Under the pieces are notes generated by a model. That model saw only the letters and a list, made by a program, of their open reading frames with translations, searched no databases and was not told the DNA's origin. A DNA stretch of 64,000 nt from Pseudomonas anuradhapurensis. Its GTDB lineage: Bacteria > Pseudomonadota > Gammaproteobacteria > Pseudomonadales > Pseudomonadaceae. The DNA lies in the NCBI RefSeq assembly GCF_014269225.2, contig NZ_CP077097.1, positions 750,001 to 814,000 of the forward strand, read 5' to 3'. The translations under genes and the position numbers were made by a program. Below are positions 1 through 64,000 of this stretch, piece after piece (position 1 is the stretch's first letter; the number at the start of each line of letters is the position of its first letter).

Positions 1-175
1 TCCACCGACGGCGCTCGACCAGCTCCTGGTGCATCATCGAAATCTGCCCGGCGGGCCCGCCAAAGCTGATGAAGCCCAGCTTGAGCCAGAACAGGAAGGC
101 CTCGAACAAGCTGACCGGCCGCAGCGCAGCTTGCGGCTCTGGCTGTTCGCTCACGGCGGAGGGGGTATCAACCAT
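1..175 (-). CDS. chrA: Chromate transporter ChrA, N-terminal fragment
   Basis: The 58 visible residues are the N-terminus of a CHR-family chromate efflux protein, with the typical opening SLFEAFLFWLKLGFISFGGP followed by a QISMMHQELVERRRW-like stretch. ChrA exports chromate across the inner membrane. The start codon overlaps the 3' end of chrB by 8 nt (the shared bases read ATGGTTGA), so the two genes are translationally coupled. The rest of the protein lies beyond the left edge of the window. Confidence 0.88.
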   Translation of the reverse strand, partial: MVDTPSAVSEQPEPQAALRPVSLFEAFLFWLKLGFISFGGPAGQISMMHQELVERRRW

Positions 176-1109
176 TTTCGATTTCCTCACTTGCGAAAGC
201 CGTCAGCAGCCCATCGAAGATGCTCCCGGCAACGGTTGTCAGTTGGTCGTCATCGCCGATGCTTGCGCGCAAGCCGGCGAGGACACGCTCGATACCGGGT
301 GCTTCGGAGGGTTGGTAGCCTCCCACATCCAGGTAGTGAATCACACGCGCCAGGCGTGCCAGGCCTGGCTGCTGAACCTCAAAACTGTCGATAAGCGTTT
401 CGAACGACACCCGCTGCCCGACATGGCTGAACCTGGCGCCATCGAAGTCGAAGCCCAGCGCATCGTCTGGGCAATCGCCGGGGCTGTCGAGCCAGATGAA
501 CCGGGCGTTAGCATCAATGAAGCGGCGGATAAGCCAGGCACAGGCCAGGCGATCGACCCACGGGCGCTTGCGGGTCGCCCAGCGGCGGCCCTGATAGTCG
601 CCACGCGCCAGGCGGGTGATGGCCTGGTCGTGGGCGCGCGGCTCATCGGCAGACAAGGCGCGGCTGATGTCGGTCTCGAGCGCCTGCAAAGCCGAGTCGG
701 TCTGGGCTTTCAGTGCGCCCGGGAAGAAATCGATGGCTGCCAGCTGAGTGAACATCTTCCTCAGCTTGCGCGCCTGCCGGGCTGTCTGCAGGGCATTGTC
801 CGGCGACAGGTCCGCCCGGCAGCCGGCAATTTCAGCGAGCAGCTTGGCGTATTCGTCACTGCGGTCGAACAGCCCGCTGAAGCGCTCTTCACGTTCCGCC
901 AGCGTCAGCAGAAATGCCGTGCCGTTGATGGCCAGCACGTCTCGTTCCACGGCTTCGAACGTTTTACGCCCCGCACTGTGTTCCGGCAGCAGGTATACGC
1001 CATCCCGAAGTACTGCGGCACCGCAGGCTTTAAGGGTTCTCCAGGCGCGCATACGCTCGGTGGCGTTGGCTGTCGGCAGCCCGAGGATCAGTAGCGCCCA
1101 GTCAATCAT
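168..1109 (-). CDS. chrB: Chromate resistance protein ChrB
   Basis: This 313-residue soluble protein has the two-part ChrB layout. The N-terminal half (about 1-150) contains the MRAWRTLKACGAAVLRDGVYLLP segment in two parts, and the C-terminal half (about 170-310) contains the WATRKRPWVDRLACAWLI region. ChrB proteins act as chromate-responsive regulators or accessory factors of chrA. It overlaps chrA by 8 nt, so the pair is one operon. No good Shine-Dalgarno sequence precedes the ATG at 1109, which may indicate a short or leaderless 5' end. An inverted repeat lies just upstream at 1128-1147. Confidence 0.85.
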   Translation of the reverse strand: MIDWALLILGLPTANATERMRAWRTLKACGAAVLRDGVYLLPEHSAGRKTFEAVERDVLAINGTAFLLTLAEREERFSGLFDRSDEYAKLLAEIAGCRADLSPDNALQTARQARKLRKMFTQLAAIDFFPGALKAQTDSALQALETDISRALSADEPRAHDQAITRLARGDYQGRRWATRKRPWVDRLACAWLIRRFIDANARFIWLDSPGDCPDDALGFDFDGARFSHVGQRVSFETLIDSFEVQQPGLARLARVIHYLDVGGYQPSEAPGIERVLAGLRASIGDDDQLTTVAGSIFDGLLTAFASEEIENG

Positions 1110-1127
1110 GTAGGAAGCTCAACATAA

Positions 1128-1147
1128 AATGTATCTATCCCTACATT
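1128..1147. promoter_or_regulatory. Inverted repeat upstream of chrB, candidate operator
   Basis: The arms AATGTA and TACATT are separated by 8 nt and lie 19 nt upstream of the chrB start. Position and symmetry fit a binding site for a dimeric repressor, possibly ChrB itself. The arms are only 6 bp, so chance is not excluded. Confidence 0.4.
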
Positions 1148-1215
1148 AAGCCAGGTTGGCGCAAAAGTAACGGTATTTGACGAGGTGTCGTGGACAGCAG
1201 GGCGCCGCGTTGCGA

Positions 1216-1234
1216 TATCCCCCCTGGGGGGATA
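1216..1234. promoter_or_regulatory. G-tract operator for the CsoR/RcnR-type sensor
   Basis: The site TATCCCCCCTGGGGGGATA is a perfect 9-bp inverted repeat around one base. It lies 65 nt upstream of the MFS exporter gene. C-tract/G-tract palindromes flanked by AT are the known operator type of RcnR/DmeR/InrS repressors, and a matching sensor gene follows the exporter. A related imperfect site precedes that sensor at 2509-2525. Confidence 0.8.
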
Positions 1235-1298
1235 GGCTATTGGCATGATGATTCAGTCCAGGCGATAGCAATCGCCTTCAGCCTTGCCCCGAGGTGCC

Positions 1299-2504
1299 AT
1301 GCTCTCCGTCCTGCAAAACCGCACTTACAGGCACCTGTTCATCGCCCAGGTGATCGCCTTGATCGGCACCGGCCTGGCGACCGTGGCGCTCGGCCTGCTG
1401 GCCTACGATCTGGCCGGCGCGCAGGCCGGTGCCGTGCTGGGTACGGCGTTGGCGATCAAGATGCTGGCCTACATCGGCGTGGCGCCGATTGCCGGGGCGT
1501 TGGCGGAACATTTGCCGAGGAAGGCCATGCTGGTCACGCTCGACCTGGTCAGGGCCGCGGTGGCGCTGTTGCTGCCCTTCGTCACGCAGATCTGGCAGGT
1601 GTATGTCCTGATCTTCGTGCTGCAGTCGGCTTCCGCCGCTTTCACCCCGACGTTCCAGGCCACTATCCCAGACATCCTTCCCGATGAGCGTGAGTACACC
1701 AAGGCGCTGTCGCTTTCACGCCTGGCTTACGACCTGGAGAGCGTCATCAGCCCGATGCTGGCGGCGGCGCTGTTGACTGTGCTCAGCTTCCATAGCCTGT
1801 TTGGCGGCACCGTCGTCGGTTTTGTGGTTTCGGCGGCCATGGTGGTTTCGGCGGTACTGCCGGTTGCCGTGCGTGGGCCCAGGCGCAGCATCTACGAACG
1901 CACTACCAAAGGCCTGCGGATTTTCCTGCATACCCCACGCCTGCGCGGCTTGCTGGCGCTGAACCTGGCGATTGCTGCGGCCAGTGCGATGGTGATCGTG
2001 AACACGGTGGTGTTCGTGCAGGCGCAGCTGGGGCTCGACCAGCGTGCCATGGCCATGGCCTTGATGGCCTTCGGCGGCGGGTCGATGGTGGTGGCGTTGG
2101 TATTGCCGCGGCTTCTGGAGCGCCTGGACGAGCGCAAGGCCATGCTGGCCGGTGGCGCGATTCTGGTGGTCGGCTTGCTGCTCGGCGCTTTCGTCTCGAG
2201 CTATTCGGCCTTGATCGCGCTTTGGGTGGTGTTGGGTGCGGGCTACTCGCTGGCACAAACGCCGTCGGGGCGGATTTTGCGTCGATCGTCCTCGGCGCAG
2301 GACCGGCCAGCCCTGTTCGCGGCGCAATTCGCGTTGTCCCATGCCTGCTGGCTGGTCACCTATCCGTTGGCCGGGTGGCTGGGTGCCAGCGTCAATCTCG
2401 GCGCAGCGTTCATCGGCCTGGGCCTGCTCGCCGGGTTCGCCTGGGTAGTGAGCAAACGGATCTGGCACCCTGACAGTGAATCAGCCGCAAAGCTGCACGT
2501 TTGA
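1299..2504 (+). CDS. NreB-like MFS metal (nickel/cobalt) exporter
   Basis: This 401-residue protein has about 12 hydrophobic segments and the MFS loop region GALAEHLPRKAML at about 66-78. The overall pattern resembles NreB-type nickel-resistance MFS exporters. The start at 1299 is chosen because GAGGTGCC sits directly before this ATG; an upstream in-frame TTG at 1284 has no such site. The His-rich tail of the original NreB is absent. The G-tract operator upstream and the CsoR/RcnR-like sensor downstream suggest the gene is derepressed by nickel or cobalt. Membrane transporter of the MFS family is certain; the metal substrate is inferred from context. Confidence 0.72.
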   Translation: MLSVLQNRTYRHLFIAQVIALIGTGLATVALGLLAYDLAGAQAGAVLGTALAIKMLAYIGVAPIAGALAEHLPRKAMLVTLDLVRAAVALLLPFVTQIWQVYVLIFVLQSASAAFTPTFQATIPDILPDEREYTKALSLSRLAYDLESVISPMLAAALLTVLSFHSLFGGTVVGFVVSAAMVVSAVLPVAVRGPRRSIYERTTKGLRIFLHTPRLRGLLALNLAIAAASAMVIVNTVVFVQAQLGLDQRAMAMALMAFGGGSMVVALVLPRLLERLDERKAMLAGGAILVVGLLLGAFVSSYSALIALWVVLGAGYSLAQTPSGRILRRSSSAQDRPALFAAQFALSHACWLVTYPLAGWLGASVNLGAAFIGLGLLAGFAWVVSKRIWHPDSESAAKLHV

Positions 2505-2508
2505 CCCA

Positions 2509-2525
2509 ACCCCGAGGGGGGGATA
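2509..2525. promoter_or_regulatory. Second, imperfect G-tract operator
   Basis: ACCCC, then GA, then seven G and ATA forms a lopsided version of the operator at 1216-1234, with one strong half-site. It lies about 40 nt before the metal-sensor gene, which suggests autoregulation. Confidence 0.6.
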
Positions 2526-2565
2526 GCATCGCCAGCGTAAATAACCCCTGACAGAGGCCCTGGAT

Positions 2566-2883
2566 ATGTCCGATCATTCCCATGATCACCCACATGATGC
2601 CGAGCCGGGGCATACCCATGTACACCAGAGCCATGAGGCGATCATCAAGCGCCTGAAGCGTGCTGACGGGCACCTGCGCAGCATCATCGTGATGATCGAG
2701 GACGGGCGTGAATGCGTGGACATTGCCCAGCAACTGCATGCGGTTGAAAAGGCGGTCTGCCAGGCCAAGCGCACGCTGATCCAGGACCATATCGATCACT
2801 GCCTGGAAGATTCGGTCACGGCCTTGAGCAAGGGCGATCGCTCGGCCCTCGACGAATTCAAGCAAATCACCAAGTACCTGTAG
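2566..2883 (+). CDS. CsoR/RcnR-family metal-sensing repressor (NreA/DmeR type)
   Basis: This 105-residue all-helical DUF156 repressor has a His-rich N-terminus (HSHDHPHD then GHTHVHQSH, residues 4-23). Candidate metal ligands are Cys50, His75 and Cys79 plus an N-terminal His, which matches the His-Cys-His-Cys set of nickel sensors such as InrS better than copper CsoR, where the N-terminal His is lacking. Apo-protein should bind the G-tract palindromes at 1216 and 2509 and release them on binding Ni or Co. The gene is followed after 4 nt by a membrane-protein gene, so 2566-4059 is probably one transcript. Confidence 0.85.
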   Translation: MSDHSHDHPHDAEPGHTHVHQSHEAIIKRLKRADGHLRSIIVMIEDGRECVDIAQQLHAVEKAVCQAKRTLIQDHIDHCLEDSVTALSKGDRSALDEFKQITKYL

Positions 2884-2887
2884 CGCC

Positions 2888-3328
2888 GTGTTCGCACTCA
2901 GCAGCTACCTCGGGCTGTTCCTGGCCGCGTTTGCAGCGGCAACCTTGTTGCCCATGCAATCGGAAGCGGCGCTGGTCGCGATGCTCCTGTCCGGGCACTA
3001 CCTGCCAGTAACGCTGGTCGCGGTGGCCACCGCCGGCAACGTGCTTGGCTCAGTGGCGAACTGGGTGCTTGGCCGGGGCATCGAACATTTCCGCCACAAG
3101 CGCTGGTTCCCGGTCAGCGAGGCCAAGCTGGAAAAAGCGCAGGTCATGTACCGGCGCTACGGATACTGGTCACTGCTGCTGAGCTGGGTGCCGCTGATCG
3201 GCGATCCGATCACCCTGGTGGCCGGGGTCATGCGCGAACCGTTCTGGCGCTTCCTGTTGCTGGTCATCCTGGCCAAGGGTGGGCGTTACCTGGTGCTGAC
3301 GCTGGTGGTGCTCGGGAGCATGGCATGA
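2888..3328 (+). CDS. YqaA/DedA-type (VTT-domain) membrane protein
   Basis: This 146-residue integral membrane protein has the SNARE-associated/VTT layout of the YqaA family: hydrophobic N-terminus, ATAGNVLGSVANWVLGR motif at about 52-68, and the YGYWSLLLSWVPLIGDPIT re-entrant region at about 95-113. It begins with GTG 4 nt after the sensor stop codon and overlaps the next gene by 4 nt (ATGA), so it is co-transcribed with the metal sensor. The family is linked to membrane lipid or small-molecule traffic; its role here is unknown. Confidence 0.75.
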   Translation: MFALSSYLGLFLAAFAAATLLPMQSEAALVAMLLSGHYLPVTLVAVATAGNVLGSVANWVLGRGIEHFRHKRWFPVSEAKLEKAQVMYRRYGYWSLLLSWVPLIGDPITLVAGVMREPFWRFLLLVILAKGGRYLVLTLVVLGSMA

Positions 3329-4059
3329 CGCCGGCCCCCGTCTGCCCGCTGGCAGCGCGGCACACCGGCCAGGACCTGATCAAGTGGATCGCCCTGATCA
3401 GCATGGTGCTCGACCACATGCGGTTGGCCTGGCCAGCGAGCGCTGACCTGTTCGTACTCGGCCGGCTGTCCTTTCCCTTGTTCTGCCTGGCAGTGGCGAT
3501 CAATGTCTCGCGAAACCCGCGAGGCGAGTTGTTCACCTGCAGCAACGCTCGCTACCTCGCACTTCTGCTGCTGTTCGCTGCGCTTTCCGAAGTGCCTTAC
3601 CGGCTGCTCGGCACTTCGGCAACCTTCAACGTGCTGGTCACCCTGGCGCTGGGCCTCATGGTCGCTTGGGGCGTGCAACACCGGACCCTCGCAAGCCTGA
3701 TAGTGGCTGGCGCTGCACTGGTGGCGGGCTATTTGTTGAGCGAACCGTTGATGTACGGTTTTTACGGGGTGTTGCTCCCCGCTGCGCTGCTGCTTGCACT
3801 CAAGCGGCCCGAGCGGTTCTTGCTGGTCCCGGTCGCCTTGTGCGTTGCCAGCAACACGCGAAGCGACCTGTTCGAACGGGCCGCACAGCTTGAGCCATTC
3901 GCGATCCTGGCGCTTTCGACCGCAGCCCTGGCGCCGCTGCTCGGGTTGGCCCTGTTCTGGGCACGCCTGCCGTTCAAGGTCTTGCCCGTCACGCAGTGGG
4001 GCTACTGGTTCTACCCTGGGCATCTGCTGGCGTTGTTGGGTATTCGCCAGCTGTTGTAA
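3325..4059 (+). CDS. TraX-family membrane protein
   Basis: This 244-residue polytopic protein has the TraX signature near its N-terminus (DLIKWIALISMVLDHMR, about 18-34), followed by GRLSFPLFCLAVAIN and several transmembrane helices ending in the TQWGYWFYPGHL segment. TraX was first described as the F-pilin N-acetylase, but chromosomal homologues are common and of unknown function. It starts inside the stop codon of the preceding gene, so it ends the apparent metal-response operon. No conjugation genes are nearby, so pilin modification is unlikely. Confidence 0.8.
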   Translation: MTPAPVCPLAARHTGQDLIKWIALISMVLDHMRLAWPASADLFVLGRLSFPLFCLAVAINVSRNPRGELFTCSNARYLALLLLFAALSEVPYRLLGTSATFNVLVTLALGLMVAWGVQHRTLASLIVAGAALVAGYLLSEPLMYGFYGVLLPAALLLALKRPERFLLVPVALCVASNTRSDLFERAAQLEPFAILALSTAALAPLLGLALFWARLPFKVLPVTQWGYWFYPGHLLALLGIRQLL

Positions 4060-4130
4060 CGCTCATGAGTTGATTCCCTACTTGGCATCCTCAGGCTCAA
4101 GGACGCCAAGGTTCAGGGTTGATCACTCCC

Positions 4131-4262
4131 TCAGTGGCAGTGATAGCCACCCGTCTTGTGATTGGTATGGCAACCCTTGGAATCGGTACCGCCGCTATGT
4201 GCGAAAGCGGCTACCGAGTAGAACGAAAGGACTGCAGCGATCATGAGAGAAGCAACTTTCAT
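4131..4262 (-). CDS. Small secreted His/Cys-rich protein (43 aa)
   Basis: This short gene encodes a signal peptide (residues 1 to about 21, ending AAFA) followed by a 22-residue mature peptide with HSGGTDSKGCHTNHKTGGYH and CH at its end. The mature part has two Cys and five His, resembling the small YHYH-like domain peptides found in many proteobacteria. The ATG at 4262 is preceded by AGGAGT at a good distance; longer in-frame starts upstream lack a signal peptide and are rejected. It is exported to the periplasm; metal binding is inferred from composition only. Confidence 0.75.
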   Translation of the reverse strand: MKVASLMIAAVLSFYSVAAFAHSGGTDSKGCHTNHKTGGYHCH

Positions 4263-4643
4263 CAGGCTACTCCTTGCTTGGTTTGAGTGATGGCTTATTG
4301 CCATATATAGCGTAGGACAAAGTGCTGCCGCACAACAACCAAGATGACGGTGAAGCTGATAAAAGGATTGGTCGGTAAGGACGGTGCAGGCTTTGGGCGG
4401 GCTGAAATCCGCGCCAGCCTGCTTCCCTGTTCGCACCTGTCTACCCTCGATGGCTGATTCAGACGGACGTTGAATACAGGCTGAGGGGCATCGGAAAGGC
4501 TTCGATATTTCTGGCAGCAATTAATAGCCTTCAGTATTTTTGCGCAAATAATCACCAATAAAACTATCTTTCATGCAATCCTGCATTAATTGATTCACGC
4601 TTGCGGAAAAAAACGCAATCGCGGGCAACATCATTCGGCATAA
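4263..4643. other. Intergenic region between the small secreted gene and leuA
   Basis: No convincing gene is seen here. Features noted are a TATATA run at about 4304 that could serve as a -10 for the reverse-strand small gene, and a short TTGCG-N8-CGCAA repeat at about 4600-4617. Base composition falls toward AT between about 4520 and 4645, as expected of a promoter region for leuA. Confidence 0.5.
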
Positions 4644-4655
4644 ATTGGATCCAAT
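4644..4655. promoter_or_regulatory. VanR-type GntR operator palindrome before leuA
   Basis: ATTGGATCCAAT is a perfect 12-bp palindrome 68 nt upstream of the leuA start. It is identical to the operator sequence known for the GntR-family repressor VanR, and FCD-type GntR regulators often use such sites. No gntR gene is in the window, so the regulator would be encoded elsewhere. Confidence 0.5.
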
Positions 4656-4723
4656 GTTGAAATCTGGTCGTCGTCTCGTCGCCGGCCATTCATGATCCGT
4701 CGCAGGCAAAGGAGACCGCCGCC

Positions 4724-6424
4724 ATGATGTTGAAAGACCCTTCCACCAAGTACCGCCATTTCGCCACCGTCGATCTGCCAGACCGCACCTGGCCGGGCAG
4801 GGTACAGAAAGCGGCGCCCACCTGGTGCAGTGTCGATATGCGAGACGGCAATCAGGCGCTGATAGAGCCAATGAATGCCGAGCGCAAACGTCGCTTCTTC
4901 GATTTGTTGGTCAAGGTGGGCTTCAAGCAGATCGAAGTCGGCTTCCCGGCGGCCTCGCAGACCGACTTCGATTACCTGCGCGAGTTGATCGAAAGCGGTG
5001 CAATCCCTGACGACGTCACGATCCAGGTCATGACCCAGGCCCGTACCCACCTGATCGAACGTACCTTCGAAGCGCTCAAGGGCGTGCCGCGGGCGATCGT
5101 GCATGTCTACAATGCCACCGCTCCGGTATTCCGCGAGGTCGTGTTCGGTGTCGATCGCGCCGGGTGCGTCGGTATCGCCACCCAGGCCACCCGCGAGATC
5201 AAGGCACTGATGCAGGCCAACCCGCAAACTCAGTGGACCTATCAGTATTCGCCGGAAACCTTCTGTTTCACCGAGCTGGATTTCGGCCTGGAAATCTGTG
5301 AAGCGGTCATCGACGAGTTTCAGCCAACTCCGTGCAACAAGATGATCCTCAACCTGCCCACTACCGTCGAGGTCGCCACCGCCAATGTGTTCGCCGATCA
5401 GATCGAGTGGTTCTGCCGCCAGGTAAAGAAACGCGACAGCGTGATCATCAGCGTTCACCCGCATAATGACCGTGGCACCGGGGTCGCTACTGCCGAACAG
5501 GCCTGCCTGGCGGGTGCCGAACGGGTCGAAGGGACGTTGTTCGGTAATGGTGAGCGCACCGGTAACGTCGATATCCTGACCTTGGCCATGAACCTGTACA
5601 CCAGCGGTATCAGCCCCGGGCTGGACTTCTCGGACATCATCCATGTTCAGCGCGAAGTCGAGTATTGCAACCAGCTGCCCACCCATCCGCGTCATCCTTA
5701 TGCCGGTGAACTGGTCTTCACCGCTTTCTCCGGTTCCCATCAGGACGCCATCAAGAAGGGCTTTGCCCGCCGCCGCGACAACCCTGGCGGCTATTGGGAA
5801 ATTCCCTACCTGCCGATCGATCCGGCCGACATGGGACGCAACTACGAGGCCGTGATCCGCGTCAACAGCCAGTCGGGTAAAGGCGGGGTCGCCTACTTGC
5901 TGGAGCAGCAGGGCATCGTCTTGCCGCGTCGCCTGCAGATGGAATTCAGCGGCCTGGTTCAGCGCGTCGCCGACGCCAAGGGCCAGGAAGTGACCAGCGA
6001 GATGATCCTGTCCAGCTTTACCGATCACTATCTGGAGCGGGGCAAGCCCTACACCCTGACCCAGCCTGTAATCACCAGTGACGATGCTGGCACCTACATC
6101 AATGCACAGCTGGCATTCGAGGGCGGGCGGGTGACGCTGGCTGGTAAAGGCAACGGGCCGCTGGCCGGGTTGGTCAATGCGTTCGCCGCACAAGGGCTGA
6201 GTTTCGACATCGCCGACTACCACGAGCATGCGGTGCGTGATGGTGCCCAGGCCGAAGCCATTGCCTACGTGGAAATTCGCGTCAACGGCCAGTTGCTGTT
6301 TGGCGTCGGCAGGGACCACAGCAGTTTGCAGGCCTCGTTGCAGGCGGTGGTCAGCGCCGTATGCAGGGCGACTCGCCAGGGGCTGCTGGAGCCGATAGGG
6401 GACGTGGTTGCGGCCCTCAGCTGA
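4724..6424 (+). CDS. leuA: 2-isopropylmalate synthase (leuA-type, stand-alone)
   Basis: This 566-residue enzyme condenses acetyl-CoA with 2-oxoisovalerate in the first committed step of leucine synthesis. The DRE-TIM metallolyase barrel is clear: MRDGNQ at 39-44, the metal-binding HPHNDRG at about 245-251, and the GNGERTGN motif at about 275. A LeuA regulatory dimer domain fills about 430-566. Two ATGs are adjacent (4724, 4727); AAGGAG precedes them. From memory P. putida strains also carry a second, separate leuA near guaBA, so this copy may be a paralogue with its own substrate or regulation. It is followed 113 nt later by mdh. Confidence 0.82.
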   Translation: MMLKDPSTKYRHFATVDLPDRTWPGRVQKAAPTWCSVDMRDGNQALIEPMNAERKRRFFDLLVKVGFKQIEVGFPAASQTDFDYLRELIESGAIPDDVTIQVMTQARTHLIERTFEALKGVPRAIVHVYNATAPVFREVVFGVDRAGCVGIATQATREIKALMQANPQTQWTYQYSPETFCFTELDFGLEICEAVIDEFQPTPCNKMILNLPTTVEVATANVFADQIEWFCRQVKKRDSVIISVHPHNDRGTGVATAEQACLAGAERVEGTLFGNGERTGNVDILTLAMNLYTSGISPGLDFSDIIHVQREVEYCNQLPTHPRHPYAGELVFTAFSGSHQDAIKKGFARRRDNPGGYWEIPYLPIDPADMGRNYEAVIRVNSQSGKGGVAYLLEQQGIVLPRRLQMEFSGLVQRVADAKGQEVTSEMILSSFTDHYLERGKPYTLTQPVITSDDAGTYINAQLAFEGGRVTLAGKGNGPLAGLVNAFAAQGLSFDIADYHEHAVRDGAQAEAIAYVEIRVNGQLLFGVGRDHSSLQASLQAVVSAVCRATRQGLLEPIGDVVAALS

Positions 6425-6537
6425 GAGCGCAACGGGCCAGATGATCGTCGGTCAATGTGGCCTTTTGGTCCCAACCGGCGATACTCCTTCTATACGCAGG
6501 CGTGTTCCTGGTGGCGCGCGCCGCTGGGAGGTGTCAG

Positions 6538-7467
6538 ATGAACAAACTGTCAATCGTAGGCGCCGGCATCGTCGGCGAGGCGGCGGCGCAGATCATTGCC
6601 CGGGACGAGCTGTGCCGTGAACTGGTGCTGATGGACGTGCAAGGTGAAATGGCCAAGGGCAAGGCGCTGGACGTGTGGCAAGCTGCAGTCGAATCAGGTT
6701 CCGATACCCGCGTGCATGGCGGCGGCGACGCCGAGTTGCTGCAGGGCTCCGAGCTGGTGGTGATCACCGCAGGCGTGCCGCGCAAGCCGGGCCAGTCGCG
6801 TCAGGATGTACTCGCTACCAACCTGCCCATCCTCGACGGCATCATGGCGGACATCAAGCAGCATGCGCCGACGGCCACCGTGCTGGTAGTGTCCAACCCG
6901 GTCGATGTGCTCACCTACCGCGCCTGGAGCCTCAGCGGGCAGGGGCGCAGCAAGGTGTTCGGCCAGGCAGGGGTGCTGGATACCGCGCGAATGAAATGTT
7001 TCATCGCCGAACAGACCGGTTTCTCCGCCCGCGATATCACCGCGCTGGTGCTCGGCGGGCATGGCGACAGCATGGTGCCGCTGATGCGCTACTGCCAGAT
7101 CGGCTCGGTGCCGTTGTCGCACTTCCTGTCCAGTGAGCAGATCGAGCAGATCGTCGAGCGCACGCGCAAAGGTGGCGGCGAGATCCTTGGCTTGAAGAAG
7201 CTGGGCAGCGCCTGCGATGCGCCGGGCGTGGCCATTGCGCAGATGGTGGATGCGATCGCCAACGGGCGCAACCGCATCTTGCCGGCGGTAGCGATTCTGG
7301 AGGGCGAGTATGGGCGCAAGGATATTGCCATGGGCGTGCCTTGCGTACTGGCAGAGAAGGGGCTGGCGCGGGTGATCGAGCTGCCGCTGGATGCGCAGGA
7401 ACAGGCAATGTTCGACCAGTCGGCCGATCAGGTGGCGCGGGATATTGCCGAAATGAAAGCGCTGTGA
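6538..7467 (+). CDS. mdh: NAD-dependent malate dehydrogenase
   Basis: This 309-residue protein is in the lactate/malate dehydrogenase family. It has the Rossmann motif GAGIVGEAA at residues 7-15, the mobile-loop substrate-binding Arg region GVPRKPGQSRQD at about 79-90, and the catalytic His in GGHGDSMVP at about 173. It oxidises malate to oxaloacetate in the cytoplasm. The Arg-rich loop supports malate rather than lactate. The ATG at 6538 is preceded by GGGAGGTG; upstream in-frame codons do not belong to the conserved fold. Many pseudomonads rely on Mqo instead, so a soluble Mdh fits the P. putida group. Confidence 0.9.
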   Translation: MNKLSIVGAGIVGEAAAQIIARDELCRELVLMDVQGEMAKGKALDVWQAAVESGSDTRVHGGGDAELLQGSELVVITAGVPRKPGQSRQDVLATNLPILDGIMADIKQHAPTATVLVVSNPVDVLTYRAWSLSGQGRSKVFGQAGVLDTARMKCFIAEQTGFSARDITALVLGGHGDSMVPLMRYCQIGSVPLSHFLSSEQIEQIVERTRKGGGEILGLKKLGSACDAPGVAIAQMVDAIANGRNRILPAVAILEGEYGRKDIAMGVPCVLAEKGLARVIELPLDAQEQAMFDQSADQVARDIAEMKAL

Positions 7468-7470
7468 CTG

Positions 7471-7498
7471 TGTGGGAGCGGGCACGCCCGCTCCCACA
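7471..7498. repeat. REP hairpin (GTGGGAGCGGGC family) after mdh
   Basis: A perfect 13-bp inverted repeat with a 2-nt centre lies 3 nt after the mdh stop. It is one palindrome of the second REP family in the window and may act as the 3' end of the mdh transcript and of the convergent permease gene. Confidence 0.8.
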
Positions 7499-7524
7499 GA
7501 GCCCCTGCCTACCGAGCCTGGCCC

Positions 7525-8346
7525 TTAGCGCTGATACGCCCGGCCAAAATGCCGCTCCAGCCGCGCCTGCAACAGTTCCAGCAATATCGACAGCACCCAG
7601 TAGATCACCGCTGCCGTGGTCAGCATCTCCAGGTAGCGATAGCTCGAGCGCCCGTACGACTGCGCCAGGAACATCACCTCCCACACGCCCATTACCGAAA
7701 TCAGCGACGAATCCTTGAGCATCGAGATGAACTGGTTGGCCGTCGGTGGAATGATCACGCGCATGGCCTGGGGCAGGACGATGTGCCAGAAGATCTGCGG
7801 CGTGCGCATGCCCAGCGCCAGCGCCGCTTCACGCTGCCCGCGGGCGACGCCGAGGATGCCGGCGCGGAAGATCTCGCTCAGGTAGGCCCCGTAGTTCAGC
7901 GACAGGGCGATGATGCCGGCACTGATGGCGCCCGGTACCAGGCCCAGCTGTGGCAGCCCCAGGTAGATCAGCAGGATCTGGATCAGCAGCGGCGTGCCGC
8001 GGAAGAACGAGGTGTAGAAGCTGGCGATGCCCACCAGCACCGCACTGTTCGACAAGCGCGCCAACGCGGCGGCAAAGCCGAACAGCACCGACACCACCAT
8101 CGAACACAGGCACAGGAACAGGGTCAGCGCCGCGCCCTGCAGAAAACCGTTGGGCCCGAGCTTGAAGCCGGCGAGGTTCGGGAACTTCTCCAGGATGATC
8201 GAAAACTTCAGGTCGAAGCTGAGGAAAAACGCGACGAACAGGCCGAACAGCGCCAGCCAGGTCAGCAGTAACCGGGTGCGAAAGCCGAACAGGCCGGCAC
8301 CCGTGGCTTTTGCCACGGGCTTGAGGGACGGGGGGAAGGTGCTCAT
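7525..8346 (-). CDS. Amino-acid ABC transporter permease (HisM/GlnP type)
   Basis: This 273-residue inner-membrane permease has a hydrophobic N-terminal anchor, then the polar amino-acid permease fold with TSFFRGTPLLIQILLIYLGLPQ at about 128-149 in two pieces and the coupling EAA-like loop EAALALGMRTPQIFWHIVLPQA near 180-200. Its ATG at 8346 overlaps the stop of the binding-protein gene by 4 nt (ATGA); an upstream in-frame start inside that gene is rejected. It must pair with an ATPase, but none is adjacent. The substrate is probably a polar amino acid. Confidence 0.85.
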   Translation of the reverse strand: MSTFPPSLKPVAKATGAGLFGFRTRLLLTWLALFGLFVAFFLSFDLKFSIILEKFPNLAGFKLGPNGFLQGAALTLFLCLCSMVVSVLFGFAAALARLSNSAVLVGIASFYTSFFRGTPLLIQILLIYLGLPQLGLVPGAISAGIIALSLNYGAYLSEIFRAGILGVARGQREAALALGMRTPQIFWHIVLPQAMRVIIPPTANQFISMLKDSSLISVMGVWEVMFLAQSYGRSSYRYLEMLTTAAVIYWVLSILLELLQARLERHFGRAYQR

Positions 8347-9164
8347 TTGCTGATATCGGCGCCGATCCATTTCTGCGACAGCTTGGCCAGGGTGCCGTCA
8401 GCCTTCAGCTCGGCAAACACCTGGCGCACCTTGGCATCCCACTCGGGGTCGCCTTTCTCGATGGCCACCGAGTTCGGTTCCTCGTACAGCGGGGCGCCGG
8501 CCAGCTTGAAGCGCTTGTCCTGTTCCAGGCGCGGCTGCGCGGTCACCAGGTTGGTGAGGATGGCATCCAGGCGCACGCCAGCGCCCAGGCCCAGGTCCTG
8601 GAAGGCGACGTTGTCGGTGTCGTACGGCGCGATCTGCACGAAGTCGAAGGGGTAGTCGATCTTCTGCTCTTCCTTGCCTTCGATCACCAGGTTCTTGTTC
8701 AGGTAGCTCTCGTAGCTCGAGGCACTGGTCAGACCGACCTTGCGGCCGTCCAGGTCTTTCGCCCCATGGATGCGCTCATCCTTGGCGTTGACCACGATCA
8801 CCGCAGGCGAGGCGTAGTACTCCACCGGGAAGTCGAACACCTCGGCGCGGGCCTTGCTCGGGGTCATCGAGCAGATGCAGATGTCATAGCGGCCACTCCA
8901 GCGGCCGGCGGCGATCACATCCCAAGATGGGGTTTCCAGACGCAGCTTGACGCCCAGCTTGTCTGCCACGGCCTTGGCCACATCCACGTCGAAACCGGCC
9001 AGTTGGTTCTGCTCGTTGACGAAGGAAAACGGCGGGTAGCTTTCCATCAGCACGTTGACCAGTTCCTTGCGCGATTCAACCCGCTCCAGCGTGGCGCCCG
9101 CAAAGGCCTGGGAAGCAGTCGCGAGCAGCACGAGGCCCGCACCGAGCACAGTAGAAAATCGCAT
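8343..9164 (-). CDS. Amino-acid ABC transporter substrate-binding protein
   Basis: This 273-residue periplasmic protein has a signal peptide (about 1-22, ending SQAFA) and a family 3 solute-binding fold: VLMESYPPFSFVNEQNQLAGFDVDVA at the start of the mature domain (in two parts), then the YDICICSMT hinge segment and the KVGLTSASSYESYL linker. The start at 9164 is favoured because AGG lies 7 nt before it; an alternative ATG lies two codons upstream at 9170. It delivers substrate to the permease encoded immediately downstream. The gene is divergent from the S-methyltransferase gene, so their promoters share 9165-9267. Confidence 0.85.
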   Translation of the reverse strand: MRFSTVLGAGLVLLATASQAFAGATLERVESRKELVNVLMESYPPFSFVNEQNQLAGFDVDVAKAVADKLGVKLRLETPSWDVIAAGRWSGRYDICICSMTPSKARAEVFDFPVEYYASPAVIVVNAKDERIHGAKDLDGRKVGLTSASSYESYLNKNLVIEGKEEQKIDYPFDFVQIAPYDTDNVAFQDLGLGAGVRLDAILTNLVTAQPRLEQDKRFKLAGAPLYEEPNSVAIEKGDPEWDAKVRQVFAELKADGTLAKLSQKWIGADISK

Positions 9165-9231
9165 GCACATACCTGAAATGTTGGCCAATTGGGAGAAAGC
9201 GTATTTAATAGTTATAAATGAAACTCACATA

Positions 9232-9246
9232 ATGAATTTAATTCAT
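9232..9246. promoter_or_regulatory. ATGAATT-T-AATTCAT palindrome in divergent promoter region
   Basis: This perfect 7-bp inverted repeat around a single T lies in an AT-rich stretch between the divergent binding-protein and S-methyltransferase genes. It is a candidate operator for a LysR or Lrp-type regulator controlling both. An 8-bp TTGGCCAA palindrome at 9181-9188 lies in the same region. Confidence 0.45.
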
Positions 9247-9267
9247 AAGAACCTGCAGAGTAGTTAT

Positions 9268-10167
9268 ATGAAACAGCGAGCGATGGTGATTCTCGACGGT
9301 GGCATGGGCCGTGAACTGCAGCGCAGTGGGGCGCCGTTTCGCCAGCCCGAATGGTCGGCCCTGGCGCTGAGCGAGGCGCCCGAAGCGGTGGTCGGCGTAC
9401 ACGCCGCATTTATCGCCGCCGGTGCCCAAGTCATCACCAGCAACAGTTATGCGGTGGTGCCTTTCCATATTGGCGAGGAGCGTTTTGCCAAGGAAGGGCG
9501 CCAGCTGGCCAATATCGCAGGGCAGCTGGCGCGGCACGCCGCCGATGTCGCTGCGCACCCGGTCAAGGTCGCGGGCTCGCTGCCGCCGCTGTTCGGCTCC
9601 TACCGCCCGGACCTGTTCCAGCCCGAGCGCGTCGAGGAAGTGCTGTCGCCGCTGTTGCAGGGCCTGGCTCCGCACGTCGACCTGTGGCTGGCAGAAACCC
9701 AGAGCTCGGTGGCCGAAGTACGGGCCATCCATGCCCACCTGCCGGAAGACGGCAGGCCGTTCTGGGTGTCGTTCACCCTGCAGGACGAAGAAGTGGACGA
9801 CACCCCGCGCCTGCGTTCCGGCGAGCCGGTAGCCGATGCCATCGAAGCCGTGGTCGGCCTGGGTGTGGCGGCCGTGCTGTTCAACTGCAGCCAGCCCGAG
9901 GTCATCGGTGCTGCGGTGGATGTGGCGCGCTCGGTGATCGAGCGACACAACGCTGACGTTGCCATCGGTGCCTATGCCAACGCCTTCCCGCCGCAGCCGA
10001 AGGAAGCCACCGCCAATGATGGCCTGGATGAGCTGCGCGAAGACCTCGATCCGCCGGGTTACCTGGCATGGGCCGCTGACTGGCGCAAGCGGGGTGCCAG
10101 CATGATCGGTGGCTGCTGTGGCATCGGCCCGGAGCACATTGCCGAGCTGAAGCGTAATCTGGCGTGA
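9268..10167 (+). CDS. Homocysteine S-methyltransferase
   Basis: This 299-residue zinc-dependent methyltransferase moves a methyl group, usually from S-methylmethionine, to homocysteine to give methionine. It has the family's N-terminal LDGGMGRELQRSG, the first zinc Cys in VLFNCSQPEVI at about 200, and the paired Cys in GGCCGIGPEHI near the C-terminus. ATGs exist at 9232, 9268 and 9283; 9268 gives the family's usual length, though the Shine-Dalgarno signal (GCAGAG) is weak. It resembles MmuM. The amino-acid permease gene two positions downstream is a possible uptake partner. Confidence 0.85.
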   Translation: MKQRAMVILDGGMGRELQRSGAPFRQPEWSALALSEAPEAVVGVHAAFIAAGAQVITSNSYAVVPFHIGEERFAKEGRQLANIAGQLARHAADVAAHPVKVAGSLPPLFGSYRPDLFQPERVEEVLSPLLQGLAPHVDLWLAETQSSVAEVRAIHAHLPEDGRPFWVSFTLQDEEVDDTPRLRSGEPVADAIEAVVGLGVAAVLFNCSQPEVIGAAVDVARSVIERHNADVAIGAYANAFPPQPKEATANDGLDELREDLDPPGYLAWAADWRKRGASMIGGCCGIGPEHIAELKRNLA

Positions 10168-10175
10168 AGCCATGA

Positions 10176-10210
10176 GGGGGCCGGGCGGCTGCCACACTCG
10201 ACCGGCCCCC
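10176..10210 (+). terminator. GC-rich hairpin after the S-methyltransferase gene
   Basis: The arms GGGGGCCGG and CCGGCCCCC enclose 17 nt, 8 nt after the stop codon. There is no U-tract (an A-tract follows), so this is a stable 3' end structure rather than a textbook intrinsic terminator. Confidence 0.45.
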
Positions 10211-10336
10211 AGCCATTAAAAAAAACGCCACTCAGACCCGGATTCCATCGTTTTTCAGTCCCCCGCCATGTCCCTATAGTCCGCTGAAAGCCGATGCTCG
10301 ATCGGCATACACAACTCAGCCGTGCGGGAACCGGAT

Positions 10337-11608
10337 ATGAACAACAACGAAAAATTCGAGGGCAATGCAGCGGCCGGTGTCGGTACGCGCGTGGTGTGGG
10401 GCGGCGAGCAGGTGCAGCACCCGTACAACGCCACCCAGACCCCGATCGTGGTCAGCGCCGCCTACGGCTACAACGATATCGACGCCTGGTATGACGTGGC
10501 CCAGGGCAAACTGCCGGGCTACATCTACAGCCGCATGAGCAACCCGACGGTCGCCACCCTGGAAGCCAAGCTGTGCGAGCTGGAGCAGGCCGAGTCGGCC
10601 GTGGCTTTCAGCAGTGGCATGGCGGCCATCAGCGCGGTGCTGCATACCTTCCTGTGCACCGGCAAGCGCGTGGTATCGACCCGCGACAGCTACGGTGGCA
10701 CCAACAAGATCTTCGAAGAGTTCCTGCCGCGCATGGGCGTGCAGGTGTGTCTGTGCGACACCCTCGACACCGAGGCGCTGGAGCGCGAAATCGCCGCCGG
10801 CTGCGACCTGCTGTATCTGGAAACCCCGACCAACCCGACCTTGAAGGTACTGGATATCCAGCGCCTGTGTGCGGCTGCCCGGCGGGTGGGTGCCGTGGTG
10901 GTGGCCGACAACACCTTCGCCACCCCGCTGAATCAGAACCCGCTGGCCCTGGGCGTGGACGTGGTGGTGCACAGCGCCACCAAGTTCCTGTCCGGGCATG
11001 GTGACGTGCTGGGCGGTGTGGTCTGCGGTGCCGAGCCGCTGATGGCGCAGGTGCGTCACTACCGTGAAATCAACGGTGCGGCGCTGGACCCGTTTTCCGC
11101 CTACCTGATCATCCGCGGGATCAAGACCCTGGCTTTGCGCCTGCGTCAGCAACAGGCCAGCGCCCAGGCCCTGGCCCAGTACCTGAGCAGCGAACCGCTG
11201 GTCGAAGCGGTCAACTACCCAGGGTTGCCCGAGCACCCGGGCCATGCGATCGCCAAGGCGCAGATGCGCGGCTTCGGTGCCATTGTCAGCTTCGTGCTCA
11301 AGGGCGGCATGCCCACCGTGGCACAGCTGCTGCCGCGCCTGAAATACGCCCACCGGGCAGGCAACCTGGGCGCGGTGGAAACCATCTATGGGCCGGCGCG
11401 GACCACCAGCCATGTGGAAAACACCCTCGAAGAACGCCTGGCCCTGGGTATTTCCGAAGGGCTGGTGCGCATCTCGGTGGGTATCGAAGACACCGAGGAC
11501 CTGCTGGCAGACCTGGCACAGGCGTGTGCAGCGGTCCGCCAGGAGTTGGCCGCAGCAAAGGACTTGCACGGTGACGCGTACGCCGGCCTGGCCGCAGTAC
11601 AGGCCTGA
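10337..11608 (+). CDS. PLP-dependent Cys/Met metabolism enzyme (gamma-lyase / gamma-synthase family)
   Basis: This 423-residue protein has the fold of cystathionine gamma-synthase and methionine gamma-lyase. It shows [13 protein letters not shown] at about 57-69, the cofactor-binding SSGMAAISA, and the Schiff-base lysine Lys216 in [11 protein letters not shown]. The N-terminus carries an extra [19 protein letters not shown] segment typical of a large subgroup annotated as cystathionine gamma-synthase. Its setting with homoserine dehydrogenase, aldehyde dehydrogenase and RidA suggests it cleaves a gamma-substituted amino acid to homoserine or 2-oxobutyrate. A canavanine gamma-lyase role is possible. 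The exact substrate cannot be told from sequence. Confidence 0.8.
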
Positions 11609-11751
11609 GGCAGGCGCGTGGCACCCGTTCCTTGCGGTGGGTGCCAGTTCATGAAGTCGAACAAAAACAATATGCAAGGCAATTCGCTTCGCTCTGCCAA
11701 GACGAGGTCGTTGCAACGTCCTTGCCCGCCAACTTTCATGAGAAAACCACA

Positions 11752-13191
11752 ATGTCCCTGCAGACAACTACAACGACAAATGCTTCTGCGCATGGCTTCA
11801 AGCAGGATATGCAAACCCGCCATATCGTCATGCTGGCGCTGGGCGGTGTCATCGGTACCGGCCTGTTCCTGACATCGGGCTACACGGTCAACCAGGCCGG
11901 GCCCCTGGGTGCGGTCATCGCCTATATCCTCGGCGCGATCATGGTCTACCTGGTGATGATGTGCCTGGGCGAACTGGCCGTGCACATGCCCGAGGTCGGC
12001 TCGTTCAGCAGTTACGCCACGCGCTACATCGGGCCGGGTACCGGCTACATGGTGGCGTGGATGTACTGGCTGACCTGGACCGTGGCCATCGGCTCGGAAT
12101 TCACCGCCGCCGGCATCCTCATGGTGCGCTGGTTCCCCGATACGCCGGTGTGGCTATGGAGTGCCCTGTTCGGCCTGGCAGTGTTCATCAGCAATATCAT
12201 TTCGGTGCGGTCGTTTGCCGAGACCGAGTTCTGGCTGTCACTGATCAAGGTGCTGGCGGTGGTGGCCTTCCTGGTAGTGGGCGGTGGCGCGATCCTCGGC
12301 GTGTTCGAGATTACCCAGGCGCACAGTGTCGGGCTGGGCAACTTCACCCGTGAAGGGCTGTTCCCCACCGGCTTCTGGTCGATTGCCATGACCCTGCTGG
12401 CGGTGGCCTTCGCCTTCTCCGGCACCGAGCTGATCGGCATTGCCGCCGGCGAAACCCGCGACCCGGAAAAGAACGTGCCCAAGGCCATCCGCACCACGGT
12501 GCTGCGCCTGGCGCTGTTCTTCGTCGGCACCATTTTTGTCCTCGCCACCTTGTTGCCGCGCGAACAGGCCGGCGTGGTGGAAAGCCCGTTCGTGATGGCC
12601 TTTGAAATGATCGGCATCCCCTACGCGGCAGACATCATGAACTTCGTCATCATCACTGCGCTGCTGTCCGCCGCCAACTCCGGGCTCTATGCCGCCGCGC
12701 GCATGCTCTGGACCCTCAGCGACCAAGGCAACATGCCACGCCGCTATGCCGCGCTGTCCCGCCGTGGCACGCCGTTCAATGCCATCGTCCTGAGCATGGC
12801 CGGCGGCATGGCGTCGCTGCTCAGCAGCGTGTTCGCGCCGGACACCATCTACCTGGCGCTGGTGTCGATTTCCGGGCTGGCAGTGGTGGTGGTGTGGATC
12901 AGCATCGCGGTCAGCCAGATGGCCTTCCGTCGTCATTACCTGGCCCATGGCGGCAAGCTGGAAGACATGAAGTTCCGCGTGCGCGGCTACCCGTTCGTGC
13001 CGCTGGCGGCGATCTTCTGCTGCGTGCTGGCCTGCGTGGGCATCGCCTTCGACCCGGCCCAGCGCGTGGCCCTGTACTTCGGCCTGCCGTTCATCGCCTG
13101 GTGCTATCTGGCGTACTGGCTGACTTGCAAGTACCGCGCGCAGCGTCCGTTGCCGCTGCAAACCGTGACGTCAGGTTCCGAGCCCGCCTGA
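11752..13191 (+). CDS. APC-family amino-acid permease (LysP/MmuP-like)
   Basis: This 479-residue permease has 12 predicted membrane helices. The first carries the substrate-binding [13 protein letters not shown] motif at about 35-47, and the [19 protein letters not shown] loop follows helix 6. It belongs to the AAT group of amino acid/proton symporters, which includes LysP, MmuP and aromatic permeases. The start at 11752 gives a normal-length cytoplasmic N-terminus ([17 protein letters not shown]); upstream in-frame codons look non-coding. Position suggests it imports the substrate of the gamma-lyase and S-methyltransferase, for example S-methylmethionine or another basic amino acid. Confidence 0.85.
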
Positions 13192-13237
13192 GCAGAGTGA
13201 TACTAGGCCACCGGAACGTTGCCACGAGAAACCGCCG

Positions 13238-14122
13238 ATGACCCAGAAAACCCTGCCCCCCTTGAACTGGCTGAGAGCCTTCGAAGTGTCGGCGCGTTAC
13301 CTGAACTTCACCCATGCCGCGGAAGAGCTGCACCTCACCCAGGGGGCCGTGAGCCAGCAGATTCGCCACCTGGAGAGCCAGTTGGGGGTGGCGCTGTTCA
13401 AGCGCCTGCCCCGGGGGCTGGGCTTGACCGAAGAAGGGCAGTCCTACCTGCCGGTGGTGCAGGACGCGATCAGCCGCCTGGCAGTGGGCACCAACGAGAT
13501 CTTCGGGCAGCGCCAGCGGCGGCCGCTGAAGGTGCGCGGCAGCCTGTCGTTCCTGCACTTCTGGCTGGCCCCCCGGCTGGCCGATTTCCGCCGTGCCCAC
13601 CCACAGGTGGATATCCGCTACATCAGCAACCTGTGGGTCAAGGAACTGGATGCCGAGGACGACCTGGAAATCCGCTGGGGCAGCGGCCAGTGGCCGGGGG
13701 TGGAGGCGCAGCGGCTGACCCGCGACCTGCTGGTGCCGGTCTGCTCGCCTGCGCTGATCGCAGGCTCGCCGTTACGCGAGCCGCGCGACCTGGCCGGTGT
13801 GCCGTTGCTGCATGTGCTGGGTTACGAGGAGGGCTGGGGCTACTGGCTGGAGCGGGTTGGCGCCGATCAGGTCGATTCCTCCAGCGGCCTGCAGTTCGAC
13901 ACCCTGGTGTCGACCTTGCGCATGGCGGAGTTGGGGCTTGGGGTGGCGCTGGCGCGTTCGTCGCTGGTCGAGGACTTGCTGCAGGAAGGGCGGCTGGTCG
14001 CGCCTTTTACCCAACGCATCGAGGCCAGCGAATCGTTCTACCTGGTACGCGGCCTGGGTGAGGCGTTGTCCAGCGATGCCCAGGCCTTCAGCCACTGGTT
14101 GGTGGCGATGGCTCACCGTTAA
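13238..14122 (+). CDS. LysR-family regulator (GcvA-like)
   Basis: This 294-residue protein has an N-terminal winged helix-turn-helix (LNWLRAFEVSARYLNFTHAA then LTQGAVSQQIRHLE, about 9-55). A GcvA-type effector domain follows, including VSTLRMAELGLGVAL near residue 235. It lies inside the amino-acid locus on the same strand, 46 nt after the permease and 22 nt before the threonine-synthase gene. It is therefore the likely local activator, with an amino acid or pathway intermediate as effector. Confidence 0.88.
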   Translation: MTQKTLPPLNWLRAFEVSARYLNFTHAAEELHLTQGAVSQQIRHLESQLGVALFKRLPRGLGLTEEGQSYLPVVQDAISRLAVGTNEIFGQRQRRPLKVRGSLSFLHFWLAPRLADFRRAHPQVDIRYISNLWVKELDAEDDLEIRWGSGQWPGVEAQRLTRDLLVPVCSPALIAGSPLREPRDLAGVPLLHVLGYEEGWGYWLERVGADQVDSSSGLQFDTLVSTLRMAELGLGVALARSSLVEDLLQEGRLVAPFTQRIEASESFYLVRGLGEALSSDAQAFSHWLVAMAHR

Positions 14123-14144
14123 TCAATACATACCTGGAGCACCG

Positions 14145-15533
14145 ATGCAGTACACATCCACGCGTGGCAACGAGATACGGGTCGATTTCCGCACGGCGCT
14201 GCTTTCCGGCCTGGCCGACGATGGCGGGCTGTACGTGCCGACTGCGGTGCCAACCTTCAGCCAGCAGGAAATCGCCAGCTGGTCCTGGCTGCCGTTCGAT
14301 GAACTGGCCTGGCGGGTGATGGCGCCGTTTGTCGGCGATACCCTCGACGAGCCGACCCTCAGGGCGCTGGTCAGCGACAGCTACCGTGGCTTCAGGCACC
14401 GTGGCATCGCGCCGTTGCAGCAGATTGGCCATAACGAATGGATCCTGCAGCTGTTTCACGGGCCGACCCGCTCCTCCAAGGACTTTGCCGCGCAGTTGCA
14501 GGCGCGGCTAATCCGCCATTTCCTCGGCGCCGATTGCGAGCGGGTGATGCTGGTCGGTGCCAGCAACGGCGACACCGCGGTGGCGGCCATCGACGCCTTG
14601 CGCCATTGCCCGACGGCACGCCTGCTGGCGCTGTACCCCAACGCCGGGACGCCACCCGACCGGGCCGCAGTGATGCGCAGTGCCGCGGGCGAAAGCGTCA
14701 GCTGCGTGGCCGTGGCTGGCAGCTTCGATGACTGCCAGTCGCTGGTGTCGGCGCTGCTGCGCGCATGGCCGTGCCCGGAGCTGATTCCGGTCAGCTTCAA
14801 TTCGACCAACTGGGTCGGCGTGCTGGCGCAGATCGTGTTCTATTTTCATGCGGCGCTGCAGCTGGGCGGGGGTATCCGGCCGGTCGGTTTCAGCATTCCC
14901 ACGGCCAGTTTTGCCGAGATCTACGCAGGCTTCATCGCCCAGAAGATGGGCCTGCCGATCAACCAGATCATTGTCTCCACCAACCGTAACGATGCCTTGC
15001 ACCGGTTCATCCACTGCAACCGCTACAGCCGTGGCTCAACCAGCCAGACCTTGTCACCGGTCATGGACTTCTCGCTGTTCTCCAACCTGGAGCGCTTCGT
15101 CTGGGAGCTGTATGAGCGCGACGGCGCGGCGACCAGGGCGTTGATGGAGCACTTCGAGGATTGCGGTGAACTGAGCATCGGTAACCGCCAGTGGCTGCAT
15201 GCGCGCATGCTGTTCGACTCGTATGCCGTGGACGACGCGCTGATCCGCGAGGAAATCGTCACGCTGTTCCAGGAGACCGGCACGGCAGTAGACCCGCATG
15301 CGGCAACCGGGGCGTTCGCCGGGCGCCTGCACCGGCGCAATATCGGCGCGCCGATCGTCACGCTGGGGCAGTTCGCCCCGGAAAAGTCCGCCGCGCTGCT
15401 GGCGGAACTGGGGGCCTGGCACGGCGAGGTGCCAGCCAACGTCGCTGGCACCGCAGACAGTGGGCCGCTGCTGGCACCCGAGGACCTGGCGGGGGTTCAT
15501 GAACTGTTGGCGCAGTTGCAGGCACGGCGATGA
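14145..15533 (+). CDS. Threonine-synthase-like PLP enzyme
   Basis: This 462-residue fold II PLP enzyme matches threonine synthase. It opens with MQYTSTRG and LLSGLADDGGLYVP, has the cofactor lysine Lys112 in FHGPTRSSKDFA, and the GASNGDTAVAAIDA phosphate loop near 138-151. Canonical ThrC has FHGPT-x-x-FKD; here serine precedes the lysine, so the active site differs slightly. It would convert O-phosphohomoserine to threonine, but this locus has no homoserine kinase. Its placement with lyase and catabolic dehydrogenases suggests a paralogue acting on a related gamma-substituted amino acid. The stop overlaps the next gene by ATGA. The start has CTGGAG upstream. Confidence 0.8.
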   Translation: MQYTSTRGNEIRVDFRTALLSGLADDGGLYVPTAVPTFSQQEIASWSWLPFDELAWRVMAPFVGDTLDEPTLRALVSDSYRGFRHRGIAPLQQIGHNEWILQLFHGPTRSSKDFAAQLQARLIRHFLGADCERVMLVGASNGDTAVAAIDALRHCPTARLLALYPNAGTPPDRAAVMRSAAGESVSCVAVAGSFDDCQSLVSALLRAWPCPELIPVSFNSTNWVGVLAQIVFYFHAALQLGGGIRPVGFSIPTASFAEIYAGFIAQKMGLPINQIIVSTNRNDALHRFIHCNRYSRGSTSQTLSPVMDFSLFSNLERFVWELYERDGAATRALMEHFEDCGELSIGNRQWLHARMLFDSYAVDDALIREEIVTLFQETGTAVDPHAATGAFAGRLHRRNIGAPIVTLGQFAPEKSAALLAELGAWHGEVPANVAGTADSGPLLAPEDLAGVHELLAQLQARR

Positions 15534-15967
15534 AGCGCATCCTCGACCCCCTGGACGAGCGCATTCTCGCCGAGCTCACCGCCAATGCGCGCATTGCCCA
15601 TGCCGAGTTGGGGCTGAAAGTGAACCTGTCGCGCAATGCGGTTCGCCAGCGCATCGAACGCCTGGAGCGGGACGGCGCCATCCAGGGCTACACCTTGCGC
15701 ATTGGCGAGGGGCGACGGCCGACCTCGTTGATCAACGCGGTGATCTTCGTCTACCGCTACGACCGCATGCGCGGTGAAGCGGTGCTCGATGCCCTGCGCC
15801 AGATCCCCGAGGTGATCCAGTGCGAGGTACTCAGCGGCGAATTCGACCTGCTGCTACGTGTCGAAGCCTCCAGCCCGGAGCGGGTGCATCATGTGTGGAA
15901 GGAAATTGCCGCCATGCCCGGGGTCGAGAACACGGTGACGTCGTTCGTCCTGGCCGCGGTGATCTGA
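15530..15967 (+). CDS. Lrp/AsnC-family regulator
   Basis: This 145-residue feast/famine regulator has an N-terminal AsnC helix-turn-helix (DERILAELTANARIAHAELG and LKVNLSRNAVRQRIERLE, about 8-45). A C-terminal RAM ligand-binding domain follows with the VLSGEFDLLLRVEA strand near 105. It starts inside the stop codon of the threonine-synthase-like gene, so the two are coupled. It probably senses an amino acid and controls the hom-aldehyde dehydrogenase-ridA genes that follow after a 206-nt gap. Confidence 0.9.
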   Translation: MKRILDPLDERILAELTANARIAHAELGLKVNLSRNAVRQRIERLERDGAIQGYTLRIGEGRRPTSLINAVIFVYRYDRMRGEAVLDALRQIPEVIQCEVLSGEFDLLLRVEASSPERVHHVWKEIAAMPGVENTVTSFVLAAVI

Positions 15968-15999
15968 ACCGCCCCGTTGCCCCCCAACCCTCGATACCA

Positions 16000-16033
16000 C
16001 AACGCCGCCCGGGCTCGCGCCCTGGCGGCGTTG
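16000..16033. terminator. Strong hairpin after the Lrp/AsnC gene
   Basis: CAACGCCGCC pairs with GGCGGCGTTG and an inner GGGC/GCCC stem extends it. It lies 33 nt after the stop codon. No T-tract follows, so it may be a Rho-independent terminator of weak type or an RNA-stabilising 3' end. It separates the upstream amino-acid genes from hom. Confidence 0.5.
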
Positions 16034-16075
16034 TGCATTCCTGGGCCGCCCAGCTGTGGTTAGGGCACTGGCCAG

Positions 16076-16085
16076 ATTGGCCAAT
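16076..16085. promoter_or_regulatory. ATTGGCCAAT palindrome upstream of hom
   Basis: A perfect 10-bp palindrome lies in an AT-rich 90-bp stretch before hom, followed by TTGCCATATTCAA and a TGCCA-N8-TGGCA repeat at about 16100-16117. The TTGGCCAA core recurs at 9181-9188 by the first promoter of the locus, so both may be sites for the local Lrp or LysR regulator. Confidence 0.4.
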
Positions 16086-16173
16086 AAATACAGCGGATTG
16101 CCATATTCAACTGGCATTGCCCGGCTCATAGGCTTGTCCTCATCGACCCATCGCCTGGAAAGGACAGCAAACC

Positions 16174-17217
16174 ATGACCGAATACAAGATCGCACTCGTT
16201 GGCTTTGGCGGCGTGAACCGTGCCCTGGCCCAACTGATCGCCAAACGCAACGCGCGCTGGCAGCAAGAACTGGGCTTTGCCCTGAAGATCGTCGGCGTCA
16301 CCGACCTGTTCCTCGGCTCGGTGATCGACCGCGATGGCCTGGATGCAGCCAGGCTGGCCGCCTTGCCCGCTGAGAAGGGCGCCCTGGCGCAGTTCCCTCA
16401 GGGTTCGGCCGAGGCATTCAACGAGGCGGTGATCAAGCAGTCCGGCGCCGACATCATCGCCGAAGCCACCTTTACCAACCCCAAGGATGGTGAGCCGGCA
16501 GCTACCTTCTGCCGCTGGGCACTGGAAGCGGGCAAGCACGTGGTCACCACCAACAAGGGGCCGATCGCCTTGCATGCCCAGGCGCTGAAAACCCTGGCCA
16601 AGGCCAACGGCGTGTCGTTCGAATACGAAGGCGCAGTGATGAGCGGTACACCCGTACTGCGCATGGCCCGGCAGACCTTGGCCGGCGCAGGCCTGGTCGG
16701 CTTCGAGGGCATCCTCAACGGTACTTCGAACTACGTACTGACGCGCATGGAGCAAGGGCTTGGCTTTGCCGATGCAGTGGCGCAGGCACAAGCGCTTGGC
16801 TACGCCGAGGCCGACCCGACGGCCGATGTGGAAGGGCATGACGTGCGCCTGAAAGTGGTCATCCTTGCCAACGAGCTGCTCGGTGCCTGCCTGCAGGTGA
16901 GCGATGTCACCTGCAGCGGTATCAGTGGCATCGACAGCGCGGCGATCCAGCAGGCGCAGGCAGCGGGCGAGCGTTGGAAGCTGATCGGCAGCGCCAGCCG
17001 GCAGGCCGATGGTTCGGTGCGCGCCCGTGTCGAAGCGCGCCTGTTGCCGGGTAACCACCCCCTGGCCGGTATCACCGGCGCAACCAACGCGGTGGCGTTC
17101 GACACCGAGTTGCTGGGCGCGGTGACCGTGTCCGGCCCGGGTGCGGGGCGTGTCGAAACGGCCTTTGCCCTGCTGTCGGATATCGTCGCCATCCACACCG
17201 CTGGCCGTTCGGCCTGA
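16174..17217 (+). CDS. Homoserine dehydrogenase without ACT domain
   Basis: This 347-residue enzyme has the NAD(P)-binding motif GFGGVNRAL at 10-18 and the VTTNKGPIALH segment at about 125-135. The catalytic region ADPTADVEGHDVRLKVVI is near 210-227 and contains the conserved Asp and Lys. The usual biosynthetic enzyme of this genus is about 430 residues with a C-terminal ACT domain for threonine feedback; here that domain is absent. Lack of feedback control and a downstream aldehyde dehydrogenase suggest a catabolic direction, homoserine to aspartate semialdehyde. The gene is 12 nt from the aldehyde dehydrogenase gene. Confidence 0.85.
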   Translation: MTEYKIALVGFGGVNRALAQLIAKRNARWQQELGFALKIVGVTDLFLGSVIDRDGLDAARLAALPAEKGALAQFPQGSAEAFNEAVIKQSGADIIAEATFTNPKDGEPAATFCRWALEAGKHVVTTNKGPIALHAQALKTLAKANGVSFEYEGAVMSGTPVLRMARQTLAGAGLVGFEGILNGTSNYVLTRMEQGLGFADAVAQAQALGYAEADPTADVEGHDVRLKVVILANELLGACLQVSDVTCSGISGIDSAAIQQAQAAGERWKLIGSASRQADGSVRARVEARLLPGNHPLAGITGATNAVAFDTELLGAVTVSGPGAGRVETAFALLSDIVAIHTAGRSA

Positions 17218-17229
17218 GGAGCTACTTTC

Positions 17230-18648
17230 ATGAGCCTGACTTCCGTGTCCCGGGTAGCCTTCCAGCAACCCGCCCTGATCGATGTGTACAGCCCCTACGA
17301 CGGCAGCCTGGTCGGCAGCGTCGCCAACCTCACAGCCGATGCGGTGCCGGGCCTGCTGGCGCGTGCTCGCCAAGGGGTACGCGAAAGTGCCGCGCTGCCC
17401 CGTCACCGTCGCGCCAGCATTCTTGAACAGGCCGCCCGCCTCATCGAACGCGATGCTGCCGATTTTGCCGGGCTGATTGTCGATGAAGCGGGCAAGACCC
17501 TGCGCCAGGCCGAAAAGGAGGTAAAACGCTGCATCAACACGCTCAAGCTGTCTGCCGAGGAAGCGCGGCGCAACGCCGGTGAAGTGGTGCCGTTCGATGC
17601 CTATGAAGGCTCCGAGTCGCGCCAGGGCTGGTTCACCCGCGAGCCGCTGGGGCTGATCCTGGCCATCACCCCGTACAACGACCCGCTCAATCTGGTGGCA
17701 CACAAGCTGGGCCCGGCCATTGCTGGCGGCAATGCGGTCGTTCTCAAACCCTCGGAGCTGGCCCCGTTATCGGCGCTCAAGCTGGTGCAGTACCTCACCG
17801 ATGCCGGGCTGCCTGAAACCGTTGTCAGCGTTGCCACCGGCGGCGCCGAGCTGGGCAAGGCGCTGGTGGCCGTGCGTGATGTGCGCATGGTTTCGTTTAC
17901 CGGCGGCTTCGCCACGGGCGAGCAGATTGCCCAGGGCGCAGGCCTGAAAAAGCTCGCCATGGACCTGGGCGGCAACGCCCCGGTGCTGGTGCTCAAGGAC
18001 TGCGACCTCGAAGCCACTGTCGAATCGTGCGTGTCCGGCGCGTTCTGGGCCGCTGGACAGAACTGCATCGGCACCCAGCGTATCCTGGTCGACGCCTCGA
18101 TCTACGAAGCATTTCGCCAGCGCTTCGTCGCCCTGACCCAGGCCATGGTGCTGGGAGACCCGGGCCTGCGCGAAACCGACATGGGGCCGATGATCAGCGA
18201 AGCCGCTGCACGGCACATCGAAGAGCGTGTCCAGCAGGCCCTGCAGGGCGGCGCCCGGCTGCTCTGTGGCCACAAGCGCCAGGGCGCCAACTACGCGCCG
18301 ACGGTGCTGGAAGGTGTCGACCACAGCAGCCGGCTGTGGCGTGAAGAGGTGTTCGCCCCGGTGGTGATGCTGGCGCCTTTCGAGGACATCGAGCAGGCCG
18401 TCGCCTTGGCCAATGCCCCTGAGTACAGTTTGCATGCCGGGGTGTTTACCCGCGACTTGTCCTTGGCGCTGAGCCTGGCGAAGCGCATCGAGGCAGGCGG
18501 CGTGATGATCAACGACTCGTCCGACTACCGCTTCGACGCCATGCCATTCGGTGGTTCCAAGTATGGAAGCCTGGGCCGCGAGGGGGTGCGGTTCGCCTAC
18601 GAGGACATGACCCAGCCCAAGGTCGTGTGCATCAACCAGATGGGCTGA
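17230..18648 (+). CDS. Aldehyde dehydrogenase, probably aspartate-semialdehyde-oxidising
   Basis: This 472-residue ALDH-superfamily enzyme has the catalytic Cys279 in GQNCIGTQ and the NAD-binding [12 protein letters not shown] loop. [18 protein letters not shown] lines the active site. The usual general-base Glu of the ELGG motif is replaced by Asp245 (MDLGGNAP). It belongs to the group containing lactaldehyde, GapN-like and phosphonoacetaldehyde dehydrogenases. Encoded between homoserine dehydrogenase and RidA, it could oxidise aspartate semialdehyde to aspartate and so complete a homoserine degradation route. The fold is certain; the substrate is inferred from context. Confidence 0.82.
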
Positions 18649-18659
18649 GAGGGAAGCTT

Positions 18660-19013
18660 ATGATCGAGCGATACGGGGTTGGCCAGCGGATGTCGTTGGC
18701 GGTCAGCTACAGGGGCCTGTTCGAAACCGCTGGCGTGGTCGCCGACGACCTGCAGCTGGACGTGCAGGGGCAGTTGCGCCAGGCGCTGAATACGATCGAC
18801 GGGCTCATGGCTGAGGCCAGGGTGACCAAGGAGCAGTTGACCCGGGTCCAGCTGTGGATCGCCGACTACCGCCACTTCGACCTGGTGAACGAGGTATATG
18901 ACGCCTGGTTGCAGGGCTGTGCCAAACCGGCACGGGCCTGCGTCGGTGCCGACCTGGGGGAAGGCTACCTGGTCGAGGTGCAGGTGTTTGCCGTGTGTAG
19001 CGAGCGCCCATGA
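18660..19013 (+). CDS. RidA-family enamine/imine deaminase
   Basis: This 117-residue protein has the YjgF/RidA fold with the substrate-binding arginine Arg92 in KPARACVGAD and Glu106 in VEVQVFA. RidA proteins hydrolyse reactive enamines and imines released by PLP enzymes, such as 2-aminoacrylate or 2-aminocrotonate. A gamma-lyase or threonine-synthase-like enzyme in the same locus would produce exactly such intermediates. The ATG at 18660 follows GAGAGGGAAGC, 11 nt after the aldehyde dehydrogenase stop, so it is the last gene of the hom operon. Confidence 0.88.
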   Translation: MIERYGVGQRMSLAVSYRGLFETAGVVADDLQLDVQGQLRQALNTIDGLMAEARVTKEQLTRVQLWIADYRHFDLVNEVYDAWLQGCAKPARACVGADLGEGYLVEVQVFAVCSERP

Positions 19014-19037
19014 CCGGCGGTGGCATATGCCCGCGGG

Positions 19038-20033
19038 TCAGCGCACCAGCCGTGGTACCACCCGTACGTAGACGAGCTCGCTCACCAGCTCGACCAATGT
19101 CTGGGTAATCACGGCTGCTGCCGCCAACCCGCGCACCTCGTCCGGCAGCGCCAGCGCCAGCGGCAGCACTACCAGCGAGTTGCGCGTGGCGGCGCTGAAG
19201 GTCACCGCGCGTGCTTCGCTGGCCGGCAGGCGCAACAGGCGCGCCGCGAGCCTGCCGAGCAGCGGTGCCGCAAGCATGAAGCCCAGGTATACCGGGATCA
19301 CCGGCAGTAACTGCTCGAAGTCACCCTGCACCTTGGTGATCTGCGAGGCGATCACCACCAGCAGTACCAAAGCCATCGCCGGTACCGGCAGCCATGCCCA
19401 GGCGCTGTTCCACGTTGCGACCCTGCGTGAGCGACGGGCGCCGGCGCTGGTGAGTACAGCCAGGGCCAGCGGCAGCACGATCAGCAGCACGAAGGCTTCC
19501 ACGAACGGGGTGAGCGCGAGCGGCACGTTGTTACCCAGCATCAGCGCCAGGTACAGCGGCAACAGCGCCAGTTGCGCCAGCAGCAGCACAGGTGTGGCGG
19601 CCAGGGTCAGGCGCGCATCGCCTTTGCCGATATGGGTGAACACCACCACGTAGTCGATGCACGGGGTCAGCAGCACCAGCAGCGCACCGACGAGGAGTGC
19701 CGGCTGGTCGCCCAGCCCGCGGGTGATGGCCCAGACCAGCAATGGCACAAGAATGAAGTTGGCCAGCAGCAAGGCCGCCATGAAACGGCGGTTACCCAGG
19801 CCTTGGCGCAGGTCGAGGAAGGGAATCTGCAGGAACATCGCGTACATCAGCACGGCGATGGCGGGCGTGATCAGGGCTTGCAACAGGCGTGCGGTATCGC
19901 TGGCCAGCAGGCCGAAGGCGACGGCGGCGAATACGGCGGCGAAATAGATCGGGATCTGCCGGGTTTCGAGTTGCTCTCTGGTCAAGGTGCGGCCTGTGTC
20001 TGCTGGCTGAAAGGCACACAGGGTAATACGCAC
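19038..20033 (-). CDS. BASS/ACR3-type transporter (arsenite or organic anion)
   Basis: This polytopic protein of about 315-331 residues has ten hydrophobic helices in the bile acid:sodium symporter superfamily fold. The motifs LLTPCIDYVVVFTHIGKGD at about 142-160 and AATRNSLVVLPLALALP near 281-297 match proteins annotated as arsenic-resistance ACR3 relatives. The longest reading starts with GTG at 20033; a TTG at 19985 (reading MTREQLETRQ) would give a more typical N-terminus. No arsR or arsC is nearby, so arsenite is only one possible substrate. It is convergent with ridA. Confidence 0.72.
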   Translation of the reverse strand: MRITLCAFQPADTGRTLTREQLETRQIPIYFAAVFAAVAFGLLASDTARLLQALITPAIAVLMYAMFLQIPFLDLRQGLGNRRFMAALLLANFILVPLLVWAITRGLGDQPALLVGALLVLLTPCIDYVVVFTHIGKGDARLTLAATPVLLLAQLALLPLYLALMLGNNVPLALTPFVEAFVLLIVLPLALAVLTSAGARRSRRVATWNSAWAWLPVPAMALVLLVVIASQITKVQGDFEQLLPVIPVYLGFMLAAPLLGRLAARLLRLPASEARAVTFSAATRNSLVVLPLALALPDEVRGLAAAAVITQTLVELVSELVYVRVVPRLVR

Positions 20034-20057
20034 TATCAGCAGCGTGTCGCGCTTTTT

Positions 20058-20174
20058 TGTAGGAGCGGCCTTGTGTCGCGAAAGGACCGCAAAGCGGTCC
20101 CGGCTAGCCCGGCGGCGAAGCTAGGGTCGTGGGGCCGCTGCGCGCTCCTTTCGCGACACAAGGCCGCTCCTACA
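20058..20174. repeat. REP inverted pair
   Basis: Two copies of the TGTAGGAGCGGCCTTGTGTC element face each other with about 50 nt between them, forming a 117-bp inverted repeat between the BASS transporter and glyA. It is the first of several family A REP pairs in the window. Confidence 0.9.
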
Positions 20175-20197
20175 GGTTGGCGACAGGGCCGAAAACG

Positions 20198-20226
20198 AAA
20201 AAGCCCGGCACTAGGCCGGGCTTTTT
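20198..20226. terminator. Bidirectional intrinsic terminator of glyA
   Basis: AGCCCGGC, a 5-nt loop and GCCGGGCT are flanked by A and T runs on the two sides. It lies 20 nt past the glyA stop and could stop transcription from both sides. Confidence 0.9.
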
Positions 20227-20245
20227 CCTGTCAGGCAATCGCCAA

Positions 20246-21499
20246 TCAGTTGCCGTAGACCGGCAGCTTCTTGCAGATAGCCTTGACCTTCTCACGTACG
20301 GCGTCGATGACCGCTTCGTTGTTCAGGTCAGCCAGGATGTCGCAGATCCAGCCAGCCAGCTCGCGGCACTCGGCTTCCTTGAAACCACGGGTGGTCACGG
20401 CCGGGGTGCCGAAACGCAGGCCCGAGGTGACGAACGGGGAACGTGGGTCGTTCGGTACCGAGTTCTTGTTGACGGTGATGAAGGCTTTGCCCAGTGCGGC
20501 GTCAGCATCCTTACCGGAGATTTCCTGCTTGATCAGCGACAGCAGGAACAGGTGGTTCTGGGTGCCACCGGAAACCACGTCGAAACCACGCTCGATGAAC
20601 ACGGCGGCCATGGCCTGGGCGTTCTTCACCACCTGCTGCTGGTAAGCCTTGAACTCAGGCTGCAGGGCTTCCTTGAAGCAGATGGCCTTGGCGGCGATGA
20701 CGTGCTCCAGCGGGCCGCCCTGGGCGCCGGGGAACACGGCGGAGTTCAGCTTCTTCTCGATCTCTTCGTTCTTGCGAGCGAGGATCAGGCCACCGCGCGG
20801 GCCGCGCAGGGTCTTGTGGGTGGTGGTGGTGACCACGTCGGCGAACGGCACCGGGTTCGGGTACACGCCAGCGGCAACCAGGCCGGCAACGTGGGCCATG
20901 TCGACGAACAGGTAGGCACCGACCTTGTCGGCGATGGCGCGGAAGCGGGCGAAGTCCAGAACCTGCGAGTAGGCCGAGAAGCCGGCAACGATCATCTTCG
21001 GCTTGTGCTCGACAGCCAGGCGCTCGACTTCGTCGTAGTCGATCAGGCCGTTGGCATCGATGCCGTACTGGATGGCGTTGTACAGCTTGCCCGAGGAGCT
21101 TACCGAAGCACCGTGGGTCAGGTGGCCACCGTGGGCCAGGCTCATGCCCAGGATGGTGTCACCGGCCGACAGCAGGGCCAGGTAGACAGCGGCGTTGGCC
21201 TGGGAGCCGGCGTGCGGCTGAACGTTGGCGTAGTCGGCGCCGAACAGCTGCTTGGCACGGTCGATGGCCAGTTGCTCGACGACGTCGACATACTCGCAAC
21301 CACCGTAGTAGCGCTTGCCCGGGTAGCCTTCGGCGTACTTGTTGGTCAGGACCGAGCCCTGGGCTTCCATGACTGCCGGGCTGGTGTAGTTTTCCGAAGC
21401 GATCAGCTCGATATGCTCTTCCTGGCGCAGAGCTTCTTGCTGCATGGCTTCGAAGAGCTCGGCGTCGTACTTGGCAATGGTCAAATCACGGCTGAACAT
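20246..21499 (-). CDS. glyA: Serine hydroxymethyltransferase
   Basis: This 417-residue fold I PLP enzyme interconverts serine plus tetrahydrofolate with glycine plus methylene-tetrahydrofolate. It has [19 protein letters not shown] near 35-53, the YGGCEYVD segment, and the cofactor lysine Lys229 in [11 protein letters not shown]. Length and lysine position equal those of the E. coli enzyme. The ATG at 21499 is preceded by TTGAGGAC; four extra upstream codons are ignored. Pseudomonads commonly carry two glyA genes and this is one of them. The gene stands alone with its own terminator. Confidence 0.96.
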
Positions 21500-21694
21500 G
21501 GCGGTCCTCAAGGATCGGGGTGAATTGGGGGGGCATTCTAACCGATTGATTCGCCGCTGGCATATGAAGTGGCATCAAGTCGCGGACCAATGGGCTTCAT
21601 GTTGCATCCCGCGCCGTGTCTGGGCTGGGCGCGGATCGGAGTTGACTCTCAGGTCCGTTTTTCAGGCGTGGGGCGCGGGCCCTGCATGGGCTTC

Positions 21695-21779
21695 TGCAGG
21701 AGCGGCTTCAGCCGCGATCGCCGGCAAGGCCGGTGCCAGCCAGCGCGTCGCCTGCATCGCGGATAAATCCGCTCCTGCA
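21695..21779. repeat. REP-like inverted pair (GCAGGAGCGGCTTCAG type)
   Basis: TGCAGGAGCGG at the left pairs with CCGCTCCTGCA at the right around an 85-bp unit, and inner GCCGCGAT and ATCGCGG arms add to the fold. It lies in the roughly 310-nt space between glyA and the GGDEF-EAL gene; nothing else is seen there except the glyA promoter side. Confidence 0.8.
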
Positions 21780-21809
21780 AGCGCCCGCGTATGCCAGGAG
21801 AGGGCCGGC

Positions 21810-24800
21810 TCAATTGAACATGAACAACGTCTCGTTGGCGAACTGCGCCTCGAACTGATGCGCCGGCATCGGCCGCCCGAACAGGTAGCCCTGCACTTCG
21901 TCACAGCCATGCTCGCGAAGGAATTCCAGTTGCTCGTGGGTTTCCACGCCTTCGGCGATCACCGCCAGGTTGAGGCTGTGGGCCATGGCGATGATCGCCC
22001 GGGCAATCTGCGCATCCTGCTCGCCTTCTGGCAGGCCGTCGACGAAGGTGCGGTCGATCTTCAGCACGTCGATAGGGAACTGCTTGAGGTAGTTCAGCGA
22101 CGAATAACCGGTGCCGAAGTCGTCTACCGCGATGCTCAGGCCAAGGTTTTTCAGGCCGGCGAGAATCTGCAACGCTTCGTTCACCTCGCGCATCAGGATA
22201 CTTTCGGTCAGCTCCAGTTCCAGGCACGCCGGCGGCAGGCCGCTCTCTTGCAGGACCCTGGCGATGCGCGTGCCCAGCTGGCCATCGGAGAACTGCCGCG
22301 CAGAAATGTTCACCGATACCTTCGGTACACGCACCTTGGCCTTGTGCCAGGCCTTGAGCTGGCGGCTGGCTTCGCGCAGCACCCAGTCGCCCACGTCCAC
22401 CACCAGGCCCAGCTCCTCGATCACCGGGATGAAATCGCCCGGTGGCACCAGGCCGCGGGTCGGGTGCCGCCAGCGCAGCAGGGCTTCGGCACCGGTCAGG
22501 CGTTTGCCATCGCCGCTGAACTGCGGCTGGTAGTAGAGGATGAACTCGTTCTGCTCCATGGCATGGCGCAGGTCGCTCTCCAGCTCCAGGCGCTCCAGGG
22601 CGCTGGCGTTCATCTCGGCCTGGTAGAACTGGAAGTTGTTCTTGCCGCGTTCCTTGGCGTGGTACATGGCGGTGTCGGCGTTCTTCATCAGCTGGCTCAG
22701 TTCGCTGCCGTCCTGCGGGCTGAGGGCGATGCCGATACTGGCGGTGACGAAGAACTCGCGGTTTTCCAGCACGAACGGCCGCACCAGGCTGGCGAGGATG
22801 TTCTCGGCCACGTGAATCGCGCGGTTGAGGGCGATCTCGCGGGTAGCGCGTGGTTGCAGCAGCAGGGTGAACTCGTCGCCACCCATGCGCGCCACGGTAT
22901 CGTCGTCGTCCACGCAGGCCAGCAAACGCTGGGCCATGTCCTTGAGCATGCGGTCGCCGGCGGCGTGGCCGAGGGAGTCGTTGATCGGCTTGAAACGGTC
23001 CAGGTCGAGGAACATCAGCACCACCCAGGCCTTCTGCCGCTCGGCCTGTTGCAGGGCGTTGTACAGGCGGTCCTGGAACAGCGTGCGGTTGGGCAGGTGG
23101 GTGAGGGCGTCGTAGTACGCCAGGCGGTGGATGCGCTGTTCGCTGGCCTTGCGCTCGCTGATGTCGGTGAAGAAGCACACGTAGCTGGCCAGGTCGCCCT
23201 CGTCGTCCAGCACCGCGGTAATGCCGACCCAGGCTGGGTAGTGGTCACCGTCACGGCGCTTGAGCCACACTTCACCTTCCCAGCTGCCGCGCTGGTGCAG
23301 CTGCTTGACCACATAGCGCAGGTGGCCTTCCTGCTGTTCGTCGACGGTGAGCATGCCCGGCAACTGGTCGAGCACCTCGCTGACGGCGTAGCCACTGACG
23401 CGGCTGAACGCCTCGTTGGCCTGCACGATATAGCCGGCCGGGTCGGTGATGAGAATCGCCGATGTCGAGTGCTCGAATACCGTCGCAGCCATGCGCAGGT
23501 CTTTTTCGGCACGGCGTTGCTGGCTGATGTCGCGGCCCACCCCGAGCACGCCTTCGAAGTGCTGGTCATCGTCCCACACCAGCACCAGGCGCAGTTCGAT
23601 GGGTATCTTGCGGCCATCGGCGCGCAGGCAGTCGAACAGGAACAGCTGGGTTGGCAACTGGCTGCGCAGCTGGGCCAGCAGCGCGGGGTCGCCCATGGCC
23701 TTGCTGACGCGCTCCATCAAACTGTAGATGCCGGTCAGCTGCGCCGGGTTGGCGATGATCGACTGCCAGCCATTGGTGAAGATCCAGTCGGCCTGGTAGC
23801 CCAGCACGCTCTGCACCGAGGGGCTGACGTAGTTGAGCTGGAGCCGGCTGTCGGTGGAGAAGATCACGTCGCTGATGCTCTCGGCGAGCATGCGGTAACG
23901 CTGCTCGCTGTCGCGTAGTGACTGGCTGGCTTCGATCTGCACTGTCACGTCCTTGCCCACGCCGATGATGCGTGTGACCAGGCCATCGGCGTCACGGGTC
24001 AGCACCTGTTCGCGGATGTCGTAGCAGCGCCAGCCGCCATCGCGATGACGGAAGCGCAGTTGGCAGTGCAGCGGCTGGTCATGGCCGCTGTCGCGCTGCT
24101 GGCGGCGCAGTGCCTGGTAGTGCGTGGCGTCTTCGGGGTGCAGCAGCAGCTCCCAGAAGCGGTCGCCCATCTGCGCCAGTTCGGTACGGTCGTAGCCCAG
24201 AGTCTGGCCGAGATGGCGGTTGCTGAAGATCATCCGCTGGCTGAGCACGTCCTGCACGTACAACTGGTCAGGCACGGTGCGCACGACGTCCGACCAGAAG
24301 CTTTCGCGCTCCAGCAACGACAGTTCAACCTGCTTGCGGCTGGTGATATCGCTGATGCTGAGGATCACTGCCTGGTAATCACGGCGCTGTTGCGGCAAGC
24401 GAGCCATCAGCCACAAGTGCAGTTCGCCGCCCAGGGGGGCCGGCAGGCGCACTTCCAGCTCCAGCAACTCGCGTTGCTCGATCAATGCATCGATCAATTG
24501 CATGCCCACACTGTCGCGACCATCGCCGGTGCCGTCGATCAGGCGCTGCCAGGCACCTTGGTGGCACTCGATGTTCAACAACTGGCGTGCCACCTGGTTG
24601 ATCTCGGTGATCTTCAGCTCCAGCAGCAGCGAGCGGCGCAGGTTCGGGTCGAGGGCCAGGCTGTGTTTGAGCGCGGCGCGGTTGCGCAGGTGGTAGCGGT
24701 CGAGCTCGCCGGGCAGGCTGGACAGATCGAGCACGCACAAGGCCACGCCGGTGCCCTCGAAAATTTCCTGGTAGCGCCGACGGTCTTCCTGCAGCGCCCG

Positions 24801-25688
24801 TTGCCGACGGCGCATGTTGATCAGCGCCACAACCGGCAGCATGGCGCAGAACAGCACCAGCAGGCATTTGCCCAGCAGCGCGGGCAGCAGGGTCTGGCGC
24901 GCCAGCTTGGCGTCGAACAGGCCGCGCAGCTGCCAGGTGCTGTTATCGATGAAGGCCAGCATCACGCTCTGCAGCGGCGCGTTGCTGCCAGGGGTTGGCG
25001 CATGGCGCTGCAGCACTTCGCCGCTGCGGCTGTTTTCCAGCAGCCACAGCGGACGGCCGGGGCCATCCAGGTAGGTGATCAGCGGGCGGTAGTACGCTGG
25101 CGCCAGGCGCAACAGCCAATAACCGCTGTGCTCATCGGAGCCTTGACGCAGTAACAGGTAGACGGAGCTGTTGTTGGCCGAATTGGTGAAGAAATACGGG
25201 CTGCCCTGGCTCAGCTTGAGCAATTCGTCAATCGACTGGCGGTCGGGGCTGCCGGCAAGGCTGTCGGCCTGCAGCTTCCCGGCTGCATCCAGCCAGGCCA
25301 GGCTCTGCAGGTCCGGCAGGTGTTCGCGCAAACCGGCCAGCACGGCGGGCAGGGCCGTGGGCGTCGGTACATTGGCGTAGGGCTGCACCACATTCGTGGC
25401 CTGTTGGGCCTTGAACGCCAGGTTCAGGCTGAGGTGGTCGGCCAGCTCGGCGGTGCCTTCCAGGGTTTTCTTGCGCAGGTCGGCCTGGGTATGGCTGAAC
25501 TGGGCGAACAACTGCCACAGCAGCAAACCCAGCAGGATCAGGGCCAGCAGCGCCAACGCACCCTTGATCGACCCGCGCAGGGAGGCAGCGGGCGCCTGGG
25601 GCGCGGAACGCAATGACGGCGGATGAGTGAGATTGGTCAAGCGTTGATCCTGCGATTGGGCTGGCGATGGCAGGGGTTGATGATGCAC
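21810..25688 (-). CDS. Membrane PAS-GGDEF-EAL c-di-GMP enzyme
   Basis: This 1292-residue signalling protein has two membrane helices (about 40-62 and 270-292) flanking a periplasmic sensor of about 200 residues. Four PAS/PAC units follow (about 305-430, 455-575, 590-710 and 725-850). A GGDEF domain carries the intact RMGGDEF near 935, and an EAL domain carries AEALLRW near 1065 together with LELTESIL, DDFGTGYSSL and AEGVET. Both catalytic motifs look intact, so it may synthesise and degrade cyclic di-GMP. The inhibitory RxxD site is lost (VDDD in its place), so product inhibition is unlikely. It is monocistronic. Confidence 0.93.
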   Translation of the reverse strand: MHHQPLPSPAQSQDQRLTNLTHPPSLRSAPQAPAASLRGSIKGALALLALILLGLLLWQLFAQFSHTQADLRKKTLEGTAELADHLSLNLAFKAQQATNVVQPYANVPTPTALPAVLAGLREHLPDLQSLAWLDAAGKLQADSLAGSPDRQSIDELLKLSQGSPYFFTNSANNSSVYLLLRQGSDEHSGYWLLRLAPAYYRPLITYLDGPGRPLWLLENSRSGEVLQRHAPTPGSNAPLQSVMLAFIDNSTWQLRGLFDAKLARQTLLPALLGKCLLVLFCAMLPVVALINMRRRQRALQEDRRRYQEIFEGTGVALCVLDLSSLPGELDRYHLRNRAALKHSLALDPNLRRSLLLELKITEINQVARQLLNIECHQGAWQRLIDGTGDGRDSVGMQLIDALIEQRELLELEVRLPAPLGGELHLWLMARLPQQRRDYQAVILSISDITSRKQVELSLLERESFWSDVVRTVPDQLYVQDVLSQRMIFSNRHLGQTLGYDRTELAQMGDRFWELLLHPEDATHYQALRRQQRDSGHDQPLHCQLRFRHRDGGWRCYDIREQVLTRDADGLVTRIIGVGKDVTVQIEASQSLRDSEQRYRMLAESISDVIFSTDSRLQLNYVSPSVQSVLGYQADWIFTNGWQSIIANPAQLTGIYSLMERVSKAMGDPALLAQLRSQLPTQLFLFDCLRADGRKIPIELRLVLVWDDDQHFEGVLGVGRDISQQRRAEKDLRMAATVFEHSTSAILITDPAGYIVQANEAFSRVSGYAVSEVLDQLPGMLTVDEQQEGHLRYVVKQLHQRGSWEGEVWLKRRDGDHYPAWVGITAVLDDEGDLASYVCFFTDISERKASEQRIHRLAYYDALTHLPNRTLFQDRLYNALQQAERQKAWVVLMFLDLDRFKPINDSLGHAAGDRMLKDMAQRLLACVDDDDTVARMGGDEFTLLLQPRATREIALNRAIHVAENILASLVRPFVLENREFFVTASIGIALSPQDGSELSQLMKNADTAMYHAKERGKNNFQFYQAEMNASALERLELESDLRHAMEQNEFILYYQPQFSGDGKRLTGAEALLRWRHPTRGLVPPGDFIPVIEELGLVVDVGDWVLREASRQLKAWHKAKVRVPKVSVNISARQFSDGQLGTRIARVLQESGLPPACLELELTESILMREVNEALQILAGLKNLGLSIAVDDFGTGYSSLNYLKQFPIDVLKIDRTFVDGLPEGEQDAQIARAIIAMAHSLNLAVIAEGVETHEQLEFLREHGCDEVQGYLFGRPMPAHQFEAQFANETLFMFN

Positions 25689-25888
25689 GGTACGTGCCGG
25701 TATCTGGTTGCCAGACTGCGGTGGCGCACTATAAGGCCGGACACCCGAAACGGGCTAGCATGCCTAGGATTATGGCAAAGTGCCAGCCAATGTGACCGGT
25801 GGTGCCTGCCGTGTGGTTCGGCAAGCCCCTGCGACCTGTGCGAGAATAGCGCCCGCTTCACATGACAACGCATCGGAGATGTTCGGTT

Positions 25889-26290
25889 TTGGTTACTCAC
25901 TTTTCCTCCAATGGCCTCGATTCCGCCTGCGGGCGCAGCAGTCAGACCCTTGTCAGCACTGCCGTGACCGAGGACGTATCCTGCAAGTCTTGCCAGCGTT
26001 CGCTGAGCAAACCCGAGGCGGCCACTGCCGCCAAGAGCAAGAGCCCGTCGCTGGCGGAACTGCGCAAGACCGCCAAGGCGGCAGCAGAGCCGGCAGTTGC
26101 CGTAGCCGCGGCCAGCAAACCGGCCGCCAGGGTGGTCAGCGTGCCTGCTGCGCAGCCGGCCAAGGCGGCGCAACAACAACCGGCCCGTGCCGCTGGCTTC
26201 AGTGTCAAGGCAGCCTGGGCTGCGCGCCTGGCCGAGCAGGGCGACCGTTGCCGCTTGCCCCGCGGCAAGGCCAAGCAGCGTCACGTCTGA
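25889..26290 (+). CDS. Small protein with zinc-ribbon-like N-terminus and Ala/Lys-rich tail
   Basis: The product is about 133 residues. The N-terminus VTHFSSNGLDSACGRSS with a later SCKSCQRSL resembles a short zinc-binding knuckle (one His, three Cys). The middle is a low-complexity stretch rich in Ala, Lys and Pro, and the end is basic (RCRLPRGKAKQRHV). A TTG at 25889 with GGAG 10 nt upstream is preferred; an ATG at 25862 in the same frame is the alternative. The protein may bind nucleic acid, but no function is known to me. It lies alone before ettA. Confidence 0.6.
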   Translation: MVTHFSSNGLDSACGRSSQTLVSTAVTEDVSCKSCQRSLSKPEAATAAKSKSPSLAELRKTAKAAAEPAVAVAAASKPAARVVSVPAAQPAKAAQQQPARAAGFSVKAAWAARLAEQGDRCRLPRGKAKQRHV

Positions 26291-26520
26291 GCCCGCTTCG
26301 GCTGTTGTGCCGGCCCTTTCATGGGCGAGCCCGCGAAGAGGCCGGTACTGGCAACCATTTTCCCCTGGGGATCACCCCACCATCGGCCCCTCCTGTGCAA
26401 CGCTGCGCGTTGGCGTAGAATGGTCGACTTTGTTCAATGACACCCCGTAAGCACATCCCCCTGGCCAGCGTGCCGGGGCGATCGTCGATGTCTTTACCTA
26501 TCTGATTAGAGGGCTTGGTT

Positions 26521-28188
26521 TTGGCTCAATACGTCTACACCATGCATCGGCTGAGCAAAGTCGTGCCGCCGAAGCGGGAAATTCTCAAGAATATTTCCCT
26601 GTCGTTCTTCCCGGGCGCCAAGATTGGCGTGCTCGGCCTGAACGGCGCCGGTAAATCGACCCTGCTGCGGATCATGGCGGGCGTCGACAAGGAATTCGAC
26701 GGCGAAGCCCGTCCGATGCCCGACATCAACGTTGGCTACCTGCCGCAGGAACCGCAACTGGACCCGAACAAGTCGGTGCGTGAAGTGGTCGAGGAAGCGG
26801 TCAGCGTGATCAAGGACGCCCAGGCACGCCTGGACGAGGTCTACGCCGCCTATGCCGAACCCGATGCCGACTTCGACAAGCTGGCTGCCGAGCAGGCCAA
26901 GCTCGAGGCCATCCTGCAGGCCGCCGACGGCCACAACCTGGAGCGCCAGCTGGACGTTGCCGCCGACGCCCTGCGCCTGCCGGCCTGGGATGCGCGCATC
27001 GAGCACCTGTCCGGTGGTGAAAAGCGCCGTGTGGCCCTGTGCCGCCTGCTGCTGTCGGCCCCCGACATGCTGCTGCTGGACGAACCGACCAACCACCTGG
27101 ATGCCGACTCGGTGGCCTGGCTGGAGCGTTTCCTGCACGACTTCCCGGGCACCGTGGTAGCGATTACCCACGACCGTTACTTCCTCGACAACGTCGCCGG
27201 CTGGATCCTGGAACTGGACCGCGGCGCCGGCATCCCGTACGAAGGCAACTACTCGGGCTGGCTGGAAGCCAAGTCCGAGCGCCTGGCGCAGGAATCGAAG
27301 CAGCAGAGCGCCCATGAAAAGGCCATGAAAGAGGAACTGGAATGGGTGCGCAAAGGCGCCAAGGCCCGCCAGTCCAAGTCCAAGGCCCGTCTGCAGCGCT
27401 TCGAGGAAATGCAATCGCAGGAATTCCAGAAGCGCAGCGAAACCAACGAGATCTACATCCCGGCCGGTCCGCGCCTGGGTGACAAGGTGATCGAGTTCAA
27501 GAACGTCACCAAGGGCTACGGCGACCGCGTGCTGATCGACAACCTGTCGTTCGCCATGCCGAAAGGCGCCATCGTCGGCGTGATCGGTGGTAACGGTGCC
27601 GGTAAGTCGACCCTGTTCCGCATGCTGATGGGCAAGGAGCAGCCGGACTCGGGCAGCATCGAGATCGGTGAAACCGTGCAGCTGGCCTGCGTCGACCAGA
27701 GCCGTGAAGACCTGGACGGCAGCAAGACCGTGTTCCAGCAGATCTCCGACGGTTCCGACGTGATCCGCATCGGCAACTACGAGATCCCGTCGCGTACCTA
27801 TGTGGGCCGCTTCAACTTCAAGGGTGGCGACCAGCAGAAGTTCGTCAAGGACCTGTCCGGTGGTGAGCGTGGCCGCCTGCACCTGGCCCTGACCCTGAAG
27901 GAGGGCGGTAACGTCCTGCTGCTCGACGAACCGTCCAACGACCTCGACGTCGAAACCCTGCGTTCGCTGGAAGAAGCCCTGCTGGACTTCCCGGGCGCCG
28001 CGATCGTGATTTCCCACGACCGTTGGTTCCTGGACCGTGTGGCCACCCACATCCTGGCGTACGAAGACGACTCGAACGTGGTGTTCTTCGAAGGCAACTA
28101 CACCGAGTACGAAGCCGACCGCAAGAAGCGCCTGGGTGATGCCGCTGCCCAGCCGCACCGTGTACGGCACAAGAAGCTGGCCCAGTAA
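26521..28188 (+). CDS. ettA: Energy-dependent translational throttle protein EttA
   Basis: This 555-residue ABC-F protein has two ATP-binding domains and no membrane domain. Walker A motifs are GLNGAGKST (about 39-47) and GGNGAGKST (second half), with LSGGE signatures in both and the arm and linker regions between. It is close to E. coli EttA over its whole length. EttA binds the ribosomal E site and gates the first peptide bonds according to ATP/ADP. The start is taken as TTG at 26521 (reading MAQYVYTMHR), because AGAGGG lies 7 nt before it and the length then equals E. coli EttA; TTG at 26515 is the alternative. Confidence 0.93.
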   Translation: MAQYVYTMHRLSKVVPPKREILKNISLSFFPGAKIGVLGLNGAGKSTLLRIMAGVDKEFDGEARPMPDINVGYLPQEPQLDPNKSVREVVEEAVSVIKDAQARLDEVYAAYAEPDADFDKLAAEQAKLEAILQAADGHNLERQLDVAADALRLPAWDARIEHLSGGEKRRVALCRLLLSAPDMLLLDEPTNHLDADSVAWLERFLHDFPGTVVAITHDRYFLDNVAGWILELDRGAGIPYEGNYSGWLEAKSERLAQESKQQSAHEKAMKEELEWVRKGAKARQSKSKARLQRFEEMQSQEFQKRSETNEIYIPAGPRLGDKVIEFKNVTKGYGDRVLIDNLSFAMPKGAIVGVIGGNGAGKSTLFRMLMGKEQPDSGSIEIGETVQLACVDQSREDLDGSKTVFQQISDGSDVIRIGNYEIPSRTYVGRFNFKGGDQQKFVKDLSGGERGRLHLALTLKEGGNVLLLDEPSNDLDVETLRSLEEALLDFPGAAIVISHDRWFLDRVATHILAYEDDSNVVFFEGNYTEYEADRKKRLGDAAAQPHRVRHKKLAQ

Positions 28189-28210
28189 GCCGGTATTCAG
28201 ATGCACAATA

Positions 28211-28236
28211 ATGGGGCCTTGTCAGGCCCCATTTTT
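28211..28236 (+). terminator. Intrinsic terminator of ettA
   Basis: ATGGGGCCT and AGGCCCCAT form a 9-bp stem with a TGTC loop, followed by a T-run, 22 nt after the ettA stop codon. Confidence 0.92.
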
Positions 28237-28266
28237 GTGCCTGGCTGGAAACTGGAGTTGGCTTCA

Positions 28267-28348
28267 TTCGCGGGCATGCCCGCTCCCACAGCAGCCCTTG
28301 GAACCTCAGGTCTGTAATGGGCCTGTGGGAGCGGGCGAGCCCGCGAAG
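28267..28348. repeat. REP inverted pair (GTGGGAGCGGGC family)
   Basis: TTCGCGGGCATGCCCGCTCC at the left faces GGAGCGGGCGAGCCCGCGAA at the right, about 40 nt apart. It lies between the ettA terminator and the AT-rich promoter region of gdhA (about 28360-28490). Confidence 0.88.
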
Positions 28349-28492
28349 AAGCCGCCGCCGACATTTGGTTTTGTATACACTTATAGAAAACGCACCAAAT
28401 AATTTCAAAAAAACGACATTTCGCCCTGTTCCGGTGCGATGGCTTCTTGGTACATTCGGGAAAAAACCAATAAGTCCAATCCTCTTGGTGAG

Positions 28493-29842
28493 ATGTCTAC
28501 CATGATCGAATCCGTCGACAATTTCCTCGCGCGCCTGAAGCAACGCGACCCGGCCCAGCCCGAATTCCACCAGGCGGTGGAAGAAGTGCTGCGCAGCCTG
28601 TGGCCGTTCCTCGAAGCCAACCCACATTACCTGCAGGCCGGCATTCTGGAACGCATGGTCGAGCCGGAGCGCGCCGTGCTGTTCCGCGTGTCCTGGGTCG
28701 ATGACCAAGGCAAGGTGCAGGTCAACCGCGGCTACCGCATCCAGATGAGCAGCGCCATCGGCCCGTACAAGGGCGGCCTGCGCTTCCACCCGTCGGTCAA
28801 CCTCGGCGTACTCAAGTTCCTGGCTTTCGAACAGGTGTTCAAGAACTCCCTCACCTCGCTGCCCATGGGCGGCGGCAAAGGTGGCTCGGACTTCGACCCG
28901 AAAGGCAAGAGCGACGCCGAAGTGATGCGCTTCTGCCAGGCGTTCATGAGCGAGCTGTACCGCCACATCGGCGCCGACCTGGACGTGCCGGCCGGTGACA
29001 TTGGCGTAGGAGCCCGCGAAATCGGCTTCATGTTCGGCCAGTACAAGCGCCTGGCCAACCAGTTCACCTCGGTGCTGACCGGCAAGGGCATGACCTATGG
29101 CGGCAGCCTGATCCGCCCGGAAGCCACTGGCTACGGTTGCGTGTACTTCGCCGAGGAAATGCTCAAGCGCCAGGACAAGCGCATCGATGGTTGCCGCGTG
29201 GCGATTTCCGGCTCGGGCAACGTGGCCCAGTATGCGGCGCGCAAGGTCATGGACCTGGGCGGCAAGGTCATCTCGCTGTCCGACTCCGAAGGCACCCTGT
29301 ACGCCGAGGCCGGCCTGACCGACGCCCAGTGGGAAGCGGTCATGCAGCTGAAGAACGTCAAGCGTGGCCGCATCAGCGAACTGGCCGCCCAGTTCGGCCT
29401 GGAGTTCCGCCAGGGCCAGACCCCATGGAACCTGCCGTGCGACATCGCCTTGCCGTGCGCCACGCAGAACGAGCTGGACGTCGAAGACGCCCGCACCCTG
29501 CTGCGTAATGGCTGCATCTGCGTGGCAGAAGGCGCCAACATGCCGACCACCCTCGCGGCTGTGGATATCTTCCTGGACGCCGGCATTCTTTACGCGCCTG
29601 GCAAGGCCTCCAACGCCGGCGGCGTGGCTGTGTCGGGGCTGGAGATGTCGCAGAATGCCATGCGCTTGCTGTGGAGCGCCGGTGAGGTGGACAGCAAGCT
29701 GCACAACATCATGCAGTCGATTCACCATGCGTGCGTGCACTACGGTGAAGAGGCCGATGGCCGGATCAACTATGTGAAGGGTGCGAACATCGCCGGCTTC
29801 GTGAAAGTGGCGGATGCGATGCTGGCGCAAGGCGTGGTCTGA
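28493..29842 (+). CDS. gdhA: NADP-type glutamate dehydrogenase
   Basis: This 449-residue enzyme assimilates ammonium into 2-oxoglutarate. The substrate domain has GPYKGGLRFHPSVN near 82-95 and the catalytic lysine segment PMGGGKGGSDFDP near 122-134. The Rossmann domain has SGSGNVAQYA near 238-247. The start may be ATG 28493 (MSTMIES) or ATG 28502 (MIES); GGTGAG is better spaced for the second. P. putida gdhA is known to be repressed by NtrC under nitrogen limitation. The upstream region is AT-rich, but I could not fix an NtrC site. Confidence 0.93.
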   Translation: MSTMIESVDNFLARLKQRDPAQPEFHQAVEEVLRSLWPFLEANPHYLQAGILERMVEPERAVLFRVSWVDDQGKVQVNRGYRIQMSSAIGPYKGGLRFHPSVNLGVLKFLAFEQVFKNSLTSLPMGGGKGGSDFDPKGKSDAEVMRFCQAFMSELYRHIGADLDVPAGDIGVGAREIGFMFGQYKRLANQFTSVLTGKGMTYGGSLIRPEATGYGCVYFAEEMLKRQDKRIDGCRVAISGSGNVAQYAARKVMDLGGKVISLSDSEGTLYAEAGLTDAQWEAVMQLKNVKRGRISELAAQFGLEFRQGQTPWNLPCDIALPCATQNELDVEDARTLLRNGCICVAEGANMPTTLAAVDIFLDAGILYAPGKASNAGGVAVSGLEMSQNAMRLLWSAGEVDSKLHNIMQSIHHACVHYGEEADGRINYVKGANIAGFVKVADAMLAQGVV

Positions 29843-29854
29843 TTCGAGCGTGCC

Positions 29855-30242
29855 GGGGCCGCTTTGCGGCCCTTTCGCGACGCAAGTCCGCTCCTACAAG
29901 CGCCGCGGTCACCCAGGTTGTCGGGGTTTGCTGTAGAAGCGGCCTTGCGTCGCGATGGGCTGCAAAGCAGCCCCCTGGCTCCTACAAGCGCCGCGGTCAT
30001 CCAGGTTGTCGCGGTCTGCTGCAGGAGCGGCCTTGCGTCGCGATGGGCTGCAAAGCAGCCCCCTGGCTCCTACAAGCGCCGCGGTCATTCAGGTTGTCGG
30101 GGTTTGCTGTAGGAGCGGCCTTGCGTCGCGATGGGCTGCAAAGCAGCCCCCTGGCTCCTACAAGCGCCGCGGTCACCCAGGTTGTCGGGGTTTGCTGTAG
30201 GAGCGGCCTTGCGTCGCGATGGGCTGCAAAGCAGCCCCCTGG
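29855..30242. repeat. Tandem array of REP units, 88-bp period
   Basis: A partial unit at 29855-29930 is followed by four units beginning at 29931, 30019, 30107 and 30195. Each contains the GTAGGAGCGGCCTTGCGTCG core, a GGGCTGCAAAGCAGCCC hairpin and a reverse CTCCTACAAG end. The units differ by only a few substitutions. The last is cut off directly at the end of the Gre-like gene (stop at 30246), so the array fills the whole gap between gdhA and that gene. Confidence 0.95.
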
Positions 30243-30245
30243 CCT

Positions 30246-30743
30246 TCAATCCTCGCCCTCGATATCGACTACCTCGATCATCTGCTCTCCCGCCGGCCGT
30301 CGCCACAGCACTTCATCTCCAGGCCCGGCCCCGAGCAATGCCCGCCCCAGCGGCGAACCCCAGTTGATCAACCCGCGCCCCGCATCCGCCTCGTCCTCGC
30401 CCACCAGCCGCACCACATGCTCCTGGTCCTGGGCATCGACAAAGCGCACCCGGCTACCGATCTGCACCTTGCTCCGCGACGTCGCCGCCGCGACCACCTG
30501 GGCGCTCTGCAGCCGCGCGTTGAAATAGCGCAGGTCCCGCTCGGTATCGGCCAGGCGCTGCTTGTCGCCGCGCTCGCCTTGTGCCTGCAGCTCGTTGCGC
30601 AGGGCATTCAGCTCGGCCACGCGGTCTTGCAGCTGGCGCAGGCCACTGGCGGTCACGTAGTTGGGTTGTTCGCTGACCCGCCGCTCGACCGGCTGGTCGG
30701 CCTGGGCGGCGGCCTGGTCTTCGTTGACGAATGCTCGGCTCAT
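30246..30743 (-). CDS. GreA/GreB-family transcription factor with shortened coiled coil
   Basis: This 165-residue protein has an extended N-terminus (1-28), a coiled coil (about 30-85), and the Gre FKBP-like C-terminal domain with LINWGSPLGRALLGAGPGDEVLW near 124-146. The coiled coil is roughly two heptads shorter than in GreA, and the acidic pair of the GreA tip (GD-L-K-E) is not kept (GDKQR here). It probably binds the RNA polymerase secondary channel but may not stimulate transcript cleavage. The start at 30743 has AAGGAGG upstream. Confidence 0.78.
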   Translation of the reverse strand: MSRAFVNEDQAAAQADQPVERRVSEQPNYVTASGLRQLQDRVAELNALRNELQAQGERGDKQRLADTERDLRYFNARLQSAQVVAAATSRSKVQIGSRVRFVDAQDQEHVVRLVGEDEADAGRGLINWGSPLGRALLGAGPGDEVLWRRPAGEQMIEVVDIEGED

Positions 30744-30809
30744 GGATACCTCCTTGTGCAGGAGACCATCATGGCTGGCTGCCGGTTTCAAGGAATGTCC
30801 GATTGCGAC

Positions 30810-31166
30810 TCAGTCGTGCCGATAAGCCTTGGCAGCGCCGCGATCCTTTTCCTGTTGCCATTCGCGTTCACGCTCGTCCCAGAAACGCTCGTGGTACTGG
30901 CGCTGTTCTTCACTGTTCTGCATGGCCTGGCACTGGCGGAAGCCGTCGTCCCAGCCCGATTCGTACTGCCGGTCGTGCAGGTAGCGCGGTACATCCTTGC
31001 GGAAGTCGCCGACCATCAGCCCGGCCGCCTGGCGGCCACTGCTGCAGCCATCTTCATAGCCGTCGGCGAATGCGGGGGGATAACCCCGGTCGACCAGCTG
31101 TTCGTGGGTCGTTTCGCAACCCGCCAGCAACAAGGCAATGCACAAGCCCGACCAATACCGCGACAT
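30810..31166 (-). CDS. Small outer-membrane-type lipoprotein
   Basis: This 118-residue protein has a lipobox (ALLLAGC) with the lipidated Cys at about 17. The mature part is hydrophilic, with conserved-looking YEDGCSSGRQAAG and YESGWDDGFRQCQA repeats that each pair Gly-Cys and Tyr/Trp residues. The tail is highly charged (ERFWDEREREWQQEKDRG). I recognise no function. The ATG at 31166 is preferred; a GTG two codons upstream is possible. It is followed on the same strand by the Gre-like gene, 66 nt away. Confidence 0.75.
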   Translation of the reverse strand: MSRYWSGLCIALLLAGCETTHEQLVDRGYPPAFADGYEDGCSSGRQAAGLMVGDFRKDVPRYLHDRQYESGWDDGFRQCQAMQNSEEQRQYHERFWDEREREWQQEKDRGAAKAYRHD

Positions 31167-31260
31167 GACCACCTGGACCTTCGGAGAGATACCGGAAAGT
31201 CTAGGTGGCGATTTGTCGGGGAGCTGTCAAAACAGTGTCAAAGAGTCGGTTGGTTCACAC

Positions 31261-33114
31261 TCAGTAGTGGTACCACTTCAGTTCCAGCATCACCTCGTTC
31301 TGCGCCGTTGCCAGGTGGCTGAACTCGCGCGAGGCGCTCAGGCGCAGCCCCAGGTTCTGGCTGATTTCCCACTGCTGGTTCAGGCTCACGCTGCGTCGCA
31401 CTTCGCCATTGGTGAAGTAATCCCCCTTGGCCTCGAGCGTCATGTTGCCCAGCCCGTTGCGCCACAGCAGCCCGCTGTTGAACCCCGCCGCCGGGGCGAT
31501 GAACTGGGCAAAGTCGTTGTGGTGCTCGACTCGCAGCGTGCCCAGGGCAAAGCCCAGCAGCCCGTCCGCCAGCTGCCAGGTGCCACCGGCTCCACCATTC
31601 ACATGGCTCACCAGCACTTCGTCATCATGCTTGCCCGGTACCCGTTCCAGCCCGCCGGCCACCTGCCACGACCACGGCTGCAGCAACTCGTTGCGCGGGG
31701 TCAGCGAGCGGATGGTGGCCAGGTCCAGGCGCTGTACCTGCCAGTCGTTGCCTTCGTACTGGCGCACCTTCAATTGCAGGATCTCGATCTGCGCCCCCAG
31801 CGGAAAGCCATAAGCGTTGTCATTCAGGTCGTGGTAGGCCATGCGCAGGCCGTATTCGGCATAGGCGCGGTCTTCGCGCGTGCCCACGCCCAGCTGCCAG
31901 GTGCGCGAGTCGTGGCCGTCCTCGGGCAGGCCCGGGCGCTCGATCTGCAGGGGCGGTGGCGGGTTGCTGTTGATCGCCCGCAGCAGTTCGAAACTGCGCT
32001 TGGCCTGCCCAGGGTCGCGCTCCTGGCCATTGGCGCGGTAACGCTCCAGGCGGTACGCGGCATCCTGCACCAGCGCCTGGCGCTGGGGGGGCAGGGCCTT
32101 GAATTCGCGGCTCTGTAGTTGCGCGGTGTCGGCGCTTACCGCCAGCACCTGGCGTTTTTCGTCGTGATCGAGTGGCTCGGCCCGGGCCAGCAGTTCACGT
32201 TCGCGAGAGGGGCGGTACGTCTCGCTGGCGACCAGGCCGGACTGTTTCACGGCCTTCACCGTGTCGGTGGGGATGGCGGTCAGCGGGAACTGTGAGGTCA
32301 GGTCCAGGCTCGGCCGGGCTACCTGCAGCAACTCCAGCAGGCGATACGAGCAGTTTTCGTCGAAGAAGAAGTAGTCGAACTGGATCTGCTTCAGCTCCCA
32401 CACATGCTCGACCATGCGCCCGGTCTCTGCTGGCGTCAGGTCCAGCTGGTATTCCCACAGGTCGCGGTTTTCCAGGCTGCGGTACTCGGAGAGTTTTTCC
32501 TGGTAGGGCATCAGCGCGAACAGCCCCGGGTAGCCGCCCATCAGGCCTTTCCAGGCATACAGGATGCTGTTGTCGCTGCCTTCGATATAGGCGCCGAAGT
32601 TGATCGCGTAGCTCAGCAGCGTGGTGTCGTCGCTGCGGGTTTTCGACTGGTCGATGCGCAGCAAGGTATGGCCGAACATCGAAGACGGGCTGTTCAGGTA
32701 CGCCGCCGGAAAGATCAGCGCCGCGCTGTGCGGGTCGATCGACTGGTACCAGGTGGTGAATTCCTGGCAGGCCGGCTGTGGCAAGCCTTGCAGGTCGAGC
32801 TGTTCGCGCAGCCAGCGGGTACGCGCCGGGAACCGGCACTGGGCGTGCTGGTCGCCGAGGCTGGCCGGGGCGTACAGCGCTTCGACGGTGGCTTGCAGCT
32901 CCTGGTCGGGGTGGTGCGCGCCGTCCTCGGCGAGGAAGAATGCGTCATCGTCCACATAGCTGCGCCAGCCACCGAGCTTGGCGGTTTCGTAGTGGCCCAG
33001 GGCAGTCCAGTAGGGGGTGTTGGCCAGTTGCTGGAGACGGCCTTGGTCCAGCAACGGTGCGGCATGTACAGGGGCGCAGGCACACAGCGCCAGGGAAACG
33101 AGGCGTTTGAGCAT
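31261..33114 (-). CDS. DUF4105 envelope protein with beta-rich C-terminus
   Basis: This 617-residue exported protein has a signal peptide (about 1-18, ending VHAA). The DUF4105 region (about 110-280) contains FPAAYLNSPSSMFGHTLLRI and the FFFDENCSYRLLELL motif with a conserved Asn-Cys pair. The C-terminal 200 residues alternate polar and hydrophobic residues and end in aromatic KWYHY, as in outer-membrane beta-barrels. It is probably an outer-membrane or periplasmic protein of unknown role. The ATG at 33114 starts the signal peptide. Confidence 0.8.
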   Translation of the reverse strand: MLKRLVSLALCACAPVHAAPLLDQGRLQQLANTPYWTALGHYETAKLGGWRSYVDDDAFFLAEDGAHHPDQELQATVEALYAPASLGDQHAQCRFPARTRWLREQLDLQGLPQPACQEFTTWYQSIDPHSAALIFPAAYLNSPSSMFGHTLLRIDQSKTRSDDTTLLSYAINFGAYIEGSDNSILYAWKGLMGGYPGLFALMPYQEKLSEYRSLENRDLWEYQLDLTPAETGRMVEHVWELKQIQFDYFFFDENCSYRLLELLQVARPSLDLTSQFPLTAIPTDTVKAVKQSGLVASETYRPSRERELLARAEPLDHDEKRQVLAVSADTAQLQSREFKALPPQRQALVQDAAYRLERYRANGQERDPGQAKRSFELLRAINSNPPPPLQIERPGLPEDGHDSRTWQLGVGTREDRAYAEYGLRMAYHDLNDNAYGFPLGAQIEILQLKVRQYEGNDWQVQRLDLATIRSLTPRNELLQPWSWQVAGGLERVPGKHDDEVLVSHVNGGAGGTWQLADGLLGFALGTLRVEHHNDFAQFIAPAAGFNSGLLWRNGLGNMTLEAKGDYFTNGEVRRSVSLNQQWEISQNLGLRLSASREFSHLATAQNEVMLELKWYHY

Positions 33115-33142
33115 GTCGGGCAACTACTTCTCAACGATGCCG

Positions 33143-33177
33143 AAAAAAGGCGAAACCCGCCCCGTAGCCGGGGCGGG
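33143..33177 (-). terminator. Intrinsic terminator of the DUF3015 gene
   Basis: On the reverse strand CCCGCCCC, a 6-nt loop and GGGGCGGG are followed by TTTCGCCTTTTTT. It lies 12 nt past the stop and before the DUF4105 start, so the two genes are separate units. Confidence 0.88.
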
Positions 33178-33188
33178 GGCAGCTGCGC

Positions 33189-33677
33189 TTAGGCCTCGGT
33201 AGCGTATTTGGCCAGGCGTGGATCGTTCTTCAGAACGGCCAGGGTGTTGCTGTGGACCGTTTCGGCAGTGACGTCGGCACTGCTGAAGATCTGGTTGAAG
33301 TGCTGGTGGGTGACTGCTGCGAAGTAGCCGCGGTCTTCCGGCGCTACGCCGAGTACCACGGCATAGGTGGTCAGTGCTTCGCCCTGGCCCAGGGCCATGT
33401 CTTCGGACAGCTCGTTCATCATGCCGTTCATGGCGAACCAGGACTTGCCGCCGTAGGTCAGCGAAGCCTTGGTCGAGCAACCGTTGGTGCCGGACGTCAT
33501 GCCGAAGGTAGCGTTACCGGAGGTGCCGTTGGTGGTAGAAGCCAGGAAGTGTGCCGGAGTGCCGCGCTGGCCTTCGAACAGCATGTTGCCCCAGCCGCAG
33601 TTCGGGCCACCTGGCGCTTCGGCCATGGCGTTGAGAGAAACTACGGTGAACAGAGTACCCAGAAGAATCCGTTTCAT
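33189..33677 (-). CDS. DUF3015 secreted protein
   Basis: This 162-residue protein has a signal peptide (about 1-19, ending NAMA). The mature DUF3015 domain opens with GGPNCGWGNMLFEGQRGTP and includes the second Cys in GTNGCSTKASLTYG, probably a disulfide with the first. The NEL/ALGQGEAL and HQHFNQIF stretches are typical of the family. It is periplasmic and of unknown role. It has its own terminator downstream. Confidence 0.85.
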   Translation of the reverse strand: MKRILLGTLFTVVSLNAMAEAPGGPNCGWGNMLFEGQRGTPAHFLASTTNGTSGNATFGMTSGTNGCSTKASLTYGGKSWFAMNGMMNELSEDMALGQGEALTTYAVVLGVAPEDRGYFAAVTHQHFNQIFSSADVTAETVHSNTLAVLKNDPRLAKYATEA

Positions 33678-33929
33678 AGCATTTGTTCTCTATTTGACTT
33701 AACCAAGGGTCAGGGTTTCTGGCAACTCGGTTGCCAGGTCGGGAAAGCTTTTCACCCACCCGCGCAGCTTGGAGTTTAGGCACGATCTAAAGGTTGCGTT
33801 GCTGATTGCGAAAAATTTGCTCTCAGATGACCCGCTGCGGCTGGAGATAAAGTCCCGCGGAGCCTTGCAAGGCGCGCGCGGGCAGCGCCAGAATGCTGCG
33901 TATCTGCCCCGCCGAAGTAAGGAAACCCA

Positions 33930-36368
33930 ATGCCCGATCCTGTCGCTGCGCGCCTGCGTCTCGCGCCTGAAGCCCTGACCCGGCGTTTCTCCCCCGAGCA
34001 GTTTGCCTTTACCAACACCGACGATCTGGAGCCGTTTCGCGGAGTCCTGGGCCAGGAACGTGCTGTCGAGGCCCTGCAGTTCGGCGTGGCCATGCCGCGC
34101 CCCGGTTACAACGTGTATGTGATGGGCGAGCCCGGCACCGGCCGTTTCTCGTTCGTCAAGCGCTACCTCAAGGCCGAGGGCAAGCGCCAGCAGACCCCGG
34201 CCGACTGGGTCTACGTCAATCACTTCGATGACACCCGCGAACCGCGCGCGCTGGAATTGCCCTCCGGCAGCGCCGGGGCGTTCATTGCCGACATGAACGG
34301 GTTGATCGACAACCTGTTGGCGACCTTCCCGGCGGTGTTCGAGCACCCGTCCTACCAGCAGAAGAAAGGCGCCATCGACCGTGCCTTCAACCAGCGCTAC
34401 GACCGCGCCCTGGATGTGATCGAGCGTGCCTCGCTGGAAAAGGACGTGGCCCTGTACCGCGATGCCAGCAATGTCGCCTTCACCCCGATGGCCGACGGCA
34501 AGGCCCTGGATGAAGCCGAATTCGCCCAGCTGCCGGAAGAAGTACGCGAGCAGTTTCACGAAGATATCGCCCTGCTCGAGGAGCGCCTGAACGAAGAACT
34601 GGCCAGCCTGCCGCAATGGAAGCGCGAGTCGAACAACCAGCTGCGCCAGCTCAACGAAGAAACCATCACCCTGGCCCTGCAGCCGTTGCTGGCGCCGTTG
34701 TCGGAAAAATACGCGGAAAACGCGGCGGTCTGTGCCTACCTGCAGTCGGTGCAGTTGAACCTGCTGCGGACCGTGGTCGAGCAACTGGTCGACGACAGCA
34801 AGAGTGACGCCGCCGCGCGCAAGCTGCTCGAAGAGCAGTATGCTCCCAGCCTGGTGGTCGGCCACCACGCCGACGGCGGTGCGCCGGTGGTGTTCGAGCC
34901 CCACCCGACCTACGACAACCTGTTCGGCCGCATCGAGTACAGCACCGACCAGGGCGCCCTGTATACCTCGTACCGCCAGCTGCGCCCGGGCGCACTGCAT
35001 CGCGCCAACGGGGGGTTCCTGATCCTCGAAGCCGAGAAGATGCTCGGCGAGCCGTTCGTCTGGGACGCACTCAAGCGTGCCCTGCAGTCGCGCAAGCTGA
35101 AGATGGAGTCGCCGTTGGGCGAGCTGGGCCGCGTGGCCACCGTCAGCCTGACGCCGCAGGTGATCCCGCTGAACGTCAAGCTGATCATCATCGGTTCGCG
35201 CCAGCTGTACTACGCGCTGCAAGACCACGACCCGGACTTCCAGGAGATGTTCCGCGTGCTGGTCGACTTCGACGAAGACATGCCCATGGTCGACGAGAAC
35301 CTGGAGCAGTTCGCCCAGTTGCTGCGCACCCGCACCAACGAAGAGGGCATGGCGCCGCTGACCAGTGATGCGGTGGCGCGCCTGGCCACCTACAGCGCCC
35401 GCCTGGCAGAGAACCAGTCGCGCTTGTCGGCGCGTATCGGCGACCTGTTCCAGCTGGTCAGCGAAGCCGATTTCATTCGCCAGCTGGCCAGTGACGAAAT
35501 GACCGACGCCGGCCATATCGAACGCGCGCTCAAGGCCAAGGCCACCCGTACCGGGCGTGTTTCGCAGCGGGTGCTGGACGACATGCTGGCCGGCATCATC
35601 CTGATCGACACCGAAGGCGCGGCCATCGGCAAGTGCAACGGCCTGACCGTGCTGGAAGTGGGCGACTCGGCGTTCGGCATGCCGGCGCGTATCTCCGCCA
35701 CCGTGTACCCGGGCGGCAGCGGCATCGTCGACATCGAGCGCGAGGTCAACCTCGGCCAGCCAATCCACTCCAAGGGCGTGATGATCCTTACCGGTTACCT
35801 GGGCAGCCGTTATGCCCAGGAATTCCCGCTGGCGATCTCGGCGAGCATTGCCCTGGAACAATCCTACGGCTACGTCGACGGTGACAGCGCCTCGCTGGGC
35901 GAGGCCTGCACGCTGATCTCGGCCTTGTCGCGCACGCCGCTCAAGCAGTGCTTCGCCATCACTGGCTCGATCAACCAGTTTGGTGAAGTGCAGGCGGTGG
36001 GTGGGGTCAACGAGAAGATCGAAGGTTTCTTCCGTTTGTGCGAGGCACGTGGCCTGACCGGCGAACAGGGGGTGATCATCCCGCGGGCCAACGTCGCCAC
36101 GCTGATGCTCGACGAGCGCGTGCTGCAGGCGGTGGAGAACGGCATGTTCCACGTCTATGCGGTCAGCCAGGCCGACGAGGCGCTGAGCCTGCTGGTGGGC
36201 GAGGAGGCCGGCGTGCTGGATGACAAGGGCCAGTTCACCGAAGGCAGCGTCAATGCTCGCGTAGTAGAGCGCCTGCGCGAGATCGCCGAGATGATCGGCG
36301 AGGAAGAAATCGAGAAGGCGGAGAAAGAGCGTCTGGAAGAGGTGATTGCCCAGGCCAAGCCGGCCTGA
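33930..36368 (+). CDS. Lon-family (AAA/LonB-like) ATP-dependent protease
   Basis: This 812-residue protein has an N-terminal AAA_32-type ATPase region with a long helical insertion (about 150-290) and a C-terminal Lon protease domain. The Ser-Lys dyad is visible as Ser653 in GDSASLGEAC and Lys696 in VNEKIEGF. The Walker A motif reads GEPGTGRFS, with Arg72 where Lys is expected, while the Walker B region near ANGGFLILEAEKML is kept. It belongs to the Lon-related YcbZ/LonC-like group. Substrates are unknown. It is monocistronic. Confidence 0.85.
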   Translation: MPDPVAARLRLAPEALTRRFSPEQFAFTNTDDLEPFRGVLGQERAVEALQFGVAMPRPGYNVYVMGEPGTGRFSFVKRYLKAEGKRQQTPADWVYVNHFDDTREPRALELPSGSAGAFIADMNGLIDNLLATFPAVFEHPSYQQKKGAIDRAFNQRYDRALDVIERASLEKDVALYRDASNVAFTPMADGKALDEAEFAQLPEEVREQFHEDIALLEERLNEELASLPQWKRESNNQLRQLNEETITLALQPLLAPLSEKYAENAAVCAYLQSVQLNLLRTVVEQLVDDSKSDAAARKLLEEQYAPSLVVGHHADGGAPVVFEPHPTYDNLFGRIEYSTDQGALYTSYRQLRPGALHRANGGFLILEAEKMLGEPFVWDALKRALQSRKLKMESPLGELGRVATVSLTPQVIPLNVKLIIIGSRQLYYALQDHDPDFQEMFRVLVDFDEDMPMVDENLEQFAQLLRTRTNEEGMAPLTSDAVARLATYSARLAENQSRLSARIGDLFQLVSEADFIRQLASDEMTDAGHIERALKAKATRTGRVSQRVLDDMLAGIILIDTEGAAIGKCNGLTVLEVGDSAFGMPARISATVYPGGSGIVDIEREVNLGQPIHSKGVMILTGYLGSRYAQEFPLAISASIALEQSYGYVDGDSASLGEACTLISALSRTPLKQCFAITGSINQFGEVQAVGGVNEKIEGFFRLCEARGLTGEQGVIIPRANVATLMLDERVLQAVENGMFHVYAVSQADEALSLLVGEEAGVLDDKGQFTEGSVNARVVERLREIAEMIGEEEIEKAEKERLEEVIAQAKPA

Positions 36369-36378
36369 GTCAATAAAT

Positions 36379-36418
36379 CGGCGCTGGCGGCGATATGCTA
36401 CCGTTCAGCGCCGGTTTT
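36379..36418 (+). terminator. Probable terminator after the Lon-like gene
   Basis: CGGCGCTG pairs with CAGCGCCG over a 19-nt loop that holds a further CGG/CCG pair, followed by GTTTT. It begins 11 nt after the stop codon. Confidence 0.7.
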
Positions 36419-36528
36419 CCATCTTTTCGTGCTGTTCTTCTATGCTGGAACTTAAGGACGTTATCAGCGTTCAGGATGGAAACAGCCTGACTCCAGGCTG
36501 AACAAGGCTCTTTGGAGGGGACGCGGCC

Positions 36529-36867
36529 ATGCGCAACCTCAGCCTCACGCGCCAGTGCCTAGGCCTGGTGACCCGTATCGAATGTTGCATCCGACCGCTG
36601 GCCGGGGACAACGGTATGTGGACGCTGCTGTTCGCTGCTGGAATGGCCGGTGAACAGCCTTCCGCGATCAAGGCCCAGGGGCCGTTTCATGGGCCGCTGG
36701 TGGCCGAGTCGGTAATGAATGCCATTGTCGACAGCCTGACCTTGCATGGCTACCAGGTGGCCGAAGATCCGCAGATCTGGTGTTTGCACCTGCAGGCGCA
36801 GTTGCGGCGAATCAATGGCGATCGTTGTCGCAACCTTGGGGATTTCCAGTTCCATCCTGAAACCTGA
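36529..36867 (+). CDS. Conserved pseudomonad protein of unknown function (112 aa)
   Basis: This 112-residue soluble protein, preceded by a good GGAGGGG site, has an N-terminal region with paired Cys (RIECCIRPL) and the segments MWTLLFAAGMAGEQPSAIK and VAEDPQIWCLHLQAQLRRI. I recall similar proteins at the same place beside the Lon-like gene in other Pseudomonas genomes, but no domain is recognised. It ends directly before a strong terminator, so it forms its own transcription unit or the end of one. Confidence 0.7.
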   Translation: MRNLSLTRQCLGLVTRIECCIRPLAGDNGMWTLLFAAGMAGEQPSAIKAQGPFHGPLVAESVMNAIVDSLTLHGYQVAEDPQIWCLHLQAQLRRINGDRCRNLGDFQFHPET

Positions 36868-36876
36868 ACCATTGCT

Positions 36877-36899
36877 GGGGCTGCAGCACAGCCCCTTTT
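36877..36899 (+). terminator. Intrinsic terminator
   Basis: GGGGCTG, a 5-nt loop and CAGCCCC are followed by TTTT, 10 nt after the preceding stop codon. Confidence 0.85.
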
Positions 36900-36977
36900 C
36901 AGCGGGCTTTTGCTGCAACAGGTGGCTGGCTATACTCGCCGTCGCTTTTTTAGTCACCTGATGAGTCCCAACCCTCC

Positions 36978-37466
36978 ATGGAACGTATCCTCGAAAACGC
37001 GATGTATGCCTCGCGCTGGCTGCTCGCACCGATCTACTTCGGTCTGTCCCTTGGCCTGCTGGCCCTGGCGCTGAAATTCTTCCAGGAAGTGATCCACGTC
37101 CTGCCCAATGTCTTCGCCCTGAGTGAAGCCGACCTGATCCTGGTGATCCTGTCGTTGATCGACATGTCGCTGGTCGGTGGGCTGCTGGTGATGGTGATGA
37201 TCTCTGGCTATGAGAACTTCGTCTCGCAACTGGATATCGACGAAAGCAAGGAAAAGCTCAACTGGCTGGGCAAGATGGATTCTTCGTCGCTGAAGATGAA
37301 AGTCGCGGCGTCGATCGTGGCCATTTCGTCCATTCACCTGCTGCGAGTGTTCATGGATGCGCAGAACATCTCCACCGACTACCTGATGTGGTACGTGATC
37401 ATCCACATGACCTTCGTGGTCTCGGCGTTCTGCATGGGCTACCTGGACAAGCTCACCAAGCACTGA
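36978..37466 (+). CDS. UPF0114 (YqhA-family) inner-membrane protein
   Basis: This 162-residue protein has four hydrophobic helices and the family's opening [20 protein letters not shown], split by a short loop from [13 protein letters not shown]. The central [23 protein letters not shown] segment and an [12 protein letters not shown] stretch near 112-123 identify the UPF0114/TIGR00645 family. Its function is unknown; it is in the inner membrane. It lies alone and is followed by a REP pair. Confidence 0.88.
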
Positions 37467-37487
37467 ACCCTCGCCTGACGCGGCCCG

Positions 37488-37621
37488 TGTAGGAGCGGCC
37501 TTGTGTCGCGATGGGGCGCGCAGCGGCCCTGACGATTGCAGCTTCGCCGCGAATTTGCAGCTTTGCACGACTATGGCCGGGACCGCTGCGCGCCCCATCG
37601 CGACGCAAGGCCGCTCCTACA
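37488..37621. repeat. REP inverted pair
   Basis: TGTAGGAGCGGCCTTGTGTC at the left and its reverse complement at the right frame a 134-bp unit with inner GGGGCGCGCAGCGG and CCGCTGCGCGCCCC arms, making a long cruciform-capable repeat between two forward genes. Confidence 0.9.
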
Positions 37622-37738
37622 GCAATTGCGCTGCTTGGCGCTGGCAACTGACGAGCGGCGTCAGTCGTGCCTTGTGTATTCTGCGTTTCTGTACAAAAAA
37701 TGAGCTTTCATGCGTGGTTCCCGTCCCGAGGTGCTCTC

Positions 37739-38044
37739 ATGAACCTGCATCAGCTCAACACCGAGGCCAGGTCTGGCCATGTCGACGAACTGAACCTGAT
37801 CGCCATCGAAGGCGGTGACTACCTGCTCGAGGCCCGGGTCAAGGGCCACGCCCATCCGCTGTCCGACGCCCGTGGGCAACGCCTGCGCGTGCACTCGGTA
37901 GAGGATGCGCGCAAGCTGCTGCAAACCATCCCCATGGTTTCGATGAACCTGGTGCACTGGTCGGTGCAGGATGAAATGTGTGGCATGGGCACGCACCCGG
38001 AAGAAGACTTGAAGGTGCCGATTTCCCAGCGCTCGGCCTGGTAG
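37739..38044 (+). CDS. DUF6482-type small protein (101 aa)
   Basis: This 101-residue soluble protein begins MNLHQLNTEARSGHVDELNL and has YLLEARVKGHAHPLSDARG and a VHSVEDARKLL segment. It resembles pseudomonad proteins placed in DUF6482, sometimes labelled metal ABC transporter ATPase without support. It has no Walker motif, so that label is wrong. In-frame codons upstream of 37739 lie in non-coding sequence. Its function is unknown. Confidence 0.72.
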   Translation: MNLHQLNTEARSGHVDELNLIAIEGGDYLLEARVKGHAHPLSDARGQRLRVHSVEDARKLLQTIPMVSMNLVHWSVQDEMCGMGTHPEEDLKVPISQRSAW

Positions 38045-38129
38045 CTGCTCGCGGCGCCCCAGTGTGCTAGGCTGCTCGCCCTTTTCATCAAGGGCGCGGC
38101 TTCACTGCGCCCTGCAGTGGAGCACGACA

Positions 38130-38747
38130 ATGTCCGAACTCAACCTGTCCACCGACGAAACTCGCGTCAGCTACGGCATCGGCCGTCAGCTGGGCGGCCA
38201 GCTGCGTGACAACCCGCCACCAGGCGTGAGCCTGGAAGCCATCCTCGCCGGCCTGACCGACGCCTTCAACGGTGCCGACAGCCGCGTCAGCGAAGCCGAC
38301 CTGTCGGCCAGCTTCAAGGTCATCCGCGAAGTGATGCAAGCCGAAGCGGCCGCCAAGGCTGAAGCTGCTGCTGCCGCTGGCAAGGAATTCCTGGCTGAAA
38401 ACGCCAAGCGCGAAGGCATCACCACCCTGGCCTCGGGCCTGCAGTTCGAAGTGCTGACCGCAGGTGAAGGCGCCAAGCCGACCCGCGAAAGCAACGTTCG
38501 CACCCACTACCACGGCACCCTGATCGACGGCACTGTGTTCGACAGCTCCTACGATCGTGGCCAGCCGGCCGAATTCCCGGTGGGTGGCGTGATCGCTGGC
38601 TGGACCGAAGCCCTGCAACTGATGAACGCCGGCAGCAAATGGCGCCTGTACGTACCGAGCGAGCTGGCTTACGGCGCCCAGGGCGTTGGCAGCATCCCGC
38701 CGCACAGCGTGCTGGTGTTCGACGTCGAGCTGCTCGACGTTCTGTAA
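38130..38747 (+). CDS. fklB: FKBP-type peptidyl-prolyl isomerase
   Basis: This 205-residue protein has a helical dimerisation region (about 1-95, with LSTDETRVSYGIGRQLGGQL at its start) and a C-terminal FKBP domain (about 110-205). The FKBP domain includes VRTHYHGTLIDGTVFDSSYDR in two parts and SKWRLYVPSELAYG. There is no signal peptide, so it is cytoplasmic FklB rather than periplasmic FkpA. The start at 38130 follows CAGTGGAG and gives the family's normal length. REP sequence begins 6 nt after the stop. Confidence 0.92.
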   Translation: MSELNLSTDETRVSYGIGRQLGGQLRDNPPPGVSLEAILAGLTDAFNGADSRVSEADLSASFKVIREVMQAEAAAKAEAAAAAGKEFLAENAKREGITTLASGLQFEVLTAGEGAKPTRESNVRTHYHGTLIDGTVFDSSYDRGQPAEFPVGGVIAGWTEALQLMNAGSKWRLYVPSELAYGAQGVGSIPPHSVLVFDVELLDVL

Positions 38748-38753
38748 TACCGC

Positions 38754-38800
38754 TGGGGCCGCTTTGCGGCCCATTCGCGACACAAGGCTGCTGCTACAGG
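38754..38800. repeat. REP element, left half of a pair
   Basis: GGGGCCGCTTTGCGGCCC followed by TTCGCGACACAAGGC and a CTACAGG end is one family A REP copy. Its partner lies at 38871-38916 on the other side of the 53-bp palindrome. Confidence 0.85.
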
Positions 38801-38801
38801 G

Positions 38802-38854
38802 TGAACTGCGCCCCTGATGTTGGACAAAAAATCCAACCTCAGGGGCGTAGTTCA
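38802..38854. repeat. 53-bp near-perfect palindrome resembling fused IS3/IS150-type ends
   Basis: Two 23-nt arms (left arm begins TGAACTGCGCCCCTGATG) match at 21 of 23 positions and enclose CAAAAAA. The arm sequence, TGAACTG..CCCC..GTTGGA, resembles terminal repeats of IS150-group IS3 elements. GGG flanks both sides (38799-38801 and 38855-38857), the size of an IS3-family target duplication. No transposase is present. It may be a minimal MITE-like remnant. It could also work as a hairpin terminator between fklB and the convergent gene. Confidence 0.7.
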
Positions 38855-38870
38855 GGGATATGCGTTCTCC

Positions 38871-38916
38871 TGTAGGAGCGGCCTTGCGTCGCGATCGAGG
38901 GCGAAGCCCTCGCCAG
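38871..38916. repeat. REP element, right half of the pair
   Basis: TGTAGGAGCGGCCTTGCGTC followed by a GAGGGCGAAGCCCTC hairpin is the second REP copy of the pair that brackets the palindrome. Confidence 0.85.
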
Positions 38917-38921
38917 GCTAG

Positions 38922-39167
38922 TCAGTTCCAGTCTGTTCCCCCAGGGCGCAATGCCCGTGCATAGCAGAACAGAAACAGGTTGCGCACCAGCTCCTTGAGC
39001 ACCCCCGGTTCACTCGAGTTGAGCCCGCTCATGTCCAGGTCGCCCTGGTCACGCAGTTCGTCGAGCGCTTCTTGTTCAAGCACCGCGCACACTTCGCCGG
39101 TTTCCCGATGAAGGATGCGCAGGTAGGGGTGAGGGCGGTCCAGCCAGGCGTCGATCAGATAAGTCAT
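38922..39167 (-). CDS. Small protein with a Fur-box promoter (81 aa)
   Basis: This 81-residue acidic protein begins MTYLIDAWLDRPHPYLRILH and includes TGEVCAVLEQEALDELRDQG and a LVRNLFLFCYARALRPG end. It has no known domain. It resembles the conserved Pseudomonas protein at this locus that I recall being induced by iron starvation in P. aeruginosa. A good Fur-box-like sequence lies 30 nt upstream. The ATG at 39167 is preceded by AAGGAGAAT. Confidence 0.75.
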   Translation of the reverse strand: MTYLIDAWLDRPHPYLRILHRETGEVCAVLEQEALDELRDQGDLDMSGLNSSEPGVLKELVRNLFLFCYARALRPGGTDWN

Positions 39168-39196
39168 GGCTATTCTCCTTGGATAGCGGACCCAAT

Positions 39197-39215
39197 GAGA
39201 ATAATTCTTATTATC
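39197..39215 (-). promoter_or_regulatory. Fur box upstream of the 81-residue gene
   Basis: GAGAATAATTCTTATTATC matches the 19-bp Fur consensus at 14 of 19 positions by eye and sits in a very AT-rich patch 30 nt from the start codon. It predicts iron repression of the downstream gene. Confidence 0.7.
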
Positions 39216-39250
39216 TAAATAGCAAGCGCCAATTGGCGGTTTTTGCGTTA

Positions 39251-39592
39251 TCAGACTTTACGCACGAACTCGGACTTCAGCTTCATGGCGCCGATGCCGT
39301 CGATCTTGCAGTCGATGTCGTGGTCGCCATCGCACAGGCGGATGTTCTTGACCTTGGTACCGACCTTGACCACCAGGGACGAACCCTTGACCTTGAGGTC
39401 CTTGATCACGGTGACGGTATCGCCGTCCTGCAGGATGTTGCCGACCGAGTCCTTCTTCACCACCTCGTCGCTGGCTGCCTCGGCATCGCCGCTGGCCGAC
39501 CATTCGTGGGCGCATTCAGGGCAGATCAGCTGAGTGCCATCCTCGTAGGTGTATTCGGAGTTGCATTTTGGGCAGGGTGGCAGAGTGCTCAC
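39251..39592 (-). CDS. phnA: PhnA-family (YjdM) zinc-ribbon protein
   Basis: This 113-residue protein has an N-terminal zinc ribbon (Cys7, Cys10, Cys24, Cys27 in [12 protein letters not shown] and CPECAHEW). The C-terminal PhnA/SH3-like domain has [19 protein letters not shown] and [12 protein letters not shown]. It is close to E. coli YjdM, once thought to act in alkylphosphonate use but without proven enzyme activity. No phn genes are nearby. It is transcribed toward the 81-residue gene. Confidence 0.92.
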
Positions 39593-39674
39593 TTCGGTTC
39601 CTCAAACAGACAGGCGGTAAAGCCCGACATTGTAAGAGGTATCGTTGCAGAAGGGATTATGTCCGGACAAAAGC

Positions 39675-39758
39675 ATTCGCGGGCTTGCCCGCTCCCACCG
39701 GGATAGCACCACCTCGAGGGCTGTACTTATCCTGTGGGAGCGGGCGAGCCCGCGAATG
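39675..39758. repeat. REP inverted pair (GTGGGAGCGGGC family)
   Basis: CATTCGCGGGCTTGCCCGCT at the left faces AGCGGGCGAGCCCGCGAATG at the right in an 84-bp unit. It lies between phnA (start side) and the end of ispB. Confidence 0.88.
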
Positions 39759-39774
39759 GAGTTGACGCGATCTA

Positions 39775-40743
39775 TCAGTGAGTACGCGCGACCGCAAACT
39801 CGCTTAGCTCAACCAGCGCATCCCGGTACTCGCTGGCCGGCAGCACCTCGAGGCATGCGATGGCGCGCTTCACATAGTCACGTGCCAGCTCGGCGGTGTA
39901 GTTCAGCGCACCGGATGCCTCGACCGCCACGCGAATCTGCTCGAGGTCTTCCAGGCCACCCTTCTGGATCGCCTGGCGCACCAGCGCAGCCTGTTCGGCG
40001 GTGCCTTCGCGCATGGTGTAGATCAGCGGCAGGGTAGGCTTGCCTTCGGCCAGGTCGTCGCCGACGTTCTTGCCCAGGGTCTGCGAGTCGCCCTTGTAAT
40101 CCAGCAGGTCGTCGACCAGCTGGAAGGCCACGCCCAGGTGATCGCCGAAGGTGCGCAGGGCTTCGCGCTGCTCGTCGCTGGCATCCGCCAGCGCGGCGGC
40201 GCTGTGGGTCGAGGCCTCGAACAGCATCGCGGTCTTGCCGCGAATCACCTCCATGTAGACTTCCTCGGTGGTGCTGGCATCGCGTACCCGCGACAGCTGC
40301 AGCACTTCGCCCTCGGCAATCACCCGGGTGGCCTTGGACAGGATCTGCATGACCGGCATCGAACCGAGTTCGACCATCATCTCGAACGAGCGCGAATAGA
40401 GGAAGTCGCCCACCAGCACGCTCGGCGCGTTGCCCCACAGGGCATTGGCGGTGGAGCGGCCACGGCGCATGCCGGACATGTCGACCACGTCGTCGTGCAG
40501 CAGGGTGGCGGTGTGCAGGAACTCGATGGTGGCGGCCAGCAGGCGCAGGTCGTCGCCTTCGCGGCCCAGGGCCTTGCCGCACAGCAGGACCAGCAGCGGA
40601 CGCAGGCGCTTGCCGCCGGCCGACGTGATATAGTCGCCGATCTTCGATACCAGCGGCACGCGCGAGGTCAGCTGCTTCTTGATGATCTCGTCGACGGCGC
40701 TGAAATCATCAGCCACCGCTCGGTAGAAGGATTGGGGTTGCAT
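39775..40743 (-). CDS. ispB: Octaprenyl-/polyprenyl diphosphate synthase
   Basis: This 322-residue trans-prenyltransferase makes the side chain of ubiquinone. Both aspartate-rich motifs are present: [15 protein letters not shown] near 82-96 and [13 protein letters not shown] near 210-222. The N-terminal [13 protein letters not shown] segment is also clear. It is divergent from rplU-rpmA, the usual arrangement in gamma-proteobacteria. The chain length (octaprenyl or nonaprenyl, UQ-9 in pseudomonads) cannot be read from sequence. Confidence 0.94.
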
Positions 40744-40828
40744 CGGCTGCTCCAGTGAGGTTGCGCGGCATGCTAGGTCGCGGGTCCCGGTGTGTCAAGG
40801 CACGGTGCCGCCTGCCCGGGGGCGGTAC

Positions 40829-40857
40829 TTGCAAGCAAAACCGCGGTTGCGTACAAT
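40829..40857 (+). promoter_or_regulatory. Sigma-70 promoter of rplU-rpmA
   Basis: TTGCAA (40829-40834) and TACAAT (40852-40857) are separated by 17 nt. The predicted start near 40864 gives a leader of about 120 nt before rplU, long enough for autogenous control by ribosomal protein. Confidence 0.75.
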
Positions 40858-40987
40858 CGCGCACCCTAACTTCCTGGGCAGCACCTGCCTTACGCAATTG
40901 CACCGGGCCGTTCCAGCCCTGTGCAGCCATGCCAGCCAATACTCATCATATAAAGCGCTGGGTGAGCAGGATTATCGGAGAAATACC

Positions 40988-41302
40988 ATGTCTTACGCAG
41001 TAATCGTTACCGGCGGCAAGCAGTACAAAGTCGCTGAAGGTGAATTCCTCAAGATCGAAAAACTGGAAGTCGCCACTGGCGAATCCGTGACCTTCGATCG
41101 CGTTCTGCTGGTCGCCAACGGTGAAGAAGTCACCATCGGTGCTCCAGTTGTTGCTGGCGCTAAAGTAGTGGCCGAAGTCGTTTCGCAAGGCCGCCACGAC
41201 AAGGTTCGCATCATCAAGTTCCGTCGTCGTAAGCACCACATGAAGCGCATGGGCCACCGCCAGTGGTTCACCGAGATCAAAATCACCGGCATCCAGGCTT
41301 AA
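40988..41302 (+). CDS. rplU: 50S ribosomal protein L21
   Basis: This 104-residue protein matches L21 throughout: [18 protein letters not shown] at the start, [15 protein letters not shown] near 79-93 and the TEIKITGI end. It binds 23S rRNA in the large subunit. The ATG at 40988 follows ATCGGAGAAATACC. It is followed after 38 nt by rpmA in one operon. Confidence 0.98.
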
Positions 41303-41340
41303 TCCCCTAGATCCCCTGAATTTATTTGGAGAATTGAACC

Positions 41341-41598
41341 ATGGCTCACAAGAAGGCTGGTGGTAGTACTCGTAACGGTCGCGACTCAGAATCGAAACGC
41401 CTTGGCGTGAAGATGTATGGCGGCCAGGTTATCAAGCCAGGCAACATCATCGTCCGCCAGCGCGGCACCGAATTCCACGCCGGCTACGGTGTTGGTATGG
41501 GCAAGGATCACACCCTGTTCGCCAAGATCGAAGGCGTGATCAAGTTCGAGAAGAAAGGCGAGTTCAACCGCCGTTACGTGAGCATCGTCGCAGCTTAA
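41341..41598 (+). CDS. rpmA: 50S ribosomal protein L27
   Basis: This 85-residue protein is typical L27, beginning [19 protein letters not shown] and containing [15 protein letters not shown]. Its N-terminal tail reaches the peptidyl transferase centre. It lacks the cleavable leader found in Firmicutes. It ends just before an intrinsic terminator. Confidence 0.98.
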
Positions 41599-41615
41599 TC
41601 GCGACGTCGCTCCAG

Positions 41616-41642
41616 AAGCCCCGTCATGCGACGGGGCTTTTT
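41616..41642 (+). terminator. Intrinsic terminator of rplU-rpmA
   Basis: AAGCCCCGTC, an ATGC loop and GACGGGGCTT are followed by a T-run, 17 nt after the rpmA stop. Confidence 0.93.
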
Positions 41643-41786
41643 CGTTTGTGGTGAGCCTCTTGCAAAGCTGTTTGTATGGGCTGCCGGCGTGGGTTTCTAC
41701 GGTCGTACGGGGCCGCCGCGCTCATTTTTGCAAGAGCCTCAGGTTTATCAGTATTCAGCTCGTCGGAAGGCGAGAGGCGGTTTTGA

Positions 41787-43013
<1,227 letters not shown>

Positions 43014-43030
43014 CCGGTTGCAGTACACTA

Positions 43031-43057
43031 AACGCCGCTCTCGGGAGCGGCGTTTTT
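43031..43057 (+). terminator. Intrinsic terminator of obg
   Basis: AACGCCGCTC, a TCGG tetraloop and GAGCGGCGTT with a T-run lie 17 nt after the obg stop. Confidence 0.93.
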
Positions 43058-43098
43058 GTATCCACGGTATCTACAGATTCGACATAGGTTGGAAGAAG

Positions 43099-44217
43099 AT
43101 GCGAAGCAAGGTGACGGGCGCCAAGCGCTGGGTCGTGAAGATTGGCAGTGCTCTGCTGACCGCCGATGGCAAGGGCCTCGACCGCGGTGCCATGGCCGTT
43201 TGGGTCGAGCAGATGGTTGCGCTGCGTGAGGCAGGCGTGGAGTTGGTTCTGGTCTCCTCCGGGGCCGTGGCTGCCGGCATGAGCCAGCTGGGCTGGACTT
43301 CGCGACCGAGTGCGATGAACGAGCTGCAGGCGGCCGCCTCGATTGGCCAGATGCGCCTGGTGCAGGCCTGGGAATCGAGCTTCGGCGAGCACGGCAAGCA
43401 CACTGCGCAGATTCTCCTGACCCATGACGACCTGTCCGACCGCAAGCGCTACCTGAATGCCCGCAGCACCCTGCGTACGCTGGTCGACCTGGGCGTGGTG
43501 CCGGTGATCAACGAAAACGACACCGTGGTCACCGACGAGATCCGCTTCGGCGACAACGACACCCTGGCGGCGCTGGTGGCCAACCTGGTCGAGGCCGATT
43601 TGCTGGTGATCCTCACCGACCGCGATGGCATGTTCGACGCCGACCCGCGCAACAACCCCGAAGCCCAGCTGATCTACGAAGCCCGCGCTGACGACCCGGC
43701 GCTGGATGCCGTGGCCGGCGGTACCGGTGGTGCGCTGGGCCGTGGCGGCATGCAGACCAAGCTGCGCGCCGCACGCCTGGCGGCCCGTTCCGGTGCCCAC
43801 ACCATCATCATCGGCGGTCGCATCGAGCGCGTGCTGGACCGGCTCAAGGCCGGCGAGCGCCTGGGTACCCTGCTGTCGCCAGAGCGCGGCATGCTCGCGG
43901 CGCGCAAGCAGTGGCTGGCCGGCCACCTGCAGACCCGTGGCACCCTGGTGCTGGATGCCGGTGCGGTGCAGGCCCTGCGCCAGGCCAACAAGAGCCTGCT
44001 GCCGGTTGGCGTGAAGACCGTGCAAGGCAGCTTCCGCCGCGGCGAAATGGTGGTGTGCGTCGGCCCGGACGGCCATGAAGTGGCGCGCGGCCTGGCCAAC
44101 TACAGCGCCCTGGAGGCGCAGAAGATCATCGGTCAGCCGTCGGATGCCATCGAAAGTATCCTCGGCTACATCGCGGAGCCCGAGTTGGTGCACCGTGACA
44201 ACCTGGTTCTGGTCTGA
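43099..44217 (+). CDS. proB: Glutamate 5-kinase
   Basis: This 372-residue enzyme catalyses the first step of proline synthesis. It has the amino-acid kinase domain ([18 protein letters not shown] near 11-28, [15 protein letters not shown] and [11 protein letters not shown]) and a C-terminal PUA domain (about 280-365). The start at 43099 follows GGTTGGAAGAAG. Its stop lies 10 nt before creA, so the two are probably co-transcribed. Confidence 0.96.
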
Positions 44218-44227
44218 GGGTGCGTAC

Positions 44228-44683
44228 GTGCTGAAAAGGATGATTGCCGTGGCAGCACTGGCCTTGCCGATGCTGGCCGGGGCCGAGGAAATCGGCCAGG
44301 TGTCCACCGTGTTCAAGTTCCTCGGGCCGAACGACCGGATTGTCGTCGAGGCGTTCGACGACCCCAAGGTCGAGGGCGTGACCTGCTACCTGTCGCGGGC
44401 CAAGACCGGCGGCGTGAAGGGTGGGCTGGGGCTGGCGGAAGACCGGGCCGAGGCATCGATTGCCTGCCGTCAGGTGGGGCCGATCAACTTCAAGGGTGAG
44501 CTGAAGGATGGCGAGGAGGTGTTCAAGGAACGCACCTCGCTGGTGTTCAAGACCATGCAAGTGGTGCGCTTCCTCGACAAGAAGCGCAATACGCTGGTGT
44601 ACCTGGTGTACAGCGACCGGATGATCGAAGGCAGCCCGCAGAATGCGGTGACGGCGATACCAATCCTGCCTTGGGCGCATTGA
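44228..44683 (+). CDS. creA: CreA family periplasmic protein
   Basis: This 151-residue protein has a signal peptide (about 1-19, ending MLAGA). The CreA domain contains [21 protein letters not shown] in two parts, [12 protein letters not shown] and [10 protein letters not shown] with a conserved pair of Cys. The function of CreA is unknown. The start is a GTG at 44228 with GAGGG upstream; the ATG at 44240 would shorten the signal peptide. It is followed by a REP pair and is convergent with mksB. Confidence 0.85.
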
Positions 44684-44718
44684 TCGCCTGGTAGAACCTG
44701 GGAGGCCGTTGGCCTCCA

Positions 44719-44799
44719 TCGCGACACAAGGCCGCTCCTCCAGGGATTCGCGTATTCCGGTGATACGCAAATCCCTGTAGGAGCGGCCTTGTGTCGCGA
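44719..44799. repeat. REP inverted pair
   Basis: TCGCGACACAAGGCCGCTCC at the left faces GGAGCGGCCTTGTGTCGCGA at the right. The central spacer is itself a GCGTAT/ATACGC repeat. It separates the convergent creA and mksB genes. Confidence 0.9.
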
Positions 44800-44829
44800 A
44801 AGGGCCGCAAAGCGGCCCCACGCTCTCTG

Positions 44830-47661
44830 TCAGGCCAATTCCTCGGCCTGATCTTCGCGCACAACCGCCTTCACCTCATCCCGACGGCTGATGTACTTCC
44901 AGTCCGCCTCGTCGATGTAGATGCCGTTCGGCCCGCTGCCACCTTCCAGGTCGATTGCCACGCGCGCCGACACCTGCGGCTTCACGCTCGCCAGAATCGG
45001 CACGAAGCCCAGCTGCAGGCTGGTCTCCAGCAGCGCGGCCTGGTTGCGTTCGTCGATGTCCGCCGCTTCGTCCAGGTAGTACGGCAGGCGGATGCGCCCG
45101 GCCAGGTCACGGTCCATCAGGTGCAGCAACAGGTACATGTTGGTCAGCGCCTTGATGGTCATGGTGGTGCCGTTGGAGGCCGCGCCGTCGATGTCGGCGT
45201 GGATCACCGGCTGGCCGTTGACCTTGGTGATCTCGAACGCCAGTTCGAACAGGTCCTTGAGGCCCAGCTGGTTGTGGTTGGCCGCCACCAGGCGTGCCAG
45301 GTACTCCTTGGCCTCTTCGTTCTTGTTGTCCTGCTCGGCGCTTTGGGTCAGGTCGAACACCGACAGGGTCTCGCCCTCTTCGTACTGGCCGGCGCTGTGG
45401 ATGATCTGGTCGATGTGCTTGAGCGCCTCCTTGTTCGGTGCCAGCACCACGCGGAAGCTCTCCAGGTTGGACACCTGGCGCCGGTTGATCTCGCGGTTGA
45501 ACAGGGCCAGCTGGTGCTCGAGGCTGTCGTAGTCGCTACGGATGTTGCGCAAGGTCCGGGCGATGTCGGTGACCGCGGCGCGGCGGGCCTTGGCCAGGGT
45601 CAGGGCCTCGTCGGTGCGGTGCGCATAGGCGTTCACCAACAGCTGCAGGCGGCGTTCCATGTCGTCTTCGCTGTCGAACTTGGCCACGCCTTTGAGGCGC
45701 ACCTGGGCGTACAGCGCCTCGATCTGGTTGTCCACCCGCTGCAGGCTCTGCCAACTGTCCTGGTAGTCGTTGAGCAGCGGCAGCAGGTTGTCCATCGAAT
45801 CGTCGATGGCCTCCATGTACGGCGTGCCGAAGGGCAGGTCGGCCGGCAGCAGCTGGCGACGGCGCAGGGCGTCTTCCAGGGTGCGCTGCTTGGCCTCGAG
45901 GTCGCCGATCTGCCGGCCAACCAGCTGCAGCTTGGCCGACAGCTGCTGGACGCGCTCGGTGAAGGCATCGCTGGAGCGCTTGAGTTCGTCCTGGGCGGCT
46001 TCCAGCTGCGCCAGTTGCTCCAGTTTCTCGGGCTCTTCGGCGGCCAGGGTTTCGCTGCGGCGGAAGTCTTCCAGCGCTTTCTGCGCGTCCAGCACCTGCT
46101 GGTACAGGGCTTCGGTCTGGGCCTTGGACGCGGAGCGGTCGGCGGCTACGGCTTGCTGGGTCTTGAGCTGCTTCAGCTCTTTTTCCAGGCGCTCCTTCTG
46201 GTCGCGCAGGGCGGCGCGGTCGGCCAGGGCCTGCAGTGCCGGCGGGTCGATGTGCGACAGGTCGATGGACAGGCCGGGCGCCTCGAAACGCTCGCCCTTG
46301 AAGCCGTCGAGCACCGCTTCCAGCGATTTTACCCACAGCTCGCTGTCATCCAGCTCGATCCCCCGGTCGCCCAGCGGCAGGCTGAACAGGGCCCCGTTGA
46401 ACAGGCGCATAAGGCGGTCGACGTCCTGCTGCGAGAACTCTTCGCGCAGGCGCGCGTAGCTGTTGTTGTCGGCGTGGTCGAGCTGCTGGCGTACCTGCTT
46501 CAGGCGTTTTTCCAGGTCGCGCACGCGTTCGTCCAGGTCTTCGGCACTGAACTGCCGCGACTGGGCCAGGGCGCCGGCCAGTTCGTCGTGGGCGTCCTTG
46601 GCCGCCAGCAGCTGCTGCTCCAGGACCTTGACGTCATCGACCAGGGCAAAGCGGTGCTTGAGCACCGACAGCTCGCCCAGCCAGCGCTGGATGCCGGTGA
46701 TTTCCCGCTCCAGGCGCATCAGCTCCTGGGTGCCGCCGCGCTGGTCGTTCTGCAGGCGGTCTTGCTCGCCACGGTAGTGCTCGGCCTGGATTACCAGCTC
46801 TTCCTTGCGTGCCATGGCGTATTCCTGCCAGGTCGCCAGCAGGGTATCGAGCACGGGTGAAATGCGGTGCAGCTTGCCGCGCAGGATGTCGCGCTGCGCC
46901 ACACCACCGGCCAGAGCCTCGACCAGTGGGCCGGCGGCGACCAGGGCGTTGTAGTCCTGTTCCATGCGGCGTACGTCGCGGAAGGCCTCTTCGCAAGCGG
47001 CGATGTAGTCGACACTGCCGGAGCGCAGGCTGTGCTCGAAGGCATCGAGGAACAGCTGCTTGAGCTTGGCGGCGGTGATCTCGCGCATGTGCAGCAGGTT
47101 GATGAACAGCGCGCGGAAGGTTTTCAGGCTTTGCTCGCTGGTCGAGCGCAGCGGGATCATGGTCAGGTCCAGCGGCACCGAGGTGTGGCCGCCGACCAGC
47201 AGCCGGCGCAGCTCGTCCGGCTTCACTTCATAGGCCTTGATGCCCAGGCGTTCGAGGTTGGTGAACAGCTCTTTCTGACGCAGGCAGGTGTCGTTCTTCT
47301 GGTAGTGGGCCAGGTCCAGCTCGCCCTTGTAGGCGAAGAACTGGTGGCCGAAACCGCCGCCCGGGCCACGCCCGACCACGCCGATCACGTGCGGGCCGTG
47401 GGGCAGGCTCAGCTCGCAGAGGATGTACGAGGTGTCGCTGGCGAAGTAGAAGCGGCGCGACTGCTCCAGGCTGTACTTGCCGAAGCTCATGTCCGACATG
47501 CGTGCCAGGATCGGGAACTGCAGGGCGTTGATCGACGCCGATTTACCCAGGTTGTTGGCACCGTAGACCGACAGCGGCTGTTCCAGCGGGAACAGGCCAA
47601 GGCTGTAGCCAGCGGTGTTGAGCAGTGCGAAGCGGCGGATGCCGTAGCGTTCCTGGCTCAT
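44830..47661 (-). CDS. mksB: MksB, SMC-like ATPase of the MksBEF condensin
   Basis: This 943-residue protein has an N-terminal ATPase half with Walker A GANNLGKSAS near 34-43. Two long coiled-coil stretches (about 280-470 and 510-720) enclose a hinge-like centre. The C-terminal half carries the Walker B-type LPYYLDEAADIDERN near 865. It is the SMC subunit of the MukBEF-like Mks complex, which organises the chromosome. It starts inside the stop of mksE (ATGA, 47658-47661), so the three mks genes are coupled. No mksG nuclease gene follows. Confidence 0.92.
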   Translation of the reverse strand: MSQERYGIRRFALLNTAGYSLGLFPLEQPLSVYGANNLGKSASINALQFPILARMSDMSFGKYSLEQSRRFYFASDTSYILCELSLPHGPHVIGVVGRGPGGGFGHQFFAYKGELDLAHYQKNDTCLRQKELFTNLERLGIKAYEVKPDELRRLLVGGHTSVPLDLTMIPLRSTSEQSLKTFRALFINLLHMREITAAKLKQLFLDAFEHSLRSGSVDYIAACEEAFRDVRRMEQDYNALVAAGPLVEALAGGVAQRDILRGKLHRISPVLDTLLATWQEYAMARKEELVIQAEHYRGEQDRLQNDQRGGTQELMRLEREITGIQRWLGELSVLKHRFALVDDVKVLEQQLLAAKDAHDELAGALAQSRQFSAEDLDERVRDLEKRLKQVRQQLDHADNNSYARLREEFSQQDVDRLMRLFNGALFSLPLGDRGIELDDSELWVKSLEAVLDGFKGERFEAPGLSIDLSHIDPPALQALADRAALRDQKERLEKELKQLKTQQAVAADRSASKAQTEALYQQVLDAQKALEDFRRSETLAAEEPEKLEQLAQLEAAQDELKRSSDAFTERVQQLSAKLQLVGRQIGDLEAKQRTLEDALRRRQLLPADLPFGTPYMEAIDDSMDNLLPLLNDYQDSWQSLQRVDNQIEALYAQVRLKGVAKFDSEDDMERRLQLLVNAYAHRTDEALTLAKARRAAVTDIARTLRNIRSDYDSLEHQLALFNREINRRQVSNLESFRVVLAPNKEALKHIDQIIHSAGQYEEGETLSVFDLTQSAEQDNKNEEAKEYLARLVAANHNQLGLKDLFELAFEITKVNGQPVIHADIDGAASNGTTMTIKALTNMYLLLHLMDRDLAGRIRLPYYLDEAADIDERNQAALLETSLQLGFVPILASVKPQVSARVAIDLEGGSGPNGIYIDEADWKYISRRDEVKAVVREDQAEELA

Positions 47662-48365
47662 GCGTCAATCTCCTGTTGCTCTTCGCGGATCGCCCGGGCC
47701 AGGGCTTCCTCTTCGCTTTCCTCGCCCTCGAAGGGGCTGAGGTCGAGCGGGTCGTCGGTGCGGTTGAGTTCTTCGGGGCTTTCTTCCTCGACCAGCACCG
47801 GGGTCGGCAGTGGCAGGTCGCTGTGCAGCGTGGCCGCCAGGTCGCGGTCCTGCTGCACCGCCAGGCACACGTCGAGGAAACGGTGCATCGGCGGCAGGAA
47901 GCGGTAGATACCGCCTTCCTCGAAGGCGAAACCGAGCTGGGTCATACGCCGGAGGATTTTTTCTTCCAGCTCGTCCACGGTCTGCACTTCGGCCTGCAGG
48001 AACAGGTCGCGGTACTTGTCCAGCAGCGACGGCAGTTCGTCGCGGCCAATGCTGCCGCCGTCGAGCACGGCCATCGGGTCGCGGCCCTGGTCGGCCAGGT
48101 GCTCGACCAGGATGAAGGTGAACAGCGACAGGCGCTGCGCGGTCTTGTTGACCTGCGCGGCGCTCAGGTCCGGCACGAAGTAGTAGAAGCCACGGGTGTC
48201 GCACACCAGTTCGAAGCCCAGGGCCTTGAACAGGGTGCGGTACTGGTCCTGGAAGTTCGACAGCTGGGCATACAGCTCGGGGTCGCGGCGGCTGACGTGG
48301 AAGCCTTTGAACAGCTCGCGGAAGATCGGCGCGAGCTGGGACAGTTCGGAAAGATCAAGATGCAT
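47658..48365 (-). CDS. mksE: MksE, KITE subunit of the MksBEF condensin
   Basis: This 235-residue protein has a winged-helix body (LDLSELSQLAPIFRELFKGF at the start, then DTRGFYYFVPDL and a TQLGFAFEEGGIYRFLPP region). The C-terminus is acidic and disordered (about 200-235). MksE bridges the kleisin MksF and the MksB heads. It overlaps mksF by 11 nt and mksB by 4 nt. Confidence 0.88.
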   Translation of the reverse strand: MHLDLSELSQLAPIFRELFKGFHVSRRDPELYAQLSNFQDQYRTLFKALGFELVCDTRGFYYFVPDLSAAQVNKTAQRLSLFTFILVEHLADQGRDPMAVLDGGSIGRDELPSLLDKYRDLFLQAEVQTVDELEEKILRRMTQLGFAFEEGGIYRFLPPMHRFLDVCLAVQQDRDLAATLHSDLPLPTPVLVEEESPEELNRTDDPLDLSPFEGEESEEEALARAIREEQQEIDA

Positions 48366-49641
48366 GGGCTGGGCTCGCGTTGGTTTCGGTAGACGCAGTG
48401 GCGTCTTCGCGGCTGGAGGTCAGGGCGAACGAGCGCAGGCTGACCAGGTGTTCCTGGGTGGTGTACTCGCGGCGGTCGAGGCGTTCGCGCTTGAAGCGCT
48501 TTTCCCGCGACAGGCGCGAGAACCAGTACAGCAGCTCGTCGGTGGCGCTTTCCGGTTCCTGCTCCAGCAGCCAGACCATCAGGTCGGGCAGCGGCAGGGC
48601 CTGTTCGCAGCGTTCGGCCATTTCCTTGACCGTGCGCGGTGCGCGCGGCAGGACGCCGGACTGGGTCTTGTGGGCCTTGGGGAAGCGCGCCGGCTTGGGC
48701 TCGAAGCGAGCCAGGGCGTAGACGTAGGCTTCAACCTGGCTGGCACTGCCGAGGAAGGTGCTTTGCGGGCGGGTGAACAGCGGCATGGCGGCTTGCGGCA
48801 CGGCATCGATGCCCTTGCGCCGGATCACTGACAGGGCCAGCGCGGCGCCACGGGTCACGGCGTTGTGCCGGCGGGCTTCTTCACGCAGCGGCAGCAACAG
48901 TTCGCGGGCGTGGCGCAGGGTCAGCTGGGCGCTGGTCTGCATTTCCAGGATGCGTGCGTGGGTGCGCAGCAGCATGTCGTCGTCGACCAGGTGACCCAGG
49001 CGCGCCTGTTCGCCGAGCAGCTTCAACAGCACCGTCTCGACCTTGCGCACGCCCTGCTCGAAGGCGCCATCGGCGTTGACCAGCTGGATCATCGGCTCGA
49101 CGTATTCGTCCCAGGTGGCGAGCACTTCGGCATAGCGCTGGCGCAGCGGGATCTGGCGGTTGCTGGTCTTGGCCCGTTCGGCCACGGCCACCAGTGCCTG
49201 CTCGTCATTGTCGAGTTTCTTCAGCACATCGCGCACGCGCATGTCGAGCAGGCGCAACTGGCGCGCCAGGTCGTCGCTGTCGCGGTTGTCGAAGGCATCC
49301 TGGATATGCCCGGCCAAGCGCTCCAGGTGGCGCAGGTAGGCTTCGATCTCCAGGCACAGGCCCAGCCGGTGTTCGCGGCGCAGGTAGGCGAGGAAGTCGT
49401 GGATCTGCGCGTTGAGCTCGAAACGGTTCGGGCTCTTGGCCACCGGGACCAGGATGTCCAGGCGGATCCACACGTCGAGCAGCTGGGTGATGTCCTGCGG
49501 GGTGCTCTCGACCTGCTGGCGGGCGACGTGCTGGCGCAGTTCGACCAGGCTCAGGGTGCCCTGGTCGAAACGCTCGCACAGCGGCTCGATCAGGGCCCAG
49601 TGTTCGGCTAGGGCGCGCAGGACGCGCTTGGGTTCGATCAT
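48355..49641 (-). CDS. mksF: MksF, kleisin subunit of the MksBEF condensin
   Basis: This 428-residue protein is helical, with a winged-helix N-terminus (VLRALAEHWALIEPLCERFD near 7-26) and a long helical middle. The C-terminal winged-helix region has REKRFKRERLDRREYTTQEH near 385-405. It closes the MksB ring. ATG 49641 gives the family's usual N-terminus; an upstream in-frame start lacks support. It is the first gene of the mksFEB operon. Confidence 0.88.
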   Translation of the reverse strand: MIEPKRVLRALAEHWALIEPLCERFDQGTLSLVELRQHVARQQVESTPQDITQLLDVWIRLDILVPVAKSPNRFELNAQIHDFLAYLRREHRLGLCLEIEAYLRHLERLAGHIQDAFDNRDSDDLARQLRLLDMRVRDVLKKLDNDEQALVAVAERAKTSNRQIPLRQRYAEVLATWDEYVEPMIQLVNADGAFEQGVRKVETVLLKLLGEQARLGHLVDDDMLLRTHARILEMQTSAQLTLRHARELLLPLREEARRHNAVTRGAALALSVIRRKGIDAVPQAAMPLFTRPQSTFLGSASQVEAYVYALARFEPKPARFPKAHKTQSGVLPRAPRTVKEMAERCEQALPLPDLMVWLLEQEPESATDELLYWFSRLSREKRFKRERLDRREYTTQEHLVSLRSFALTSSREDATASTETNASPAHAS

Positions 49642-49760
49642 TGGCTTCGACTCGTTGCCAAGAAAAAGGGGGCGATTGTACTGCATCCGGGGGGGAGGTT
49701 TTCACCCCTTGGTCTGTAATGCGAGATAACCTTTGCTTCTATAAGGGATTCACTGGCCTC

Positions 49761-49842
49761 TTCGCGGGCTCGCCCGCTCCCACAGATCCTCCATGCACCT
49801 CAAACTGTGGGTGATACCTGTGGGAGCGGGCGCGCCCGCGAA
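49761..49842. repeat. REP inverted pair (GTGGGAGCGGGC family)
   Basis: TTCGCGGGCTCGCCCGCTCC at the left faces GGAGCGGGCGCGCCCGCGAA at the right. It lies in the divergent space between mksF and holD, an unusual place because most REPs here sit at gene ends. Confidence 0.88.
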
Positions 49843-49943
49843 TGCGTCGGCACAGGCATCAAAAATCCGCCGACCAGTTGCGGCACTCGCATGCCAACAG
49901 CGTTAGAATGCGCAATTGTCTTCACCCCTCGGGACCCCGCACC

Positions 49944-50729
49944 TTGCTCACCGAACCCCGTCGCCGCGCCTACCTTTCCGCCATGCAAGTGGTGCACTGG
50001 CTGCCGCGCGCCGAACTGCCGTTCGCCGCACCGTCGCGGCCCGAGCTGCTGCTGCCGGTGGCACCGGTCGAGGACGTCGATTTCCAAGCCCGGCCCGCAC
50101 CAGCCACCAACGAAGCGCCCGCCGCCCCACAAGCGCGCGCCGGCGAGCGGCCGAAAATCGAGATACCGCGCCCGGCCAGTCTGCCCAAGCCGGCCGCCAA
50201 AGCCGCCGAGGCCGAGGAGCCGGTCGCCGCTACCCGCCCGGCACCGGTGCCGCCCCCGCGCTTCTCGCTGCAGCTGCTGCGCGCCGGCAACTGCCTGCTG
50301 CTGGTGGAATTGGCCACCGGCCAGCCGTTCCAGAGCCGCGACCCGTCCTACCTGCTGCTCAAGGACATGCTGCGCGCCGCCGGCCTGCCCGATGCCCCGC
50401 AGATCATCGGCGAACCGGTGCGCTGGCCGCTGCTGGTGCGCGGCAACCTGGACCAGGGCCCGGAAGCCGCGCGCGACTTTGTCCAGGGCTTTGTCCAGGC
50501 ACGCCTGGAAGACGCCCCGTGCGCCTGCCTGTGGCTGGTCGGCCTGCCGGCGCTGCGCTTTGCCGCCAATACCGACAGCGACGCCTATTACCAAACCCTG
50601 ACGCTCGACGGCCTGGGCGACGCCTGGGCCTTGCCGGGCCTTGAACTGTTGATGGACGAGCCGCAGCGCAAGGCGGACGTCTGGAAAGCCATGCGCCAGC
50701 TGATGGCGCGCTGGAAGAGCGTTGAATGA
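49944..50729 (+). CDS. holD: DNA polymerase III psi subunit, pseudomonad type
   Basis: This 261-residue protein has the short N-terminal chi-binding peptide (RRRAYLSAMQVVHWLPR, about 5-21) like the RRDWQLQQLGITQW start of E. coli HolD. A Pro/Ala-rich linker (about 40-105) follows. The C-terminal psi-like fold includes LLVELATGQPFQSRDPSYLL in part and DEPQRKADVWKAMRQLM. Pseudomonad psi was long cryptic for its low similarity and long linker. Adjacency to rimI (ATGA overlap), as in E. coli holD-rimI, supports the call. The start is the TTG at 49944. Confidence 0.8.
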   Translation: MLTEPRRRAYLSAMQVVHWLPRAELPFAAPSRPELLLPVAPVEDVDFQARPAPATNEAPAAPQARAGERPKIEIPRPASLPKPAAKAAEAEEPVAATRPAPVPPPRFSLQLLRAGNCLLLVELATGQPFQSRDPSYLLLKDMLRAAGLPDAPQIIGEPVRWPLLVRGNLDQGPEAARDFVQGFVQARLEDAPCACLWLVGLPALRFAANTDSDAYYQTLTLDGLGDAWALPGLELLMDEPQRKADVWKAMRQLMARWKSVE

Positions 50730-51181
50730 GTGACTCGATCAGCTTCCGCCCAATGACCGAGGCGGATCTGGATGCCGTACTTAAAATCGAATATGCCGCG
50801 TTCAGTCATCCCTGGACCCGTGGGATCTTCCAGGATGCGCTCAAATCCTACGAAGTCTGGCTGATGTTCGACGGCCAGCAGCAGGTGGGGCATGGCGTGA
50901 TCAACGTGATCATCGACGAGGCGCACCTGCTCAATATCACGGTCAAGCCGGAAAACCAGGGCCGCGGCCTGGGCCTGCGCCTGCTCGAACACCTGATGGC
51001 GCGGGCTTACCAGCTCAATGGCCGTGAGTGCTTCCTGGAGGTGCGTGCCAGCAACCAGTCGGCCTATCGCCTGTACGAGCGCTATGGTTTCAACGAAATC
51101 GGTCGCCGGCGCGACTATTACCCGATCGCCGGCGGCCGCGAGGATGCGCTGGTGATGGCCTGTACCCTGCTCGAAGACTGA
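50726..51181 (+). CDS. rimI: Ribosomal protein S18 alanine N-acetyltransferase
   Basis: This 151-residue GNAT enzyme has AAFSHPWTRGIFQDAL near 29-44. The acetyl-CoA loop VKPENQGRGLGLRLLEHLM lies near 73-91, with LEVRASNQSAYRLYERYGF near 106-124. It acetylates the N-terminus of S18. It starts inside the holD stop codon. Confidence 0.94.
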   Translation: MSDSISFRPMTEADLDAVLKIEYAAFSHPWTRGIFQDALKSYEVWLMFDGQQQVGHGVINVIIDEAHLLNITVKPENQGRGLGLRLLEHLMARAYQLNGRECFLEVRASNQSAYRLYERYGFNEIGRRRDYYPIAGGREDALVMACTLLED

Positions 51182-51200
51182 GCGGGCCTGCACGGGCCCC

Positions 51201-51274
51201 TTCGCGGGCATGCCCGCTCCCACAGATGCAATGCAAGGCCTGAGGCCTGTGGTTCAGCTGTGGGAGCGAGCGTT
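51201..51274. repeat. Degenerate REP pair after rimI
   Basis: TTCGCGGGCATGCCCGCTCC at the left faces CTGTGGGAGCGAGCG at the right; the right copy has decayed. The inner GGCCTGAGGCC adds a small hairpin. Confidence 0.75.
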
Positions 51275-51297
51275 TTCACAAATAGACGGTATGCCGG

Positions 51298-52455
51298 TCA
51301 CAAGCCCTGCGGCTGAGCCTCGACCGGCTTGTCCAGCTCGCGCAGGCTGCGGGTCACGCTGGCGGTGTTGCATTTTGCCGCAGCCTGCTCTGGCGTGTAC
51401 TTGCGCACAGTGCGGAAGAACAGTTCACAGGTCTGCTTTTTCTGTGTCACCTGCCACTTGGTTGCGCAGGCATCCAGCGTCAGCTTGGCATCGGCGCGTT
51501 GATTGCGCCCCATCCCCGCCTGCCAGCAAGCCGCTGTCAGGTCCTGGCCCATCATCTTCAGCCCGGCGGCATCGGCGGCGTCCTGATCGCCACCGTGGCT
51601 GTCCTTGTCCGCTGCATACCAGATGGCACTCGGGTGGTTGGCACCCAGCACCGGCACCTTGGTCCCGGCTTGCGGGCTGATGGTGACCAGCCCCAGCACA
51701 TTCACCTGCGGCCCATATTGCTGCTGGATCCAGCTGCGCACTGGCGCGCCGAAGGCGACCATCGGCAGGGGCTTGGCGGGGTTCTGCAGGGTCATCTCGC
51801 TGACCATGCGCACCTGGTAGTCCTTGAAGTAGCTATAGGTGTCCTTCAGCGTTTCACCGGCGCTGGCCGGCGCGGCGATGGGGGCGATATCGATGATGGT
51901 CTGGTAGGCCGGGGTCTGGCTGGCGTCGACACCGTTGAAGGTCAGCAGCTCGGCCCAGCGGTCGGTGGTGTTGGAGCGCAGGTAGTCCTGGGCCTGGGTC
52001 AGCGAGTAATCCGGCGGGAAGTGCAGCAGCTCGATGCTGCGGCGGTTCTGCAGGGCCATCCCCAGCGGCAGGAACAGGTACCAGTCGTAGGACCATTTGC
52101 CGTCCTTGTTCAGCTGGGTCGCGCCCTGGTAGGCCAGTTCACCGGTGTCGAGCAGCTTGCGCAGGGGCTTGGCATAGCTGGCGGGTACGCCGCTGATGGT
52201 CGCCTGCAGGCGGTCGTTGTCGCGGCTCACCTTTACCTGGGCATCGGCGTGGCCGTCGCGCCGTACGCTCTGGGTCAGGTAGTGCTCGACGGTCTGTTCC
52301 AGGGTCCAGTCGCGATAGCAGATGACGTGGCAGTTGTTGGGGAAGGCGAACAGGCGGGTAACGCGCTGGGCGTCGCCCAGGTCGATACGCGCATCGGCCG
52401 CGGCCAGGCCGCTGAAGGCGAGGGCGATGAGGCCCGGTAAGGCAATCTTGTGCAT
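51298..52455 (-). CDS. Periplasmic protein of unknown function (385 aa)
   Basis: This 385-residue protein has a signal peptide (about 1-20, ending GLAAA). Its mature part has several Cys (FPNNCHVICYRDW near 38-50, AACWQAGMG, LDACATKW, KQTCELFF, AAKCNTASV), probably disulfide-bonded, and long mixed alpha/beta segments. I recognise no domain. The ATG at 52455 has AAGGAGTTAAGC upstream; a longer reading lacks a signal peptide at its start. It is divergent from the M15 peptidase gene, 67 nt away. Confidence 0.72.
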   Translation of the reverse strand: MHKIALPGLIALAFSGLAAADARIDLGDAQRVTRLFAFPNNCHVICYRDWTLEQTVEHYLTQSVRRDGHADAQVKVSRDNDRLQATISGVPASYAKPLRKLLDTGELAYQGATQLNKDGKWSYDWYLFLPLGMALQNRRSIELLHFPPDYSLTQAQDYLRSNTTDRWAELLTFNGVDASQTPAYQTIIDIAPIAAPASAGETLKDTYSYFKDYQVRMVSEMTLQNPAKPLPMVAFGAPVRSWIQQQYGPQVNVLGLVTISPQAGTKVPVLGANHPSAIWYAADKDSHGGDQDAADAAGLKMMGQDLTAACWQAGMGRNQRADAKLTLDACATKWQVTQKKQTCELFFRTVRKYTPEQAAAKCNTASVTRSLRELDKPVEAQPQGL

Positions 52456-52522
52456 GCTTAACTCCTTGTCGTGCGCCGCCGTGTTTGGCAGCGTTGCACA
52501 TACTGGGGCAGGGAGAGCAGGG

Positions 52523-53104
52523 ATGAAAAGGGCTAGATGGTTGCTGCTGGCGCTGGGCATGCTGGGGGCTGCGCTGCGGGCCGATGAGCGTGACTTGTGG
52601 ATGTTCGCGCAATGGGCCGGGGACCATCAGACCCGGCCATTTCGCCAGATGCTGGTGGACGCCCGGCTGTATGGCGTGGTACCCATCCACCAGTTGCTGC
52701 GTTCGGCTTCGGACTGGCGGCTGTGCCGGGCTTCACCTTTTGCGCTGCCGCCTGCCAGCAACTGGCCGGCAGTGCGGGCCACGCTGTCGCTGATCAAGGT
52801 GCTTGACCAACAAGGCATCCTGCGCCAGTTCGAGGTGGTGTCGGCCTACCGTGACCCAGGCCTCAACCGCTGCGCGGGTGGTGCCGTGGGTAGCGCTCAT
52901 ACTCGCGCCTTTGCGGTGGATATCCTGCTGCCGGCGTGGGCCGACCCCAACCCGCTATGCCGTTTCTGGCAGCAATCCGGCCAGGCCTGGAACATGGGGC
53001 TTGGGCGCTACCCGAGCGGGCGCATTCACATCGATACCGCAGGCTATCGCACCTGGGGCGGTGACGGCCGTTCGGGTTCGTCGTTCTGCACCAGGCCCAG
53101 CTGA
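52523..53104 (+). CDS. M15-type peptidase (D-Ala-D-Ala carboxypeptidase fold)
   Basis: This 193-residue exported protein has a signal peptide (about 1-20) and a Peptidase_M15_3-like domain. The zinc ligands fit His126 and Asp133 in SAHTRAFAVDIL and His169 in GRIHIDTAG, with VSAYRDPGLNRC before them. It probably trims peptidoglycan in the periplasm. Its last 61 nt overlap the end of the convergent LysR gene. The start at 52523 follows GAGAGCAGGG. Confidence 0.82.
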   Translation: MKRARWLLLALGMLGAALRADERDLWMFAQWAGDHQTRPFRQMLVDARLYGVVPIHQLLRSASDWRLCRASPFALPPASNWPAVRATLSLIKVLDQQGILRQFEVVSAYRDPGLNRCAGGAVGSAHTRAFAVDILLPAWADPNPLCRFWQQSGQAWNMGLGRYPSGRIHIDTAGYRTWGGDGRSGSSFCTRPS

Positions 53105-53961
53105 GCCAGGCAGCTGCGGCATTCGTCCGTCACCCAGGCGGCGAAGCGCTGGCGCTTGCCGCCGTCGTGCAAAGGCTGGGGGCTGAGCAGATGATAGGCC
53201 GAGCCGTCAGGTACAAAGCCGAAGGGGGCTTGCAACTGCCTGCTGTCGAGTTCGTCGCGTACCATCAGGGCGGAGGCCATGGCCAGGCCCAGGCCAGCGC
53301 TGGCGGCCTGGATCGACAGGTAGAAGTGCTCGTAGTCGCTGCGCTCGGCATGCCGGGCCTGCTGCCCGCTCAGGCGCAGCCAGGTGGGCCATGCCGCGGG
53401 GCGGGTGCTGCTGTGCAGCAGGCGCTGGTGGTCGAGCCGCACGCTGGCGGTGGGGTGGCACACCGGGCCGATCCATTCGTCACAGATCTTCACGCTGTGC
53501 AGCTGGTTGCCCCAATGGAAGTCGTCGCGGCGGATTGCCAGGTCGACACCGCTGCGGGTGAAGTCCAGCGGCCCGCCGGCAGCCACCAGGTGCAACTGCA
53601 GGTCGGGGTGGGCAGCATGAAAGCGCGGCAGGCGCGGGATCAGCCAGCGCATGGCGATGGTGGGCTCGCAGGACAGCACCAGTACATTATCGCGGCCCTG
53701 TTGTTGCAGGCGCTGCACAGCGCCTTCGAGTTGCTCGAAAATCGCCTGGGTGGTGCTGTGCAAGGTGCGGCCGGCCGGAGTCAGGAAAATGGCCCGGTTA
53801 CGGCGCTCGAACAGTTCCACGCCAAGGCTTTCTTCAAGCAGGCGCACCTGGCGGCTGACCGCGCCATGGGTGACATGCAGGTGCTCGGCGGCGCGCACGA
53901 AGCTTTCGGCCTGCGCGGCGATGTCGAAATAGCGGAAGGCGTTCAGTGGCGGCAGCTTCAT
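53044..53961 (-). CDS. LysR-family regulator (GcvA/AmpR-like)
   Basis: This 305-residue regulator has an N-terminal winged HTH (LNAFRYFDIAAQAESFVRAA and LHVTHGAVSRQVRLLE, about 6-50). The effector domain has CEPTIAMRWLIPRLPRFHA near 99-117 and a SIQAASAGLGLAMASALMV hinge. It is divergent from the LysE-type exporter gene, which it probably controls. Its 3' end overlaps the M15 peptidase gene by 61 nt on the other strand. Confidence 0.9.
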   Translation of the reverse strand: MKLPPLNAFRYFDIAAQAESFVRAAEHLHVTHGAVSRQVRLLEESLGVELFERRNRAIFLTPAGRTLHSTTQAIFEQLEGAVQRLQQQGRDNVLVLSCEPTIAMRWLIPRLPRFHAAHPDLQLHLVAAGGPLDFTRSGVDLAIRRDDFHWGNQLHSVKICDEWIGPVCHPTASVRLDHQRLLHSSTRPAAWPTWLRLSGQQARHAERSDYEHFYLSIQAASAGLGLAMASALMVRDELDSRQLQAPFGFVPDGSAYHLLSPQPLHDGGKRQRFAAWVTDECRSCLAQLGLVQNDEPERPSPPQVR

Positions 53962-53976
53962 GGCGTCCCTGTTTGG

Positions 53977-54021
53977 CTGTGCCGGCCTCTTCGCGATTAA
54001 ACCGCGAAGAGGCCGGCACAG
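53977..54021. repeat. Perfect 19-bp-stem hairpin between LysR and the exporter gene
   Basis: CTGTGCCGGCCTCTTCGCG and its exact reverse complement enclose ATTAAAC. The sequence resembles REP cores of P. putida, but it lies 16 nt upstream of the LysR start in a divergent control region. Confidence 0.85.
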
Positions 54022-54089
54022 GTTTCTATGATCAGTGAGAAAAACTAGCAGATTTACCTCACTTTAAATCGATTTTGCCTTGTCCATAA

Positions 54090-54137
54090 GCTCTCGATAA
54101 TCAGCGAATCTGTGCATTTACATCGTCTATCGAGAGC
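54090..54137 (+). promoter_or_regulatory. Inverted repeat covering the exporter ribosome-binding site
   Basis: GCTCTCGATA at 54090-54099 pairs with TATCGAGAGC at 54128-54137. The right arm contains the GAGAGC that would serve as Shine-Dalgarno for the gene at 54144. It could be a regulator site or an RNA stem that hides the ribosome-binding site. Confidence 0.5.
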
Positions 54138-54143
54138 CCCTTC

Positions 54144-54755
54144 ATGACCGAACTCATCGCCATCGCCCTGTTCACCTTGCTCGCCGTCATCAGCCCCGGC
54201 GCGGATTTCGCCATGGTTACCCGCAGCAGTTATGCACAGGGCCGCAAGGCAGGGCTGGCTGCCGCCGTGGGCATAGCGCTGGGCGTGCAGGTGCACGTGC
54301 TGTACACGGTGCTGGGAATTGCCCTGATCATCAGCCACAGCCCGACGCTGTTCCTGGCCATGAAAGTGCTCGGTGCGGGTTATCTGATCTACCTGGGTTA
54401 CCGGTTGCTGACCCGCCGCAGCCAGGTAAGCGTGAACGGGGAGGCGGGCCAAGCAGGCTTGCTGATTGCGCTGCGCACCGGCTTTCTGACCAATGCCCTC
54501 AACCCCAAGACCATGCTGTTCGTGATCAGCGCCTATACCCAGGTGGTTCAGCCGGGCAGCTCGCTGGCACTGGACTTCGCCTATGGTGGGTTCATGTCAT
54601 TCGCTCACTGGGCCTGGTTCAGCCTGGTGGCGGTGTTCTTTTCCAATGCGGGATTGCGCAAGGCGATGCTGGCAAGGCAGCAGCTGGTCGATCGGATGAT
54701 CGGCGTCGCGCTGATCGGCCTGGGCCTGGCCGTGGCGTTCGCCGGGGTGAAGTGA
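54144..54755 (+). CDS. LysE/RhtB-family amino-acid exporter
   Basis: This 203-residue inner-membrane protein has six hydrophobic helices and the family motif LLAVISPGADFAMVTRSSYAQGRKAGLAAAVG split over helix 1 and its loop. GFLTNALNPKTMLFVIS is near 116-132. LysE-type proteins export amino acids or homoserine lactones. It is divergent from a LysR regulator, as is common for this family. The substrate is unknown. Confidence 0.9.
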   Translation: MTELIAIALFTLLAVISPGADFAMVTRSSYAQGRKAGLAAAVGIALGVQVHVLYTVLGIALIISHSPTLFLAMKVLGAGYLIYLGYRLLTRRSQVSVNGEAGQAGLLIALRTGFLTNALNPKTMLFVISAYTQVVQPGSSLALDFAYGGFMSFAHWAWFSLVAVFFSNAGLRKAMLARQQLVDRMIGVALIGLGLAVAFAGVK

Positions 54756-54785
54756 GGGAGGGCGGATTTTCTGCAGGCAAAGAAA

Positions 54786-54811
54786 AAGGGCTTACCTTGC
54801 GGTAAGCCCTT
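54786..54811. terminator. Shared terminator between the LysE-type gene and tRNA-Met
   Basis: AAGGGCTTACC, a TTGC loop and GGTAAGCCCTT form an 11-bp stem. An A-run on the left gives a U-tract for transcripts from the tRNA on the reverse strand. A short T-rich sequence follows on the right. Confidence 0.88.
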
Positions 54812-54821
54812 CGTCTTTGTT

Positions 54822-54898
54822 TGGTGGCTACACAGGGACTTGAACCCCGGACCCCAGCATTATGAATGCTATGCTCTAACCAACTGAGCTATGTAGCC
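54822..54898 (-). tRNA. tRNA-Met (CAT anticodon), elongator type
   Basis: The 77-nt reverse-strand sequence folds as a tRNA. The acceptor arm begins GGCTACA and is matched by TGTAGCC before an encoded CCA. The D-loop has AGCTCAGTTGGTTAGAGC, the anticodon loop is TTCATAA, and the T-arm has GGTTCAAGTCC. Similarity to E. coli elongator tRNA-Met (GGCTACGTAGCTCAG..) favours Met over the lysidine-modified Ile2 tRNA. Confidence 0.96.
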
Positions 54899-55092
54899 GA
54901 TGGCGCGCATTATTCTCTTGAACGGCCCCCCTGTCAACACTCATTTCAAAAAAAATTTGCACGCTTTCAAAAACTTAGCGGCCAGGCTGGGTTTCTGCCT
55001 GGCCTGATGGGATCACCCTGCCGCGACAGCGGGCATTTCGCCCAACGCTGGCGGGGACATTTGCAAGAAAAGCGCGACTGGATTGTAAAAAA

Positions 55093-55108
55093 GGTAGCTA
55101 GGTAGCTA
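55093..55108. repeat. Tandem GGTAGCTA octamer before the Fsr-like gene
   Basis: GGTAGCTA occurs twice in direct tandem, each holding the TAGCTA palindrome, 50 nt before the transporter start. It may be an operator. The rest of 54899-55157 holds no gene. Confidence 0.4.
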
Positions 55109-55157
55109 TCTATTTCCTGATAATCGGATCCCAGACTGCGGACGGAGACTCAGGGCC

Positions 55158-56372
55158 ATGGCCATCAGTAGCGCCCCCACGGCATCCACCAGTGCGGCGG
55201 CGAGCCAAGCCACGCCGCTGGTGATGCGCATCATCGGTTTCTGCGCGCTGGCGCACCTGATCAATGACCTTATCCAGTCGGTACTGCCGGCGATCTACCC
55301 GATGCTCAAGGCCAACTACGACCTGAGTTTCGCCCAGATCGGCATGATTACCCTGACCTTCCAGATCACCGCCTCGTTGCTGCAGCCCTGGGTCGGCTTC
55401 TTCACCGACCGCCGGCCCGCACCCAACCTGTTACCGCTCGGCACCCTGTGCACCTTGGTCGGCATCGTGATGCTGGCTTTCGTCGGCAGCTTCCCGATGA
55501 TCCTGCTGGCTTCGGCGCTGGTAGGCATTGGCTCTTCGACGTTCCATCCCGAGACTTCACGCATCGCCCGCCTGGCTTCGGGTGGCCGTTTCGGCCTGGC
55601 CCAGTCGACCTTCCAGGTCGGTGGCAACACCGGTTCGGCGCTGGGCCCGCTGCTGGCGGCAGCCATCGTCATTCCGTTCGGCCAGAGCCACGTCGCCTGG
55701 TTCGGCCTGGCCGCGCTGTTCTTCCTCGGCGTCACCCTGATGCTGCGCAGCTGGTACAAGGAACACCTCAACCAGGCCAAGGCGCGCAAGGCAGTACAGG
55801 CAACCCATGGCATTTCCCGCACGCGGGTGGTCGCGGCGCTGATCGTGCTGGGCCTGCTGGTGTTCTCCAAGTACTTTTACATGGCCAGCTTCACCAGCTA
55901 CTTCACCTTCTACCTGATCGAGAAGTTCCAGGTGTCGGTGGCCAGCTCGCAGCTGCACCTGTTCCTGTTCCTCGGTGCGGTGGCGGCGGGTACGTTCTTT
56001 GGTGGGCCGATCGGTGACCGCATCGGGCGCAAGGCGGTGATCTGGTTCTCGATCCTGGGCGCGGCGCCGTTCACCCTGGCACTGCCGTATGCCGATTTGT
56101 TCTGGACCACGGTGCTGAGCGTGGTGATCGGTTTCATCCTGGCTTCGGCATTTTCCGCCATCGTGGTGTATGCGCAGGAGCTGGTACCGGGTAGCGTCGG
56201 CATGATCGCCGGCATTTTCTTCGGGCTGATGTTTGGCTTCGGTGGCATTGGCGCGGCACTGCTGGGGTATGTGGCGGACTTGCGCGGCATCGAATATGTA
56301 TATGGGCTGTGCTCGTTCCTGCCACTGTTCGGATTGTTGGCGGTGTTCTTGCCGAGTACCGGTAAGCGCTGA
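55158..56372 (+). CDS. MFS transporter, fosmidomycin-resistance (Fsr) type
   Basis: This 404-residue transporter has 12 membrane helices and the family's N-terminal ALAHLINDLIQSVLPAIYPML near 31-51, followed by QPWVGFFTDRRPAPNLLPLG. GSSTFHPETSRIARLASGGR near 123-142 is typical of Fsr proteins. Fsr exports fosmidomycin and related compounds; the natural substrate is unknown. The ATG at 55158 is preceded by GGAGACTCAGGGCC. Confidence 0.88.
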   Translation: MAISSAPTASTSAAASQATPLVMRIIGFCALAHLINDLIQSVLPAIYPMLKANYDLSFAQIGMITLTFQITASLLQPWVGFFTDRRPAPNLLPLGTLCTLVGIVMLAFVGSFPMILLASALVGIGSSTFHPETSRIARLASGGRFGLAQSTFQVGGNTGSALGPLLAAAIVIPFGQSHVAWFGLAALFFLGVTLMLRSWYKEHLNQAKARKAVQATHGISRTRVVAALIVLGLLVFSKYFYMASFTSYFTFYLIEKFQVSVASSQLHLFLFLGAVAAGTFFGGPIGDRIGRKAVIWFSILGAAPFTLALPYADLFWTTVLSVVIGFILASAFSAIVVYAQELVPGSVGMIAGIFFGLMFGFGGIGAALLGYVADLRGIEYVYGLCSFLPLFGLLAVFLPSTGKR

Positions 56373-56693
56373 TATTGGCGGGGCGCGCAGCCGCCCCGGC
56401 GATTGACGACCTGGCCCCCTTGGCCTAGAGTGCCGCCTCTTTTCCCCAGCCACCTGCGTAGTAGCCACCGCAATGCGCCGTACCCAGTCCCTGCCACACG
56501 CCCGCCAGCCTGCCCTGCAGGCCCTGCGTCGTGCGTGGCCGAGCGACACCGTGCTCAAGCGCCGCCGCAGCGTGCTGTTTGCCTTCACTTTCTCGCCACA
56601 CTCCGCCTGACCTGATCTGCGCTTTCGCGTCGCGCGCCGCCCTGGCGTGCGCGCCTGTGTCTGCACGTCTTTTCGGTTTGCAAGGAGTGGTAC
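56373..56693. other. Intergenic region with a possible short ORF
   Basis: This 321-nt space between two MFS genes contains a 45-codon reading frame at 56473-56610, rich in Arg (begins MRRTQSLPHARQPALQ), without a clear ribosome-binding site. It could be an upstream leader ORF for the second MFS gene or chance. A CAAGGAGTGG site for the MFS gene ends the region. No terminator is obvious after the first MFS gene. Confidence 0.4.
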
Positions 56694-57851
56694 ATGAACA
56701 TGCGTTTGCTGGCGGGCCTATTGTTCGCCGTCTCGGTGGTGGGTTTCAGCCTGGGGGCCAGCCTGCCGCTGGTGTCGTTGCGCCTGCATCAAGCGGGGGC
56801 GAGCACGCTGGAGATCGGCGTCCTCTCGGCCATTCCGGCTGCGGGCATGATGCTCTCGGCATTCCTGGTCGATTTCTGCTGCCGCCATTTCACCCGGCGC
56901 ACCCTCTATCTGCTGTGCTTCAGCCTGTGCACGGTCAGCATCGCCCTGCTCGAATCGGCGTTCGGTTCCCTGTGGCTGCTGGGCTTGCTCCGCCTGGGCC
57001 TGGGGCTGGGCATGGGTATCGCCATCATTCTCGGGGAATCATGGGTCAACGAACTGTGCCCGGAACATAACCGCGGCAAGATCATGGCCCTGTACGCCAC
57101 CAGTTTTACCGGCTTCCAGGTGCTCGGCCCGGCCATGCTGGCCGTGCTGGGGGCCGACAGCCCATGGATCACCGCCGTGGTCACGGCCTGCTATGGCCTG
57201 GCATTGCTGTGCATCGTGCTGACCGTGCCTAACGACTATGTCGAACACGAAGAGGGCGACAAGAGCTTCGGCCTGGCCGGCTTCTTCCGCGTGGCGCCGG
57301 CGTTGTGCGTGGCGGTGCTGTTCTTCTCGTTCTTCGATGCGGTGGTGCTGTCGTTGCTGCCGGTCTATGCCAGCAGCCATGGCTTCGCCATGGGCGTGGC
57401 GGCGCTGATGGTGACGGTGGTGTTCGCCGGCGACATGCTGTTCCAGCTACCGCTGGGCTGGTTGGCCGACCGGGTCGAGCGTACCGGGCTGCACCTGGCC
57501 TGCGGGCTGGTGGCGATGGCGATCGGTATCGGCTTGCCCTGGCTGCTGAACATGCCCTGGCTGCTCTGGCCGCTGCTGGTGCTGCTGGGGGCCGTGGCCG
57601 GAGGCATCTATACCTTGGCGCTGGTGCTGATCGGGCAGCGCTTCAAGGGCCAGGACCTGGTTACCGCCAACGCCAGCGTGGGCTTGCTGTGGGGTGTCGG
57701 CAGCCTGGTCGGGCCGCTGCTGAGCGGCGCGGCGATGGACGTGGCGCCGCATGGCCTGCCGATGGCGCTGGCCCTGATGGCCGGCTTGTTCGTGTGCTTT
57801 GCCCGGCAGTCTTACCGGCGCGCGGGGCGCTTGCGGGCATTGGCGGACTGA
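56694..57851 (+). CDS. MFS transporter (YcaD-like)
   Basis: This 385-residue transporter has 12 helices. It has the GASLPLVSLRLHQAGASTLEIG start in two parts, GLGLGMGIAIILGESWVNELCPEHNRGK near 99-126 in two parts, and PLGWLADRVERTGL near 253-266 in the central loop. The pattern fits the YcaD/YfkF-like group of putative sugar or drug exporters. The substrate is unknown. GGAGTGGTAC precedes the ATG at 56694. Confidence 0.85.
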   Translation: MNMRLLAGLLFAVSVVGFSLGASLPLVSLRLHQAGASTLEIGVLSAIPAAGMMLSAFLVDFCCRHFTRRTLYLLCFSLCTVSIALLESAFGSLWLLGLLRLGLGLGMGIAIILGESWVNELCPEHNRGKIMALYATSFTGFQVLGPAMLAVLGADSPWITAVVTACYGLALLCIVLTVPNDYVEHEEGDKSFGLAGFFRVAPALCVAVLFFSFFDAVVLSLLPVYASSHGFAMGVAALMVTVVFAGDMLFQLPLGWLADRVERTGLHLACGLVAMAIGIGLPWLLNMPWLLWPLLVLLGAVAGGIYTLALVLIGQRFKGQDLVTANASVGLLWGVGSLVGPLLSGAAMDVAPHGLPMALALMAGLFVCFARQSYRRAGRLRALAD

Positions 57852-57857
57852 GGTTGT

Positions 57858-58814
57858 TCAGGCCGCGTCGATGCTCACCCAATAGCGTGTGTGGTAATCG
57901 ACCCGCACCGGCAGGCTGCGGGTGAGCAGTTGCAGGATCTGCCCGGTGTCGTTCAGCTGGTAGGTGCCGGACACCGCCAGCCCGGCCACCTCGGGGGCGC
58001 AGCGCAGCAGGCCCGGGCGGTAGCGGGCCAGTTCGGCGATGAACTCGCCCAACGGCATCTGTTGCACGCTGAGTACGCCGTCGGTCCAGCCCCACGGGTC
58101 GCTGCGCAGGGTCACCGCCTGGAAGCTGCCGCTGGCCCACACCTGCAAGGTTTCGCCAGGCAGCACCCGACGTGGCGAAGCAGAGGCGGGGAACAGCGTG
58201 ACATCGCCCCGACGCACCGCCAGCAGCAGGCCGTGGTCGTTCTCGCGCAACAGTAGTTGGCCATCGAGGGTGGTCATTGGGCCGACGCGAGTGTCGATGC
58301 GGAATGGGCGCTTGTCGTTGGGGTTGCTGTCCAGGCTTATCTCGCCGCGCAGCAGTTGCAGCCGGCGTTGCCCGGCGTCGAAGTGCAGGTCGATGGCGCT
58401 GGCGGTGTTGAGCTGGATGTGGCTGCCATCGCTGCCTTGCAACTGGCGGCGCTCGCCGGTGGCGGTACGGCTGTCGGCCAGCAGCTGAGGCAGGCCCAAC
58501 GGTTCACGCGCGGCCCAGCCCAGGCTGCCGCCCACGGTCAGCACGGCCAATAGCTTGAGGTGGTCGCGACGGCTGCTGCGCTGCCGCTGGCAGGTATCCA
58601 GGGTGCGCCGGCTCAGGTCGTTGGGCAGCCCGGCCAGCTCGTCGCCGAGGCGGCTGACCCGCTGCCAGGCCAGGGGGTTATGCGGATGGCTGGCCAACCA
58701 CTGCTGGAACTGCTGCTGCAGACGCGGGCTGGGGCGGTCGAAGCGCAACTTCACCAGCCAATCGATCGCCTGGTCGACATGCGCCTGCGCGGGCGTGCTG
58801 TCAGGCGTCGGCAT
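57858..58814 (-). CDS. FecR-family anti-sigma/sigma-regulator
   Basis: This 318-residue protein has the N-terminal FecR region (AIDWLVKLRFDRPSPRLQQQFQQWL in parts, and NPLAWQRVSRLGDEL near 46-60). A single membrane segment (about 86-105, LLAVLTVGGSLGW) and a periplasmic FecR domain with VRRGDVTLFP and GTYQLNDTGQILQLL follow. It would sense a loaded TonB receptor and control the sigma factor encoded upstream, which it overlaps by 14 nt. No TonB receptor is adjacent. Confidence 0.9.
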   Translation of the reverse strand: MPTPDSTPAQAHVDQAIDWLVKLRFDRPSPRLQQQFQQWLASHPHNPLAWQRVSRLGDELAGLPNDLSRRTLDTCQRQRSSRRDHLKLLAVLTVGGSLGWAAREPLGLPQLLADSRTATGERRQLQGSDGSHIQLNTASAIDLHFDAGQRRLQLLRGEISLDSNPNDKRPFRIDTRVGPMTTLDGQLLLRENDHGLLLAVRRGDVTLFPASASPRRVLPGETLQVWASGSFQAVTLRSDPWGWTDGVLSVQQMPLGEFIAELARYRPGLLRCAPEVAGLAVSGTYQLNDTGQILQLLTRSLPVRVDYHTRYWVSIDAA

Positions 58815-59316
58815 AGCGCAACCGGTAGCAGGCGCCCAGGGCCTTGGCCAGGTCGCGCTCGACCGTGGCCCGCGACACGTTCAGCCGTTGGGCAATCCGC
58901 ACGATGCCCAAGCCGTCCAGCTGGGCCAGCAGGAATGCCTGCCGGGCGCGCGGCTTCAATTGCTGCAAGGCTTGGTCGAGGCGTGCCAGGGTATCGAGTA
59001 TGAGCAGGCGATCTTCTTCGCTGGGCACGTCGGCTTCCGGCAGGTGGGCCAGGCTTTCCTGGAAGGCCCGCTCCAGCGCGCGACGACGGAACTGGTCGAT
59101 CATCAGGCCCCGGGCGATGCTGCTGAGGTAGGCGCGCGGTTCCTTCAGTGGCGACACCTGGCGCGCCCGCAACAGCCGCACGAAGGTATCCTGGGCCAGG
59201 TCGGCGGCATGCTCGCTGCACCCGACCCGGCTGCGTAGCCAGCCGCGAAGCCAGCTGTGGTGGGCCTGATAGAGCAGAGCGACCTCGGCCGGCTTGAGCA
59301 TGTCGTTGGTCTGCAT
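58801..59316 (-). CDS. FecI-type ECF sigma factor
   Basis: This 171-residue ECF sigma factor has region 2 (HHSWLRGWLRSRVGCSEHAADLAQDTFVRLL in parts, about 19-49) and region 4 (LPKARQAF-like LKPRARQAFLLAQLDGLG and VSRATVERDLAKAL near 143-160). It belongs to the FecI iron-starvation group. The start may be ATG 59316 or ATG 59301. A Fur-box-like sequence lies 34 nt upstream. The cognate receptor gene is not in the window. Confidence 0.9.
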   Translation of the reverse strand: MQTNDMLKPAEVALLYQAHHSWLRGWLRSRVGCSEHAADLAQDTFVRLLRARQVSPLKEPRAYLSSIARGLMIDQFRRRALERAFQESLAHLPEADVPSEEDRLLILDTLARLDQALQQLKPRARQAFLLAQLDGLGIVRIAQRLNVSRATVERDLAKALGACYRLRYADA

Positions 59317-59349
59317 CTTGGTGAAGGCCCGGTCCCGTGTGCATGCGAT

Positions 59350-59368
59350 TGTGAATGGTTCTCAATTC
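59350..59368 (-). promoter_or_regulatory. Fur-box-like site upstream of the sigma factor gene
   Basis: On the reverse strand GAATTGAGAACCATTCACA resembles a Fur box, with 10 of 13 core positions matching by eye. It fits iron-repressed expression of a FecI-type sigma factor. Confidence 0.5.
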
Positions 59369-59485
59369 TATGCGGGGATGATGCCGCTGGGCAACGGCAT
59401 GCGCGCAATTAACGCGCAAGAACCGGCGTTTGTCTGGTGCACGGCTGCGCTAAGCTGGACCTGCAATCGACCTGATGGAGGTGCC

Positions 59486-60112
59486 ATGATCCTCGCCGAC
59501 CTTTCGCCTGACACCTACCGGGAGGCCACCGAATACCTGGCGGCGCTCGACCCGGACTGGGCGCGGCACATCGCCGCGACCGGGCCCTGCCTGCATCAGG
59601 CCACGCCGGGGCGTGAACCCTATGAAGTGCTGGTGCGGGCGATTGCCTACCAGCAGCTGCATGCGCGTGCCGCCGAAGCCATTCTCGGGCGGTTGCTGGC
59701 ACTGTTCCCGGACAACGCGTTCCCAGGGCCGGAGCAGTTGTTGGCGGTTGCCCCGGAAACGATGCGCGCCTGTGGCTTTTCGGCGAGCAAGATGGCCACG
59801 CTTCAAGGCATCGCCCGGGGCCGGCTGGAGGGCTTGGTGCCGACTCGGGAAGAGGCCCTGGGCATGGCCGACGAGGCGTTGATCGAGCGGCTGGTGGCGC
59901 TGCGCGGGGTGGGGCGGTGGACCGTGGAAATGTTGCTGATCTACAGCCTGGCGCGTGCGGATGTGCTGCCGGTGGACGATTTCGGCGTGCGTGAGGGATA
60001 CCGGCGGCTGAAGGGGCTGGACAAGGCGCCGACACCGGCGCAGATGCGCTCGTTGGGGGGCGGCTGGCGGCCGTACCGTACCGTGGCGGCCTGGTACCTG
60101 TGGCGGGCCTGA
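59486..60112 (+). CDS. DNA-3-methyladenine glycosylase (AlkA-type)
   Basis: This 208-residue protein has the helix-hairpin-helix-GPD fold: VRAIAYQQLHARAAEAIL near 51-68, LRGVGRWTVEMLLIY near 138-152 and the catalytic Asp pair at 164-165 in LPVDDFGV. It excises alkylated bases such as 3-methyladenine. It lacks the N-terminal Ada-like domain of full AlkA. GGAGGTGCC precedes the ATG. It lies 42 nt before ada and is probably co-transcribed. Confidence 0.88.
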   Translation: MILADLSPDTYREATEYLAALDPDWARHIAATGPCLHQATPGREPYEVLVRAIAYQQLHARAAEAILGRLLALFPDNAFPGPEQLLAVAPETMRACGFSASKMATLQGIARGRLEGLVPTREEALGMADEALIERLVALRGVGRWTVEMLLIYSLARADVLPVDDFGVREGYRRLKGLDKAPTPAQMRSLGGGWRPYRTVAAWYLWRA

Positions 60113-60154
60113 AGCAGCGCCTGCACAGGCAACAACCTATCTGGACACTGACTA

Positions 60155-61207
60155 ATGAACCTTTACACCACCCCCGAGCAACGCTGGCAAGCCGTGGAAT
60201 CCCGTGACCGCGCCGCCAGCGGCCACTTCGTCTACGCCGTACGCACCACCGGCATCTATTGCCAGCCCGGCTGCAAGTCACGCCTGGCCAAGCGCAGCAA
60301 TGTCGTGTTCTACGATACCCCGGCCGCCGCCGAAGCGGCCGGTTACCGCGCCTGCAAACGTTGCACCGCGTCCACCAGCCCCACTCGCCATAGCCAGCTG
60401 GTCACCCGCGCCTGCCGCCTGATCGAAGCCTGCGACCCCGCGCCCAGCCTGGACCAGCTCAGCGCCGAGCTGGCGATCAGCCCGTTCCACCTGCACCGGC
60501 TGTTCAAGGCCGAAACCGGCCTTACCCCCAAGGCCTACGCCACGGCCTTCCGCGCCCGGCGCCTGCGTGCGCACCTGGTGGATGGCCAGCGTTCGGTCAC
60601 CGATGCCATCTACGACGCTGGCTACAACTCCAACAGCCGGTTCTACGAAAGCGCCGAGCAGCGCCTGGGCATGCGCCCGCGGCAATACCGCGCCGGTGGT
60701 GCCGGGGCGACCATTCACTTCGCCCTTGGCCAATGTTCCCTGGGCGCGATCCTGGTGGCGCAGAGCGAGAAGGGCATCTGCGCGATCCTGCTGGGCGACG
60801 ACCCCGAGGCCTTGTTGCAGGAGCTGCAGGACCAGTTCCCCAAGGCCCGGCTGATCGGTGGCGATAGCGCCTACGAACAGCTGGTTGCCGAAGTGGTGGG
60901 CTTCGTCGAAGCGCCATCATTGGGCCTGGCCCTGCCACTGGATGTGCAGGGCACCGCCTTCCAGGAGCGGGTATGGCAGGCCCTGCGCGAGGTACCGGCC
61001 GGCAGCCGGGTCAGCTACACCGAGATCGCCGAGCGCATCGGTGCGCCCAAGGCGGTTCGCGCGGTGGCGATGGCCTGCGCGGCCAACCACATTGCCGTGG
61101 CGATCCCTTGTCATCGGGTGGTGCGCCGCGACGGCGACCTCAGCGGCTACCGCTGGGGCGTGGCGCGCAAAGCGCAACTGCTCAAGCGAGAAACGGCACT
61201 CTCCTGA
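60155..61207 (+). CDS. ada: Ada: AraC-type regulator and methylated-DNA methyltransferase
   Basis: This 350-residue protein has an N-terminal zinc domain with Cys36, Cys40, Cys67 and Cys70 (CQPGC and CKRC). An AraC helix-turn-helix region (about 85-175, with ELAISPFHLHRLFKAETG) and the O6-methylguanine methyltransferase domain follow, with Cys319 in IPCHRVV. Methylation of the N-terminal Cys activates Ada as inducer of the adaptive response, and alkA-like upstream is the likely co-regulated partner. Confidence 0.95.
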   Translation: MNLYTTPEQRWQAVESRDRAASGHFVYAVRTTGIYCQPGCKSRLAKRSNVVFYDTPAAAEAAGYRACKRCTASTSPTRHSQLVTRACRLIEACDPAPSLDQLSAELAISPFHLHRLFKAETGLTPKAYATAFRARRLRAHLVDGQRSVTDAIYDAGYNSNSRFYESAEQRLGMRPRQYRAGGAGATIHFALGQCSLGAILVAQSEKGICAILLGDDPEALLQELQDQFPKARLIGGDSAYEQLVAEVVGFVEAPSLGLALPLDVQGTAFQERVWQALREVPAGSRVSYTEIAERIGAPKAVRAVAMACAANHIAVAIPCHRVVRRDGDLSGYRWGVARKAQLLKRETALS

Positions 61208-61262
61208 TCGCCTGAAGCCGCGTAGAATCCCCCGCCAAATCGAATTGCAAGAGGAATATTCG

Positions 61263-63674
61263 ATGAGGCGTGTCAGCCTTGCCCGTTACTGCCCAGGCCT
61301 GATGGTCCTGATGGCCTTCATGCTGGTTCTTGCCAACCCTGCCTGGTCGGCCCCGGCCACGCCGTTATCCAACCTGGCGGTCGCCGAAGCGCCCGTGCTG
61401 GATGAAAACGCCAGCATCGAGCAACTGAGCGAGCGCCTGGACCAGATCCGCCAGGGCGTTACCAGCGAGGCCAACGACGACCTGCTGGCGCAACTGCGCC
61501 TCGGCGCCGTGCAGGTGCAACGCCAGGCCGATGCGTTGAGTGCCCTGCGCACTGCCGACGTGGAAAAGCTCGACGACAAGCTCAAGGTCATCGGCCCGCG
61601 CCAGCCGGACGAGGCTGCCACCCTGACCCAGCAGCGCAAGGAACTGGAAGCTGAGAAAAAGGCGCTGGTGGCGCAGCAGGACCAGGCCATCAAGCTGACC
61701 CAGTCGGCCCGCGACCTGTCCACGCAGATCGTCAACCTGCGCCGCAGCCAGTTCAACTCGCAGATCACCAGCCGCGCCGCCTCGCCGCTCAGCCCGGCGT
61801 TCTGGCAGAGCATCATTCGCCCGACCCAGGACGATGTGGCGCGCTTGCGCGACCTGCGTGGCGAGGCAGCCGATGCCATCGGCAGTGCCTTCAGCGTCGA
61901 GCACCGCTGGTTGTTCATTACCAGCCTGGTGGCGGCCATCCTGGTCTGGACCCTGGTCCGCCGTGTGTTCGAGCGCCTGCTGGCCAGCGCCATGGTCCGC
62001 TGGCTGCCGGAAGGCCGGCTGCGCCGCAGTTCGTTGGCGCTGAGTGTGAGCCTGGCAACCCTGGGGACCATCGCCGGCTCGGTTTCGCTGCTGCGTTGGG
62101 GGCTGGAGAGCAGCGCCGAACTGGGCTCCGATATCGCCAGCCTGGCCAACCATGTGCTCGCCCTGGTGGTGTTCAGCGCCTTCATCACCGGCCTGGGCCG
62201 CGCCATGCTGATGCTCCAGCGGCCGTCCTGGCGCCTGCCGCCGATCCATGACGAAGTGGCCAGCGCGCTGGGCTGGTTCCCCAAGGTCCTGGCGCTGGCG
62301 CTGATGGTCATGATGACCATGGAACGCATCAACAGTGTGATTGGTGCCAGCCTGGCGTTGACCGTGGCGGTCAACGGTCTGACCGCGCTGGTGGTGGCGT
62401 TTACCTTCGCCGGTGCGCTGCTGTGCTACCGCCGTACCCTGCGCAAGCATGACCTGGAGCGCCCCACGGGCCTGGCCGGGTTGATTCCGTTCGTGATGGT
62501 GATCTGGCTGACGCTGATCCTGCTGGCGCTGCTTGCCGGCTACCTGACGCTCGCCTACTTCCTCACTGGCAAGTTGCTGTGGGTCAGCCTGGTCATCACC
62601 TGTGCCTACCTGCTGACCACGTTCTTTGGCGACCTGTGCGAAACCCTGTTGTCGCCGCGTCAGCCCGGTGGCCTGGCGCTGGCCTCGACCCTGGGCCTGG
62701 CGCCTCGTCACCAGGCCCAGGCCAGCACCATCCTTGCCGGTATCGGCCGTACCGTGGTGCTGTTCCTGGCGCTGTTGCTGGCGCTGATGCCGTCGGGCAC
62801 CAGCCCCAGCGAGCTGCTGCTGAGCCTGGCTGACTGGGACGGCACCGGCGGCAAGTTGCTCGGCAACCTGAACATCGTGCCCCAGGACATCCTGCTGGCG
62901 CTGGCGATTTTCTTCGGCGGGCTGTTCGCCATCCGCGTGGTCAAGCGCTGGCTGAGTGAGCGCCTGCTGCCGGAAACCGACATGGACGCTGGCATGCGCG
63001 CCTCGTTGGTCACCCTGGTGGGTTACCTGGGCTTCATCTTCCTGGCCATGCTGGTGATGTCGACCTTGCGCATCAACCTCACCAGCCTGACCTGGGTGGT
63101 CAGTGCCCTGTCGGTGGGTATTGGTTTCGGCCTGCAGCAGATCGTGCAGAACTTCATCTCCGGCCTGATCCTGCTGACCGAGCGCCCGGTGAAGGTGGGT
63201 GACTGGGTCAGCCTGGCCGGTGTCGAAGGTGACATTCGCCGCATCAACGTGCGTGCTACCGAGATCCAGATGTCCGACCGTTCGACGGTGATCGTGCCCA
63301 ACTCGCAGTTCATTTCCCAGAACGTGCGCAACGTGACCATGGGCAATGCGCTGGGCGTGGTCGGCATCACCCTGACCTTGCCGCTGGAGACCGATGCCAA
63401 CCGCGTGCGTGAGCTGCTGTTGGCGGCGTACCAGGAGCATGAGGCGATTCTGGATGCGCCGGCCACTTCCGTGTCGTTCAAGGACCTGACCAGCAGTGGC
63501 ATGGTGATTGGCGTGAGTGGTTACGTGGCGGGGCCGCGGCAGGTGTCGGGTACTCGCAGCGATCTGCTGTTCACCATCCTTGGGCGCTTGCGTGCCGAAG
63601 GTATTGCCTTGTCTTCGCCGCAGAGCATGGTACTGCTGCAAGAAAGCGCGCGGTCGGCTGACGAGACGGTGTGA
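61263..63674 (+). CDS. DUF3772 mechanosensitive channel of the MscS family
   Basis: This 803-residue protein has a signal peptide (about 1-29, ending AWSA). A periplasmic coiled-coil DUF3772 domain (about 45-200) and many membrane helices (about 215-560) follow. The C-terminal MscS pore has VSALSVGIGFGLQQIVQNFISGLILL near 610-635 in parts and ERPVKVGDWVSLAGVEGDI as the beta domain. It is the large, MscK-like class. AGAGGAATATTCG precedes the ATG at 61263. It protects against osmotic downshock. Confidence 0.88.
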   Translation: MRRVSLARYCPGLMVLMAFMLVLANPAWSAPATPLSNLAVAEAPVLDENASIEQLSERLDQIRQGVTSEANDDLLAQLRLGAVQVQRQADALSALRTADVEKLDDKLKVIGPRQPDEAATLTQQRKELEAEKKALVAQQDQAIKLTQSARDLSTQIVNLRRSQFNSQITSRAASPLSPAFWQSIIRPTQDDVARLRDLRGEAADAIGSAFSVEHRWLFITSLVAAILVWTLVRRVFERLLASAMVRWLPEGRLRRSSLALSVSLATLGTIAGSVSLLRWGLESSAELGSDIASLANHVLALVVFSAFITGLGRAMLMLQRPSWRLPPIHDEVASALGWFPKVLALALMVMMTMERINSVIGASLALTVAVNGLTALVVAFTFAGALLCYRRTLRKHDLERPTGLAGLIPFVMVIWLTLILLALLAGYLTLAYFLTGKLLWVSLVITCAYLLTTFFGDLCETLLSPRQPGGLALASTLGLAPRHQAQASTILAGIGRTVVLFLALLLALMPSGTSPSELLLSLADWDGTGGKLLGNLNIVPQDILLALAIFFGGLFAIRVVKRWLSERLLPETDMDAGMRASLVTLVGYLGFIFLAMLVMSTLRINLTSLTWVVSALSVGIGFGLQQIVQNFISGLILLTERPVKVGDWVSLAGVEGDIRRINVRATEIQMSDRSTVIVPNSQFISQNVRNVTMGNALGVVGITLTLPLETDANRVRELLLAAYQEHEAILDAPATSVSFKDLTSSGMVIGVSGYVAGPRQVSGTRSDLLFTILGRLRAEGIALSSPQSMVLLQESARSADETV

Positions 63675-63680
63675 ATGCCG

Positions 63681-63800
63681 GGGGCTGCTGTGCAGCCCAT
63701 CGCGACGCAAGGCCGCTCCTACAGGTATCGCGCCAGCACATGGACTGCGCATTCCCTGTAGGAGCGGCCTTGTGTCGCGAGCGGGCCGCAGAGCGGCCCC
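63681..63800. repeat. REP inverted pair
   Basis: ATCGCGACGCAAGGCCGCTC at the left faces GAGCGGCCTTGTGTCGCGAG at the right, with GGGGCTGCTGTGCAGCCC and GGGCCGCAGAGCGGCCC hairpins outside. It separates the convergent mechanosensitive channel and aldehyde dehydrogenase genes. Confidence 0.9.
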
Positions 63801-63806
63801 AGAAAT

Positions 63807-64000
63807 CTAGCCCAAACACCGCGTCACATGTTTGACCGACTGATACGCCGACAACCCCCATGGCCCCAACTCGCGCCCGATCCCGCTGCCCTTGGTGCCG
63901 CCCCACGAAGTCTCGACGAACACCGCCTGCACCGAGTTGATCCACACATGGCCAACCTCAAGTGCATCGGCCACCCGCTCGGCACGCGCCAGGTCGGTAG
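63807..64000 (-). CDS. Aldehyde dehydrogenase, C-terminal fragment
   Basis: The 64 visible C-terminal residues match the end of a betaine- or aminoaldehyde-type aldehyde dehydrogenase: VGHVWINSVQAVFVETSWGG then KGSGIGRELGPWGLSAYQSV. The Gly-rich SWGGTKGSGIGRELG stretch is characteristic of the family. The N-terminal part, with the catalytic Cys, lies beyond the right edge of the window. It ends in TAG at 63807-63809. Confidence 0.88.
   Translation of the reverse strand, partial: TDLARAERVADALEVGHVWINSVQAVFVETSWGGTKGSGIGRELGPWGLSAYQSVKHVTRCLG

Follow-up and report, generated by a model that had tools for sequence, protein, structure and literature searches.

Which amino acid is broken down by a locus that encodes a PLP-dependent gamma-lyase together with homoserine-degrading enzymes? 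We addressed this question in a 64,000-nucleotide stretch of Pseudomonas anuradhapurensis DNA (hereafter the window). The original prediction, made from the sequence alone, had described the genes at 9268-19013 as a gamma-lyase/homoserine catabolic locus, possibly for canavanine or a related amino acid. Our analysis suggests a cassette that would import a gamma-substituted amino acid and convert it into homoserine and then aspartate, controlled by a LysR regulator at element A and an Lrp regulator at element B, with 2,4-diaminobutyrate as the first choice of substrate. Gene content and order, mobility, conserved elements, family membership and active-site sequence are shown directly; we infer the reactions, the substrate and the binding events, and give this reading a probability of about 0.55.

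Extent and mobility of the cassette

The cassette covers approximately 8.87 kb (window ~10164-19034, forward strand) and encodes the lyase, an amino-acid permease, a LysR-type regulator, a threonine-synthase-like protein, an Lrp regulator, a homoserine dehydrogenase, an aldehyde dehydrogenase and RidA. Family matches confirmed all the gene families predicted on this strand, at the predicted positions. The cassette is absent at the empty site of a relative (locus L217, genome G081), where only 17 bases separate two flanks matching the window: 6457-10163 on the left (L217 4428-8183, 86%) and 19035-19998 on the right (L217 8201-9170, 83%). The forward-strand genes predicted for 9268-19013 were found as described, but the first of them, encoding a homocysteine S-methyltransferase family protein (9268-10167, forward), lies outside the cassette, which begins after it. 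Rather than being an extra part of the locus, as had been proposed, the methyltransferase gene forms a divergent unit together with reverse-strand genes of an ABC permease (7525-8370) and an ABC substrate-binding protein (8343-9188), and 16 of the 20 loci fetched have this unit without the cassette. After reading these 20 loci, we set the methyltransferase aside as a working part; its adjacency does recur in L088. On the right, the cassette is flanked by a reverse-strand gene for an SBF-family transporter (19038-20033). The left neighbours of the cassette are diverse (53 distinct among 71 loci), and its homoserine dehydrogenase and threonine-synthase-like genes are extra copies in a genome with a second hom and thrC. 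We conclude that the block is a horizontally moving catabolic cassette among Pseudomonas genomes.

The predicted gene clustering is far beyond chance: the lyase, permease, LysR, threonine-synthase-like and Lrp genes form an unbroken run in 73 of the 80 related loci from other genomes. These loci, together with the empty site, rule out chance or a local artefact as its source. The homoserine dehydrogenase gene follows Lrp in 68 of the 73 core loci, and four of the remaining five end at a contig edge; in locus L049 it was not found in the 5.6 kb downstream of Lrp. Both dehydrogenases are present in 67 of the 80 loci and RidA was recognised in only 12, while the homoserine module was not found in the fetched stretch of seven Marinomonas/Oceanospirillales loci. 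Gene calls in the loci were made by our own scripts and not taken from annotation. In the dN/dS comparison, synonymous sites are near saturation in two distant pairs; the third pair is close.

The lyase and the proposed route to aspartate

The lyase (10340-11608, forward; PF01053) scored 733.7 bits against the NCBIfam family PRK08249 (NF006097), above the curated cut-off of 600, and is presumed to be a homoserine-forming gamma-lyase. The short homoserine dehydrogenase (16174-17217, forward) scored 475.7 against NF004912 (cut-off 373); it has only two Pfam domains and no further C-terminal domain, bearing out its description as ACT-less, and is the second copy of the genome, the other being 450 aa long. 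It is followed by an aldehyde dehydrogenase (17230-18648, forward), presumed to oxidise aspartate semialdehyde, and a RidA-family protein (18660-19013, forward; PF01042, 59.1 bits). RidA proteins hydrolyse stray enamine and imine by-products.

In the proposed pathway, the permease would import an alpha-amino acid with a leaving group on the gamma carbon, and the lyase would strip the gamma group and add water, yielding homoserine. The homoserine dehydrogenase would then form aspartate semialdehyde and the aldehyde dehydrogenase aspartate, while RidA would remove by-products of the pathway. This sequence of steps, put forward in the original prediction, agrees with the families assigned to the proteins and with the conserved linkage of their genes; a Priestia relative of the lyase also has this dehydrogenase pair beside it.

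Regulators and conserved DNA elements

The LysR-type regulator (GcvA-like; 13238-14122, forward) has a counterpart of >60% identity in all 80 loci (gene clustering recovers it in 79), and accompanies the lyase in the Marinomonas loci too. Upstream of the lyase gene lies element A (10213-10280, forward), a conserved stretch of DNA ending in a TATAGT -10-like box. Its 8-base anchor occurs in 77 of 80 loci, the remainder being defined by majority consensus, and its first 23 bases matched once in the window versus 0 in 100 shuffles. A -35/-10-like pair occupies 10252-10280; two such pairs were found versus 1.3 expected. Element A is presumed to be a LysR-controlled promoter/operator, from which LysR would drive the lyase and permease.

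The threonine-synthase-like gene (14145-15533, forward; Thr_synth_N and PALP domains) overlaps that of the Lrp/AsnC regulator (15530-15967, forward), with gaps of -10 to 19 bases between the two across 73 loci. Scanned as the longer frame 13962-15530, the protein scored 156.2 against TIGR00260, under the cut-off of 167.1, and its AlphaFold2 model (pLDDT 83.9) matched PDB entry 4f4f best (TM 0.83). The PLP lysine is kept in 76 of 76 loci, and in all 76 the Gly-rich loop TGNFG and the SGDTG loop, which we take to be cofactor-site loops of threonine synthase, are changed. Judged from these residues, the protein is probably not a threonine synthase, and it is likely to be a non-catalytic or re-purposed partner of Lrp. 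In its canavanine-operon counterpart, the cofactor lysine is lost in 13 of 15 cases; this protein has lost cofactor-site parts in two different ways, yet stays tied to the Lrp regulator. Element B (16082-16116, forward), conserved DNA before the homoserine dehydrogenase gene, has its 8-base anchor in 66 of 68 loci, with the remainder by majority consensus, and matched once in the window versus 0 in 100 shuffles. It is presumed to be an Lrp site/operator, through which Lrp would control the homoserine module.

Neighbourhoods pointing to 2,4-diaminobutyrate

Passages of PMC7192451 describe doeA, doeB, doeD and doeC as genes of ectoine/hydroxyectoine catabolism. A relative of the lyase on a Priestia plasmid (59% identity) lies within an ectoine/hydroxyectoine-type gene cluster that also encodes a homoserine dehydrogenase (44%) and an aldehyde dehydrogenase (50%), and two further relatives, one on a Klebsiella plasmid and one in genome G753, have doeA-doeB as neighbours. 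All three relatives exceed the PRK08249 cut-off, as the window lyase does. For TIGR02993 (cut-off 613), the doeA-type proteins of Priestia and G753 score too low, at 530.9 and 548.6, respectively. The position of the three relatives beside ectoine-breakdown genes points to 2,4-diaminobutyrate as the substrate. The neighbourhoods came from the 60 of 1360 matches listed, representing one of five Priestia and one of 28 Klebsiella/Pluralibacter records, with G753 additional. The link rests on three neighbourhoods because lyase searches of wider groups, at strict E-values, gave few matches (2 of 229 genomes in the class, 5 of 293 in the order and 3 of 398 in the phylum; own genome counted each time).

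Several observations speak against this reading, among them the sub-cut-off doeA-type scores, the loci in which the homoserine dehydrogenase or the homoserine module was not found, and differences from the ectoine-linked lyases at positions 62 and 339. The flanks fetched for the 80 Pseudomonas/Marinomonas loci yielded no doeA, doeB or eutB. Conversely, PRK08249 was not found in the fetched stretches of 18 other doeA loci, which were drawn from the 20 of 369 genomes with doeA, own genome included (18 of the 19 others, G1298 omitted; several stretches end at a contig edge). A doeD-like gene was not seen in 12 of these 18 loci either, and the match in one more was just 27%; the lack of doeD in Priestia and Klebsiella therefore carries no diagnostic weight. 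An ectoine cluster with a class III aminotransferase also lies ~49-61 kb downstream of the cassette in the host itself, which gives diaminobutyrate another route there; NCBIfam scans of this cluster covered EhuB, DoeA, the aldehyde dehydrogenase and the aminotransferase, and the other genes were named by similarity and order.

We rank L-2,4-diaminobutyrate, from which ammonia would leave, first, and S-methylmethionine second as a close rival; canavanine or methionine is an unlikely substrate. Tentatively, we propose that PRK08249 could be an undescribed 2,4-diaminobutyrate gamma-lyase, exchanging ammonia for water to yield homoserine and serving in ectoine breakdown as an alternative to the transaminase DoeD; in Pseudomonas it would head a mobile cassette, with the threonine-synthase-like protein as a ligand-sensing former enzyme acting with Lrp on element B. 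In the accessible parts of the open-licence literature searched, the PRK08249 family was not found tied to diaminobutyrate, S-methylmethionine or ectoine.

Alternative substrates and reactions

A doubtful but serious alternative is that S-methylmethionine is the substrate, which the lyase would split into dimethyl sulfide and homoserine. The permease (11752-13191, forward) matches the S-methylmethionine permease family NF008484 best, with 638 bits against 388 for the next family, a lead of 250 bits, but stays under the cut-off of 716. The methyltransferase (PF02574), whose MmuM score of 123.1 does not reach the cut-off of 215, is next to the cassette in six of the 80 loci, all from the putida group; a divergent MmuM-family methyltransferase gene is next to it in an Oceanospirillales genome, and the ABC genes of the unit adjoin it in L052 too. 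Against this, only seven of the 80 loci show the methyltransferase in the vicinity of the lyase, and the methyltransferase unit mostly occurs without the cassette. Lyase position 62, Met in the Pseudomonas type versus Asn in the ectoine-linked relatives, is in keeping with S-methylmethionine, a reading that leaves the ectoine links of the relatives unexplained; position 339 also differs between the two types.

It is improbable that the lyase works by deaminating alpha,gamma-elimination and releases 2-oxobutyrate, like methionine gamma-lyase, with the homoserine genes serving free homoserine. Its closest relatives of known structure are indeed methionine gamma-lyases, and RidA suits enamine products. 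However, Cys116, Lys240 and Asp241, within the YGC and KD marker residues given for methionine gamma-lyase in passages of PMC11568061, are replaced by Gly, Arg and Glu in 85 of 85 relatives, on which ground methionine was set aside, and the genome already encodes a methionine gamma-lyase above cut-off elsewhere (L001).

A role in sulfur assimilation as an ordinary cystathionine gamma-synthase or sulfhydrylase, as the NCBI name 'cystathionine gamma-synthase family protein' would imply, is very unlikely: the lyase is below the cut-offs of the 24 other top-scoring NCBIfam families (54 matched in all), including the models for both enzymes, MetZ is encoded separately (L002), and the lyase is linked to homoserine breakdown and occurs in only 16 of 119 Pseudomonas genomes. 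The canavanine operon of the original prediction, which would explain the four genes shared with CtdA operons, is highly improbable: standalone B3/4 (CtdA) was not found in the genome, whose sole B3/4 match is PheT by size, nor in the fetched flanks of the 80 related loci.

Comparison with known systems

The cassette lyase shares its family and PLP residues with methionine gamma-lyase; it differs in lacking the YGC and KD markers and in scoring 389.4 against that family, under the cut-off of 549.7. In Rhizobium leguminosarum, a homoserine dehydrogenase route to aspartate semialdehyde was proposed for homoserine use, the same step as in the cassette, whereas a transaminase makes diaminobutyrate from the semialdehyde there and the word 'lyase' is absent from the main text (PMC10228743). 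In three lineages, PRK08249 relatives resemble ectoine catabolism systems in having doeA/doeB-type neighbours, accompanied in one case by homoserine and aldehyde dehydrogenases; the cassette differs in having no ectoine genes, those of the host lying elsewhere. The findings suggest that ectoine/diaminobutyrate breakdown could have an unrecognised branch passing through homoserine.

The closest look-alike is the canavanine-utilisation operon with CtdA, described for Pseudomonas canavaninivorans and Rhizobium leguminosarum in passages of PMC10018355. We located standalone B3/4 genes in Pseudomonas and read 40 neighbourhoods, after which the canavanine reading was set aside. In 11 of these 40 loci, threonine-synthase-like, Lrp, homoserine dehydrogenase (67-68%) and aldehyde dehydrogenase (68-71%) genes occur in cassette order; in four further loci the homoserine dehydrogenase was not found (L138, L153) or the order differs (L131, L147). 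Lyases from 13 Pseudomonas CtdA operons group in a clade of their own in the tree and share 34-37% identity with the cassette lyase. In the cassette, which has no CtdA, LysR and the permease adjoin the lyase, whereas most CtdA loci have ABC genes there, and the cofactor-site change of the threonine-synthase-like protein differs. Genomes G079 and G112 have both systems, on different contigs. Two look-alike operons, both readable as canavanine or cystathionine genes, are now told apart, and the uninformatively named PRK08249 family gains a testable role.

Organization, conservation and mobility of the cassette

The genome is a single contig of 5.39 Mb, of which the window covers 750001–814000. 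Family scans identified an S-methyltransferase at 9268–10167 and a PLP enzyme (NF006097/PRK08249) at 10340–11608, followed in order by a permease, a GcvA-like LysR regulator, a threonine-synthase-like (ThrS-like) protein, Lrp/AsnC, a homoserine dehydrogenase (NF004912), an aldehyde dehydrogenase, and RidA. Among named relatives, the lyase is closest to those in P. putida-group and other Pseudomonas records (94–96% identity). At 1193–1194 kb the genome encodes another homoserine dehydrogenase, which is longer (450 aa) and adjoins a second threonine synthase, so the homoserine dehydrogenase and ThrS-like genes of the cassette are extra copies.

Among the best 80 of 228 confirmed related loci, the lyase, permease, LysR, ThrS-like, and Lrp genes are contiguous in 73. 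Of the 73, 68 also have the homoserine dehydrogenase downstream (4.85 kb away in L020); four of the remaining five are cut by a contig end, and L049 is not. Both dehydrogenases are present in 67 of the 80 loci, and RidA is recognized in 12. The other seven loci, from Marinomonas or Oceanospirillales, have the lyase and LysR, with an ABC transporter in six. Left neighbors form 53 gene clusters from 71 loci and right neighbors 51 from 63, and 16 of the 119 Pseudomonas genomes sampled have the lyase. Since a relative, G081, has the flanking genes in the same order with the cassette absent, the insert is delimited to approximately 10164–19034. The locus is a mobile cassette. In the related locus L070 (2457–3900), the permease appears as two separate tblastn pieces and therefore may be broken. 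One locus occurs twice (L024 and L028), near both ends of a single P. frederiksbergensis contig with identical neighbor clusters, probably reflecting assembly redundancy.

The S-methyltransferase, included in the locus by the original prediction, is only a neighbor of the cassette, because it is commoner than the lyase (60 of the 119 genomes) and mostly occurs without the cassette. At 7525–10167, an ABC permease and a substrate-binding protein diverge from it; this divergent pair recurs in 18 of 20 S-methyltransferase loci, with the cassette in two (L215 and L216) and without it in 16. A methyltransferase with 58% identity also diverges from the lyase in L088 (8820–14983), from an Oceanospirillales MAG; this second adjacency is not easily explained by descent. 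In L052 (18382–21200), the ABC pair (72–74%) immediately follows the cassette's aldehyde dehydrogenase.

Two conserved elements, presumed to be control sites, accompany the cassette, each with one match in the window and none in 100 shuffles. Element A, upstream of the lyase, has the majority consensus CCATTAAAAAAA.CGCCCCTTAGGCCC.GATAACATCGTTTCTC...CTATAGTG; its anchor CATTAAAA is found in 77 of the 80 loci, Marinomonas included (absent in L038, L056, and L057). It tracks LysR, which is present in all 80 loci and stays where Lrp is missing. Element B, AATACAGCAAATTGCCATATTCAACTGCC, lies upstream of the homoserine dehydrogenase, and its anchor AATANAGC occurs in 66 of 68 loci (absent in L041 and L047).

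Candidate substrates of the lyase

Ectoine-linked PRK08249 relatives provide pointers to diaminobutyrate as a putative substrate, a compound placed between DoeB and aspartate semialdehyde in PMC7192451. A Priestia plasmid carries PRK08249 with eutB, pdxS, a cyclodeaminase, and an M24 gene nearest doeA (530.9, below the cut-off of 613), together with an M20 peptidase, homoserine dehydrogenase, and aldehyde dehydrogenase; this locus has no doeD match, and no class III transaminase is listed in the adjoining annotated stretches. PRK08249 also lies together with ehu genes, doeA, and doeB on a Klebsiella plasmid, and, in genome G753, in frames that abut a doeA-type gene (scoring 548.6, under the cut-off) and doeB (483.5 against 402.7). 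In the tree, the ectoine-linked members branch outside the Pseudomonas type (last step 90/89, short of the program's own mark). However, PRK08249 is absent from the fetched stretches of 18 other doeA loci; in 12 of these nothing resembling doeD was seen, and in a 13th the match was only 27%. The flanks of the 80 loci yielded no doeA, doeB, or eutB, and their one doeD-like (35%) and five eutC-like hits (28–31%) are all weak. At lyase positions 62 and 339, the Pseudomonas and ectoine-linked types have different residues. The host's own ectoine cluster also includes a class III aminotransferase. This ectoine/hydroxyectoine cluster lies just past the window end (3581–15660 of L173, which spans genome positions 814001–834000) and comprises ehu transport genes, a MocR regulator, eutB, eutC, doeA, doeB, an aldehyde dehydrogenase, and the aminotransferase. 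In genome G587, PRK08249 (L168, 9797–11062) and doeA (L182) are on different contigs, and the stretch fetched around the lyase shows no ectoine genes next to it.

S-methylmethionine ranks closely behind diaminobutyrate, because the permease is most similar to the S-methylmethionine permease family, although below its cut-off, and a methyltransferase recurs near the lyase. Methionine gamma-lyase, against whose active site the original prediction proposed aligning the enzyme, is not supported: its YGC and KD markers (PMC11568061) are replaced by Gly, Arg, and Glu at positions 116, 240, and 241 in 85/85 family members (81 of Pseudomonas/Marinomonas type and four others). A methionine gamma-lyase over cut-off is encoded elsewhere in the genome (L001, 805.8 versus 666).

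Comparison with the canavanine operon

According to PMC10018355, the B3/4 protein CtdA is encoded directly before the canavanine operon in P. canavaninivorans; in R. leguminosarum, its gene is upstream of the operon. We searched 398 Pseudomonas genomes for B3/4 matches; 64 with at least two, chosen by eye, were searched again (G076 omitted), and 40 neighborhoods were read. Fifteen contained ThrS-like (38–61%), Lrp, and aldehyde dehydrogenase (68–71%) genes; homoserine dehydrogenase (67–68%) was present in 13 of these CtdA loci, and a lyase 34–37% identical to that of the window in 13. In a tree of 36 sequences, which the program flags for long branches leading to the other paralogues, the 13 CtdA-linked lyases group in one clade (100/100), and the 19 PRK08249 members all fall in another (100/99). 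The only B3/4 match in the window genome is in a PheT-sized frame of 804 residues, and the fetched flanks of the 80 loci (up to 10 kb, shorter at contig ends) yielded none. Genomes G079 and G112 carry both systems, on different contigs. On these grounds, canavanine, a possible substrate in the original prediction, is not supported.

The ThrS-like proteins differ at the cofactor site. Relative to the threonine synthase elsewhere in the genome, all 76 window-type proteins (73 from the 80 loci and three from further genomes) keep the PLP lysine but alter the loops, with SGDTG replaced by NGDT(G/A), except one NGET and one NGHT, and TGNFG by (A/T)AS(F/S)A. In contrast, 13 of the 15 CtdA-linked proteins have Gln in place of the lysine, whereas their Gly-rich loop is retained (TGNFG in 12, AANFG in one); the remaining two are of window type. 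The ThrS-like gene is under purifying selection (dN/dS 0.06–0.35, three pairs), and its predicted model has the threonine synthase fold. The protein appears to have been re-purposed, probably to serve Lrp as a sensor or partner; the invariant lysine of the window type is also compatible with an altered reaction. The CtdA-linked protein of L129 (11791–13197) passes the threonine synthase cut-off (174.6 versus 167.1) without the lysine; databases therefore probably list proteins of this kind under the wrong name.

The two CtdA loci with a window-type ThrS-like–Lrp pair, L147 and L131, carry it in addition to another Lrp. A weak element-B-like site precedes the pair (18.1 and −0.1 bits, where every site used scored at least 47), and scores in the remaining 13 CtdA loci are all under −10. 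This pattern links element B weakly to the pair.

The CtdA operon and the cassette have ThrS-like, Lrp, homoserine dehydrogenase, and aldehyde dehydrogenase in common, whereas the CtdA operon's lyase belongs to a separate clade. The cassette is a variant of a known operon type: the homoserine module is combined with another lyase, for which the substrates named above are candidates.
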